Assembly (NCBI GenBank): GCA_020746835.1
Contig: JAGPNK010000003.1
Coordinates: 434,001 to 498,000 of the forward strand
Source: Stachybotrys elegans
Lineage: Eukaryota; Ascomycota; Sordariomycetes; Hypocreales; Stachybotryaceae
DNA length: 64,000 nt
Direction: 5' to 3'
Each line of letters starts with the position of its first letter. Position 1 is the stretch's first letter. Shown piece after piece: positions 1 to 64,000 of the stretch. The position numbers and the translations under genes were made by a program. Below the pieces are notes generated by a model. That model had not been told where the DNA came from, ran no database searches, and was given only the letters and a program-made list of their open reading frames with translations.

Positions 1-1547
1 AAACTCTACAAATCGAGTGCTCATGCCGTTGTAGCTACTGGGTCAGCGCCAGTAGCATTGCCGTGTCGCGCCAAGGTAAAAATGATGTTATCGTTTCCGG
101 GACCGCTCGTGCATTCACCCTTGACACCAGTTATTCACTCACCGGACTCCCCAGTCCCCTCTTTGAAGCTTTCATACAGGCCTTCCCGACCGCAGCGCCC
201 GCCTCGGGAACCAACCAGTACACTGTCGACTGCTACGCACTCCAAGTCATCGGTGCTATCCGCTTTACGTTTGGCAACACGGTCATCAGCATTCCCTACC
301 GGGACTTCATCTCGCAGAAGGGCAACACGTGCTACCTTGATGTTATCCGGTCCGATTGTGCGTTACCACGTTGTCCTTTAATATTCTCGTATGCCACGCG
401 CTAACCTCGTCTTGGTACAGCCCTGCCCGTCCTTGGCATCAACTTCTTGCGGGCGGCCTATGTTGTCTTTGACTTGGACAACCGTGAGATCCTTATGGCT
501 AACAGCGCCATAAATGACTGCGGCTCCAACCTTGTCCGCATCGGCTCCGGGCCGGGCGCTGTGCCCTCGATTGTCGGAACATGCGCCGGAACCTCTAGCT
601 TCACCACGCCCATCTCCACGTCTACTTCGACACCAACCTCTACTGGTGCATCCACTTCAGCAGTCACATCTACTTCCACCTACTCGGGTATCTCCACACC
701 GGCAACTACATATACGTCAACTTCAGTCTCTACTAATTCTACATCTATCTCCAGAGGGTCATCTTCGTTCACATTGGTGTCATCAGGTTCTCGAAACGCA
801 ACCACACCGGTACTTACAAGTACCTCTACCTGCATCTTTAACGGCTCGTCAACTGCAATATCTACAACCTCTCTGTCCCGTTCGAGGAATTCATCTCTTA
901 TAACATCTATTTCATCGACCTCCTTTAATAAGTCTACATCTGTGCCCAGGAGCACATCTACCTGCACTGTCACCATTTTCCCCACGACAACTTCTGCGAA
1001 TTACATCTCCACGCTTAGTACACGCTCAAACCAACCAAACATTACTGGTTCATCTTCCGTGACCTCTTTGATAACGAATACCACAACCTTCAACTGCTCT
1101 TCTAGGGCTCAGGTCACGACCCAGATCATCGCGCAAAACGGTTCCCCAACGACGGCTACGTACACATTACCAGGCAGCCGCACCCGCACTGGACATACAG
1201 TGCAGCCAGGGCCTCAAGTCATCAAGGTCATACCAGCGTCAACCCGCCCCGTTCCATCCATCATTCATGGCCCCTCTCAAGAAGCAAACGCATTCACCTC
1301 ATCTCCCAATCGTCTATATGTACCACCTCAGCGGACTGGGTTCCCTCCAAAGGCCGCTGTTACGGGTGTTCCTGAACCCTTTGAGACCCAGATTAGGCAC
1401 AAGTCGGTTAAAGTAGCAATCGGAGCGCCTACAGAACCAAGCAGCACTGATTCTTATAATGGGCCGATGGTGGCTGGTGCTTCAATTCACCATGCTCTTA
1501 GTCTGCTGGGTATGGGTGTTATAATGCTAGTTACGCTCTTCCTTTAA
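1..1547 (+). CDS. Aspartic-protease-like protein, 3' part, GPI-anchored
   Basis: Partial gene cut by the left window edge. Exons: up to 357 and 421-1547, with a 63-nt GT-AG intron at 358-420. Around and after the junction the protein reads as the C-terminal lobe of a pepsin-fold (A1) aspartic protease: a second catalytic-loop region (LDTSYSLTGLP), then LPVLGINFLRAAYVVFDLDN, which matches the usual LG..FLR..YVV.DLDN block. It is followed by about 200 Ser/Thr-rich residues, probably O-glycosylated, and a hydrophobic C-terminal tail preceded by small residues (GASIHHALSLLGMGVIMLV), which looks like a GPI-attachment signal. The likely location is the cell surface, as for yapsin/OPSB-like fungal proteases. 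Odd point: the loop reads D-T-S-Y instead of D-[ST]-G-[ST], so activity is doubtful. The true N terminus and first catalytic Asp lie outside the window, and the reading of the first 60 bases is uncertain. Confidence 0.72.
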
Positions 1548-1924
1548 AGTCATAACAGTCCTTCTTTTCTTACTATAAATAACCTGGGCTATATCTAGTT
1601 GCAAATAGGACAACGGCAAAACTGGAAGAAGAAAAAAACCAGCGCTAAATAATTACACATGAAAGAAATATTTTTGATGTTCCATTCAAGAATTAGGAAG
1701 TACATTCTTTCAGCTTCTAAAGATAGATATAATCGACGCGCAATGATTGTATTAGGGCGGTGGTCCGCTACAGTATGAAACTAAAGTATGCAACCAGCAT
1801 TTTGTTATTCCAAACAAGAATGTAGACATTGGCTTCCGTAGCGTTTGAGCCTTATACAATCAGCGCTTAGATAGCAAGTGCCTGTTTTCAATGGCTAGAA
1901 GGCCATGGCGATACATCCCTACCA
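1548..1924. other. Intergenic, nothing recognised
   Basis: AT-leaning 3' flank shared by two convergent genes. No ORF, RNA or repeat that I can support. Confidence 0.5.
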
Positions 1925-2305
1925 CTAATTAACATTGTTATGTTCTTCCTCGCAGGGCACTTCGTTGTGCTCTAGTTCCTGGCTCTTGTTCTGGAATAGG
2001 GCGCATGCCTCATCCAAAAGAGGGTATATTTCGTTCAACTTGTCCCGCACATCAGGCCTTTTCCTTGACATACGAGGCAATAACTTGAAGTTCCGATACA
2101 GCCTTTCCACCTGTGGTACCATTCGGTGTATCTTCTCTGCTGCGGCCTTCAGAGCATGGACGTCGCTGATATCGCTGGCGCTTCTTATGGCTTGGTCAAT
2201 TTCTTCTCGCAACCTATCCAAATCCTCGACAATATCATTGCAAGAGTCTCTCACAATGCTTCCATGTTCTTCTTCGGGGATTTGAATGACTGGGATAGGA
2301 TTCAT
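1925..2305 (-). CDS. Small hypothetical helical protein
   Basis: An uninterrupted reading frame of 126 residues starting with MNPIPVIQIPEEEHGSI. The composition is strongly charged and helical, with Leu/Ile/Val at heptad-like spacing over residues 20-110 (for example DIVEDLDRLREEID and the RDKLNEIYPLLDEACALF segment), and an acidic Asn/Glu tail. It has no signal peptide and no membrane segment. It is a plausible cytoplasmic or nuclear coiled-coil protein, but I recognise no family. The regular amphipathic pattern and normal composition argue that it is a real gene and not a chance frame. It converges on the protease-like gene. The start is the only Met near the beginning of the frame. Confidence 0.5.
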   Translation of the reverse strand: MNPIPVIQIPEEEHGSIVRDSCNDIVEDLDRLREEIDQAIRSASDISDVHALKAAAEKIHRMVPQVERLYRNFKLLPRMSRKRPDVRDKLNEIYPLLDEACALFQNKSQELEHNEVPCEEEHNNVN

Positions 2306-2964
2306 TGTGACTAGCCGATGCGGCGTGGTGGAAGGACTTAGGTGTGAAGATGTGTGGTGTAATGAGAAAGATGCAGCGGGGGGTTGCAGTCAAAGGCGAA
2401 TGGGCGGCGTAAGATATAGGGCATGATTTGAAAAGGGAGAAGAAAAAAACAGGAAGTCAGTCATGGCTGACGATTTGGCCACCTGGTGCGCTCTTAATCA
2501 CAGTAGGACTACAGTGACCATTCCGAGGATGTGACTCAGACGCCATCTCGTATCATAAGGAATGTGATAAAGTGCCTTGTTACAAGACTTTATACGAAGA
2601 ATCACAGACAATTGATCAACGGCATGTCATGTACAGGGTGGAAACTGCGGCATGATGTGTTTGCGTCACCTCACCTTGCTTGAATATGAGCAAGCAGTTG
2701 TTCTTGTTCAGCAAATGGTATCACTACCATGAAGTACATTGCGAATTGTTCGCCGTTGATCTGAATCGCTATTCACGCGCACCACACCCTCTTACAGATT
2801 TGCCAAAGGTGCAGAATGTTTGTAGTTACGTCTGCCACTCCACCACATTTTTTTTGCAAGGATGCAGAAATTGAAGGATTGCCTGCCTTACAAAGTCGCA
2901 TCAGGTTCCAGAGGCTGATTCACCACCAGCTCACTCGCTAGTACAGTGCCAGACTCGGCGAGTC
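2306..2964. other. Intergenic, nothing recognised
   Basis: Upstream of the small hypothetical gene and downstream of the 2EXR gene. Short frames here have no coding character. No RNA gene or repeat seen. Confidence 0.4.
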
Positions 2965-3672
2965 TCATTTTAGGCACCTCTCAACAAACCAATTGACTTG
3001 CGGACGCTCAGGAGGCAAAAAGAATATGCGTGGCACAGAGCGTATAAACTTCCCGGCAGCGATCTGCTTGGCCTCCCTGTCATCGGCGGGTTCAAAGTCT
3101 TGTTCAGGGGCGAGACCTTGTGCCACGGATATATAGTATCCAGCACGTTGAGGGGTCAGTCGTGGTCTGGCCAGGGCGTCCATGCTATCGCTGACTCGTT
3201 GCGCGATGACTGTCTCCAACTTTGGGCACATGTTGGCCAGTTGACCGCATGCTCTTCTGAGGGAATGATCCCGATGCCAGTGTATAACGACATGTTTGAA
3301 GCGCGAAATGTCTGCCCTGTGGAGCTCGTCCATGGCGGCGATCATGCCAAATGAATCGCTTAAATTTATCACGGTTCTCTCCATGTCGACCCAGTAGGCG
3401 CGAGTACCGGTGGCCGGATCTCCGTCTACGGTAGTCGGTTCCCCGACTAGATCGCTCATCACGCCGAAAGCCTCGGTACATGCGAATCCCACGGCATGCG
3501 GGTTCGGGCCGTTGAACTCCATGGCGAGTGGCTTGCGCGTCAAGACACGGGTAGGGCTTCTGAAGAAGTTCCCCACGCCGGCCTCTACACTCCAGACAGT
3601 CCAAGAGCTGAGGGCATGTTGCCAAATGAGGACCCTTATTTCCGCAGGAAGCTTATCGAAGTAATGGAACAT
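2965..3672 (-). CDS. 2EXR-domain protein
   Basis: Single-exon gene. The chosen start gives MFHYFDKLPAEIRVLIWQHAL, the standard opening of the fungal 2EXR domain (F..F..LP.EIR..IW..AL), followed by the usual body with an F-x-C-TEAFGVM segment and a YWVDMERTVINLSD strand. The product is 235 residues. The frame stays open upstream to a Met at 3789, which would add 39 residues (MGLACLFLSISNPTQ...). I prefer the internal start because 2EXR domains normally begin within a few residues of the N terminus. 2EXR proteins are expanded in Pezizomycotina and their biochemical role is unknown, so I assign none. No introns and no transmembrane segments are seen. Confidence 0.72.
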   Translation of the reverse strand: MFHYFDKLPAEIRVLIWQHALSSWTVWSVEAGVGNFFRSPTRVLTRKPLAMEFNGPNPHAVGFACTEAFGVMSDLVGEPTTVDGDPATGTRAYWVDMERTVINLSDSFGMIAAMDELHRADISRFKHVVIHWHRDHSLRRACGQLANMCPKLETVIAQRVSDSMDALARPRLTPQRAGYYISVAQGLAPEQDFEPADDREAKQIAAGKFIRSVPRIFFLPPERPQVNWFVERCLK

Positions 3673-4614
3673 GGTGGTCTGTGACACGCGACACACCGGC
3701 AGTGGCGGTGGAGTGATGAGGGGATTTCCGTGTGTTGCGTTTGCTTGTGTGGGGTTGGAAATGGAAAGGAATAAGCACGCCAGTCCCAATGTGAGACTGT
3801 CGATGGAAAGCCCCGATCACATGACCGGTGATGTGTCAATCATTCTAACAAGTGAGGCTGACATAGAGAACGTCATCCAAAGCCATTGTGTGTGGAAGCC
3901 GTTGGCGATTTTGGGTTGATGTGCATATCATCATAGCGGTTGTAGGTGATGAAAGCAATTGGATGTCAGTTTGAAACGGTTCGAGCAACGTCCGCTCCAC
4001 TCCTGCATGGCTACCAATAACGTCCATGTGGACTAAGGTCCCCTTCCTTGGTTCTCTGGCGCAATTTGTTTGTGATTCGATAACAGGGCAACTGCTGCAC
4101 AGCACCTATCCTTCAGCCGTGAGGGAAATACCTATTTCAGCCTCCATTACACGATGTGAGACGCATAAACAGGCCATGATTGTTGAAGGCATCATTTACC
4201 ATCGTTGCTTGCCTCGTACCTTGAAAGGCAAAATGTGCGTCGCTCAAGAGGCATGTAGGTTGTAGAGAACCTTTTTAGTGGCCGGGGAATTAGGGATGGC
4301 CAAATTGACTGTACGTCCACCATCAATAGGGGACGGACCTTGCTATACCTACCTACCTTGGAAGGTGAAGGAGCTGTCCCAGGGCGGAAAAGGTTGGGGT
4401 AATGCTCGACGGCCCGGGGAATTGCAGCCCGGCATAATACTCAAACAAAACGCCGCATCACGGAGATTGACTAATTGATTTCGCCGTCATCGTTGCGAGT
4501 GCTAACGGATCACACGGATGTGACACCGGTCCCAGGCAAACGATTATAACCACGGTCGAGGCACACTGAGCAATGACAGTCACGCCCTGTTTCACACTAT
4601 AATCTGAATCAAAT
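3673..4614. other. Intergenic, nothing recognised
   Basis: Short overlapping frames on both strands without family signatures or codon bias. Probably regulatory and decayed sequence between the 2EXR gene and the GH1 relic. Confidence 0.4.
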
Positions 4615-5190
4615 ATGTCTGTGAAAAGCCATCTGCCTAGGTAGTTCAATTGGGGCTTTGCAACCGCATCCTACCAAATCGAGGGTGCCGTGCAAGAAGA
4701 GGGTCGTGGACCTAGCATTTGGGATACCTTCTGCTATCGCGAGCCGACTCGGACAAAAGGTGCCAACGGAGATGTCGCTTGCGACCACTACCACCGGTGG
4801 GAGGAAGATCTAGACATCCTCCAGAGTTATGGAGCCAAGAGCTGTCGATTTTCCTTCTCCTGGTCACGAATAATCCCCCTCGGTGGTCGCAATGACCCGC
4901 TGAATGAAGCCGGCATCTCATTCTACAACAAGCTAATTGATGGGCTATTGGCCCGTGGTATCGAGCCCTGGATTACGCTGTACCGCTGGGGAGTAACGAA
5001 AGATTCGCAAGAACGAAAGGGGCACTTATATACCTATCTTGCTGCTGTACTGGATGCAATTTCGCCTGCACCCCGCAACCCCCAGGCTTGGTCACCTCCC
5101 ATGGATAGAACTACCGCCCTACATACCTTAGCCTCCTTAGAACATACGCCGACGAAGGATACGTACACGCATCCAGTCTGCGAATCGTAA
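4615..5190 (+). pseudogene. Truncated GH1 beta-glucosidase relic with in-frame stop
   Basis: ATG at 4615 opens a frame reading MSVKSHLPR, then TAG at 4642-4644, then FNWGFATASYQIEGAV, the diagnostic N terminus of glycoside hydrolase family 1 (usually LP.xF.WG.ATASYQIEGA). Downstream are further GH1 blocks: GRGPSIWDTFC, CDHYHRWEEDL, SCRFSFSWSRIIP and GIEPWITLYRWG, where intact enzymes read LYHWD. After about residue 130 the similarity ends and the frame runs into unrelated sequence. The acid/base (T-x-NEP) and nucleophile (I-T/S-ENG) regions are missing. The relic is therefore doubly broken, by a premature stop near codon 10 and loss of at least the C-terminal two thirds. It lies about 340 bp from a RIP-decayed transposon. 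The stop could derive from CAG by a C-to-T change, which fits RIP leakage but is not proven. Confidence 0.82.
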
Positions 5191-5525
5191 GCCCGCTGAC
5201 TAACTTGCCTGTATTAGTTGCTGCTACTGCCCTATTCTTCTCTTGGTTCAACTAATAATAATGTTAGTAGCCTAGTCATCTTCTCGCAAGAGGCATGCAA
5301 CCTCGCATAAGACTGCGCGTCTAGCTCAATATTGTGGCTTCCTTTCTCCAAAGAGCCGACTTGGCCCTAGAAATTTCCGAAGGGGCGTACTCAGTGCCCC
5401 AAGCTGAGGCAACTGTGGAAGAAATATTAATCGTCCCTCGACACCGACCAACATGGTGAATATGGCATGCACGGACTGGAGTCAGGGGGAACCTGTAAAG
5501 CTGTCTATCGAGACATAGGGGACCT
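5191..5525. other. Flank between GH1 relic and transposon
   Basis: No coding region recognised. The AT content rises sharply at about 5,540, where the inverted-repeat element begins. Confidence 0.4.
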
Positions 5526-5665
5526 ACTACCCTTACCACTGGTAGTGAGAATAACCATACTACTAGTAGTATAGATAGCTAAATTATATAAGTAGTATAT
5601 AGTAATAAAGGTTATATATCTATTTAATATAAATATATTAAGTAAAGCTATAGAAAGTATATAAA
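5526..5665 (+). repeat. Left terminal inverted repeat
   Basis: Reverse-complement match of 11763-11902. The outer 90 bp is near-identical; similarity fades over the next 50 bp. It contains nested palindromes (ACTAGTAGTA, ACCACTGGTAGT). Confidence 0.75.
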
Positions 5666-7553
5666 TTAATCTCTTTTTTTATAATTCCTATAGTATTCTT
5701 TAGTATAGTCTATATAATCTTTTTTTCTATTTATTTAATTAAATCTATTATATTCTAGTTATTATAAAGTCTATAGTTATTATATAGATTTTCTTTAATA
5801 ACTATTTTTTTTTAAAAAGTAACTATTTATTTTATAAAGCTCTTTTTATTACTATTAATAACTAATTAAAACTATAAAGCTATATCTTTATAATAAATAA
5901 ATTAAAAAAGACTTTAAGTAAAAAATAGTTAGTTTATTATATTTATAATTATTATTATAATTAAAAAATAATAGCTATTAAAAGAATTATATTTATTTAT
6001 AAAATAGACTATTAGTTCTCTATTATTATAAAAAAAAGCTTTAAAAATAACTCTTAATATCTTTAATATTATTAAAAAAGTTAGTATAATATATATAATT
6101 ATAAATTTAGTCTTTTACTTACTACTTATTCTATTTATTAATATCTTTTAATAGAAAAAAAAGAGATAATATAATAACTTAAAATATTAAATATTAAAAT
6201 AAAGAATATTAAAACCTTTATATATATTAATAATCTAGATAATCTTATAACTATAAAGAACTTTAGTAATATACTTACTTAAAAAAGATATAATTTTACT
6301 AATAGTTAAAGTAATATATTTACTTTATTATAGTAACTATAAGACTTAAAGTTCTAAAGTAAGATTAAAATTAATAATAATAATTAAATAATCTCTATAA
6401 TATTTATATACTTAGTATTACTAAAATATCTTTAGGTCTATCTAGATATAATCTTAATAGACTATATTTATAAAATAAATATCTTTAATATATTATTTTT
6501 TAATATTATTAGTATTAATACTTAGAAAAGATTATTCTATATTAGCTTTATATTTTTAAGCTATAAAGAAAAATCTAACTATATATAGATATTAAATTAA
6601 TTATATAGAATTATTAAGAAAAAAGAATATAGTTACTATCTATTATTTTTATAAACTATAGTTTTCCCTATATTAAGGCTATTTAAATAAGCTTTTTATA
6701 AGTAATATACCTTTTTTATTTATAGTATATAAATAAAGGAATTTTATATAACTATTAAAATAGATTTATAAAGAATTTAAAGAATAAAAAAGGCTTAAAG
6801 GTATAGAAAAAATTCTTTAAGTTTTAGTACTAAATAGTATTATTACCTTTTATTTAGAATTATAAAAAAAGGCTTAAGGATTTTAAAAAGAACTAAATAG
6901 TAATTTATACTAAGAATATATATTATATTTTTATAATATAGCTTAAGTTTTATAAAAAATAGATTATAAAGGCCTAAGTTAAGTAATACTATTATTTTAA
7001 CTATAGAGCTATTTTATAATATAAAGATATTTACTAAATTATTAAGTAATATTTTAAATTATTATAGAAGGATTTTCTTTATATATAGTATTTAATTAAG
7101 AATACTATAATAAATTAAATTAAAGATATTTATAACTAGATAGTACTAAAATAAAGCTATATACTTTTATAGCTTATAGAATTACTCTATTATATTATAT
7201 AAAGTTAAATATTATATATAGCCCTTTATAAGGTTAAGGAATAGTATATTTAGCTAAAGAATATACTTTTAGCCTATATAAATATCTTTATAAAAACCCT
7301 TAGGCTTCTTTATATATATATATTTTAACTATTAGTTAATTAAAAAAAGTCTTTTTAATTATAGTACTTCTATATATAGTAATAATATATATAGAAAAGT
7401 AATCTTTATATATTACTTAATCTATAGTAGATTTATAACTACTATATAGTAAAGTAATAGATTATATTTTATAATATTTAGTAAAAGCTTTCTATATATA
7501 AAATTATTAAAAAGGTAATAAAGCTAAAGGTATTACTAAAGTATTTATAATAT

Positions 7554-7727
7554 TGTTAGTTGGCTCTCCTAGGATTCGGTTATAAGCGTAGGGGTTACTG
7601 TGTGTATATTCTCTGCGCTGCCTTTCTAGCTAGCTAGCTGTGTGGAATGCCTTGAAATAGGGGTCTAGGCTGGCTCTAGTTATGTGACTAGCCGGGACCC
7701 CTTTTTCTAGCGTTCTATATACTAATA
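7554..7727 (+). repeat. Left LTR of mini element
   Basis: 174-bp direct repeat, near-identical to 8388-8561. Both share the block TTCTCTGCGCTGCCTTTCTA and a GCCGGGACCCC segment near the end. Confidence 0.82.
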
Positions 7728-8017
7728 CAGGCAGTTCTTTCTTTATGGCTAGATAGCTAGAAAGGCTATATCCAGCCTATCCCTACCCTATTCCTTTCTA
7801 CTAAAAGGGCCTTCCAAAGAGAGAGCTTTCCAATAGAGGCCTTCTAAGGGGGCCCTCTAAGGGGGCCTTTCACTGGGGCCTTCTAAATAGAGGCCAGTTT
7901 ATTCAAGGGGTTCAGAGTGTATTGAATTTAAAGGGGCCTTTTAAGCAAGGCTTTAAGGGTTACTATATTAAAGGGGCCTTCTAAGATAGGGCTTTAAAGG
8001 GGGGTTAATAGTGATGG

Positions 8018-8320
8018 TTCTAGGCGGGCCTAGGCTAGGGGCTTTTGGAAGCCTAAGGTTATTACAGGCTGGTAGAACAGTGTATCTACTATAGGTATGA
8101 TAGAACGCTTTCTAGAGCGATGGTTCTAGGCAGGCCTAGGCTAGAGGCTCTTAGAAGCCTAGTAAGGCCATTGTGGGCTGGTAGAATGTTATAGTTAGTC
8201 TAGAGTATCTATTTGAGGGATCGTTGGGACAGGCCTATGGCTAGATTGCAGATTTCAGATAGATTTATAGTAAGAGAGACACTCTGGAATAATAGTTCTA
8301 GGCAAGTGCTAGGCTGACTG
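8018..8320 (+). repeat. Internal repeats of the mini element
   Basis: A unit beginning GATGGTTCTAGGC and containing GGCCTAGGCTAG and GGCTGGTAGAA occurs at about 8020 and about 8120, with a partial third copy near 8300. No coding frame is present. Upstream (about 7800-8000) the motif GGGGCC(T)TTCTAA recurs several times. Confidence 0.6.
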
Positions 8321-8387
8321 GACTATTGCTATTCTAGGGTATCCTTTAACCTTGTCAATCTATAGTTGCCATTTAACTATTAATTAA

Positions 8388-8561
8388 TGTTAGTTAGCTC
8401 TCCTAGGATTTAGTTATAAGTATAGGGGTTACTGTGTGTATATTCTCTGCGCTGCCTTTCTAGCTAGCTAGCTGTGTGGAACGCCTTGAAATAGGGGTCT
8501 GGGCCAGCTCTAGTTATGTAACTAGCCGGGACCCCTTTTTCCAGCGTTCCATATACTAATA
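8388..8561 (+). repeat. Right LTR of mini element
   Basis: Same length as the left LTR. Differences are C/T and G/A, for example GATTCGG against GATTTAG near the start. Confidence 0.82.
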
Positions 8562-10369
8562 AATATTATATACTTAGCTATATTATATTATTAAAAATAT
8601 ATTCTTAATAGTATAATTATTTATAAAATATTATTACTATAGTTTCTATAGTTATAGCTTCTATACTAGCTTTTTTTTTTTCTATAAGCCCTACTATAAT
8701 AGCTACTTTACAAAATATAGCTATAGTAGTTAATTTATCTATTACTTTCTCTATAGTTATAATACTTTCTATAGCTTTAATTTTACTTTTAAATATAGTA
8801 TTTTAACTAATTTATATATTAATTATATAAATACTATTATTAACTTTATATATAGTAATAGAAATACTATTAATAACTATCTCTTTACCTTTAGTTTTAT
8901 TATTACTAGTATTATTATCTCTAGCTTAAAGAGATTTTTTAATATAATATTTCTTTATAATTTTTTAATAATATAAAAGATTTATAAAAAATAGTATACT
9001 ATATAGTCTATAAGATTATATAATAATAAAATATATTAAAAAGTAGTAAATTTACTAATATAATATTTTACTTTTAATTTAAAATTCTATAATAACTATA
9101 AGTAGATAAATAAATAGTATAGTAATAATCTAAATATAAAGCTTTAGTTATAGACTAATAAAGAGAAAATAAACTATTTTAACTATAAAAAGAATAAAGA
9201 TATTTAAGTTTATAGATAAATAGTTTAGATAATAGCTAACTAATTCTATTTAAATTACTAAAGGCTTTAAAATATTTAAAATAATATTATAAATAATAGC
9301 TAAATATACTATAAATATTATAGATATTTAGATAAAGTATAAGTAATATTATTACTCTCTTTTTATTATATATTAAGCTTTATTAATATTTACTTTAAGC
9401 TATAGCTATATATTCCTTAGAGCTTATATAACTAAAGTAAAACCTTAAGCTTTTAATATTTTAGATTATATTTAGATTTTAAGTTATTTTTATTCTAGAA
9501 ATATTTTATAGCTATACTATACTTAAAGTCTTTATATTATTACTATAATAATAGCTATTATAAAACTAAATAATTAATATTAATTATATTAGGTTTATAT
9601 TTAGATTAGTTTATTATTACTACTATTAATATATATTTTAAAAATAATTTATATTTTATATAGTTTAAATATTTTAAATATTATACTTAATATTAATATA
9701 TATTAACTAGTTTTAAAGTAGATAGTAATAAATAGTATTTACTATTTATTTATTATAAAACTTAGCTTAATACTAAATAGAATTAGAAAAAGCCTTTAAA
9801 AAGATCTAGATTTTTATTTATATTTTAGTATTAAAAAGTATTTTAATAAGATAAAATAGAAAATATTATATACTTTAGTTATTACTAAAGATTTTAATAA
9901 GTATATAAACTATCTAGCTATTATTATAAAGAGACTATTAAAAGCTTAAAAAGGGATTAATAAAACCTTTTTATAATTAATAAAGAGTTTAGACTTAAAC
10001 TTAAAGAGAATAAGCTATATATTTTAATAATAGAGTATTTTTATTATTAAAGAGACTTTAAAAAGTATTATTATTATTTTAATTAACTATCTTTTTATAT
10101 AAAGTCTATATAAAAATAAAAGATAAAAATAAAAATAAAAATACTTTATAGAGATTAAAGTATCTATATATATAGATCTATAATATTATTTAATTATAAT
10201 ATATTAATAAAGCTATATATTAATTAATTAACTATATAATATAAAGGCTAAAATAATAATAATATACTATACTATAGTAAGACTCTAGAGTCTATAACTT
10301 ACTTTAATATCTTTTTATAAACCTAACTATATATTTCTTTTCTCTCCTAAGTATAAGGTTTAAAAGGCT

Positions 10370-11560
10370 TATACTGTTTTTTTTTTAGTCTTTTCTAGCT
10401 TACCCTAGACCTATTCCTATATACCATTGCTAACTAAGTAGGTTCCCTACATTATATGCTTTCCCTATAGCTCCTTAGTATTATATATTAGCCTTCTCAT
10501 ACAGCTATAGCTTCTTTATAGCCTTCCGCATATAACTATAGCTTCTAATATATTATACACTTCTGTATATAACTATAGCTTTTAATACATTGCTTGCGCT
10601 TTAGCTACTACAGTCTATTCTCTCTATAATATTATATTATAGGGGCATTAGATATATAATTTAGTAATAAAAGTAATCAATTTAATAACCAAACTAAAAA
10701 ACTAACTAAAAACTTATACTAAAAAACCAAGCTAATAACTCTAACTGTCTCTTTCTATTAGGGTTTCTAAAGCAAGCTAGCCCTATAGCTATCTCTCTCT
10801 CATTAGCTTAATTTAGCTACCAAGAGGCCTATTATTAGTAAGTTAGGCTTTCTTACCCTTTCTACCCTATTACTTCTTATATAGCTCTAGGGCTCTAGAG
10901 AAAAGAGAATAGTAGAAATTATTCTATTTCTAGACTATTAATAATACTATTATTAAATCTCTTAGAGTAACTTACCTTATAAATAACTTTACTAGCATTA
11001 GTAATAGTAGTAATTAAGGTTACTATAGCTACTAAAGTAGTAGAGAGATTTAATCTCTCTAATATAGCTATATTATTATAGATATAGATATTATTTACTT
11101 ATATTTTAACTATAAAAGGTATAAGTAGATAGTAGAATATAGATAATAAATTTATCTCTCTTAAGCCAGAGGCTTAAGAGCTTTATATAGCTATAGACTA
11201 GAAGCAGAATAAGCTTTTTAGTAGCTCTATTAGCAGCCTAAAGCAATGGCTTTTCTAGCATTATTAAAGCTTTCCATTAGTATTATAGCACTCTCTATCT
11301 AGGCATAGGTTATGGTTATAGTTATAATAAGGCTTCTATAGCGTTAGCAATCTTATTTAATGAGTTAACTAAAGCTTCCCAGCTAGGCACCATTAGTTAG
11401 AGCCTTCTATCTAGTCTGACCCCGCCTAACCCTCTGCTAGCTTAACATCCTATTGCATTATATGCCTGTATATAGTCACTCAGTATAGCTTATAACAAAG
11501 TCACAGCCACCTATGGCTCGGCCACTTGGCTAGTTAGCTACCTTATATAGGCAGCCTAAT
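10370..11560. other. Less AT-rich interval inside the decayed element
   Basis: Within the AT desert this stretch regains moderate GC and contains a short degenerate tandem motif (CTATAGCTTCT-like, about 10495-10590). It may be another, older insertion or a part of the element with less RIP. No frame, terminal repeat or target duplication was found. Confidence 0.35.
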
Positions 11561-11762
11561 AATAGCCTTATTATTATTTCTCTCTACTATTTATAACTAT
11601 ATTAGTTGCCAGGGCACTAGGTACTACCTTTACTATTTATTTACTCTTTACTACTTATACTCTATACTATATACTCTTTTTCTTATTATATATTTCTTTT
11701 AAAAAAGCTATCCCTTTTATATATTCTAGTATTTAATATAGCTTATAGTAAAAGCTATAATT

Positions 11763-11902
11763 TATATACTTTTTATAGTTTTTAGTTTAATATATATATA
11801 TTTAGAGAGTATATAATCTTTATTACTATATACTATTTATATAATTTAGCTATCTATACTACCAGTAGTATGGTTATTCTTACTACCGGTAGTAAGGGTA
11901 GT
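11763..11902 (-). repeat. Right terminal inverted repeat
   Basis: Pairs with 5526-5665. The outermost bases read GGGTAGT on the plus strand. Differences from the left arm are mostly transitions, consistent with RIP acting on the two arms independently. Confidence 0.75.
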
Positions 11903-13819
<1,917 letters not shown>

Positions 13820-14335
13820 ATGGATGTTACGGCGGATCTTGAAGGTCGAATGTTTATCCTCCAGGTGTATGAGAAATAAAAAAAGGAATCTTGCTGCTTC
13901 CATACTACTTCGCCCGTCGCTCCTCGGCACTTCTCGCATTGATGTGATTTTCGGTTTGTTGGCTTGTGATCAGCTGAAGTGATGTGGGGGGTTACAGGAT
14001 GCGAGATAAAGATAAGGGTCATTTTGTTATCTTACCATGGCCCTGTGACCATGGCCTCGTTCCACAGCGTCCACGCAGCGTGCTAGATCCCTTTGGTTTG
14101 CCAGATAGCCGGTCTTACTATCCATGATCAAGCCCACCACTATGATTACTCCAACAATGGCTTGTGTCTATCATTAAGCTGTGTTCTAATCTTTAGGGGA
14201 TAGATAGGCCATTCGCAGTTTTAATGTACGAAAAAATGATCTTCAGCCATATTATATGGTCTACTTTTGACAGCCGAAGCTTGACAGGTTGCCTTGTGTT
14301 TTGCAGGGGAGGTCCCTATCTATTATGGTGTGAGG
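13820..14335. other. Intergenic between convergent genes
   Basis: 3' flanks of the cutinase and Nudix genes. Nothing else recognised. Confidence 0.5.
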
Positions 14336-14919
14336 CTACGGGAGATCTATAATCAAGTTGAGTTCTGGGTTCTCGAGTACTAGGTTTTCAACCGGAAGAA
14401 ACAGCTCCTGTGATCCGCCTTCCCTCTTTGCCATGGTCCTGATCTCCTCCCAGCTCTTCCAAGTCCAGCCTTCACATTTCTCTGGTTCTAGTACCTGTAG
14501 ACGAGAATGTCGGTTAATCTAATAACAGTTCCCGGGAAAAGCATATGCTCACTGACCTCTGCTTGTTGCAGTGAGTCCTCCCGCTCACATTTGGTGAAAA
14601 CAGTCACGTAATGCTTATTCAGTTCGGAAAACACGTCGTTGGTAACGCCGACTACCTTGATAGGCCGAATTTTGAGGCCTGTCTCTTCCAGTGTTTCCCG
14701 TTTAACGCAGTCAAAAAAGGTCTCTCCCTGCTCAAGATGGCCTCCTGGGAAGCCCCAATGGCCTGCAGAGAGAGATCAGATCAGACCCAAAGGTGTCAGG
14801 AACCATAAGTACTAACCTCTTCCCAGCGAGCTGAGCCGACGTCCGATAAGTATGCGCCCCTGGTCATCGCTGATGATGGCAAATATGCCAACTCGAGGGT
14901 GTAGACCATTGCAAGCCAT
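14336..14919 (-). CDS. Nudix hydrolase
   Basis: Small hydrolase of nucleoside-diphosphate-linked compounds; the substrate cannot be told from sequence. Exons on the minus strand: 14919-14817, 14762-14557 and 14494-14336 (introns 54 and 62 nt), 155 residues. The protein opens MACNGLHPRVGIFAIISDDQGRILIGRR. The Nudix box runs from Gly42 to Leu64 (GHLEQGE, seven residues, RETLEETGL) and matches G-x5-E-x7-RE-U-x-EE-x-G-U, with all metal-binding glutamates present and Thr at the first hydrophobic site. The fold continues with VTNDVF.ELNKHYVTVF. The size is near that of compact MutT/NUDT15-like enzymes. The frame extends upstream of the chosen ATG, but the chosen start places the first beta strand normally. 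It is divergent from the phosphorylase-like gene 678 bp away. Probably cytosolic. Confidence 0.9.
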
Positions 14920-15597
14920 AGCTGACGGCGTGAGTGGTGTATGAATGAAACAGGTGGGATCACGGTGTTTGTTCCTTTCGGAGTCAGAGCCAACAGGAGG
15001 ACTGGGTGGGGTTGGATCCTGCATGCAGAAACATCTGGCAAGCTGGAAAGGCGGGTATATGCACTGTAACCCTCCTGATGACACGTCGTCAAGGCCGCTT
15101 AAGCACCATCCTTGCATCGACTCATGTGACGAATGATACGATCAGCGGGAACACTGGGGTCTCGCTCCTTCGGCTATGAGGAACGAGAAATGTCATGCCG
15201 CGGCATCTGCCGTACGATTTTCTGTCTTTCAGCTTTCCTGGTTAGGCGAAGGCCGCGTAAGACTTGCAGGTATGCCTGTCGGGCGTATATTTGAGCCCTT
15301 TTGTATTTCACAGAACCAACATTGCGGGGATCACGCCAAAGTACGCGAAGATGCTGAGACAACGAGTGCGTGAATATTCCAGTCATGTTTGTACAATAGT
15401 CGCCGTCTTCCTACTTCCTACTTTTCATTTTAACCTGAAAACAAATCAAACAATAATTACCTGCTTCGCAATGACGCTCTCTTATATAAGTGAAGGAACG
15501 GTGGGAAGTCTAACAAAGCTATCGGCTTCGGCCATGCTTCCTACCGTTGCGGTGACGACGCCCCAGTGGGTTTTACACTCTCCCCATCAACATTTGC
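14920..15597. other. Divergent intergenic region
   Basis: Shared upstream region of the Nudix and phosphorylase-like genes. Several short frames lack support. No defined regulatory motif recognised. Confidence 0.4.
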
Positions 15598-16707
15598 ATG
15601 TCTAATCCCAAATTCGCAAGCTCTATTCCTGCTGCTAGGATAGTGCGACCCAGAAATGAAGCAGATGTGAACAATCATACGATGGGTGCATCCCTGCCAA
15701 GATATCTCGAGATAAAGGTCCATCAAGCAGCTTTGGAGAAGCCATACAAAGCAATTGTGGTTCACGGTCTCTACGCACGATACTCTCCAGATTCCATCGC
15801 CTTTGATGGAGAGAAGAGAGACAAGCCTTTCAACTGGGAACGGCCTACAGCTCGTGAAGTGGAATCAACACTCTTCATCGAATGTTTTCCCGGTTACGAT
15901 CACGTCGAGCACTACGCAGAAATCATTGCTAATTACCTCAAGATCCGAGAGCATCAGGGCGATAAATTGACTCCATCAAATCAGGTCTTCTTCATACCGG
16001 CATCATGCTCAGATACACAGCTTGCTCTCCATTCTACGAACTTGGGAGACTTCCCCGGAGAAGGAGTCGATACCGTCATCCTCGGGCTGGTGTGGCATCT
16101 ACCCCGCCTGACAGGATCTGCAGAATGGAGCGGCAACGGCCCTTGGCAGTGGATCCTAAAGGATTTCGGTAGCCGGCGTGTGGCATTTCTTGGCTTCCGC
16201 CCAGCGTTCTGGGGTGACATTTCAGGAGAGGTGATCTATTGGTTAACCTCGCGCTTCAGCATCAAGGAATTCATCTACCTAGGCAAGTTGGGAGGCCTCA
16301 AGCCGGATGTCGCACCCAATACATGGCTTGCTACGGGGGGTAGATCACTGGTCATGGGTCGAATGGTCGAGTGGGACAATGTCTTGCAGCCCTCTGTCGA
16401 GCGAGTAGGAAAGGATTCGGTCATTTTCGGCACACATATTACGTTGGGTAGCGTCTTACATGAAACGAAGACGTGGCACGCCGACCTCGTTGAGGATGTC
16501 GACTTTGTGGATCCAGAGATTGGCATGATGGCGCAGGCAGCTGTCAGAAGCGGTGTGCGGTATGGCTACCTGCATATGATCACCGACAACCTGGGAAAGA
16601 AGTACGATGAAGACTTGTCGAATGAGAGGAAAGAAAGTGTCCTGATGAATCGGGAGAGGCTTCACCGGGTCGTGCAGGATGTGATGGAGGCCCATCTGAC
16701 GAGATAA
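15598..16707 (+). CDS. Nucleoside-phosphorylase-like protein (putative)
   Basis: Uninterrupted 369-residue frame with an alternating hydrophobic/charged alpha/beta pattern. The C-terminal third resembles the purine nucleoside phosphorylase/uridine phosphorylase superfamily: a glycine-rich strand region (IYLGKLGGLKP), DSVIFGTHITLGSV, and VDPEIGMMAQAAVRSGVRYGYLHMITDN, which corresponds to the substrate-binding V-D-M-E-x-A-x-x-A strand-helix of that family. The N-terminal 130 residues match nothing I know. There is no signal peptide or membrane span. If the match holds, it would cleave or sense a nucleoside. The Met of the usual E-M-E motif is replaced (P-E-I), so a catalytic or binding-only role is open. 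Family assignment is by eye and moderate; the gene itself is convincing. The start is the first Met of the frame. Confidence 0.6.
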   Translation: MSNPKFASSIPAARIVRPRNEADVNNHTMGASLPRYLEIKVHQAALEKPYKAIVVHGLYARYSPDSIAFDGEKRDKPFNWERPTAREVESTLFIECFPGYDHVEHYAEIIANYLKIREHQGDKLTPSNQVFFIPASCSDTQLALHSTNLGDFPGEGVDTVILGLVWHLPRLTGSAEWSGNGPWQWILKDFGSRRVAFLGFRPAFWGDISGEVIYWLTSRFSIKEFIYLGKLGGLKPDVAPNTWLATGGRSLVMGRMVEWDNVLQPSVERVGKDSVIFGTHITLGSVLHETKTWHADLVEDVDFVDPEIGMMAQAAVRSGVRYGYLHMITDNLGKKYDEDLSNERKESVLMNRERLHRVVQDVMEAHLTR

Positions 16708-17393
16708 TACGAGAATAGGGTGTGGTCACAGCGTATATAACACTTCAAAACAGACAACAACTGTTTCCTTTTCCGCTTCTAGACCTGAGCAGCTGCCGCT
16801 TTAACTTGAGATATCCTGGACCGCCTGAGCCGAACAGAGAGCCCGCGGTAAGCCAGGCTGAGCTTACCTAGGCAAGGGGTCCCTGCTTTGATCTATAGAA
16901 TCGTAATCTCGAGAAGGCCGAACTGCAGTGTAAGCTATGTTGCACGCTCCAACATTACCACAGAACCCCGTAGTTTGAGATGCTGTACTATGGTGATATG
17001 CTAACTTGATATCCACGTTGGCTAAGAGCCTACACCAGCTCTAGGAGAGACTCTTCCAAGTTAATAGTATTAATTTATTTAATTTATTAGGCAGACCTTC
17101 ATTAACGTAAAACACTGGTCTCTTCGGACGCGATGGCGGATTTGACGGCGTGCCCGGGTGCCCGTGGTGGATAAAGGGCGCGTCTGCCACGCTTTGATCC
17201 TCAACGTTGCTTCGCACTGATGGATGTGATTTGAACTTGGCATTAATAATGAGGCACGAGACGGCGAAAGATAGCTTGCTGAAATAGGGTGGCTCTTTTT
17301 TTATAATTATGCCAAGGGAACAATCGCCATTACGGGCGGGTGTATGGGGGCAAGGTAAAGTGAGAGTTCCTGCATATCATGGCCATGTTCTCG
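16708..17393. other. Intergenic, nothing recognised
   Basis: 3' flanks of two convergent genes. Contains a poly-T tract near 17295. No feature supported. Confidence 0.4.
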
Positions 17394-18567
17394 TCATGAT
17401 AGAGATAACTCATCTCCCCGGACTTCACACCACCACCTACTCTGCTGATAAAATGCACCATCGGTTCCTCCGACCAGGAACCACCACTTTTTCAGGAACC
17501 AGGGTTCCATCTCCCAACTCCGCATATCCCAAGGGGCACCTGATCCAGTGGCTGCATGATCTCCGCTGAGTTGCGATCCCCAACAAATGATACCATCCTT
17601 TTCAATGTCCCTGCACAAATCTCCCTCGTCAATTATTGGTGGCTCCGCTGTTGTGAGCTCAATCATCCGCTGGCGGAATATCGGACAGGGGAAAAGATCC
17701 ATGTAGGGATGGTGCCGGCGCTTTATCTGGGCGATCGTCGGCCTCAAGTCCGGTTTCAGGTGAAGAAACTTGGCGTCAACGCCTGCCAACTCCACAACCT
17801 CTGGGGTATTTGTACTGAAGTCTCCGCCGTAAAATGGTGACATGGCGTCGGGGTCAGTGAGCTGTTGGAACGTAACTTCAAGTAACTCCGCATTGGCGCG
17901 CAGGGCAGCAACCATTAGAAACTGCTTCATACGCAAGTGGTTGGTGTGTACGCTCGGGAGGGGAGAGCCTGGATGACCATGCATCCTATCTCTAGTAACC
18001 AGGATCTTGTCCGTGCGAAGAACCGGCTGCGACTCTTCTCCAATACGTTCACTTGGTTCGGAATGTGCTTTTACTTGTTGCAACTGGAGCGTTTCTAGTC
18101 CAGCTTTGAGTATAGCCTGCAGCGTGACCTGTCCCGATTCAATTCTCGCCCGAGTATCGTCGTCAAGGTTGCCATCTTGTTCAACAAGGCGGCCAAGAGA
18201 TTCCATCTATCCATACAGTTTGTCAGTCGATGTCTAAGCAGCAGACAAAACCGTCTGCTGAGAGGGTTGCAAGAAATCTAGTGGTACATGCCAGTGTCAT
18301 GGGCGGAGTGCTGGACAGACTACTGGATGGAGGAGCGGAGGAAGGTTGTTGTAGATCTGTCCCGATTGATCCACGAAGAACCTGGGTGGACAGTAAGTCC
18401 TCGAGACATTCCATGCGCCTCTTCTGCCTTTCTCCTACACAATCAGTCAATGCGAGGTAATCGGGCCTAGTGGTGGGGAAATACTGACTGTACTTCTTCT
18501 GGGCCCGAACATTCTGTTGCCTCCTGCGATCAGATACCTGCTTGGTCTGGTGCGCTGTATCAGACAT
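17394..18567 (-). CDS. bZIP transcription factor with DUF3425 domain
   Basis: Likely nuclear DNA-binding regulator. Minus-strand exons: 18567-18489, 18434-18382 and 18206-17394, about 314 residues. Splicing intron 1 (54 nt) rebuilds a bZIP basic region: RRRQQNVRAQKKYRERQKRR, with the N-x-x-A-Q-x-x-Y pattern, then MECLEDLL. The third exon carries the DUF3425 region typical of fungal bZIPs: LRPTIAQIKRRHHPYMDLFP, ICWG, and EPWFLKKWWFLVGG near the C terminus. Intron 2 (about 175 nt, donor CAG|GTTCTT) is the least certain part; it was chosen because it is the only phase-matching donor I found before an acceptor at 18207. The leucine zipper is short, as is common in this group. The gene is divergent from the aldo-keto reductase, 436 bp away, so it may regulate it; that is inference from position only. 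Confidence 0.85.
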
Positions 18568-19003
18568 GGCGACAGCGCCGCACGTGGCTTGCGGATAAGG
18601 CGGCAGCGTCGCCTGATAATTGTGTAAACAGTGGCAATTTGTTCGTGGCGGAAGAAGCGAGATTGGGCTGAGCTGAAGATGTTCTTCCAGGTACACGACG
18701 TCAAGTTCTCGACAGAAATATACGAAAAGGCGGGGTTGGCATGCATGCTTAGTTGATCATATCGCCAATCAGATCCAAGTCTTTATGCATGCTTAGTTGA
18801 GCATGGAAGACCGCAGGCAGATAGATCATTGCCGCTCCGCCACATTCTCCGCCAGGGAGTTCCGCGCCAGCCGGCCGTGGCACGAAAGTTTAAGTCATGG
18901 ATTTGGGAAAAGTGTATATATATGCATACGTATAACCCCAAGAACATTATATCTCTACTATCAATCTTTCCTCAACTGAAATTGTATTCCTCCGATAACC
19001 CAA
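18568..19003. promoter_or_regulatory. Divergent promoter region, bZIP / aldo-keto reductase
   Basis: 436 bp between two divergent starts. A 16-bp direct repeat (ATGCATGCTTAGTTGA) occurs at about 18738 and again about 48 bp further on. The TA-rich GTATATATATGCAT near 18912 is a possible TATA element for the reductase. The function of the repeat is unknown. Confidence 0.4.
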
Positions 19004-20333
19004 ATGGAACCTGCAACGCTACGCCCAGCTGTAGAGGCAGCAACTAACAGGATGGACCATACGCGGTGAGTGTTCTTCCATAAGTAAGCCGAAGCTTTTC
19101 GTCTAATGGTTGGCAGACTTGGAAAGTCTGGCCTGAAGATCTCAAAAGTCGTCTTAGGTGCCATGTCCCTTGGCGCAGCCAACGATCAAATGCCGTGGAC
19201 AGTCCCTGAAGAAGAAGCGCTGCCAATACTCAAACATGCCCTCGACATGGGTATGAATACCTGGGACACTGTGAGTAGCCTTTTGTGAGCGCGCGATGAC
19301 TTGCATTTGTAATAGTGGTTTTTCTAGGCCGATGTCTATTCATTCGGAGATTCTGAGCGTATCATTGGCAAAGCACTCAAAACGTACAACATCCCGCGCG
19401 AGCGGGTCGTCATCCTTTCCAAGTGTAGCGGCGGTATTCCCTACCCTGGTGAAGTATGCTCTTTCTTCCACTTCACGAATCCATGCTAACAATTGTAGTT
19501 CGATGGCCTGTCGGATAAGGAGCGCCTTATCCAAATGACCGTGAATGGCGGTAGGATGGTGAACCGCATCGGTCTCTCGCGCAAGCATATCCTAGACGCT
19601 GTCGATGCTAGTGTCGAAAGGCTTGGCACGTATATCGATGTTCTCCAGATCCATCGACTCGACCGCGACGTGCCTCCAGAGGAAATAATGAAGGCGCTCA
19701 ACGACGTGGTCGAGAGTGGTAAAGCCCGCTACATCGGCGCCAGTTCGGTCCGTAATTCCTCATCTCCGATGCCACCTTGACAGGATTACTGCTGATACTC
19801 GTTGATTACAGATGTACGCTTGGGAGTTCCAGGCCCTTAATACGGTGGCCGAGAAGAATGGCTGGCATAAGTTCATCAGCATGCAGGACTACCATTCGCT
19901 CTTGCACCGGGAGGAGGAACGGGAGATGGTGCCATATTGTCGTTCTGCAGGCATAGGTCTTATCCCTTGGTCGCCGCTTGCTCGTGGCCTACTGGCACGG
20001 CCGTATCAAAAGTCGCCGGAGAACCAGACAACGCGGCAGACAACCGACTACTACGCGGATATGCTTATCGGTCCTGTGACAGAAGCCGATATTGCCATCA
20101 TCAATCGCGTTCAGGATTTGGCAAAGAAAAAGAGTTGCAGCATGGCTCAAATCAGCATAGCATGGTCGTTGAACAAAGGGTTCAACCCGATCATTGGAAT
20201 AAGCCGCGTTGAGAGGGTGGACGAGGCCGTACAAGCCGTGGCATTGGCCAACGACGGGCTTTTGACCGATGAAGACATTCGCTTTCTGGATGAGCTGTAT
20301 CTTCCTAAAGCGCCGCTTGTCGGCGGATGGTAA
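19004..20333 (+). CDS. Aldo-keto reductase
   Basis: NADPH-dependent reductase of small aldehydes or ketones, cytosolic. Five exons: 19004-19065, 19117-19270, 19328-19453, 19499-19747 and 19812-20333 (introns 51, 57, 45, 64 nt), 370 residues. The opening [20 protein letters not shown] and the later IGASSMYAWEFQ are standard for the fungal Aad-like/VBK_2 branch. The catalytic tetrad is visible: Asp71 (TWDT), Tyr76 (ADVYSFG), Lys104 (ILSKC) and His166 (LQIHRLD). The C-terminal cofactor segment [18 protein letters not shown] is intact. Translation could also start at the second Met (19052), which would remove 16 residues. Divergence from a bZIP gene suggests linked control. Aryl-alcohol dehydrogenase-like activity is possible but not shown. 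Confidence 0.93.
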
Positions 20334-20469
20334 CTTGGCGGGCTGGGCGTGGGGTTGCTGCCGGTCAAAGAAGTTATCTTATTACCCTAGTTGAACAATT
20401 GAACATGTAGCTACCTATCAGTAAGTTGTCGCTGCTCTGCTAGTGCGCTGCGACAATTTTGGCTGCTTC

Positions 20470-21482
20470 GTGACTGCAGGTATGTGGGATTTCCCGTTTG
20501 TGTGCCCCAATGGGATATAGACCAGTGACTTTGAGGAGGCTCTCTCTAATAATAAAGATAATATTAGATTAATAAATAATAATTAATTAGAAAATACACT
20601 TAATTAAGAAAAGCTTAATATTTATAGCTATAGTAAATATTAAAGTTTTCTAGCTATTATAATTGTTTAGAAGATATTACTATAGTATTAAGTGTCTAAA
20701 TATATAGAAAGGCTTCTATCTAATAACTTAATTAAAGCTACTGCCTTTTTACATTAGTATATAATATATAGAGATAGCTTCTACTATAGGGTCTATAATA
20801 TAGCTTTAATAAGTAATATAGTTAGGCCTATTATAATGTATAAGATAGCTTGTTCTAAGGGGCTTAATTAAAGCTATAATAATATAATATTAAGGTTTTT
20901 AATAATTATAAAATGGCTTTTAATAACTTAATCTACTACTAGCTTTATAGCTTTAGTAGGTAACTAGATTAAAGTTATTACTATCTTTAAAAGAAAACTT
21001 TATTAAGAGTTATTAGGTTTTCTATTTAGTAATCTATTAGAGCCTTAATATCTATAAGATATACTCTTTTTCTAAGCTAGAATAATCTTATAATTAACTA
21101 TAATATTTACTCTTTTATATTTACTAGACCTAGTAAGATACCTACTACTTCTATATATAATACTAAGTCTACTATAAAGCCTAATAATATAGCCAAGTCT
21201 AGCTATAAGGTAAGAAGCTTTTAGCTAAGGCCTTAATTATTTTATAAACTAAATATTACTAACTTCTACTAGAAAAAGCTATCTATAGTAATAAGCTATA
21301 TATAGTAAGTAATTAACTTAAATAATAAATAGATAAAGGTTTAATTAGAGCCTAAAAATAAAGAAATTAGAATAAAAAGAGAGAGTATTAATAAGGCACT
21401 CTAGGGTATTAAAGAGATTATCTAAAAGAAGAAACGCTGGTCTAATAAGTAGGGAAGGATAGCCTCTTGTGACTGCAGGTAT
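20470..21482. repeat. AT-rich RIP-like island bounded by a 14-bp direct repeat
   Basis: GTGACTGCAGGTAT occurs at 20470-20483 and again at 21469-21482. Most of the sequence between (about 20535-21450) is AT-rich, TpA-heavy and frame-less, like the decayed element at 5.5-11.9 kb. The direct repeat may be a target-site duplication from a retroelement insertion, although about 60 bp of ordinary sequence lies inside the left copy. I recognised no terminal inverted or long terminal repeats, so the element class is open. Confidence 0.5.
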
Positions 21483-21986
21483 TGCGAATTGTTATCTCCC
21501 ATTTAATAGACCTACATGCAAGTAGGAAACGAACGCTTAGACTGGAGTCCGATGGAGCGACATGGAGCCACGCCGCGATGGCTGTCGACAATGCCGATGG
21601 CGTTGAGATACTCGAGACAAGTCGAAAATTCACAAGAGTCAACCTGCCGCCCACCCCGCCAATTCTCGAACTTGTCAGTAGAAGAAGTCGAGGTGATCCT
21701 GTCCAATTGCTAAATTCTGCTTCTCAGCAGGAAGGGAGACCACGCCTAGAAGCTCAAAACAATATACAAGTCTAAAGCCTACCATAATGAGAGGATATAA
21801 TAGTAAAAAGAGCTAATACAGTTCATAGATAGCGAGTGTAGTATCTAGTAAGAGTGCGCCAAAATGGAAATATAAAAGCACAGTTTGGGCCTTTTAAACT
21901 TCGTCTACGGGAGAGTAAAACCTGCATGGCCCCTCCTTATCCAGCATTAACTAGAAAGCGGTTCGGATTTGTGGTTAGACTCATTG
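21483..21986. other. Intergenic, nothing recognised
   Basis: Short overlapping frames on both strands near 21500-21775 without signatures. 3' flank of the DUF2306 gene. Confidence 0.4.
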
Positions 21987-23187
21987 TCAATCTTTCATCG
22001 CTGTAGTCATCTCCTGAGGAGGAGTCGTGATCCCCGTCGAGCCTTGCTCGGCGTCCTTGGGAGTCCATATCTCTGCATCCCCCAGTCGATCACTAGTAAG
22101 GCCGGCCCTGCCTGGATGACGCATTCCTGCAGCGAGCTGCCTTTGGTAAGATGCCTTGCGCAATCGCTCAGCTTCCCCTGGGGTAAGATGAAGCTGTGAG
22201 TACCAGTCAGCTAAAGCTCAGTAGGCCGGAGGCGGCCTGAGCTTGTCTGCTTCAGAGGATTCCACTCACGTAGATCTCGACTCCTATAGCATGCAGGGCT
22301 AATGCGAGCCAGCTAGCTGCGCCAAACGGGACAGAGAGTGCCGCTGCCGCTTCGGCCGCGGATGTGCCTCCCATCTGGGCTACGACAACCACCATTTGAC
22401 CGGGGCTCTCTCCGGTAGCCCAGGCCGAGCAAAGAGGGTACAGCTCCAGCATTCTCTCAGTATCCTCAATGGTGAAGTCCAACCACGCACAGGATCTTGC
22501 GACGTGATATCCCCCAGAATTGGTGATGATGCTTGCGGCGGCATTCATGATGAGTCTCGTGGTAATGATTGCTCCTCCCTAAAAAAGAAATCAGCAATCA
22601 ACGTAAGGCTAGACGAGCCACAGGCAAAACAATACATAAAACCATGCTCGCAACATCCAAGCTCGGTGTTGCTCGAGTTGAAGACGCTTGATGTTGATAT
22701 AAGAGATGATCAGGGAGGTACAGAACAGCACAAACAAGGTGCCAGAAGCGAACTGTGTGTCTAGTCCTCCCCCAAATGCGTGTCGCGAGATGATGAAACC
22801 CCCAGCTGCACCGATAGCCGAAAGCAGGAGAACGAGGTATCCATTGATCCGGTGCAAGATGAGAAACTTGTGGCGGATTGCCGGGACGAACTGGATGACG
22901 GCAAGAATGCCAGCAGGAAGTATGCCTACAAGGTGAAGTATCATTCCGATCCTATCCAGCCCCTCGCGGTAATGAAAGCATTCGCCGGGAGCACCGCCGC
23001 CGTTTGGGCCGCAGAAGTTGCCATCAACATTCATGGAGGGCATACTGTAGAGGCAGAACACCGTCATGGCCACGCCAAAAATGAAAAAGAAGATGAAATT
23101 GTAGCCATGGGTGAAGCCGATGGGGTTGTACACCTTGCGAGCGACGGCAACGAAACGGTTTGCAGGTGGCTTGGATGAGACAGCCAT
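21987..23187 (-). CDS. DUF2306 integral membrane protein
   Basis: Predicted multi-pass membrane protein of unknown function. Minus-strand exons: 23187-22636, 22578-22270 and 22193-21987 (introns 57 and 76 nt), 355 residues. The first exon has membrane spans around FNFIFFFIFGVAMTVFCLYS-like, IGMILHLVGILPAGILAVIQF and GYLVLLLSAIGAAGGFIIS segments, with the HRINGYLVLL and QHRAWMLRAWFY motifs typical of DUF2306 (PF10067). The splice after RAWFY continues GGAIITTRLIM, as in the family. The hydrophilic C terminus (IYLHLTPGEAERLRKASYQ, then AGLTSDRLGDAEIW) is recovered only when the GTGAGT donor at 22269 is used; otherwise the frame ends early. No role is assigned. The start is the first Met. Confidence 0.88.
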
Positions 23188-24082
23188 GGCTTTGATAGAT
23201 GTTAATTGCTTTATGATGTCTCTGCGACCGTCGTGGATTGTTAGCTACAGTAGGTGGCAACAACCACCTTATATCCTCATTTTCTTCATCTAGATGTGCT
23301 GAATTGGGTCTCGCTAGGCAAATGCGATATGATGGATGCCAAGTACACGGATGCGAGTGCGAGTGCGAGCGCACACGCGCGTCTCATCTATTCATATGTT
23401 ACCCATACGCAAATTATGGTGCAGATGCTACAGTTCGGCACGGTGCGACTTTCTCGACAGAGTGATGATGCCTTGTTTATTAATTCTTTGTAGATCCCGG
23501 TACTTGTCACTCGCACTCGCTCCATGCTGATCGATGCCTAATTGCGAATCCGAATCCGAGCTGAGCCACCAATACCAAACCCATGTGCGCATTCTCGCCT
23601 GTCCCCACCGATGATCTAGGGATACACAGGTTAAAGGCACGCGCAGGGCTTGGACCGGAATTTAACTGAAAGTCCTTCTAGGCTCTCATGCAAGATTGAG
23701 CGCAAGTTCAAGACCAATCTGCGGTGTTTCTACAAAAACTTCGTCCTTCTTATCATGGAAACGAAGATTCTATAGGCCTCCCTCCACACTCGAAGACTAA
23801 CAACGTGAATGAAATACAACTATCAGAATTTTTGGGGAGAAGAAACTCAGTAAATGAAGCTGTTTGCACATTCTTCCTTTCCCATCGTACCAAACTGCAA
23901 TGCCGTTCTGTGGATGCCAAGCCTTGAGAGGCCCAGGATGGCAGCCGCTGATAGGGCGGTCAGATTGAGGCGAAGTATGCTCAGCCTCATCAGGCAGCCT
24001 CCTTCCCCCTCACCATCTCGATTCCAACTCTCCCCAACTTTCCCTGAAAGCACGTTTCGACCCAACAGTATAGAGTATCGAC
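23188..24082. other. Intergenic, nothing recognised
   Basis: Upstream of both the DUF2306 gene and the HeLo-like/ankyrin gene (divergent). Contains a GAGTGCGAGTGCGAGCGCA-type microsatellite near 23350. No gene supported. Confidence 0.4.
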
Positions 24083-26947
24083 ATGGAGGTCGTGGGTGCG
24101 GTGGCAAGTTTCATTGCTATCGGCCAGGCCATCGCCGTCATCCCCAAGTTTGTTCAATTTGTTCGCGATGTGTCGGACCCCAGCAAGGAGCTATTGGAGC
24201 TGGTCAAGGAGGTAAGCTGGATGCAACGCTTGGCTTAGGTTCCCCGCGCTGACAACACCTGCGTCCACAGCTTGAGCGATTGCAGCAGTACCACTATTTC
24301 ACCTCGGAAGCCATAGGTGCATTCTCTAACGCAGATTTGGCGAACGGATCTCTGCCCGACGTTCCAATACCGCCCTATATCAAGATGATCTGGCAGGACA
24401 TGGTTGATTTGATGCATCAGCTTGAAGAGCATCTTGTCGGCTACGGAGAGGGTCAGAAATTATCTACGACCAAGCGAATCCGTCAGATGAAATGGCTTCA
24501 AACACCCAAGGACACCAAACGACTTCAAGAACGTTGTGCCAAGATTACTCGAGAGCTTGAGGGCGCGATGACGATTTATGCTCTCAGCGTTCAAAAGTGA
24601 GCAGAAATATCTCTTCAACCCTACTGATGCGAGCTGACCGCATCACAGAGCGCATTATGAGATTACTGTGTCTGCTATTTCCTCAGCCAGACGTTCCACG
24701 CTCTCTGTGGTAGATTCTTCGGAACCCATGCTAGCAGAAGCACCCGGCATCAACCCTCGAAATGAGTTGCAAGCAAAGCCCTGCAAGCCGGACGATACGT
24801 CCGAGACACAGACACCTGACCGTATCCCAACGCAGCCGGTTCGGCGCAACTTGGTCAGGGAAACCATACGGTCCAAGTGTGAATGCTGTTGTCATTCTCC
24901 AAGGCTGACAACAAATCCCTTAAGCTTGGCTGGCTTTTTCATCAACGCATTAGGCTTTTCAATCGGAAGAGTCAGAAGAGCCTCACCATTCTGTACAGTC
25001 TGTTATTGCTCTCGGAAAGCTTTTAGCAGTCAGCTGCGCTGTCGGATACCTCTTCTGTTGTCAAAAGGGGTTATGTGGAAGCCAAACTCACGTTCGGACC
25101 GTGCATCAATGTATCGATGTCATTGCGGCCCTTGATTATAATCCAGTTAGAAGATGACTGCATATCTGCAATCCTCGATTACGACATACTGAAGCGCGAG
25201 GGTGGAATTCGATGGTGGACAGCCCATTATGGCCTCTCCATCACCGACATGGTACTCGGTTCAATTAGCATTCTTGAGGTAAGCGTGGCCTCTTGTTTTG
25301 GACACTGTCGCTCGAGTCTAATACACGTGGCAAGCTTCTCATGACATCATTTCGTTACTGGCCATTACTCCTCCAGGAAATTGACAGCATCGTGGACATG
25401 ATATATGCTTCTCATAATGAGGATGTCAAAAGGTGAGTGAATCGTATGTTAGACGGCACATCGCTAAAATATCATGCGGGCTGATTGGGTGGTGCTGTCG
25501 AGACCATTTAACATGCGGAGATCTTCGTGACGATGAGTATTATCTTTTCAACAAACTCAAGGCGGCCTCCATCCATGATGGCGAGGATGACCTACAGTGG
25601 GATATTTTCAACCTAATACGCAATAAGGACGATCTTTCCGAGATTATGGAGCACATGGGGAGTGATCTGGTCAGCTTGTCCACCCCCTCTAGCGATGGTC
25701 TCCTTCACGCGGCATGCGCTATCAATAACTCAGCCGCCGCTAAGACACTACTGTTGTGTGGAGCAGACAAGAATTTGAGGAACTTGTCTGGCCAAACACC
25801 CCTCCATATCGCCTGCAAGAATGGCTCCCTTGATTGTGTGAAGCTGCTTTTGAGCGTAGGAGGATGTCTGTTGGATACTGTTGATTCTTTGGGTACGCCC
25901 CTGATCCACGCAGCGATGCGAGCTGCCGATCATTTCCGAGATACGACGCTCTTATTACTATCACAAGGGCTATCGTTACACGCACGTACATCTACCGGTG
26001 AATCGATTGCCCACAACTTGTACTTGGTAGATCCCACGACAGTGAGGGCCCGGGTAGCATTTCTCGTTGACAATGGTGCTGCTGATCTATTGGACTCTAC
26101 TTGTTCAACTGGGGAGACACCAATCTATGAGGCAATAGTGAGCAATGGGGGTCCCTTCCTAGCAGCTCTGCTTGAGTTTGGTGCGAGCCCGAGCAAGCCG
26201 AGCATACCTGGTGAGGATAACATCTTGATCACATTGGCCATTTATGGTCACTGGCATCTTCTGGCCGCCGCCGTCAATGCACGGATCTCGGGTATAGATA
26301 TCCGATCTCGGGGTACTCCCTATCGTCAGACACCACTATCAGCATGGAGATATGAGCAGAAGAGATGCCTGGAAGATTCAAAAGAAAAATATGGTCTAAC
26401 AAGGGTCAAACATCGAATGTTGCCGGACCCAGAGAAAGACCTAATGTCCCTAGGCGACAGGAGGATGCTCAGCCACATGCCTGGTTCGCAATCTGAAATC
26501 ACGTTTGGGGAGCTTCTGGCCGATATCCGTGATCGAGAAATACAACACGAGGCTGCGAGGTTGGAGGATATTATACGGTTGATTCAACTTGGCCAAACGA
26601 CCAGCGCACGCGAAAATCTCCAGGAAATCCGCGCGCGGAAACTCGAAGCAGGCATACTCGAGGAGGCCGAGACGTTCCGCGTTGTCGATCTTCAACTACA
26701 AGATGACATGGCGGAGCCTGCTATCGAGTCTCTCGAGGAGTTCATTGAAGTTTCTCGCGCACGGTTGGCGGTCCATCCATTCTGCGAGGAACAGAACGAT
26801 CCGATTTACTACCAGGATCACCGCCGTACATGTGAAAACTGTCGCGACCCCAACGAATTATTATGCGACACGGAGAGTGACACAGACGAGAGCGATATTG
26901 AACCTGAGGATGAAAGCGAGAATGAGTCGGACGATGAAAGCGATTAG
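24083..26947 (+). CDS. HeLo-like N-terminal domain plus ankyrin repeats
   Basis: Candidate sensor/adaptor protein of the fungal STAND-associated type. Exons I can place: 24083-24211, 24271-24596, a third from 24649, then 25377-25432 after a 98-nt intron, and a long frame to 26947. The N terminus MEVVGAVASFIAIGQAI and the following helices match the fungal N-terminal domain often fused to STAND or ankyrin proteins. A Cys cluster CECCCH follows. Ankyrin repeats are clear from about 25690 to 26200 (GQTPLHIACKNGSLDCVKLL, GETPIYEAIV and others). The C terminus is a coiled coil and an acidic Ser/Asp/Glu tail. The middle (about 24970-25530) does not join cleanly: the frame must change near 25020 and again near 25433, and no phase-matching acceptor was found. 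The gene may have unusual introns or be frameshifted. Confidence 0.6.
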
Positions 26948-26979
26948 GATGAATGGAGAACGTCCGCCGCTGTTGTTCC

Positions 26980-27490
26980 ACCCTCTGGCAAGACATGGTT
27001 GATTTAATGCATTAGCTTAAAGAGCATCTTGCTAGCTACAAAGATAGTCAGAAACTATCCACAACCAAGCAAATCTGCTAGATGAAATGGATTCAAATAG
27101 AGTATTTATGTTCGCACAGTGAATTTGGATAAAGGCACAGCAGCAGGGGTCAAATTGATATTCGCATAGTAGCAGGGGTCAAATTGATATTTGTACAGTA
27201 TGCTGGGGTGGCCTGTAACAATCCATGGGTATTCTAGGTTTCTGGTGGCCGCGATCCTGACCTCTCTGCTGGCAGCCCTAATGATGACCTCCGCTAGCAG
27301 CTATGATTCTGACCTTTGCTTAGCCCTCTCCCTACTTTACTGTGTAAATATTAATTTGAGCCCTGTTACTATGTAAATATCAATTTTATCCCTGCTACTG
27401 TTCCTTTATCCAAAGTTACTGTGTGAATATCAATACTTATTCAAATACCTAAAGATACCAAACGACTTCATTATTGCGACTGGAAGCGAT
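26980..27490 (+). pseudogene. Decayed duplicate of an exon of the upstream gene
   Basis: 26990-27090 (GACATGGTTGATTTAATGCA...) and 27448-27470 (CTAAAGATACCAAACGACTTC) together match exon 2 of the HeLo-like/ankyrin gene (about 24395-24530). Changes are largely C-to-T and G-to-A (CATCAG to CATTAG, CTTGAAG to CTTAAAG) and create stops. The copy is split by a 339-bp MITE. It is a tandem partial gene duplication that has been mutated in a RIP-like way. Confidence 0.75.
27091..27447. mobile_element. Mutator-like MITE with 9-bp target duplication
   Basis: The 339-bp insert 27100-27438 is flanked by the exact 9-bp direct repeat ATTCAAATA (27091-27099 and 27439-27447). Its ends form terminal inverted repeats of about 100 bp: the left arm contains TTTGGATAAAGGCACAGCAG and GGGGTCAAATTGATATT, and the right arm gives the same on the opposite strand with few changes. 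Each arm carries two or three copies of a roughly 36-bp sub-repeat (GCAGGGGTCAAATTGATATT-like). The centre is non-coding. Nine-bp duplications and long inverted repeats are typical of the Mutator superfamily. Confidence 0.82.
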
Positions 27491-27570
27491 GGAGGACAGA
27501 TACATCCAAAACCAGTTAGAGAATATGTGAGTACCGCTGGTAGCGGCGGTCAAAATAGAGAACGGATGCT

Positions 27571-27841
27571 TGCTGAAAGCAGTTAAGATAGACAACGGAT
27601 ACCAGCTGAAAGCCTCTCGGCTACTCATTCCACAGCTGAAAATACGTCAAACCATCGTTGTCATCTTGGCAGCAAGCATTAGGCAATGGCGATCACTTGA
27701 GGTATTTGCTGAAAGCGGTTAAGATGGACAACAGATACCAGCTGAAAGCCTCTCGGCTATTCATTCAACAGCTGAAAATACGTCAAAACGTCGTCACCTG
27801 GACAGCAAGCATTAGGCAATGGCGATCACTTACGGTATTAA
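27571..27841 (+). repeat. 136-bp tandem duplication
   Basis: 27571-27706 is repeated at 27707-27841 with about 90% identity. Both begin TGCTGAAAGC and contain ATACCAGCTGAAAGCCTCTC and AAGCATTAGGCAATGGCGAT. No clear reading frame; it may derive from decayed ankyrin-gene sequence or be satellite-like. Confidence 0.8.
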
Positions 27842-28173
27842 ACACTAGTCAGACGCGGCCCGAGGCGATCGTGCGGGCAGCCGTCCCACCCACACCGCAT
27901 TCCTCAGACCAACATTGGAACGGAGCCTCCAAAAAGTAGCCGAAGTGATGTCAACGGGTACCATCAGCGGCGTAGATCAGGACCTTGCAAGACGGCAGAG
28001 TGCAGCTGAAGACGGAGCGAGGACCGCTGCAGTCAGCAATCGCGAGACATGATACGGAGTGCTAGGTATATATATTCGATTGTCCGCGCCCCTTACGCTG
28101 TACTCTGAATCTCCTCCTATTCCGCAAACTACACCTTGAGAGTTTCCTTCTACTATTTTACACAACCGTCGCT

Positions 28174-28824
28174 ATGGGAGGGGCCAGTGCTACTTCCGCG
28201 GCTATCAGCAGCCAAAACGGTGTCGTGAGCCGCATGCTCGACAATCTCAATGTACTCCATGGACCACCTGTTAAGGTAAGCATAGAGGCAACTTCTGCTC
28301 AGATATATATTGATATATAGCAGGCTACTGGAAACGCAGATCAAGATGCCCAGATCTTACGCGAACGTCTCTTAGCGTTCAACAAGGCCCGCTTCTTCGA
28401 CGAATTCTCGTACCATTACCGCAAAAATCAAAGCCGTCCTGAATATTGCGAAAACCAAGCCGAGGTCATCGGAAAAGACGGGTTTGCCAGCTTCCCTATA
28501 GAAGAAGTGAATCAGGTTCGCTACTATGTTGAAAACCGGATTCTTGGGGGATCGTCTCTTTCTAGAGAAGACAAAGACCAATTCAAGGACGACGTCGTTG
28601 AGATGGTTGAATCTCTCATAATGTCTGATCACAAAGGCTGGCAGTCAGATGAGTTTGTACGCACATATGGCAAGCTGAATTCTTCAGGCGGCATGAGCAA
28701 ACTGAGAGTTGAAGGCATGATTATCTGGGACGTGATTGACGCGCCAGACCCTTCGGGAGCAAATCCATCCTCTCAGCGTCTTATGGTCTTGAATTATGTA
28801 GGCGTTGGATACCCTCGAAAGTGA
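28174..28824 (+). CDS. Hypothetical protein
   Basis: Two exons, 28174-28275 and 28321-28824 (45-nt intron, GTAAGC donor), 201 residues, starting MGGASATSAAISSQNGVVSR. Mostly helical and charged, with segments such as ILRERLLAFNKARFFDEFSY, EEVNQVRYYVENRILGGSSL and DDVVEMVESLIMSDHKGWQS, and a Pro/Gly-rich C terminus. The Gly-Gly N terminus could be N-myristoylated, though the following residues are not a strong match. No signal peptide, membrane span or known family. The frame, splice sites and composition support a real gene. Its last 31 bases overlap the end of the broken kinase-like gene on the other strand. Confidence 0.65.
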
Positions 28825-29583
28825 TATCTATTTAATAGATCACTACTATTTATGATAGTTTCCCCGTATTCTGCTGCCCAACTGAACTGTGTCCACGAAG
28901 CTAGTTTTTTGTAGATGTTCACAGCTTGAGCAACGGTTCGATCTCGCATCTGCTCACCCATGGTAGACCACGCTTCTGCGATGGCCACGCCCTCCATGCG
29001 ACTCGTGACAAGGCAATACCGGCTATTGTGCTCTTCGTGATGGATGACTGTTGGCACTTCGAAGGATGTCGGGCGTCTCTGGTGGATGAAGCGCAGAGTC
29101 GTATGTTTCCCTGTTGTGTATCGGTACTCCATGACGCCGACTTTGCAAAAGGCCTCGGCAATCCACCAGACCGCTGAGTTATCGCCAGCGTCATGGACAA
29201 GTTCGATGCCGCTCTCAGCAGACAGAGGTCGGCATCGTACGACAGACAATTCGAGGGCGGAAACGGCGAAGAAGGCGCCACGGCCATCTCTCCAAGAAGA
29301 AGCTGAAGGGCCGAAGGTGAAAAGTGGCATGAGAGGAGGATTGGCTCTTCAATGGCCCACCGATTCTCATCGATCTCTTGGATAGACGCCCGGACAGAAA
29401 CAAGACCGTTGCTCTTTGAACTTCGAGCGCTGCGGCGCCTAAATCTTTTTGGGGAGCATCGAGGTCGAATGCCAACTCTGTCCTGTGGCCGGGGGACGAG
29501 GTGGGTTTGGCTTGCCACAAGAACGAGAAGCGATCGAACATGAACTTTTCCGCTTCCGAATGGCACGGTGGGGTTGAAGCCAT
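28794..29583 (-). pseudogene. Broken phosphotransferase (APH/kinase-like) gene
   Basis: Minus-strand remnants in different frames. The first, from ATG at 29583, reads MASTPPCHSEAEKFMFDRFS. A second, ending at 28794, reads VWWIAEAFCKVGVMEYRYTT, ... PTVIHHEEHNSRYCLVTSRMEG, ... EAWSTMGEQMRDRTV. The latter resembles the N-lobe and hinge of fungal aminoglycoside-phosphotransferase-like kinases (L-V-M-x-R-x-x-G, then D/E-A-W). The catalytic H-G-D and Mg-binding D-x-D regions that should follow are absent; the frame stops after RYHFRGYPTPT. An intron could reconcile the frames, but the loss of the C-lobe indicates a pseudogene. Family assignment is moderate. Confidence 0.45.
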
Positions 29584-30910
29584 GCACGAGGTGCGTAGCT
29601 GAAAGGGTCAGAAGCGGCTATGAGCCAAAGTTGCCGCTGTCACGAGTCCAACTGTGGAGGCACGCGTGTCAGGAATCGTCCGCTATAGCAGCGACATCCG
29701 ATGCTCCTGACGCGCGAGGCCTGATCCTGCTCCCTTTTCTTCCCTCGCGCAATTGGACATTCAGTATGTATACAGATTGATGCGATTGAGACTCGCAGAT
29801 CTAGAAGTGGCTGTTCAAACCCCAGGAATGGCGTCCGCATCAGGCAGGGGCCCAAAAGATAGACCCCCATCAAAAGCTGAAGCTGTAGCGCTTGTTGCCA
29901 ATCAATGCATCCTTGGCCAACTACGTTTGGCTGCAGCGGCACCTCCACACTTTCCGTATCGTGGACATGTACAGCCTTCGGGATCGGATTGGTGTTATTC
30001 CTCAGGACCCTACCCGCTTCGACGACACACCATAATGAACAACGTACGATATGGTAAGACGACAGCATCGGACGAGGACGGGACTGCTTCCGCGGTGGGA
30101 ACATAGTTGGCCACGCGCTGCGGAAGCAACTTGTGACTACCGACACTAGAAACAAGGACCTCGCGAGAAAGCAAGCATAAATGAACAACCCAAACGACAT
30201 ACGAGAAGCGGTGTCTATGTCTCTTCGCCACACCTTGCTGCATTATGAGAATAAGAGTCACTACCTTTCCTCTAGGTTAACTGTTGAGTTTCGTTGAGCA
30301 CCTGACTTAGATCCTACGGCCACAATGGTCCCGGTTTCGAAACCAGCCTCTGTGACCTCGATTATGAAATGGACAGATGTTCAGCTTGTATCATCCAAGC
30401 CTTCAGTCTCATGCGGGTTAGGTGAGAGAGGTGCGGAAGGTTGTGATCAACGCCAACAGACAGCCCTTGGACCAATCGACAGTCCTGTCATGTGCCCTTG
30501 CAGAGCTGTCCTCGCGCATCCATGTACATGCGGCAACCCTGATGATCCCTCGGCGAATAAGCCGTAATGGGCAACTCTCTGCGACTCCTGGCCAGGGTTT
30601 CGGGCTTTCTGATTATTCGCAAACATATGCCTCTTCGAACAAAGTTCTACAGGAGGTCGACGATCCATTGCTAAGATGAGAATGCCTCGCTATGCCACCT
30701 CCTTGCCTCATTCCACTCTGCCGTCTGAGAGGTGCATGATCATGCATGGAGCATAGCTCTGTAGATGATCCACGCAACGCCGCAGTGATTCTTGTGTGAA
30801 CACGGCTCTATGTAGTAGCTGATCCATGGCCCGAAGCGTCAGACCAACATGGTCCACGTTCCACCATCAGGTTGTTCTTGACGGGGTTCGAGTACGCTGG
30901 ACAGTACAAG
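29584..30910. other. Region without a supported gene
   Basis: Several frames of 80-200 codons on both strands overlap one another and show no family features; they may be eroded gene fragments. No RNA gene or repeat recognised. Confidence 0.35.
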
Positions 30911-32706
30911 TTACCATCTTCGCCTCCACCTCACAACCATATCCCGATCCGGCTGCAGCACGCCTATACCCGAGTACGCCATGTCGCTCTGGGCCGGTCG
31001 ATCGGAGCCCGAGCCGTCCAGAAGAGTCCACCTGACAAACTCCATGTCAAATCGGTCCACGAGGATCGCCATCATGGTGAAGATTTCGTTTCTGGCAAAA
31101 TGGCGTCCTGGACAAATTGGCACACCGCCGCCTATCCGGAGATGTTAGGTGTGTTCAGGAGAAATTTGGGAGGGGGCATGGAATCAAGAATTTCAGTTTT
31201 CAGTTGGCAACGTACCGAATGGGAAGAAGTGGCCTGGGTTGGCCGCCATCACGAATTCTCGTCTGACTTGGCCCTCTTCCTCTACGTACTTTATGTGACG
31301 CTCAGCCCAGAACTCATCAGCGGGGTGACTCGGCGAGCCCCAAATTGCCTCGTCCGTCTGGGAGAGATGCGTATACGCGTGAATCGTCGACCCCTCGTCG
31401 ATGTAAACGCCGCTGAGTGTCACAGGCTTTTCCACCACGCGCATAATCACCATGCTCATCCGCAGGCGCAGAACCTCGGTGAACGCGGATTGTAGCAGAG
31501 GGAGGCTTAGCACTTTCTGGTTGTCTAGTGAGCGCTTGCCTGTCGTTGCGTCAGTGGTGAATGCCGTCGCGACCTCTTCGCGGAGCGCCTTTAGTAGCTG
31601 GGGATCGTTGTTGATCTCCATGATAATCCATGCCACGACGGGGATCGTATTGGAGTTTTGCCTGGCATCCAGTCAGCTTACAGTTCATACTTCTTGTCAG
31701 AGAAATTCTCAGCCAAACAGCAACGTTCCCAGCGCGCCGGCAACAGTCTTGGGTCGAAACTTTGCATCCGAAAGCCACTTGACCAACTCGCGCGTGATGC
31801 GAGCTCCGAAATGAGGCTCCCAGTTCGCTTCAGCACCAGATGCCTGCCAGTCAAAATTCTCCATGCCATCCGCTATATACTTCTCAAAAGCGGCTAGATA
31901 GCGATCTGAAGCTTTGTACGGCGCGGGATACACCCACTCCGGGAACCCCCAGACTAATTTGGAGGCATGGTCGTCGTAGGTCCAGAATATATCCAGAAAA
32001 TCCTTATTCAGCGCGAAGAGCCTGGGCCCAAATAGCGTCGTGATGGCGCATTTTGTGAAGTCCCGCTTCGTGAGCTCGTTGACGCTGAGTGTCGTCCACT
32101 GCCCCTCTGGGAAGCTCTCCATGACGAGGGAAAACTGCCTGGCGAATTCCTCAACCACAGGCTGGAGCTGACTGTGGCGGCTCAAGTAGTCGTACAGAAC
32201 ATGGTACTTGGACGCCCAGTACCGCTCATTTCCCGGCATCAGGTCAGCGCTGCCCTTCAACCCCGTCTTGTCGTTGGCGAAGCGCTGGATCTCGTCATCC
32301 GACATCCGGTAGAGCTTGGGAAACCCAATCTGCAGCATGATGCCATTGTACGTGAGTTCGCGAGATGAGAAGATGGCTTGGTAGTTCTTCAGCCCAGTGA
32401 CTACGTATACACGGTTCCAACCAAGGTGGAATTTGACCACCGGGGCTCGCTGGAGAGCGGCTCTATCCAGAGCACAAGTCTTAGCAAGCACCCTTCTCAT
32501 AAGTATGTATAGTATTCGAGGACAAACCTGACGCGACTCATAAACTTGGCATTATTGAGTATGAACTGCAACGTGTTGAAGACTGTTGGTACTGGATCGC
32601 GAAGGTTTAGAGGCGCAACACCTCTCTGATTCCGGGGTCGTCCAGCAAGATAGACAACGATCGCTGGAATTAAGAGCGCTGCCAGAAGTACCAAAAAGTC
32701 TGTCAT
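30911..32706 (-). CDS. Cytochrome P450 monooxygenase
   Basis: Membrane-anchored heme-thiolate oxidase. Minus-strand exons: 32706-32528, 32462-31719, 31661-31216 and 31131-30911 (introns 65, 57, 84 nt), about 529 residues. N-terminal anchor MTDFLVLLAALLIPAIVVYL; an alternative Met at 32733 adds nine residues. Landmarks: FMSRVRAALQRAPVVKFHLG near residue 60, an I-helix region QNSNTIPVVAW instead of A-G-x-D/E-T, the E-x-x-R motif (TEVLRLR, Glu370/Arg373), and the heme loop FGGGVPICPGRHFA with Cys463. The position two before Cys is Pro, not Arg. The Asn-Ser-Asn-Thr I-helix and GGG-x-x-x-CPGRHFA loop resemble CYP7/CYP8-like fungal P450s. The substrate is unknown. Intron 1 was chosen because it restores the conserved block. 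It lies 5 kb from the UstYa/repeat-precursor pair, but membership of that locus is speculative. Confidence 0.9.
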
Positions 32707-33358
32707 TGCAAAGAAGGAGAATGTAGCCGCCACTTACATGACGGGTTATTTGCACTGTTGTGAAATGTCCGAGTCACTGGAGTGATCAAGTGTGAGGGGT
32801 AAAGCCCATAAAAGCGTGTCCAAAGACCCAATGTAACTGATAAGCAACATGCAATGGCTGACCACCATGCGCGCTGCGCACATTGACAGTCAGGGTCTTC
32901 ATAGCTGCGGTGATGCACCTACATATGTAGATCCAATGACATCCTCGAAGAGGGCCAATGGGAGAAATCCGGTCTTACTTGGGTACGTCATTGGTGTATA
33001 CGAGAACAAAGAGACAGTGCAGACATCTAGGCCTAGTTACCTAGTGGCTCACGAAGAATAGTCTTCCGCAGGAAGTAATATTGGCATAATGAGCCTATAC
33101 TGTATTTAAATAATGTTGTAACTAGCCACCACGCCATATGTTGTCAACCGAGTCCAGCATGTCTCAGAGGACAGCATCAAACGGCCTGGGAAGCATGAAC
33201 CGACGCATCCGTCAAGGTCCAGAACGGTAATTTCTGTCTCAGTCACTCCGTGTTGAACCCCCGCGCAAACAACCTTTCGCCCAACCTCATGTGCAACAAG
33301 GCCACAGGCAGGTGTTGAACGTGCCGCGCACATCTTGCTACACAGCCTGCTAGTCCCC
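32707..33358. other. Intergenic, P450 promoter side
   Basis: Between the P450 start and the 3' end of the ATPase gene, both on the minus strand. No feature recognised. Confidence 0.4.
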
Positions 33359-36300
33359 CTAAGCGCGAAGCTTGACGAGGAACATGGTCATGGCAGCAAA
33401 GATGACGGGCAGTACGCTGACAATCTCACCGAGGCCGGCGTACGCGGGCGGGATGCGGAAGTTGACAAAGGCACCAGCCGCGAGGAGGATCGCCAGGACG
33501 TTGTAGACGCCCGACCAGACAAAGTTGAACACCATGCGGTGGAAAGCCACGCGGCTGACGTCGAGCAGGAAGGGGATACCACCGAGACCGGCCAGGAGGA
33601 CCACGTCGGCCGCACCACGCGTGATGTCGCTGGACGAGTACGAATTTCCGAGCTGTACACCTACATTGGCCTGAGCGACAGCGACGGCGTCGTTGGTACC
33701 ATCACCGCAGAACATGACGAACTTGTTCTCAGCCATGAGCGACGCGACGTATTCCCGCTTCTGCGCCGGAGTGCACTTGGCACGGACATTGTCGGGGAGT
33801 ATCCCGACGGAGTCGGCAGTGGATTTGACAGCGTCGACCTGGTCGCCAGAGACGAGGTGGATGGTGATGTTGCGGCTTTTAAGCTTAGCAATCACGGCAT
33901 TGGCTTCCGGACGCAGATTGGCGCGAAGACCAAAGAGGGCGATGGGAGTCGAGTTGCGAGTGACGAGCAGGACGGTCATGGAATCGGTGAGCAGGCGATG
34001 GACAGCAGGGTTGGCCTCATTCTGGGTCCAGCTGGGTGTTCCGGCTTGGAACAGAGAACCGGCCTTGGTCGCTTGAACACCGCAACCAGGGATAGCTTGA
34101 ACATCACCAATATCGGCCGCTTTGGCCACAGCCTGTTCAAGATGCTTGGCGACTGCTGCAGAAACGGGGTGATTGTTGCTCGAGACCAAAGCCTTGGTAA
34201 CAGCGATAGCTTCCTGGGGGGCAATGAAGTATTCTTCTGCAAGGACATCAAGGGTTCCCTCAGTTAGAGTGCCAGTCTTGTCGAGGACAACATCGGTAAC
34301 CTTGCGCGCTTCGGCTGTGCATTCCGCCGTCTTGATGACGACTCCTCCGCGCGCCGCGATGCCTCCGGCAATCACAAGCACCATGGGGACAGCCAGGCCA
34401 AGCGCACAGGGACAAGACACGGCGAGTACAGCGACGGCATAGGTGATGGCGTCAGGAACCGCTTCCCCAGCTCGCTCGTTTCTAACTCTAAGGCCAACAA
34501 TGACCCAGATGACGGTGGTAAGCACTGCGATTGTCGTTACCACGGGGACGAACCAACTGGCAACACGATCTGCGAGGTCTTGCATCTTGGGCTTGGAGCC
34601 AGCAGCCTCTTCGACGAGCTCTGCAATGTCTGTGACAGTATTTTTGCCCGGAAGGCGGGTAAGCGAGGCAGTAATGACGCCCGAGCCATTGACAGTGCCA
34701 GCGATGATCGGGTCGCCAGTCTTCTTGGTGACAGGCATACTCTCACCAGTCAGCATCGACTCATCGACCTCGCTGGAACCGCTGGTCACGACACCATCGG
34801 TGGGAATGCGGGTGTGTGGCTGAACCATGAACTTGTCGCCATACTGGAGCAAGCGGGCATCAATCTCGTACTCTTTCCCATCGTCAACAAGGGTGGCCGT
34901 GGACGCTTGAAGAGATCGCAGTGACACGGCGGCGACGGCTCGAATGCGAGCTACAGCAGCAATCAGGCGGCCCAGCAGGATCAGAGTAATGAGGAGAGTA
35001 CTGGTTTCGAAGAACTCGCTCGTCTCAAGCGGCTGGTTGGCCATACGGAAGCCAAATGCGACGAGGGAGTACAGGTAGGCGGCAGTGATGCTGATACAGA
35101 CAAGCATGTCCATCTCAATGCTACGGTCGTGGATCAGCGAGAGGATAGCGGGACGGTACAGAGTTGGGACGGCGACGAGCTGGACGAGGGTCGCAAGAAC
35201 CAGCGAGATGTAGGCGCGCGTTCTTCCGTCGACCAAATCCTCTCCCCACGCCAAGACACAGACGGGGATCGTAAGGACAGCAGAGACGCTGGTCTTGACG
35301 AGCAGGTCATAGAGCTTCTTCCGTCCAGATGCGACCGAGGGATCAGCAGCCGGAGGAGCAAGTCCATTAGCAAGACTGCCGATTTGATCGACAAGAGAGC
35401 GTGCGCCAATGATGGCGGGATCATAGGAGACTCGGATGACTTTCTTGTTGATAATGTTGACCTCGGTGATGCCAGGGATGGCGAGTTCAGTCAGCGCTTT
35501 GGCAGCGTCTCCCGTGGCAAGAAGGTCCAGCGACTGATCGTTGCCAGTAAGGCGAGTGCAGCTGAAGCCGGTGGCCTTTTCAGTCTCACGAATGAGATGG
35601 TCCGCTTTCTCGCCAGAGGGATCGAGACTGAACTCGGCTGTTCCTCTGACGAAATTGACGCGAACATTGGATACGCCCGGAGCAGCATTAAGGATACGCT
35701 CGAGCTTGCTGCCGCAGCCCGAGCATGTCATTCCAGCGACAATGAGAGCGACGTGTTCCAGACCGGCATCATTCTCGACGTCAATCTCCTTGTTCCTGAT
35801 GGTGACGGCCGCACGGCGCGACTTTTGACTCGGGTCGGCGGGATCATCGCAGCCGTCGCTACAGCAGGATCCCTGGTTGCTCTTGACGGGCTTGATGGCC
35901 AGATCGTCCTGCTGGGTCGAGACAGGAGCACGAGCCTTCTTACCGCGATGCTTCATGCCGCCCAGGGTTCGATGGTGGTGCTGGCCATGGTGCCCGGCGC
36001 CGCTCTGGTGCATGCTATGCGCGGTAGAGTGACCCGAGGTCCCAAACACGGCAGTATCGGCATCGACACGCGCAACCTTGGCTGCCTTGGGCTTGTCGGT
36101 CTTATCGCAGCACGAGGCGGGGAGGCCGCGGTCGAGGATGCTGCGGCAGATGCAGCGAGCCGTCTCGAGGTAGGCGCCGTACTGCTCGAATGCTTTGGTG
36201 AGGTGGGTGCTGCAGGCCGACGCAGGATGATGGCCGTTCTTATCGTGATCATGCTGGTGGCCAGTGGCATCTGGAGGACGGGGAGTTAGGCATGGCTGGG

Positions 36301-36911
36301 GGACGTGAAGTGGTTGAGCATGATGGCTTACCGTTGTGCGCAGCATCATCGTCGCACGTCTTTTCGCATTCCATGGCAGCAGCCGCAATGATGCACTTTT
36401 CTACACATTGGCGGTCAGTATCAACACCACGGGGGTCAGGGCCAATCGTACCGTCGCACTGCTCGTCCTTGGAGGTGCAGCACTCAAGCTTCACGTCGCG
36501 GGTGGAAGCGTCCGAGTCATCGTCGCAGCCGTCGCAGCAGCCGGGCTCGGCGTCACGTCCACCACCACAGCAATCGTCTTGCTCTGCCTTTCTCTCTGCC
36601 GGAGCACCGCCGCCGCCGCAGCAGCCGGCTTGGCAGTCGTCGGCGTCGGCATCGGCACAAGAGTCGGCGTCGGATTCGGATTCGGGCTGGGCGCCGCAAG
36701 TTCCACCGGAGCAGCAACCGTCGGCAGGCTTATCCTTGTTGTCTTTGATGGCAGCATCGTCGGCGCAGCAGCCGGCCTCGCAGTCGCTGCCACTAGCATC
36801 GGGTCCTGCCGGAGCGCAACAGCCATCGCCAGCACATCCGCCAACCTCGGCACGAGGCACCACAGGCGGCTTCTCATTGTCGGCGCCGCCGCCGCAGCAG
36901 TCTTTACCCAT
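33359..36911 (-). CDS. P1B-type heavy-metal ATPase with Cys-rich N terminus (Pca1-like)
   Basis: Exporter of copper or cadmium ions. Exons 36911-36332 and 36270-33359 (61-nt intron), 1,163 residues. Residues 1-193 form a metallothionein-like region with about 27 Cys, many as CC or CCGGG pairs. A His-rich linker and more Cys follow, then one HMA domain (GMTCSGCGSKLERIL, about 366-434). The pump core has TGES (701-704), the ion-binding CPC in SCPCALGLAVP (813-815), phosphorylated Asp in DKTGT (857-861), the NHP motif near 894, GDGTND and a C-terminal membrane pair. CPC defines group IB-1, and GDGTNDAVAVAQA with a Cys-rich leader is typical of yeast Pca1 and Aspergillus PcaA cadmium/copper pumps. 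The start MGKDCCGGG was chosen because it opens the Cys-rich region; frames upstream lack coding character. It lies between the P450 and the repeat-precursor gene, on the same strand. Confidence 0.93.
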
Positions 36912-37681
36912 GGCGAATGGGTGGTTAAGAAATGATTTTGTATTCGTACTTGGATGGTCAAAAGTCTGGGTTGTATGAGGGTTTGTGGGGGAAGGAAAAG
37001 GGAAGGAAAGAACGAACAGATTCGACCCCAGCAGTGGAATATTTCGGACCAACGACAGGGATTCACTACCAGCCCTCATGCATCCAGATACATACAAATA
37101 CAACCCGTCAGTACTCCGTTTAACGTGTAACGTGTAACACGGAGAGCTTGGAGCCCCCAACCACGGAAACGCTGAACTTGAGCGCCATGACACACGGCTG
37201 ATACCAAGCCTCGACATTCTATTGGCCTCCACCGTCCGAAGCGACAAGACGAAACAGCCTTTCAATCAGCCCCTTGCCGGTTAACTGCACCGTTTACATC
37301 CGTAATAATCACCGCGACGGGAAATACCACCGTTTATTAATGCCGGCTATAAAACCGTGATCAAGAGCCATAGATGGCATCGAGTGCCCGACGTCCAAAT
37401 ACTTGCAGTTTATTCATCTTCATCATTACACAACCCGTACTGCCTGCCAGTCAATCCATATAAACAACCAAACCAGCAGTCAGATGAATTAAAGGTTATC
37501 TACATTTTTCCCAGTTTCAACAGCGCTAGTATATGGGCCTCTCGCACCCGCGCGAAGCCACACCAAGGTCGACTTCCGACAGATTTCGTAGCTGGTCAAG
37601 CCAAACTTGTTCCCAAGTCGCATCCATCATTCACCACCTCCGTCCCATGCCCCCTTGACCGTGACGCCCTTCCAACTCGCT
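36912..37681. other. ATPase promoter region
   Basis: 770 bp between the repeat-protein stop and the ATPase start. CT-rich stretches sit just upstream of the ATPase ATG (minus strand). I see no defined metal-responsive element. Confidence 0.4.
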
Positions 37682-38341
37682 CTAGTACTCATCACCTTCC
37701 TCCTCACGCTTGTTGTTTCGGCCACGTCCGTTGCCCTTGGCACGACCGCCCTGGTGGTGGCGGGCCTCAAGCTCGACCTCCTCGCGCTTGTTGTTGCGTC
37801 CACGTCCGTTGCCCTTGGCACGGCCGCCCTGGTGGTGACGAGCCTCGAGCTCATTGTCGTGCTCCTCATCCTCTTCCTCGCGTTTGTTGTTGCGGCCACG
37901 GCCGTTGCCCTTGGCTCGGCCTCCCTGGTGGTGGCGAGCTTCCAGCTCGTTCTCGTGCTCCTCCTCATCCTCTTCCTCGCGCTTGTTGTTGCGTCCACGT
38001 CCATTGCCCTTGGCACGGCCGCCCTGGTGGTGGCGGGCCTCAAGCTCGTTCTCCTCGCGCTTGTTGTTGCGGCCGCGGCCGTTACCCTTGGCGCGACCTC
38101 CTTGGTGGTGGCGAGCGACGAGCTCCATCTCAAACTCGTCGTCGTCCTCATCGTCCTCAGCCTCAGGCTCCTCGTCACGCTTGTTGTTGCGTCCACGTCC
38201 ATTACCCTTGGCGCGGCCACCCTGGTGGTGACGGGCCTCGAGGCCTTCGCTCCTGACAGCAATGCTGACAGCCTCAACTTCCTCCTCGCGCTTCTGGTTA
38301 CGGCCCCGGCCGCCGCGGTTTCGTCCACCCTGGTGATGAGG
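37682..38341 (-). repeat. Seven-unit coding tandem repeat
   Basis: Unit lengths are 36, 40, 26, 33, 32, 26 and 26 codons. The basic 57-nt core is conserved at DNA and protein level, while spacers vary in length and sequence, implying selection or gene conversion on the core only. Confidence 0.9.
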
Positions 38342-38608
38342 CTGGCATCTGTTAGCTATGGTTCTATTCGTGTCTCACGGTGAACCAACCTCTCGCTCCT
38401 CAATGTTTTCGAACACCGGGAGGCCAAGTGCCGGCACCATCATAGCAGCCAGTGGCGCCTTTCCGAAATGTTAGCACATATACTCTGTGAATATCTTGGC
38501 AAGACTTACGCCATAGCGAGTGATGAGGTTGCCAGAAGGAGCAACGGCACTGGCAAGTCCCTGGGCGGCAAGGGCGCCGATGAGAAGAACAGAGGTGCTA
38601 GAACGCAT
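37682..38608 (-). CDS. Secreted Kex2-site tandem-repeat precursor (candidate RiPP/KEP precursor)
   Basis: Exons 38608-38510, 38458-38390 and 38341-37682 (introns 51 and 48 nt), 275 residues. Signal peptide MRSSTSVLLIGALAAQGLASA, then a short pro-region ending in EERE. The rest is seven tandem units starting at 38341, 38233, 38113, 38035, 37936, 37840 and 37762. Units 2-7 carry the identical 19-mer RHHQGGRAKGNGRGRNNKR; unit 1 is divergent (PHHQGGRNRGGRGRNQKR). Each 19-mer ends in Lys-Arg, a Kex2 site, and is followed by a variable acidic spacer (EE, EEEDEEEHENELEA and similar), usually ending in E-A before the next unit. The layout matches Kex2-processed repeat proteins (KEPs), which include ustiloxin-type RiPP precursors and pheromone precursors. 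Expected products are cationic His/Gly/Arg/Asn peptides neutralised by acidic spacers until secretion. There is no Tyr or Phe in the repeated 19-mer. It is divergent from a UstYa gene. Confidence 0.85.
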
Positions 38609-39959
38609 CTTGAAAGTTGGGATGGTTATTTATAAGAAAGAAAGAATAAAGTGTTAATGAGAGTGGAGTAAATTGAATTGGATCTACCAGAGAACCTAGA
38701 AAGGAATGAGATAGCGTCAAGCTATTGGTCTGAAGTGAAAATGGAAGTGAAGTGGCCAGATTATCGAAAGGTGAGCAGATTTGAGCGCTTTATACAGCAT
38801 AGATACGTCGGCGGCTCCGTGAATAGATCACTACAGATGGACTGTGGAGGCCTCATCCGCTATCTCGGTTCCCTCCCGCTCAAAGACAAGAGGGTGACAC
38901 GTATAGCGCGGTAGTGAAACTATAGAATGCCGTCATTTCGTCTCAAGATGCCGACCGACCGTTCAAGTGGAGGCATGGAAAGGCCCATATCGAGGCCAGC
39001 CACGGCCACCATTGTGATTAGACAAGCGACAATGGGTATAGTTTCAGCCAGAGACGACCAGAGGAGCCAGCAAAGTGCTTCCCTACCCAGTAAACTCCAC
39101 GTGGACCAAGGGCGTCCATCACAACCTCCCTGGGCCAGGGCCTTGTGAACAAAGCGGCCGCCACGAATCGTAGATCTCCGCCGCAATCAACTTCACACCA
39201 CTCTTGATGCCCATGTCTGGGAATTATCCCACGCCTACCGTCTGGTGATGTCGATGCTTGGCTCCTCGTCTCCGCTTTTCCCGATCTCTTGGTGCCAAGA
39301 AGCGACGAAATCGTGTCTGGGCACGAAACAGAACAATCTGCATGAAACGGTTCGTTCATCTATCTCCATCGATACGGCAACGACGGCACCTCTTCTCTGC
39401 TATTTCCCAAACAGGGGTCGCTGTCCTGGACTGGATCTTTGCCATCGTCAAAGCACATCCTGGGCCCTCTCTCTCTCTGTCTGATGTAGACTAGAGACCA
39501 AAAACCGTTAACTGCGGCTACTAACAAGCTTTGACTAGCACTGCAGCCCGCCCAATCCACCAGGCTTGGCTTTCTTTAGTTAATGTCCGTCTCTCCACTC
39601 GCCATGGGACCGCTGCTCCGCCAATAGAATTGAAGAGCTCTCCTTGGGGCTGCTATAATGGGAGTGTCGCGTTCCAAGTTTGTCTGACGATAGTTGCTTC
39701 ACTTTGGCGCTGAACACCCCTGGCGGGCCGTTGTCGCTTGTCGGCTGAACGTGCCGAGCTAGACAGTGCACTTCCCCCTTGAAGTCATCTCCAACAACGT
39801 CCATTAATTATTGTTTTCAACTCTGAGAGCCTTTCCAACCTTCCCACCTCCTTTCCTCTATGCGCTGGACGCTCCCTTCGTTAGTCTTTTCTTTCATCGC
39901 TAATATTACGCAAGCGTAATTTGTTATACTTCATTTCTTTCTGCAGCGCTTTTTTCATC
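38609..39959. promoter_or_regulatory. Divergent intergenic region, repeat precursor / UstYa
   Basis: 1,351 bp between the two divergent start codons. A TATAAA-like motif on the minus strand sits at 38629-38634 near the precursor start. Pyrimidine-rich sequence precedes the UstYa ATG. No transcription-factor site can be named. Short frames inside lack coding character. If the two genes are co-expressed, the control sequences are probably here. Confidence 0.45.
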
Positions 39960-40849
39960 ATGGAGAAAACCTACCAACTGGTTCCTGATGAGGAGAAACA
40001 GCCTCTCTGGAAGGGCCTTCGTCAATCCCCCATAAAGACAGTTCGCCTTGACCCGGAAAGCAGGCTGTGGAGAATCCTGGGTTTGGTTGTGCCTGTTTTG
40101 CTGTTCGTCACATCTCTGATTCTCTTTGCCGCTTCATATTGGCTAAGATATGGCCATCCGTCTGATCTATACTTTACGCGGCTTTATTCGCCTTACTGTA
40201 TGTCGCAGTCTGTATTTATGAATCATCTCACTGACCTCATATAGCTCCCGCTGAAGAGATCGTTGAATACACCACCGTGCGATACAATGTCACGCCCGAG
40301 TTGAAGAAGACGGAATACGTTGGCTATGGCCCCGAGGTTGACAAAGCCTGGGACCATATCACGTACGATGTGGGCGATCAAATGATCACTCCCAAAGCGC
40401 TGCATCGGCTTGGCCTCGATCCCAACTCCCTGCGCATCAAGGATCCCAGAACTGGTGAAGAGGGTTACAGGGTCGGCATACAAGTTTTTCACCAGCTGCA
40501 TTGCCTGAATCTTCTTCGTCAAGACAGTTACCGAGAGTATTACTCCCATCAAGGTGGAGATATCGAGGTAGAGCCCGAAGATCTTCGAGGACATCTTGGT
40601 AAGCCTCCTACCATACCACTGCAAGGAACATCAGAGAACTACATGGCTAACCCAGTCACAGATCATTGTCTCGAGATATTGCGCATCAGCCTCATGTGTC
40701 AAAGTGACATTGGCGTGTACGCATTCAAATATTACGAGGGATACGACGGCCATTGGCCTGACTTCAGCACTCTGCACACGTGCCGAAACTTTGATGCCAT
40801 CCGAGACTGGGCCTTTGAGAATGCAGTGGTATTTGGTGACGAAGAATAG
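39960..40849 (+). CDS. UstYa-family protein (DUF3328)
   Basis: Probable membrane-bound oxidase of the UstYa type. Exons 39960-40197, 40245-40598 and 40662-40849 (introns 47 and 63 nt), 259 residues. A cytosolic N terminus is followed by one membrane span (ILGLVVPVLLFVTSLILFAA, about 46-68). Conserved parts: VFHQLHCLNLLR with the H-x-x-H-C motif at 162-166, the second D-H-C-L-E-x-L-R-x-x-L-M-C block at 198-210, and LHTCRNFDAIRDW near the end. These two His/Cys motifs define the family. UstYa/UstYb in the ustiloxin pathway and homologues in asperipin, phomopsin, victorin and cyclochlorotine pathways oxidise or cyclise ribosomal or related peptides. Here the gene is divergent from a Kex2-site repeat precursor. 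The 63-nt intron keeps the frame open, but its removal restores the H-C block directly after GHL. Confidence 0.93.
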
Positions 40850-41458
40850 AACAATTGTTACAGTACTTAGATTAGAGCGGGTGCTAATGCATAATCATTG
40901 TGCCCAACGCCCACGGCAGCTCCCGACCAATTGGGCCAATATACACAGGGTTCCCTGTCAATTACCATTGATTTGGTCCTGCCTATGTTGGTGGAAGTAG
41001 CCCTCCTCGAAGTCACTGACATCCTGGTACTCCGTACGGAGTACAGAATCGGAAATTCTCGCGTTACCTCTGCATGTCCAGATTGGCTTAATGCCGCAAC
41101 CACTCCACAGGTCGCAGATATGAAAGCGCATTAACTTTACGCGAGCTTGAAGTGAAACAACAAAGGACCCAAACACAACTATCTCGTCTCGTCCCACTTC
41201 TGCTACTGATCTCAGGGTAGACCTGTTTCCAAATCCATGCCACGCTTTTAGGGTACCATGCTGCTGTCTTACTTACGCTCTCAATAATTCTCATTATAGA
41301 ATCCATCAAACGGGGTTTGTAGAAGAACTTCAAGAACCAGATTATCATCATCTGAACTACCAGATCATGCGGCCCTCTTGTTTCGACATTGAATATGACT
41401 GACGGCAACATCTCTGATCTGTCCCCAACCAGGTCCTTGACAAACTGCAAGCCACGAT
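40850..41458. other. Intergenic between convergent genes
   Basis: 3' flanks of the UstYa and AA9 genes. Nothing else recognised. Confidence 0.45.
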
Positions 41459-42478
41459 TTACGGGACACACTGTGAGTAGTACTCGTTGCTAACCTTGCA
41501 GGTTCCCTCAGCGCAACGAGTTGGTCCAGTCCAATCACGGCCACCGCACTGCCCCCAGAGAGGAGAGGTAGAACCGCCGCCGCCGCCGCCGCCGCCTCCT
41601 CCTCCCCCACCTCCACCTCCACCTCCACCTCCGCTGCCACCTCCAGTCCAGACAGTGTGTTTTCCAATGTTGGTGTAAGGGTAGGACCTGGCACCATAGA
41701 TGAAGAAGCGCAGGGCGGGATCATTGGAGTCGTAGAGACCGGGGATCTTGACCATAGGGCCGGGATTTCCGTTTCCGTTGCCGCTGACGCGGATCTGGGC
41801 GCACTCAAAGTAGAACTCAGTGTCACCGCTCTGGGCACCGTGGATCGCGATGTGCTCGACGCGGACGAGGTATTCTCCCGGCGGGGTGTCGTTAGGCAGG
41901 CGGAAGGAGACGGTAGACTGGTCCCAGGTGCACCAGTCGGTATCCTGCAGATAGCCATTGGCTACAAAATGATATTAGTTGAGAATTATCTTGCAGGTCG
42001 CTGGCTGACTTACATGGGGGGCGACAGATGATCATCTGATGGACCTTGAACCAGTCTCCATCACCGCGGTACTGGCGAACATCACCAGGGGCCTTGGACA
42101 TGTGGATAGTCAAACTGCTCACGGTCAGCAGAGATTTCAATAACCAGACTTGTATCCAGCACAGGGAGGCTATACGCACGGTCCAGGGTGCTGCATGGTA
42201 GCATAGTACCAGAGCTGGAAGCCAATCTCATCACCAGGCTTCACATCGTACACCTTAGTTCGGCCGGCATTGTTAAAAGAGCCAGAGTTGCAGCGGAAGT
42301 CATCACTTGGCTGCAGGAACTGCTTGGTGGGCATGATGCCATTGCTCTGCTCTCGGATGTACTCCCAGTCGTTGGTGAGTCGGCCATTGACCACAAGCTT
42401 ACTGAAGCGGTAGTGAGCCTGGGCGACCTGGGCGCCGGCGAGGCACCATAGAGCCAGTTTTCCAAAGTCAAGAAGCAT
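41459..42478 (-). CDS. AA9 lytic polysaccharide monooxygenase with CBM1
   Basis: Secreted copper enzyme that oxidatively cleaves cellulose or related glucans. Exons 42478-42180, 42114-42014 and 41961-41459 (introns 65 and 52 nt), 300 residues. The signal peptide ends ...AGAQVAQA, leaving His22 as the mature N terminus ([11 protein letters not shown]), the first copper ligand of the histidine brace; His97 (ATMQHPGP) is the likely second. Other AA9 blocks: [45 protein letters not shown] and [12 protein letters not shown]. The C terminus is a cellulose-binding CBM1 (about 264-300: [20 protein letters not shown], then YYSQCVP). The linker between them is almost pure glycine, about 25 residues, instead of the usual Ser/Thr/Pro linker. 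The gene appears intact. Confidence 0.95.
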
Positions 42479-45400
42479 CGTGGCGAGTGGACCTCAGATA
42501 TGATCTGGAAGGTAGCCCGGAGATTGTGGGTGGGTTGAGGAACTCAAGGAAAGATCAGCATCATATGAGCCAGACATCTCTGTCTTTTAAATAAGTTTCA
42601 GGACACCGCTCAACTATGTCTTCTAAATGCTTGGCATTGATTTCCGAGGCATTTCACCTGATTCAGAGCCATTTAATGAGGGGGTGGTAGAGTCAATCTT
42701 GGCAAAAGTGATCGTCGATAGTTCAGGTCCCGACCACGATCTCTCATTCATGGGTTTGCCTTGCCCTGACCGAATGCTACCTTCCAGATCAAAGGAGAAA
42801 AGACCCGTCGGGAACAATTAGGGAGAAAGACTAGACTGGTAGACCAACAATTCCCCGAAACAAGGTTGTTGTAAATTAAATTACCACGTCTTTTACGGAG
42901 AGCCTCGATCCGAAATGGAACCACCCTGTCCGTTTGCAGCGACATGACCATTCTCTGAGTGTCTAGAAATAGACGCAAGAGCTCATTTAGGGGTTTGTGG
43001 GCAGTATCTGCTTCCTATCGGGGCCTGTTGATAACATCCCAGTGGTTACTGGCTTCATTATACGAGGGGTCATCAAGGTTGTTGTGTGACATGCTGCCTC
43101 TAATAATGCCTCGTTGGCTTGTTTCTGCAGGGTGCCTCTTTGCCAAGGCTCTTGTTTGGAGGGGAAACTAATTGGGAACGGAACGTTTTAGTGTGCTACA
43201 ATGTTGCCGATGTCATTGGTTGCAGAGACAATTCTGTCAATTGTGTTAAGAATGAGGGACTATATCATATGTGACTGAGCTCGGCATAGCAGGGCGAAGT
43301 ATCGGTCTCTTTGATCGGTGTAGTATGCTATCGTTAGGGTTGCATTAAGAGATCATCATTCTCTGGTAGACGTAACGCCGGCTTTAGCCTGAGTGATATG
43401 GTCAGGTTTGAGACCAGGTTGTTATTGTTCACATGTTACTGTCACGCTGGCGGCAATGTAAGGACAATTTTCTTTACACCTTTCGATCAAAAACAGTACT
43501 TCAGTAAGCTAATCCGGTCCTTGGGCGCAACCCACCTACTAATATCATGAATCATCATCATGCAGCGTTGGGGTGGATAGTCTGTCATCCCCTGCCTGCC
43601 AAGATGGGATAAAGACCGCCGCCATGATGTTCTGGGGAGGCTTGTCTGTCAAAGTTTAGGCAATGATAGCTATGACAAGAATATAGCTCACTAATGATTA
43701 GAGACATGTTCCATGCATCGAATAGAATCCCACCCGGCGCAGTCCACGTGGGTGGTCAAAATACCATGCTTTGACAGCCGTGCTCAGTGCCTTTAGTTAC
43801 CTTTTTGTACCCTGATAAATAGAGTATGGTAACATGAACGGCCAATAAACATGTTGTTATCGCAATCAGTACCGTCCGTTTGTGGTCCGCCCAACGCCTC
43901 TCGTCGCAGTCTTGCACATCAATTGACTCGCAACATAAAAGCGAGCCCCTCGACCTCTAGACAAAAGGGCAATAATATCCCTCTTTACTACATCTAGAAC
44001 CGGACGCTCTATAAGCTTAACTAAAAAATATCACGCGCTGCATAGCCAAGACGGCAATATTCTAGAGCGTGTGGCAGTCATGGATTATGTTAACGGTGAT
44101 TGACTTGATAGATCCCGTCGGTTCTAATTTTGCCGACGCTAGCTCAAGTAGACGCCTCTATTTAGGGAAGAGAACAGACGCAATATGTGATCGTTGGTGG
44201 TGGATTTTCCATCAGGGCTCCGCGATTCCGCCCTCGTGATGGACGCAAGGGGTAGGTGAGTGGGCATGAGCTCTCCCTCGACACGCCGCCTGCATACCGA
44301 CGTACTCGACTAACTTGTATCCCTTTTGATGTCTACTGCGTGTCGTATTATTTGGTGTGGTGACACGAGTTTCTCCGGTGAGTTGGTGAATGCCAAGAGG
44401 AGTCAAGATTCTACATCAATCAACGTAAAAGAAACTCATCAATGTTTGTACCAGAGAAGTCCGATGACGCAATCCACCACTAACGTCTTTAATTAATTTA
44501 TTTTGTGCGCCTCGGCGTTTGTACAGGAGGTGGCAAGGAGACCATCTGCAGAACCAAGCTTCATGCTTGCACAGGAATGTTCTCTGGCTGATGATGAACC
44601 TCACAACGTCAGAGCATTCTAGCGCTCCTGGGCACGGCTCAATCTTGAGTTAGGCAAGTTTATCACATTCCTATTCACGAGGAGTGCGATGAGCAAGAAG
44701 GTCTATGAGAGCTGGAGAAAACGGGGGTTTGCAAAATATTCTCGTTTACATGACCTCATTGCTTTTCGCGTTCAATATCGAGTCACTCTTGTCAGAACTG
44801 TTTTCGACGAGTAAAAGAAGGATGAAATCACCACGGGAGGCCCCGAATGCTAAATCTAGACGGCAAATTCCTAAGGCCGAGTCAATATGCTCGCCGTGTT
44901 TGGGGCAAACACTCACGGTACAAGGCTATTCAGATGCCCTCTTTAGTCGCCAACGTCGACAATACCTCTTCCTCTTCTTCTTCTTCTCCTTCTTCTTCCT
45001 CTTTCTCTACCCCTCTCAAGATCAATGTCGGTTCCCGAAGAAAAGACCAGATGTCTGCCCACACATTACAGTCTAGTCCAACACGTCGGATCAAACGGGT
45101 CACTTCCGCATTGACTGTTTACCGGGAACGAGATAGTAAGCTTTTGTGACAGCAAAGTTTCGCCGAGTAGGCACCACTGCAGCATCATCATCCGCGCGTT
45201 CTAGGAAGCCGGGGCCAAATATAGTGCTGATAGCTATAGTCAGGCTGATGCCTCAGACTCCTTCTCTTCTAGTCATCCGTTCCCCTCATCCCGTACCGTG
45301 GCAAGCACAGATTGGCCGAAAGACCAGCGGCGGATGCTCTCTTGGCTTTGTTAGTCTCTGTATAGCTCTGCAGCAGATATAACCAAGACAGCATTATTAT

Positions 45401-46767
45401 TCAACCCTACTGGCCCCGCCACCACCATAGCTCCTAGACGAGGCCACGCAGCCACGAGCGGAGTTTTAGCCTTACTAGAGATTCTCCTTTTCTCTCTCCC
45501 TCCACGAAGTGCGTCGGTGGCCTCAGCCCTGCATATTGCAGCAGGGCCAGTGCAGTCCGCTACTTGTCGATCCGTCCAAGGGCGCGGAAGTTAGCAGTTG
45601 CCGATATGGTCCTATGAATGATTCAAAAACTCAATTAGAATCCACTCACTCGAGTAGTAGCATTCGCCACGGCGCACCTGACCGCTCGACTTAGAAGTTA
45701 GCCTGAAGTATAGCTGTCGGAAAGCTTACTATAATGGTGTAGGTGGTGCAGGTGGTGCAGGTGGCCGTTTTCGGTAATATTCTAACTGGTGAAATGGCGG
45801 GTTAGGAATGGAACAAGCTTCGTCATGACCATAAACCTGAATTGCTCTCGGTTGCGAAGAAGCGTCATATTAGTCAAGGACACCTCTTCAGGTAGCTAAC
45901 TCTCAGGTCATGTTATACTGATAACTCTTCGAAACCTGAATATGCCGGCCGCCTACGCCAACAGCCTCCCGGCTTTATTATCACTGCTAGCAACACTAGA
46001 CCGCAAAGCTGAATAGATCCGGCACGTAAAGCTCAGAGGCACTAACATGAGGGCAAGCTAGCAATTCCATTGAACCCCGCGGATGAAATCATAGATCCTG
46101 CAGGGCACATGGCCATCTCCCTTTGGCCAAAGGTGGCTTCAGGAGTTGTTCGGCTCCCGCCAAGCCAGCGTAGCTTGGAGGCGGAGGCAAGCCGAGGGTT
46201 CAGCGCTAGATCAAGGTTTGCTTCAGATCTGACATGCATTCCTAGCGTGACTTCGGGTGTAGCTGCCCGGCCCGCCATCCGCATGTCTGTGGAGAACAGC
46301 ATCATGACAGTACTCGGGCGGTTCTATGCCGTCAACGGCAGTCTTCCCGCTGTAGATCCCAAAGTCTATTTCTGCAGGGAGCGAGGTACGAATGTGGTGA
46401 TGTCCCTTGAGGTGTCGTAGCCTGGATAATAAAAGGGCAGTAGCATCCATCTCGAGTCGGACAATACTCGTCCCAAGTTCATACATACATCTGGCATCGG
46501 GATCACCAAATATATTAACTATACGAATCCTCTTCCATCTCGGGTTCATAATCCCCAGTCAAAGTACAATAACATCTCGGCTTTGACAGACATCTCTCTC
46601 CTTGTAACAATATCTTTCGTCGACAATCTCACCTCGGGTCGGCATATCAGTATTCGAATTAATACTTGTCATGAGAAGCTACATGCTCCAAACATATCAA
46701 GCACCCATCACAACATCTATACACTTCCCAACACTAACATAATATCCTCTACTCCGAAACCTCCAAA
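42479..46767. other. 4.3-kb region without a recognisable gene
   Basis: Between the AA9 and NACHT genes, which point away from each other. Many short frames, none with signatures. A CTT/CCT-rich microsatellite lies at about 44965-45020 and a GGTGCA repeat near 45740-45765. There is no RIP-type AT island and no terminal repeat that I could see. It could contain non-coding RNAs or eroded DNA. Confidence 0.4.
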
Positions 46768-49700
46768 ATGGCTCCCTCCATGCTTTCCATGACCCCTGCT
46801 CCTCATCAATTCCCCACGAGCCCTCCCACCCACTCCCGACGAACCTTCGCCTCCCACGATGAGGAGACCATGAGCAGCAGCACCATGCAGCGGCATTCGC
46901 GCCGCATGTCGCGTCGTTTCAGCTCCGTCGATACCTCCAACATCTCCGAGGTCGTCTTCTCGCTCAAGCGACGTAGCTCGGAGGAGCTGGGCTCCGCGAC
47001 GTCCGCCAAGCTCATGAACGTCACCCACGAGGGCATCCTGGACTGGATCCGATCCCAGCGAATGAGCCATGTGCCTCCCGAGGGAAGCAGCTACGACAAG
47101 GTTCTAGCCTGGGCCCAGCTCTTTATTGAGAGGCTCCATTCATTCGACCTGGCGATTGAGGATTTCGCCGGTGATTCATACCTGGCGACACAGCTCACTT
47201 ACGGTTACTGCTCTATTCTTCTCAATGTATGTACCACTCTCTCATAGTCCTATCAGGACCATACTAACACTCTACAGCTTGGAAGGGAAAATGCCGAGGC
47301 GCTCATGGTGTCATTTGGCTTCTTCTACAACATGTCCATGTCGCTTGCCAACCTGCTTGATCGAATTGAACTGTTTAGTGTTTCGCAGGACATCAGAGAG
47401 CAGCTGGTCATGGCTCTGTCTGACCTTGTTACGCTCGTCGCCAGTGTTTCTATCCGTTTCCACAAAGCTACGCGTGGTTTGACCAAGTCATCTGTGACGG
47501 TCGACATCTACAACAGCTTCCCCGGTGAGATCAAGAGCTTTGTCGAGCGCTGCGACAAGACGGCCGAGTCCATGTGGCGACACCAGTTGCTCAAGGATGG
47601 CATGGATGCCGTTCCAGGTAATGAAACACTCCTCCATTCACCCTGCGTCAGTGTTCTGACTGGTTCAAGTGTCTACGGTCAAGGCCATCAGGACTTGGCT
47701 TACTCCCGAGGACGCGGTTTCTGCCAGCATGGGCACCGTCTCGCATCTTGCCCATGATCGGGAAGAGCTGACCTGCCTCTGGATGGCGCCGTACCTGACG
47801 CGCTTCCTCAAGGGCTCAAACGACACTATGAGCATCTACGGCAAGCGAGGCTCTGGAAAGTCTGTGCTGGCATCCGTCATTGTAGATTACCTGCAGCACC
47901 CAATCGGTGGCAACACCTACAAGGCGATCTACGTGCCAATCAGTCAGTCCTAGCATCTCCTACTTCCGCTAGAACTACATGCTAACCGACGCAGATAACC
48001 GTGCACCTGCTCAGGGCGCCACCTCTGACATCTTGAAGGCCATTCTTTGCCAGCTGTTCCAGCAGCGCATTGGCAACGTTCAGCTGCTCCAGATCCTCTC
48101 CGAGGCCATGGAGCGCTGCGCAAGGACGACCAATGACTCCGAGTATGAAAAGGTCGTCTGGGTCGCGCTTGAGCGCTCTCTACAAGCAGCCCTTGTGGGC
48201 GCCAAGGAGCTCATTATTGTTGTTGACGGCCTCGACGAGGCAGTGTCCTCTGAGAGCGACCTTGTGCAAAGGCTTCACTCTGCAACCTCTCAGGGATCAA
48301 ACGTCAAGCTCATTGCCCTGGGTACCCAGAAGCCGTCCGTCACTAGTGGTGTGACGAACATCCAGATCACCGATGACCTGATCTTTGACGACATCATGGC
48401 CGTCGTTCGTGGTCTGTTCGAGCACGGCAGCAAGGTCTTCCGCTCTATGCACGAGATGGAGCGCGAGAGCATCGTCTCGCGCATCGTCGAGGCTTCGCAC
48501 GGGTCCTTCTTGTTCGCCAAGCTTGCTGCCAAGCGACTTCGAGACGAGGAGACATCCGACAAGCTTAGCAAGGAGCTTGATTCATTGAGCTCTCATACCA
48601 GCATCCTTGACTTTGTCACGAGGACAATCCAGGCCAACTCCGTCTCCGAGGATGCCAAGATGATGCTCCTCTGGCTGGCCACAGCTGAGCGTCCTCTTTC
48701 GCTCAAGACGCTCTTAACACTGACGTCGATTCATGTGGATAAGAAGACCATCAACGATCGACAGATCGATACGCTGTCGGTGCTGAGGCCTGTCAACTCC
48801 CTTGTGTTCCTGCAGGACGGTCAGGTGTGCCTTCGCCACGGACTCGTCCGCGAGGCCATTCTCGAGATGCAGCACAAGGGCAAGCTCGTGAGCCATGTCA
48901 AAGATCCCCATGCCGAGCTCGCCACAAGGCTGCTGTTTTACATCAAGCATAATGTCACCCAGGAGCATGACATCTCGCTCAACCCTCTGGATGCGTATGA
49001 GACACAGCAACTACTGAACAAGTTCCCGATGCTCGACTTTGCTGTTCGCTACTGGCCGTATCACCTCAGGCGAACCACTGTGTTCACCAAGGACGGTGAG
49101 GCGGCCGTTGCAAAGACAATCTCTCACGTTTTCCCGACGTCGAATACTGTCCTTCTCCTTCAGAATGCTCTCTGGGTGCACAAGGCAACGCCTACGCATC
49201 TCATCTACTTGGCTACTACTACCAACATCTGTCGTCACCTATTGACCAGCAACGACCCAATCACTCTCCAGTCCATCATTACGCTGGTGTTGCTGTGTCG
49301 CCAGGTTGGCCTGGTACAAGAGTGTATCCCCATGTTCTATGAGGCCACAAACACGGCCAACAGCATTCTCGGCTCGCGTAGCACTGTGACTCTGCAGATG
49401 GCGAGCGGCTTCTTGGAGTTGACATTCTCCATGACGACCAAGGAGAAAACCGACATCATGAAGAAACGTGAGGACCTCTTCCTGGTTCTTATCGAATGCT
49501 ACAAGGTCCAATATGGCCAGCGTTCAGAGATTGTCATCACCACGATGCATCAGCTTGTGGAGCATTACCACATGATCCACGAGGAGCACAAAGCCAAGGA
49601 GCTCCTCGTGACCATTGAGAAGATGACGAGCGTTCAGGGTAGCATCGAGGCTGAGAGCGGCCTCCATGTGCATCTCAGGCGAGGACATGAAAAGACGCAG

Positions 49701-52700
49701 ACCAGCATGCGACTCTTCTTGGACGTCGAGGAGCACGATGAGAAGCTCGAAACAGCAGAGACCCAACACAGCTTCGAGTACTTGTTCAAGCAGGCCGAGC
49801 GCTACGTCTCTGAGGGGCGGATGGAGCTCGCTGAGCACTCGTATATCGAGGCATGGCAGCGCATCAGCCGCGAGTACCGCCGCAATCACTCCGAGGTCCT
49901 GGAGAAGAAGAAGATGCAGGTCATCATTGGCTACTCCAAGTTCCTTCAGTCACAGAAGCGCTACGACGACTGCTCCTCGGTGCTGTGCAGCTTCTGGGAG
50001 GAGTACAGGCAGAGCAACGTAACGTTTAGCGAGACGTCCATGACGCATTTCACCGAGATGGCCAAGATCATGACAAGCATCGGCATGTACACTGGTGCCC
50101 TATCCATCCTCAAGCACTGCAAGTCGTGCTACCAGAATACCAGCCGTACTCAGACCAGCTCGTACAAGGAGATTCAGGAGGCCATTCATACCAACTCGCG
50201 CCAGATCATGCAGTCGGTCGAGTCTTCCGAGACTGTAGTCTCCGAGTCTACGCTGCGTGAGATGGTCCTCGAGGCGTCCAGCTCCATTGAGACCATGGAA
50301 GAGACTTCATTCACTGCCGCCTTTAGCATGGTGAAGTTGTACATGTCCCAGCACCGCTGGCAAGAAGCAACCCGTTCTCTCAAGAGAGTTTTGCAGGGCA
50401 TCTGGCCCTCCCTGTTCGCATCTACTGCCGCAGACGTCACGCCTCCATCCAAGCACGTCGACAGCTGCGTGGAACTCGCTGAGCGTCTCGCCGAGTGCTA
50501 CCGCGCGCGCCGCCGCATCACCAAGGAGGAAGACCTTCGCATGCGTCTGTACCACTGCATCAGGACGTGCAGGCCCGTCAACGATAGCCTCCGCGAGCGT
50601 GTGACCTCGGAGCTCATCTCCTTCTTGGACCGCACCCTGCAGACTGACACCATCATCACGGTCCGTCAGGAGATGCTGGATGACTACACTGAGTTCTACA
50701 GCCCCGAGCACCAGACCGTCATCAAGATGCTGTGGGAGCTGGCGGAGCTGGCGCGACCTCGCCCGGTCTTTGTCGAGTACTACCAGAGAATCATCAAGGC
50801 CCTCAACAAGAACTCTGAGACGTGCAAGCCCGAGACCTTTGAGCCTTGCATCACTGTCGCGACGGAGCTCTGGAACAAGGGTCACTTCTCAGAGGCTCTG
50901 CAGTACTACCGCATGCTCTTTGTCACGTTCCTCAAGCAGCCCAAGATGAACCAGAAGCTGCAGAACGAGACGTTCATCCGAGAGACTTTTGACCGCTACG
51001 AAACCTGTCTCCGAACCGTCCGGGCCGACTTTACCACCTTGCACAAGATCTCGACCGAGTGGTATCACCAGTGCAAGACGGTCTTTGGCGCCTCATCCAG
51101 CATCACGGTGCGCTCAACGCTCCATCTCGCCAGGGTCTGCCAGGAGTCCAAGCGCTATGAGCACGAGGCCATGGTGCTTTACGAGGAGCTCCTGCATGTC
51201 AACTCGGAGCTGGTGGACCGCCGCGAAATCACCTCCATCCTCGATGCCATGTATGAGGAGGAGGCCTACGCTGCCTCGTCCAACAAGTCGGAGACAATGT
51301 CCTCGGCACAGACGGAGCGGGCGCTCAAGGTTCTCACGAACCGCACCAACACGGTGCGCAAGAGCTACGGCTGGGCGCACGAGGAGTCGCTGTCCAAGCT
51401 GACGGAGCTGGTCAGGTTCCGCAGCAAGCAGAATGAGACGGAGATGGTCCAGCGCGAGCTCCGGGAGACGTCGATCCAGGTGCTCTCGACGGAGAAGTCG
51501 TCTATGCGCCTCATCCAGGCGGCGTCGACGATTGCGTCCAACTACATTGCAACCAACCAGGTCCATCTCGCTACACAGATGACGGAGGAAATGTACCGTC
51601 AGATTGTCATGAAGGACACGACCAACGTGAGGCAGTCTGGCTTCGACGTCTCCTCGCGAGGCCGCGAGAGCCTGGTCTTCCTCGCTCAGCTTGAGTACAG
51701 CCTCCGCCGCAACTCGGCCACGTCTGTGACGGTGGACGAGATCCTTGCGGAGCTGACGATGCAGTACGTCTACTTCCGGCAGTTTAGAGAGGCGATCCAG
51801 TCCAAGACGAGCTTCCAAGAGGTCACCCTGTCGGTTGCCCGCATCTACAAGTCGCTCGTCTCGACGCACCGTGAGACGGCAGCCAAGCACGTCTTTGAGG
51901 AGTACCACAACTACTTCATGAAGACGGAGGGTCGACGCCTGAAGTTCACCAAGACGGAGCAGATTGACATGCTTCTGCATACTCTGATGGACCACTTCAG
52001 CAACTTCAAGTCCCAGGACATTGTGCGATCGGTTGGTATCAGCGCCAACGCGCATATTCTCCAGCTGCTGCAGGATAAGAAGCACCATGCTGCGTGCGAC
52101 CTGGCCATGGCCAGCTTCATCTACATGTCCAATAGCAGCAGCTACCGCACGCCTACTATCGCCAAGCTTGTGCTGATCATGGGCATGAACATCTCTGGAC
52201 GTCACCTGTCGCCGCAGCCAGGAGGCGCGTGCCGCAAGGAGATGCTCGACACTTCTGGGGCTATTATCCCCAATGTCTTGCACGTGCTGGAGGAGCTGAA
52301 TGTCAGTCTCCAGGAGTTTAGCCTGTCACACCTCAACAGTCTTATTGCGCTGCTTGGGTCGCAGAAAAACTACAAGACGCTGTCGTGGCTTCTCAAGATT
52401 CTCTGGACCAGTCGCGAGACCAAGCTGAGCTGGCACCCATCGACTACCTTGGCGCTGGGCCGACGCTTCATCCTGGCGCAGTACAAGGTGGAGGACTCGA
52501 TGGCGGCTATTCGCCTGGCCGAGGACATTGTCTACAACTGCCGCCGAGTCCACGGAACGCGCCACCCCAACACGCTCGAGATGTCCATCCTGCTCACGCA
52601 GCTGTACACGAGCGTGGCGCAGCGCTTCCAGGAGTCGAAGACGGGCCAGGACATGGCAACGCGGCTCCTCAAGAAGAGCGTGGCCGTGCACGAGAACATT

Positions 52701-53090
52701 GTGCGCGTGCTGACGGACCCGGCGTACGCGGAGATGGAGGACAGCCTAGACACGGCGCACAGCAGCGACGGGTCGGACTGGGAGCATGCCATGTCCGACG
52801 ACTACAAGAACGGCGCGTCGGACGGCGAACACGTCCGCCAGCACATGTGGTATATGAAGCTCGCGCTGGAGCGCCTGGGCGGCTGGCCCAAGGACTACAG
52901 CGAGTACCAGCGGCTCAGCTCCGACGTGTTTAGCAAGTTCGCACAGGAGATGAAGGGCATGGAGGGGATGGATAAGTGGGATCTGAAGAAGTTTGGCAAG
53001 GGCAGGGCAGAGAGCGAGGATGATATGCTGAACGCAAACTTCAGCGACTGGGAAGTGGTTGATGTCAGGATGGGCCACGGACGACAGTAG
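46768..53090 (+). CDS. Very large NACHT-type STAND NTPase
   Basis: Putative signalling/immune-type NTPase, probably cytosolic. Exons 46768-47226, 47278-47617, 47670-47942 and 47995-53090 (introns 51-52 nt), 2,055 residues. Residues 1-90 are Ser/Arg-rich and disordered. About 100-265 is a helical domain (ILDWIRSQRMSHVPPEGSSY onwards) of the kind that precedes NACHT in fungal STAND proteins. The NTPase has Walker A GKRGSGKS (324-331) and Walker B LIIVVDGLDEA (about 430-440), followed by a winged-helix-like region. The remaining roughly 1,400 residues are long amphipathic helices suggestive of degenerate TPR/superstructure repeats (for example ERYVSEGRMELAEHSYIEAW, QYYRMLFVTFLKQPKMNQKL, then VTVDEILAELTMQYVYFRQF). 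No effector domain such as HET or PNP was recognised. The large last exon is free of introns and stops, so the gene appears functional. Confidence 0.88.
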
Positions 53091-55574
53091 GGGACTGACC
53101 ATGCAAGGGTGATGGGATGATAACCAAAAGCTATTATGATATATGTATACGAGATTGGGCCTACCTAAAAGCAGAAAGATGAAATATAACGAACACTGTT
53201 TACATATGTTCTTCTTCAGTGCGTGCGCATGTTGGGGCTGGGATCTGCCTATTGGAATGTGCTTGACACAGTGATCCGACTTGTAGCATCTCCTGAGTCG
53301 GCAACGCGTGGATCATATCTTTGTTTGAACATCTCATTTCCTTCGGAAGTGTGGCCTTTGCACTGTGGTTGGTGTAGGGTAAGGCGATCGATCGGACGAG
53401 AGAGGAATCCCGATCCATGGCGTAATGCACAGCGCTCAGAGGGCAGAAAACAGGCCTCACCGCTTGGTGGTAGTTGCGCCTAAATGCCATGCTTGACTCG
53501 CGTGGACTTACCATATGCGAGCGGACCACAACCGCGCGTGCATCGCTACCTCCACAGCAAACGAACGGCCTGGAACATTGAGAAGTCTTGCCAGCATGGA
53601 CCTTCTCTGCCCCGCGTTTTCCCTCCCCGCAAAGAGAGGGGAATGGGCAGGGGGTGACCATGGCCGAGAGCGGAGGAGGGGGGGAAGAAAGCGTAGGTGG
53701 TCTGGGGATCCTGGGAGGGTGTGGGACATGTGGACAAGTGTAGATGCATTTGTTGATGATGGACAGGCGATTTTCAGACATGTGAAGATGAGCGGAATCA
53801 GGTGGCTCGACTGGTCCGGGGATAGAGGGATTAACGATGAGTGAATGTGCGCAAGAGGTTGAATCGAACCACTGCATCTCTGGAGAGGTTTGTCCTCTAC
53901 GGCTGAGCTTGCGAGTCAGCAGCCCAGGAACGGGGATCTGCAAAGACGGGAGCGTCGGGCCTTGGCTGTGTTTTCTTTGCCTTCCATCTTTCTGTTTGTT
54001 TGTTTTTCTTCTTGGCCCCGTTCCATTTCGATTATCGCCTCCTGCTTAAGGGGAGCAAAGCGTCCGGTCTGCTAGCCTCGGGCGCTTGCGTTGCGTCAAG
54101 GTGAGGGAGGAGAGGGGGATGACACGGATCGATTGCCAGCCGTCCGAGACATGTTGGGCAGCTGACAGTTGGGGACGGTCCTCACATGGACACGCCCGCC
54201 AGCCCCCCGCAGCGCGAGACGCCTGGTGAGGGTGGTCTTGATTTGTTCGGCGCAGCGGCAGGCCATGGGGGGGGGACATGCATGCCACGGGACGTCGTCT
54301 TGACCGGGTGTCCCACGTTTGGGCGCTGTTGTCGCTTCGGAGGACACGAGACACGACGAGACCTTCCGTGTTCTAGGCTAAAGCTGTTTCGCATGACGCG
54401 GTTAGTTTCGAGTCGAGTGCACGAGGCGAGGGCTGGTTGGGAATCTCGCCATTTCTTCTCTCTTGTCAACCATGTCTTGCTTACCCCTTACTCTCCCTCC
54501 CTCTCTCCCTCCCTCCCCCTCTCTCTCTTACTCAGAGTAAGCAAGCCATCGAGATATTTTCAGAAGCCAGCCAAGCCACGTTGTCGAGTAATGCAGGGCC
54601 ACTTTCGCCTTGGCCCGTTTCCGGTGCGCTTCCAGAGGTCAATTTCAATTTCGTGCAAGAAAAATGGCTGCCCCGCAAGAATCGGTAACGTGGGCCAAAT
54701 TTCCCCATCCTCCTAGACCAGGCTTTCCCCACGCTGGCTGCGATAGGGCGGTACCTTGCTTAATCTGGGCTCCAGGTACGCAATACCTGCCTCCCACTGT
54801 AACCCCCTGCAACCCAAGAGTCTACAGGCCATCGTAGCGGGGCTGCAGCGCTGTGGGGGCTCGTACCCACGACATGGCATCAGCACCCCTTAGTGGTATT
54901 TCTGCGCCCACTGTTCTTGATTGTCCTTGATGCAGCCCGTCGTCATCCCCAGCATCCACTCATCATCTGCCATTTCTCCTTCAACCATCCCCTAATCCTG
55001 CGCCACCACGACCTATTCAAGCCTGCCTCATCCGTCTGCCCTCCTTTCTTTGGTATTGTCCTGTCTCGTCTCGTCACGTCTTTGCTTGTTGGCCTCTTGC
55101 CTTTCCCCTTATTGCCAGCGCATCCAGCGCTTCCACGCTTCCAGCCTCAGTCTCAGTCTCAGTCTCTTGCATCGTCGCTCCCTTCGACTCTCTATGCCCA
55201 CTTCGTTATCAGTCGGATCTTCACCGCTGGTTCCACTGTCCTAGACCTCGCGCTACCGCAAGGTACATTAGCTTCATCATTTAATACCTACCTGCCTCTG
55301 GGCTTTCTTCTGGAACCGCCGGGCCCGAGACATCCTACTTCATCCCTCGTCGAACCTTGCTCTGCCTGCGATTGCCCGGCTCCCTCGCTCCCTCAACCGT
55401 CTTGCCGCGCTCGACGACCTCTCCTTCGACGACGCCCTCACCCTACGATCCGACGACTCTCAGAAGACACCTTTAGGACCCGACACCGTGGAGGAGATGC
55501 AGTAGGTTGGCCTCGCAGACCCGAAGCCGTAGACTGCTTCGATCAACCAAAACCACCCCTTGGACCTTACCGGC
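53091..55574. other. Intergenic region and likely lipase leader
   Basis: No protein gene supported. 53851-53915 on the minus strand resembles a decayed tRNA. The CT-rich stretch from about 54480 and again 54900-55570 is probably promoter and 5' untranslated leader of the lipase; the open frame there (54893-55615) has a Ser/Pro/Leu composition typical of leader sequence. Confidence 0.45.
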
Positions 55575-58080
55575 ATGCCCGACCTACTTGTGCAGGCCCA
55601 TCCAGGGCCGCCTAGCAGGCTCAAAGCCGCCAACATCTCATCTCGTCTCCAAGCAAAACCCGGTCTCGGCAAAACACCTGCGCCGCCCACGCCCGAACGA
55701 GCCATCACAGGCACCATATCCAGAACAATCCGGGAGGCCAACGATCTCTGGCTCTGGTGCAAAGATGGCATGACTCGCCAGCAGCGGGAGCTATTCCAGC
55801 AGCACGAGAACAGGAGGCAATCGCTGTGTCTACGGATGAAAGACGTGAGCAACCACGTATCAATCCATTCTAGCATTGTACTAACGGCCGTAGGCATTGA
55901 CTTTGAAGCAATGGGAGGACGCTGCTCGTGAACTGGATGCTCTCGAAGGCAACGACGAATGGAAACAAGACGCCATGACCGGCGACTATAACGCTGCTCT
56001 CCTCGAGCAGAGACTCCGCCAGTTGGACGAGGCCCGCGCGAGTTGTGATATCCGATCTATGATGCATCTGATACGCACGGCCCTGTCTCGCGATCTCGCT
56101 GGCATGGGAAATGTCGACCTGTACCGTCATTCCTACGTCGGCACTAAGAAGCTCATAGAGCGCTACGTCGAGTCCACCATAGAGACCATCAATGCGGTAG
56201 TCAGCCAGAGCAGTCTCGCCCACGGCATCGATCACAGGGACCTCCTGGAGGGCATGCTTTATTCCCGGCAAAGTTTCGGCCGCAGCGCTTTGCTCCTCTC
56301 TGGCGGCGGCACCTTCGGCATGACGCACATCGGTGTAGCCAAGGCTCTGTTTGAGGCCAATCTTCTTCCACGCATCATCTCTGGCGCCAGCGCAGGTAGC
56401 ATCGTGAGTGCAGTGCTATGCTGCAAGGCAGACGATGAGGTGCCGGGCATGTTGCGCGAGTTTCCTTATGGGGACTTGGCCGTCTTTGAGTCTCAGGATA
56501 ACAAAGACGGCGTGTTGGACCACCTGCGCCGCCTCCTCACAGAGGGAAGCTGGTCCGACATCAAGCATCTCACCCGTGTGATGCGCGAGCTCACAGAAGA
56601 CATAACATTCCAGGAAGCATATAACCGAACCCGCCGCGTCCTCAACATTTGCGTCTCGACAGAATCCATCTACGAGCTTCCCACCCTCCTCAACTATGTC
56701 ACGGCGCCCAACGTCATGATTTGGTCTGCAGTAGCCGCCTCGTGTTCCGTGCCGCTCATATTCAACGCCTCTCCCCTCCTGGTCAAGGACCCTGTTACCG
56801 GGGAGCACAAACCCTGGAACCCAACTCCGCACCACTTCATCGATGGCTCGGTCGACAACGACCTCCCCATGACTCGTCTATCTGAAATGTTCAACGTCAA
56901 TCACTTTATCGTATCTCAGGTCAACCCGCACGTCGTACCGTTTCTCGATAAGAACGATCATCTTTCCCCGGATCAGGCGGAAAGGGAAAAGGCCAGCCAC
57001 GGCGACGAGCTGGATTGGACGTATGCACTCACCTCTATGGCCAAGGAGGAAGCCCTGCACAGGCTTCATTTCATGGCCGAAATGGGATTTATGCCAAATC
57101 TCGCCACAAAGTTTCGCAGCATCCTCAGCCAAAAGTACTCGGGCGACATTACCATCCTGCCGCAGATAAGCGTTCAAGATCTTCCCAAAGTGCTTCAGAA
57201 CCCGACACCGGATTTTATGATTCGCAGCTGCCTGCTCGGAGAACGAGCCACGTGGCCAAAGTTGAGTAGAATTCGCGATCAATGCGCAATCGAGCTGGCA
57301 CTGGATCGGGCCGTGCATTCGCTGAGGACGAGAGTCGTCTTCTCGGAGAGCCAGCGGGATCTGAGAAAGCTGGGTACATCAAGCTTTAGTAGTGCGCGGC
57401 TACGCCTCCAGTCGTCTATATCAACTCTCAAACTACACCAGAGCGTCCCCGAGGACTCGGAACCAAGGGTAACGCGTCGGAACCGCACTCGATCCGGAGG
57501 TAGCCTTTTGCCGCCGGACCCCCGTATGCTGATTGGGGACGACCTGACGGATGACGAAACGGCCGACGAGGAGCGACGCGAGCTTATTACTCGATGCGAA
57601 CGGGCAGGCTCTGTTAATTCCGGGCGCAAGCCGCGGCTGAAGCGGGCGAGCAAGAGCCATCTGCACATTCCGCAGCGCCCGTCGACAGCCATATCGCTCA
57701 CGGGCGGGCATTCGGAGAAGAGGGACTTTGACTTTTCCAAACCTCTGACCCCGCCGTCGGAACGAAGACGAAATCACGGAAACCTGTTGGATAGCGAGTC
57801 GCAGTCGACTGCCGTAGAGGAGCATGACTTTCTCTCTCCCAACACGTGGTCATCTTCCCGCGATACAATCGTGGGCCAAGCCACCTCTCCCCTGGAGGAC
57901 ATCGAGACAAGTGCACAGGACGACCATTCGAGCGAGGCGGACGTGGAGCAGGGCACGGAGGAGAGTGACCTCGAACCTTTTGATGGGCCACATGGGAACA
58001 CACAGCTCTTCAAGCCGATGGACCGCATGGATGCATGCGTCAAGCCAGTGGGTGTAGTGAGCGGATCGCTCTGGGATTGA
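55575..58080 (+). CDS. Patatin-like triacylglycerol lipase (Tgl3/4/5-like)
   Basis: Lipid-droplet type lipase or lysophospholipid acyltransferase. Exons 55575-55844 and 55894-58080 (49-nt intron), 818 residues. The N-terminal region (DUF3336-like: IREANDLWLWCKDGMT, TLKQWEDAARELDALEGNDE) is followed by the patatin domain: oxyanion loop LLSGGGTFGMTHIGVAKALFE, nucleophile elbow GASAGS with Ser256, and catalytic Asp407 in HHFIDGSVDND. This arrangement is that of yeast Tgl3/Tgl4/Tgl5 and fungal homologues, which mobilise storage triacylglycerol. The C-terminal third is disordered, rich in Arg/Ser and acidic residues, with likely phosphorylation sites (for example SKSHLHIPQRPSTA). The start is the first ATG of the coding frame; the upstream frame begins only with TTG. 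tRNA-Arg lies 465 bp downstream. Confidence 0.93.
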
Positions 58081-58545
58081 CTCGTCGAAGGGAGGGTGAG
58101 CTCCGAAGACGAGGACAGCGTTCGAAAGGGGTCTAATTGTTGGCATTCGGGAGTTCAGAGCGAGAGCGGCGACGAGGCTGCACTCCAAGCGCCACAGCTG
58201 AACCTCGAAAAAATGGGAAGCAAAGCCAATTCCGCAGCTTCTTGGATGGATTGGGAGTAACGCATGATATGATATCGGTACATAGCATAGAGTTGGTCGT
58301 GTATAGGGTAATCACGGAAGGCGTTGGGACGAGATCGTCTTGATTATTTACTGTAGCTACTAGGTAGGTAACATGGCATATCCAGCGAGATTAAATATTA
58401 TTAAATACTGTATGCACTGTGATCATTTCAGATTCATGTGTTTGATGTGAATTGAAGATAGAAACAAATCGTGGAGGGAAGCCAATAAGCTGTGGAGATT
58501 TGGTATTCTCCATTCTTAGTGATATCTTGGAGATATCCTCTCATC
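58081..58545. other. Lipase 3' flank
   Basis: AT-leaning 3' untranslated and spacer sequence before the tRNA gene. No other feature. Confidence 0.45.
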
Positions 58546-58630
58546 GGCCGCGTGGCCTAATGGCTAAGGCGCTAGATTTCGGTTCTCATACTTCCTCTAG
58601 AGATTCCAGGTTCGACTCCTGGCGTGGTCG
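58546..58630 (+). tRNA. tRNA-Arg (anticodon TCG), with 12-nt intron
   Basis: The acceptor stem GGCCGCG pairs with CGTGGTC (7 bp with G-T pairs), with discriminator G. The D arm contains GGCCTAATGGCTAAGGC. The anticodon stem CTAGA/TCTAG encloses loop TTTCGG...C with anticodon TCG (58579-58581). A 12-nt intron (58583-58594) lies one base 3' of the anticodon, the canonical nuclear position. The T arm is CCAGG-TTCGACT-CCTGG. The mature length is 73 nt before CCA addition. It decodes CGA. Confidence 0.95.
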
Positions 58631-59942
58631 CTTTTTTTTGTAATTCACGTCGATATTTTTGCACGATGAATATGCACGATTTTGTTGTTTTTGGAGCGGC
58701 ATGCTTAGTGCATGAGGGGGTGAATGTAATTTTGAGGCGCTGGCTACCATGTATTTGCGCAAGTGGGAGGAGGCGCTCGTATGATATCGTATGACTACTT
58801 GGGGAATTGCCTTGGAACTAAAACTATATGGTCACTTCAGAAGCAATAGGAATGTATAGAAGCAGTATGATGCCTCGGCGGACAGCTCTTCAGTGTGATT
58901 AGTAACAATTGTAGTTCTCACCAACAGTGGAATTGTCTAGAACTATGTCTCAGGCGGGCCGGAGACGGAATCCAGCGGCTCGGCCGGGAAATGTCGCGCG
59001 GGACATCGGATGCCGGCGACGGAGGTGCTTGCGCTCGCTACGAGGCGGCCCAATGCCAGGCCAGAGCCCCCGAACGGGCGCCGCAATTCTCTCGAGGGCA
59101 GAGGTGGTCGGAATGGCGTGCGCCATCGAGACCGAGAGCCGGTGAAACAGAGGAGTCCAGGCAGATTGCGTCAAAGGCAGGCGGATTGCAAAATCGACTC
59201 TGGGCGGCCAATGAGGCGGCGCGAGCAGCACGCAATCACGACACTTGGCCAGATGCAGAAATGGTGGGAGGGACCTGGGCGAGCTGGATGCTCGAGGTGC
59301 TGCGTCTGGAGGGTCTTGGAGGGGTAAAAAAGGAGGGGGAGGGGTAACGCAGTGTGGAATCTTGATTCACTGCCATCGTGGAAGCTCTTGTCGTCGAGTC
59401 AATTCAATGCCATTGTCGTGAAAAATAACGTGTCACAATATTGTACTACCACCTCGAGCTCGCGATTCACCCCAAGGTATATAATCTGCAATACAGAATC
59501 AAGCACTGGCTCGTCGGGCGGCGAGGCGAGCTCCCGACATGACGTGATGCTCCCCGCGCATGCAGCGCATATGCACGGTTGATAAGGGCGCAGGAATGGG
59601 CAATAGAAATAAAGCCAAGAAGCATGCCATTGCGGCTGCAGCCCAGCGGCAGCAAATCAGCACGCTTCCCTCCCCGGCTCAGCCTCGCTACCGGGTGGTA
59701 ATCCGTCAATGACAAATGGCACCATCTGGGGCGGCGGGCACGGGATGGCGAAAAGGTGAGGAGACAGAACGAGGAGGAGTGAGGTCTGTTGAATTAGCCT
59801 TCCGAGCTATAAAGTCCCGCTTGCCGTTTCCCCTCATCCTCCACGTAGCTTGAACCTCCCTCCTCCCTCTCTCTCCATACATCCATCGCACACTGCCAGC
59901 ACATCACCAGAAAACTTACCACACCTTACCTTCTCCTCCAAA
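58631..59942. other. Intergenic, peroxiredoxin promoter side
   Basis: GC-rich stretch at 58940-59330 with overlapping frames but no signatures. A TATA-like GAGCTATAAAGTCC lies near 59805, about 135 bp before the peroxiredoxin ATG, with a CT-rich leader following. Confidence 0.4.
58632..58639 (+). terminator. RNA polymerase III terminator
   Basis: A run of eight T starting two bases after the end of tRNA-Arg. Confidence 0.85.
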
Positions 59943-60681
59943 ATGAGTGCTCCTCTCCGCCTGGGCTCCGAGGCCCCCAACTTCAAGGCCGAAACCACCA
60001 ACGGCCCCATCGACTTCCACGAGTTCATCGGCGACAAGTGGACCATCCTCTTCTCCCACCCCGAGGACTACACGCCCGTCTGCACCACCGAGCTCGGCGC
60101 CTTCGCTAAGCTCGAGCCCGAGTTCACCAAGCGCGGCGTCCAGCTCATCGGCCTGTCGGCCAACACGGTCGAGTCGCACGGCGGCTGGATCAAGGATATC
60201 GCCGAGGTCACTGGCGGCAACGTCGCCTTCCCCATCATTGGCGACAAGGAGCGCAAGGTTGCCCTCGCCTACGACATGTAAGCCCTAACCAGCCAAGCTC
60301 TGCCCTCCCTTGCCTTCAGCTGCTGACGCACAACGTCTCAGGATCGACCACCAGGACGCCACCAACGTCGACTCCAAGGGCATTGCCTTCACCATCCGCT
60401 CCGTCTTCTTCATCGACCCCAAGAAGAAGATCCGCACCATCCTCTCCTACCCTGCCTCCACCGGCCGCAACGCCGCCGAGGTCCTCCGCATCATCGACTC
60501 CCTCCAGACCGGCGACAAGTACCGCGTCACCACCCCCATCAACTGGGTCCCCGGTGACGACGTCATCGTCGCTCCCCCCGTTAGTAACGAGGAGGCCAAG
60601 ACTCTCTTCCCTGAGTTCCGCATCGTCAAGCCCTACCTCCGCTTCACTCCTCTTCCCAAGGAGAAGATTGCTGGTAACTAA
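59943..60681 (+). CDS. 1-Cys peroxiredoxin (Prx6 type)
   Basis: Thiol peroxidase that reduces hydrogen peroxide and organic hydroperoxides; fungal members are mitochondrial or cytosolic. Exons 59943-60277 and 60342-60681 (64-nt intron), 224 residues, the normal length. Conserved parts: LGSEAPNFKAETTNGPIDFH, the active site FSHPEDYTPVCTTELG with the peroxidatic Cys in PVCT, RGVQLIGLSANTVESHGGW, and the Prx6-specific C-terminal domain (SYPASTGRNAAEVLRIIDSL, NWVPGDDVIVAPPVS, PYLRFTP). No resolving Cys is visible near the C terminus, consistent with the 1-Cys class. There is no obvious mitochondrial presequence in this start form. The codons are strongly C-ending (CTC, ACC, AAG), suggesting high expression. 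Confidence 0.96.
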
Positions 60682-63600
60682 GCAGGGCGCGAGGGCTGTA
60701 TGTTGGGGTTGTGTGGAAAAACAAAATATTATACCATTGATATGAATGACTTCCGACTAGGTTGCCCGGATGGGCGCTGGGTGTCGGTTTCACCTGTTCC
60801 CTATGTTGTGTAATGACAGGAGTATAAGCAAAGCAAATAAACCAGAAAAAAAAAATCATCAAGATAATACAACCCTTATGTGTACGTGCTTGTCTTGTGT
60901 GGCCAGGACCTTCACTCGTACATACTACTACGGGCCTTCTACTCCGTATGTGGGAATCATTGTCGGTAATTGCAACGGAGTATCTCTGAAACAACAACAC
61001 AAGGCATCCTTTCCATGCGCAAGCCAAAATATCATATCATATGTGTGTGGTGGTGTACATATACTCACCAACAAGGACCACCATGCCAGGCTATGCCCGA
61101 AAGATGCAACTGCCGACGAGAGAGCACACAAGTTTGAGCCATTCGTCATGGTGACGTGGTCCAGGTGTGTTTGGCTAATGAAACAAATGCCAACCAGATA
61201 ATGAAGGTGGTGGTAAAGGCAAGGAGCCGGGTTGATCCCCGAACCATGCCTATAATACGCCGTGATATCTATTATGATGAACGGCGTCTGTTCGCTCGAC
61301 GCCAACCCCCGGCCTCGCGTGTGGTAGGCTGGCCGGATGCCATCTCCGAGAACAGGCTTTCTCACGCTTGCCACGCAAAGGGATGGGGGTTGATGCAGGG
61401 AAAATCGCAATTTATGTGATACGGCCACAAGCCCTTATCTCGAGGAAGCGGGCTGGGCATGTTCGAGAAGGGAAGGCCTTGATGTTCTAGGAAGGACAGA
61501 GCGCGTGGGAAATGAAAAGACCAAGACCAGGCGCCACTACACGGGATGGGACGTGCGGAATATATAGGGATATATTTATATACCTTATGAGGGCTCGGCG
61601 TTTCAAATGCCCACGTTCCTGACGGGAGCGCCTGCAGCCGCCTCGGAGAGTCTCCACGTGGATTGACATTGTGGGATTCTCTGGGCAGCCACCGGGAGCC
61701 TGGTTCACGGGTTGGTCGTTCTCTTCTGTTCGCGAGGCGTGATGCCGAGTCCTGAGGCATTCTGTCGGTAAATCACGGGTGCTCTCCCACGGAAGAGGGA
61801 AGGGTGAGCGAGGGGGGTTAAGGGGGGTTTGAGCACCTTTGTAGGCTAGAGCACTAGGAAACTGCCGTGAGGACCAGGCGCGCGCAGTGCAAGGTGTAGA
61901 TGTATTAGAAGAAGCCCGCAACGGAGCGAAACGGTGGGTATTCTGGCTGACATGTGGCATGGCACCAAGGAGCGATACCATGGGAGTGGAGAGGCGCGAC
62001 GTCAGATTGGAGGTGTGCATTAGTCGTGGCATCAGCACTCAGTGGGTTTGAGATGTGGTAAGAAGGCGAAGAGACGAAGGTCAAGCGTCATGTCAAAGCG
62101 CAGGGGGTATAAGCGCATGCAGCAACGCTTTTCCGCGGGATGCAGGAAGAAAGGACACAATTCATGACTTGGGTTGTAGTTGAGGGGAAAATAAAGAAGA
62201 AGAAAAAAAGGGTAAGAAAAAGCAAACTGTAGGAACTGCTCTTGTTGCCTCTTTTGTGCAGGTTGGTGGTGACGGAAATGTGAGGCGAGGCTGAGGTTTG
62301 CATCCGGTTAGTCACACTAGGAAAAAGAGATGACTTGAAACAGGCAGCAGGAAAAAAAAACCACTAAAAACTGGGAAGTAATGGAAATAGGCATTAATGC
62401 ATCGTTCCATTTTCTAGCGGCCAATCTAGCGGTAAGCAGCCTGGGGCGGGGAGGTATTAACTAATAGGTACCACAGGCCGTTAGCTTCCCGCTGTTTTGG
62501 GTGTGGCCTTTTCCCAATTCGAGGTGGATCGCTCCCTAAAGAGAAGCTGAGACAGGCATGCATCGGCGTGCCTGCCAACGTGACCTGACGTGACCGACGT
62601 CCAATGGGTGCTAACGTGCACTCACGCCCGTTGCAGCCATTCACAAGGCCCAATTCCTCCTTGCCCGGAAGTGCCGCTGGCGGGAATGTTTACGCGGCTG
62701 TTGGCTATTCATGTTTGCTGGCGTGCCAGATTTTACCGTATAGCCGGGTCAAACAACCCGTACATGTACTCCCACGCACAACCTTTTATTTATTATTATT
62801 ATTATTTCTTCCTCTTCTGTACTATCCCGTTCGTCCCAAGGCCGCATGAAACGAAACAACCTGGCCCCGCTTTCTTGGGCCCCGAGAAGATGCCCCTGCC
62901 GGCGTGTGCACCGACTGTGTTGAAATTGTGTGCCGTCTTTTGAATTAATTAGAATGTGGCCCCTGGCGGGGACTGGGCGAGTTCCGAATCTAGTCTCTCT
63001 CTCTCTCGCCTCATTTAATACGGTGCTGTCTGTATATTGCTGGCATTTTATTACCAAGGTATCGATACGTTGATACCTGGCCAGACCCCCATCGCTCCCG
63101 CTAGACGTTTCCTAGCCCTTTTCTAGGTGTTCCATTTGCAGTCGACGGCAGGGCCTCCCACGCCCCTCCCCTCCCCCTTTCCTGGCCGTTCTGCCTGGTC
63201 CGAGGTTTCCCTCCTCCACCATCCGTCTGTCAAACAGTGGCCGTTCTCCCTCCCCCAGACCAGCATCACCGATCGTAGCCTTGGCCTCTTTTTCCTCTTT
63301 GCTTTGCTATCCCTATCTTGCTGCAAGGGCATCCCCTGCACCAGGCTACCCGCACACCCGGCTCTCCCGCCGCCTGTCGTCCGTCGCTTTTCTTCTTTCT
63401 TTGCTTCCTTTCTCGCTGCTCCGCCATCGAGCCACCCCCTGTGAGCATACATACCGCGCGCGCGCACACGTCGTTGAGATATTACCTAAAAGCCCTACCT
63501 GCCGACCGACGACGTCCCCCCCCAACGACGACAAGAGACAAACGGCACGCGCGCGCCCTCTCGGTCCGATCCGTCGCGTGGCAGACAACTCGGCCTGCTT

Positions 63601-64000
63601 GTCTTGCTTGCTTGCTTGGACAAACGCCCCCCTTGCCAGCTTCGAAACAACCTAAAAGAACAGCAAAGCAAGTGACGAGGGCACTGAATCAAGCAAACAG
63701 GAAACAAAGTGGTCCAAGTGCCGGGTTACTAGAGAGCCCACATTGGCTGGACGCACGCACGCACGCACGCGCATCACCGCGCATCACCTAGTAACCCCCG
63801 TATCGACGAATCCCGATTCGATCCTCAACGTCCAACACGGTCCTCGCCGGCCCGGATACTGAACGAGTCGTCCGTCGTCCTGACGTCCAGGTCCGAATCC
63901 TCCCACCCGCTCGGTATGTGCGAATCGTCTTGCCTGTCTCGTCCTTCGCCTTTGCCTCTTTGGCTTCATGTCGTCTTCCTTTCCGCTCCTTCTCCCGTCA
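60682..64000. other. 3.3-kb region without a recognisable gene
   Basis: No protein or RNA gene supported. Holds a TTA/ATT microsatellite (about 62785-62806), a long CT-rich stretch at about 63140-63460, and (ACGC)5 at 63751-63770. The pyrimidine-rich right end, with a possible splice donor GGTATGTGC near 63913, could be the 5' leader of a gene starting beyond the window. Confidence 0.4.

Follow-up and report, generated by a model that had tools for sequence, protein, structure and literature searches.

How could an enzyme of the UstYa/DUF3328 family act on the product of a neighbouring, apparently secreted repeat precursor, when the core of that precursor offers none of the residues that such enzymes are expected to cross-link? 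The question arises from two divergent genes of Stachybotrys elegans, a fungus described in a published abstract as a parasite of Rhizoctonia, and was addressed in the window, that is, the whole stretch of 64,000 nucleotides analysed here. The answer that we favour, with moderate confidence, is that the two genes form a RiPP-type locus in which the UstYa enzyme would oxidise or cross-link the tetrapeptide HHQG of a predicted secreted precursor, freed by Kex2-type and Ste13-type processing. A sequence-only reading of this DNA had presented the locus as a candidate new RiPP locus; it is less new than that, di-histidine KEPs (Kex2-processed repeat proteins) with a nearby DUF3328 gene being already described in passages of Umemura 2020 (PMC7329392). 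What is new here is the HHQG core, the cleavage rule that goes with it and the probable orthologous pairing of the two genes.

The precursor gene (37682..38608, minus strand) starts with an ATG at 38608 and has three exons (38608-38510, 38458-38390 and 38341-37682) which, once joined, give a spliced coding length of 828 nt and the exact 275-residue translation of the gene model. This model is based on the translation, on the homologues and on the mostly silent variation of the units. The least certain junction of the model is that of the second intron, whose donor (GTTGGT) is unusual. The protein opens with a hydrophobic N-terminus (MRSSTSVLLIGALAAQGLASA) that is signal-peptide-like as judged by eye, and continues with a partly conserved hydrophobic propeptide and, set in acidic spacers, the seven KR-ended units counted by the sequence-only reading. 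Unit 1 (HHQGGRNRGGRGRNQKR, 38288..38338), which is preceded after splicing by IEER-EP, is diverged, and the six others are identical 18-residue units (HHQGGRAKGNGRGRNNKR) located on the same minus strand at 38177..38230, 38057..38110, 37979..38032, 37880..37933, 37784..37837 and 37706..37759. With seven units ending in KR, the precursor falls within the repeat part of the definition of a KEP given in a passage of Umemura: at least three repeats of at least 8 residues between KR, KK, RK or RR sites, none exceeding 100 residues. For the signal peptide that the definition also includes, the hydrophobic N-terminus is a candidate. No second copy of the precursor was found elsewhere in the S. elegans genome. 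Since a protein search with the precursor gave no identical protein among the 7,990 best candidates scored, and since the neighbouring UstYa gene is annotated, the precursor gene may be unannotated in the database.

The repeat units look selected as protein, because most of their variation is silent. An alignment of all seven units is possible over 14 codons and contains 13 variable DNA columns, 11 of them silent and 2 not, and compared with a neutral silent fraction of 0.243 this has a probability of about 8e-6, if the columns are independent and neutral. Gene conversion can link columns, which are therefore perhaps not independent. The constraint sits in the unit itself, since the five codons upstream of units 2-7 are more weakly constrained (3 silent and 4 non-silent columns) and the acidic spacers differ in both length and sequence. 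Taken alone, the six identical units give 12 silent columns out of 12 (3e-8), a figure that was discarded as a test because these units had been picked for their identical protein. A chance repeat is ruled out by the mostly silent variation and by the existence of homologues.

The UstYa/DUF3328 gene (39960..40849, plus strand; exons 39960-40197, 40245-40598 and 40662-40849) is arranged head to head with the precursor gene, the sequence and the gene models leaving an intergenic region of 1,351 bp (38609..39959) between the two starts. Its 259-residue product is identical throughout to P0004, a database protein of S. elegans, and matches PF11807 with 187 bits against a cut-off of 25, over profile positions 6-220 of 220; the gene is intact and, as had been claimed, divergent. 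Both copper-type motifs are intact as well, HQLHC at 162-166 and HLDHC at 196-200. The H-x-x-H-C motif of the sequence-only reading is thereby confirmed, whereas its "D-H-C" understated the second motif, which is a full HLDHC. When 26 rows selected from the listed matches are aligned, H162 and H165 never vary, and conservation is 90% or more at C166, H196, H199 and C200; some of the exceptions are shortened records. In the AlphaFold2 model (mean pLDDT 71.6) the motifs stand on two long helices, 159-174 and 190-211, an arrangement also described for CctR (PMC12435403), and a further helix at 35-64 would be a membrane anchor. Among solved structures, the search for relatives gave two insignificant matches only, and because the fold search with the model gave 114 matches at E<=10 and none at E<=0.001, no fold is claimed for this enzyme. 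A 2025 paper shows, in the passages available, that a DUF3328 enzyme is a binuclear copper oxidase: CctR, of the same family, forms a dimer that depends on copper and O2 and holds two coppers by means of its two motifs (PMC12435403). The window's UstYa enzyme is probably a binuclear-copper oxidase like CctR.

The genes that surround the pair are candidate members only. They comprise a heavy-metal P-type ATPase with an HMA_PCA1 domain (33359..37265, minus strand; PF00122, PF24534, PF00403), an AA9 copper monooxygenase (LPMO) with CBM1 (41459..42493, minus strand; PF03443, PF00734) and a cytochrome P450 (31193..32551, minus strand). The Cys-rich ORF 36249-37265 that adjoins the ATPase has no Pfam match and would be its N-terminus. 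The P450, already noticed 5 kb from the precursor, matches PF00067 on ORF 31193-31672, and ORF 31709-32551 is without a Pfam match. A copper theme common to the neighbouring genes is a possibility. The reported absence of a tyrosinase and an S41 peptidase nearby also holds, as none of the 48 genome matches to PF00264 lies inside the 64-kb window and the single genome match scored for PF03572 is outside it. Searched by one fixed rule, Kex2-repeat ORFs occur in 7 of 18 UstYa stretches of 9.9 kb, the window's own included, and are absent from 51 kb taken elsewhere in the window, at a distance from the two genes. This enrichment near UstYa genes, which is only indicative, agrees with the peak of DUF3328 genes at the position adjoining KEP genes described in passages of Umemura 2020 (PMC7329392).

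Is the pair found in other fungi? With the precursor alone as query, three homologues were found, in Pochonia (6.8e-20), Fusarium gaditjirri (1.0e-15) and Cytospora mali (8.4e-4). A profile built from four sequences, three of them trimmed, retrieved 16 proteins at E<=10; 12 of them attain 1e-3, and three of these 12 are profile seeds; the precursor search was word-limited, and precursors elsewhere may be unannotated. The UstYa protein search gave 224 matches, and the comparisons use the best 120 of them. In F. gaditjirri, the precursor FGADI_5762 and the UstYa protein FGADI_5763 have consecutive locus tags and the same contig size (176,295), and in Gaeumannomyces tritici the precursor GGTG_01713 and the UstYa protein GGTG_01712 are likewise consecutive. 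F. austroafricanum has its precursor at F53441_715 and its only listed UstYa protein (best 120 of 224) at F53441_13638, so that these two are not neighbours. Thus, of the four species with both genes among the matches listed, two have consecutive tags and one has not, and C. mali, which carries two differently tagged annotations, is not comparable. The linkage in relatives on which the sequence-only reading would have its pairing judged is therefore borne out, at the level of locus tags, in two species and fails for the one UstYa protein listed in F. austroafricanum.

The linked enzymes are probably orthologues of the window's UstYa, which in a one-way comparison among the 18 UstYa stretches of this genome scores far above the others with both FGADI_5763 (213 vs 69 bits) and GGTG_01712 (200 vs 73 bits). 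Stachybotrys and Fusarium belong to the Hypocreales and Gaeumannomyces to the Magnaporthales, and a species-specific oddity is ruled out by these homologues with consecutive tags. The FGADI_5763 record is without the stretch between both motifs, perhaps a skipped exon. Two observations weigh against the proposed locus: in many species with close UstYa relatives (best 120 of 224), no HHQG precursor was found by the word-limited search, and in F. austroafricanum, F. oxysporum and F. redolens the precursor retains no more than one or two HH cores.

The core itself emerges from the comparison of the precursors. HH was tabulated in 17 sequences, our own and the 16 matches, four of which are weaker than 1e-3; the match P0132 has no HH. 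Among the 49 HH cores, 42 read HHQG, and the two HHQV cores of P0136 are perhaps due to intron read-through. Directly before 48 of the 49 cores stands [LIVM]xxR or [LIVM]xxR-x-Pro, 30 sites ending in R and 18 in R-x-P, and the single core outside this pattern is in P0133. Outside the seeds of the profile, the pattern holds for 27 of 28 cores, a count that is not fully independent because the profile contained the motif. The P4 residue is aliphatic (L, I, V or M) at all 48 fitting sites, versus 37 of the 165 other arginines of the same proteins. Kex2-type cleavage suits a hydrophobic P4 with Arg at P1, and Ste13-type trimming suits an x-Pro dipeptide. The residue before Pro in the R-x-P sites is varied (13 E, 2 D, 1 Q, 1 K and 1 S), as expected of a dipeptidyl aminopeptidase site, and Ste13 signatures in KEPs are described in passages of Le Marquer 2019. 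In the genome, the Kex2-type P-domain is matched once and DPPIV_N four times. In the simplest reading of these sites, the N-terminus of the peptide would be His-His-Gln-Gly. At the other end, a Lys or Arg lies within two residues downstream in 35 of the 42 HHQG cores, and all four units of Gaeumannomyces are HHQG-KR, which would release HHQG itself. The conserved core is thus this tetrapeptide, with an N-terminus that would be set by [LIVM]xxR(xP), and the 19-mer ending in KR put forward by the sequence-only reading must be given up. Before unit 1, the propeptide is partly conserved in the four profile sequences (A34, A37, P42, L44, P47, E53 and R55) and is a candidate recognition sequence.

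No Tyr, Phe or Trp occurs within 16 residues of HH in the 42 HHQG cores. The lack of Tyr and Phe already remarked on in the core is thereby extended, and a Tyr-ether cross-link of the HHQG core is ruled out. The RiPP-type pairing of a Kex2-repeat precursor with UstYa, in which the sequence-only reading saw the signature of dikaritin-type RiPPs, stands; the aromatic core of the dikaritins is absent. A recurring HHQG precursor requires a chemistry different from Tyr ether cross-linking, or another role for the enzyme.

The mechanism we propose combines these elements. The precursor would enter the secretory pathway, as its N-terminus suggests. The conservation of the sites points to a Kex2-type cut after [LIVM]xxR, to a Ste13-type removal of the x-Pro dipeptide, where present, that would expose an N-terminal His-His-Gln-Gly, and to the stripping of KR at the other end by Kex2 and Kex1. 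The target of UstYa, which would be anchored in the membrane, would be HHQG, the best conserved part of the precursor; the enzyme would either carry out a C-H oxidation there or form a cross-link in which histidine takes part, and its action would likely be copper-dependent. The basic Gly/Asn/Ala/Lys/Arg tail would be a freely evolving spacer or follower, and the final product might be as short as HHQG. The computed [M+H]+ of the linear peptides is 1715.866 for HHQGGRAKGNGRGRNN and 478.216 for HHQG; the core, its predicted N-terminus and these exact masses make the locus directly testable, and the cleavage rule helps others to find precursors that annotation may miss. It counts against this mechanism that the DUF3328 RiPP products discussed in the passages of Umemura cross-link through Tyr, which is absent here (PMC7329392). 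A further point against it is that enzymes with DUF3328 take part in non-ribosomal and polyketide biosynthesis too, according to passages of PMC12048977.

Could the peptides be released unmodified, as cationic His-His peptides with a signal, antimicrobial or metal-binding role, the UstYa enzyme acting on another substrate? We hold this to be unlikely. In its favour, the core has no Y, F or W nearby for the known cross-link. The pairing of probable orthologues, seen at tag level in three genera and two orders, argues against it. The passages of Umemura 2020 (PMC7329392) supply arguments on both sides: linear KEP-derived peptides are described there, and the rates of di-histidine in KEPs are similar with and without a nearby DUF3328 gene (5.7% vs 3.9%), but in types G-3 and G-8 together, likened here to our precursor by description, 102 of 113 members lie no more than 15 genes away from a DUF3328 gene, and the mating-factor KEPs, which are linear, are with three exceptions without a nearby DUF3328 gene.

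That the precursor is an unprocessed secreted repeat protein, for instance a wall or matrix protein in which the KR and LEAR sites would be incidental, seems to us very improbable. Its basic and acidic low-complexity blocks would suit such a protein, but an aliphatic-x-x-Arg precedes 48 of the 49 HH cores despite their varying surroundings and length, and in the C. mali homologue, which has no KR between its main units and could be invoked in favour of this view, EAR-EP stands directly upstream of three of the five cores. It is hardly credible that a KEP should lie by accident next to a UstYa gene, common as these are in the genome (28 PF11807-matched fragments, about 23 genes after grouping). 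Chance pairing is unlikely because the homologues carry consecutive tags in two other genera, and with about five KEPs per ascomycete genome, as given in passages of PMC7329392, and an assumed 13,000 genes, about 0.02 chance adjacencies would be estimated per genome. The reading that we retain as the most likely is a two-gene RiPP-type locus whose enzyme would act on HHQG.

A bolder proposal, which we regard as improbable, is that the product is a fungal ribosomal copper-binding peptide, a histidine-oxidised or cross-linked HHQG that would hold, deliver or detoxify extracellular copper. The pair sits between the PCA1-type heavy-metal ATPase and the AA9 copper monooxygenase. If true, this proposal would make the product a chalkophore-like RiPP, arising from DUF3328 chemistry on a non-aromatic core. 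A precedent is offered by the noursin-type lanthipeptides, ribosomal peptides that must carry a His cross-link in order to bind copper, according to passages of PMC10206099; these are bacterial and made by lanthipeptide-synthetase chemistry, unlike what this fungal DUF3328 locus would employ.

Among known systems, the closest by description are the di-histidine KEP types G-3 and G-8 of Umemura 2020, in which secreted Kex2 repeats likewise carry an HH motif and, in the passages available, a DUF3328 gene lies no more than 15 genes away in 57 of 64 (G-3) and 45 of 49 (G-8) cases (PMC7329392). The genera given for them there do not include Stachybotrys, Pochonia, Fusarium, Cytospora or Gaeumannomyces, and the string HHQG is absent from the text of that paper. 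Among the listed UstYa relatives (best 120 of 224), 7 of 18 genera of G-8 and 8 of 20 of G-3 are represented, a weak evidence since type G-6 overlaps in 6 of 19, type G-10 giving 0 of 11. In the literature searched, from which subscription papers were mostly outside, no characterised di-histidine fungal RiPP product was found, and one may exist; none of the 13 papers listed with HHQG concerns fungal precursors, as judged by title, and the passages available from the Trichoderma, lichen and Venturia RiPP papers hold no HH core.

On the side of the enzyme, CctR and CctO, the DUF3328 proteins of cyclochlorotine biosynthesis, share with this UstYa a predicted membrane anchor and HxxHC(x)nHxxHC, and several of its relatives (best 120 of 224) bear the UniRef label "Cyclochlorotine biosynthesis protein O". 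The substrate of CctR, however, is a non-ribosomal cyclic peptide, whereas here a ribosomal precursor is encoded next door. The locus resembles the dikaritins, or ust-RiPS (ustiloxin, phomopsin, asperipin-2a), in which an ER-targeted multi-core Kex2 precursor is found with DUF3328 enzymes bearing HxxHC motifs; a multi-core precursor, which would be targeted to the ER, and such an enzyme are present here in one locus, and asperipin-2a also has one DUF3328 gene. It differs from them by a core and surroundings devoid of Tyr, Phe and Trp, by the Arg site [LIVM]xxR(xP) through which the core is entered, and by a window in which neither a tyrosinase nor an S41 peptidase is matched. The five-gene dikaritin definition includes a tyrosinase, an S41 peptidase and a methyltransferase, and the asperipin-2a cluster has no peptidase either, as stated in passages of PMC12048977. 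We do not file the locus as a dikaritin, because the aromatic core was looked for and is lacking and because the product is predicted; up to the modification step, it would work in a dikaritin-like manner.

The precursor/UstYa pair is flanked by a PCA1-type metal ATPase with its adjoining, very Cys-rich ORF (window 33359-37265, minus strand) and by an AA9 copper monooxygenase (window 41459-42493, minus strand), and a copper theme shared by the flanking ATPase and AA9 genes is possible, the alternative being coincidence. Further along, a plus-strand open frame of 1,705 aa (window 47973-53090) contains a nephrocystin-3-type fragment, matches TPR weakly and resembles a fungal NLR-like protein.

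In three Fusarium homologues of the precursor (P0124, P0125 and P0129), only one or two HH cores remain, mutated forms among them being HHRG, HHGG and HHEG, as if the HH array of these three proteins were in decay. The record of the Fusarium UstYa homologue P0041 (FGADI_5763) lacks, in the alignment, the stretch joining its two HxxHC motifs, perhaps through a gene-model error.

Elsewhere in the S. elegans genome, a Kex2-repeat ORF on contig C5 (L034, G000:C5:1208237-1208959, minus strand) is adjoined by two UstYa matches (PF11807 profile) and carries Tyr in its units, AYGRHTDDVS...KR; it looks like a candidate of the dikaritin type. Five other repeat ORFs lie close to UstYa genes (L038, L040, L041, L044 and L048, on contigs C34, C61, C23, C60 and C45, respectively), with units listed as RQYQLVVSQHGIEDG, DENLLDKKIGLSTDWIKR, EIDVADAFKR, DARVIYPDYRR and KRASVLPPLVDAG, and Tyr is absent from the units in three of the five. 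The C61 ORF (L040, 1749413-1749736) is separated by ~6.4 kb from a tyrosinase match (G000:C61:1756157-1756992), which brings this locus nearer to a classical dikaritin cluster.
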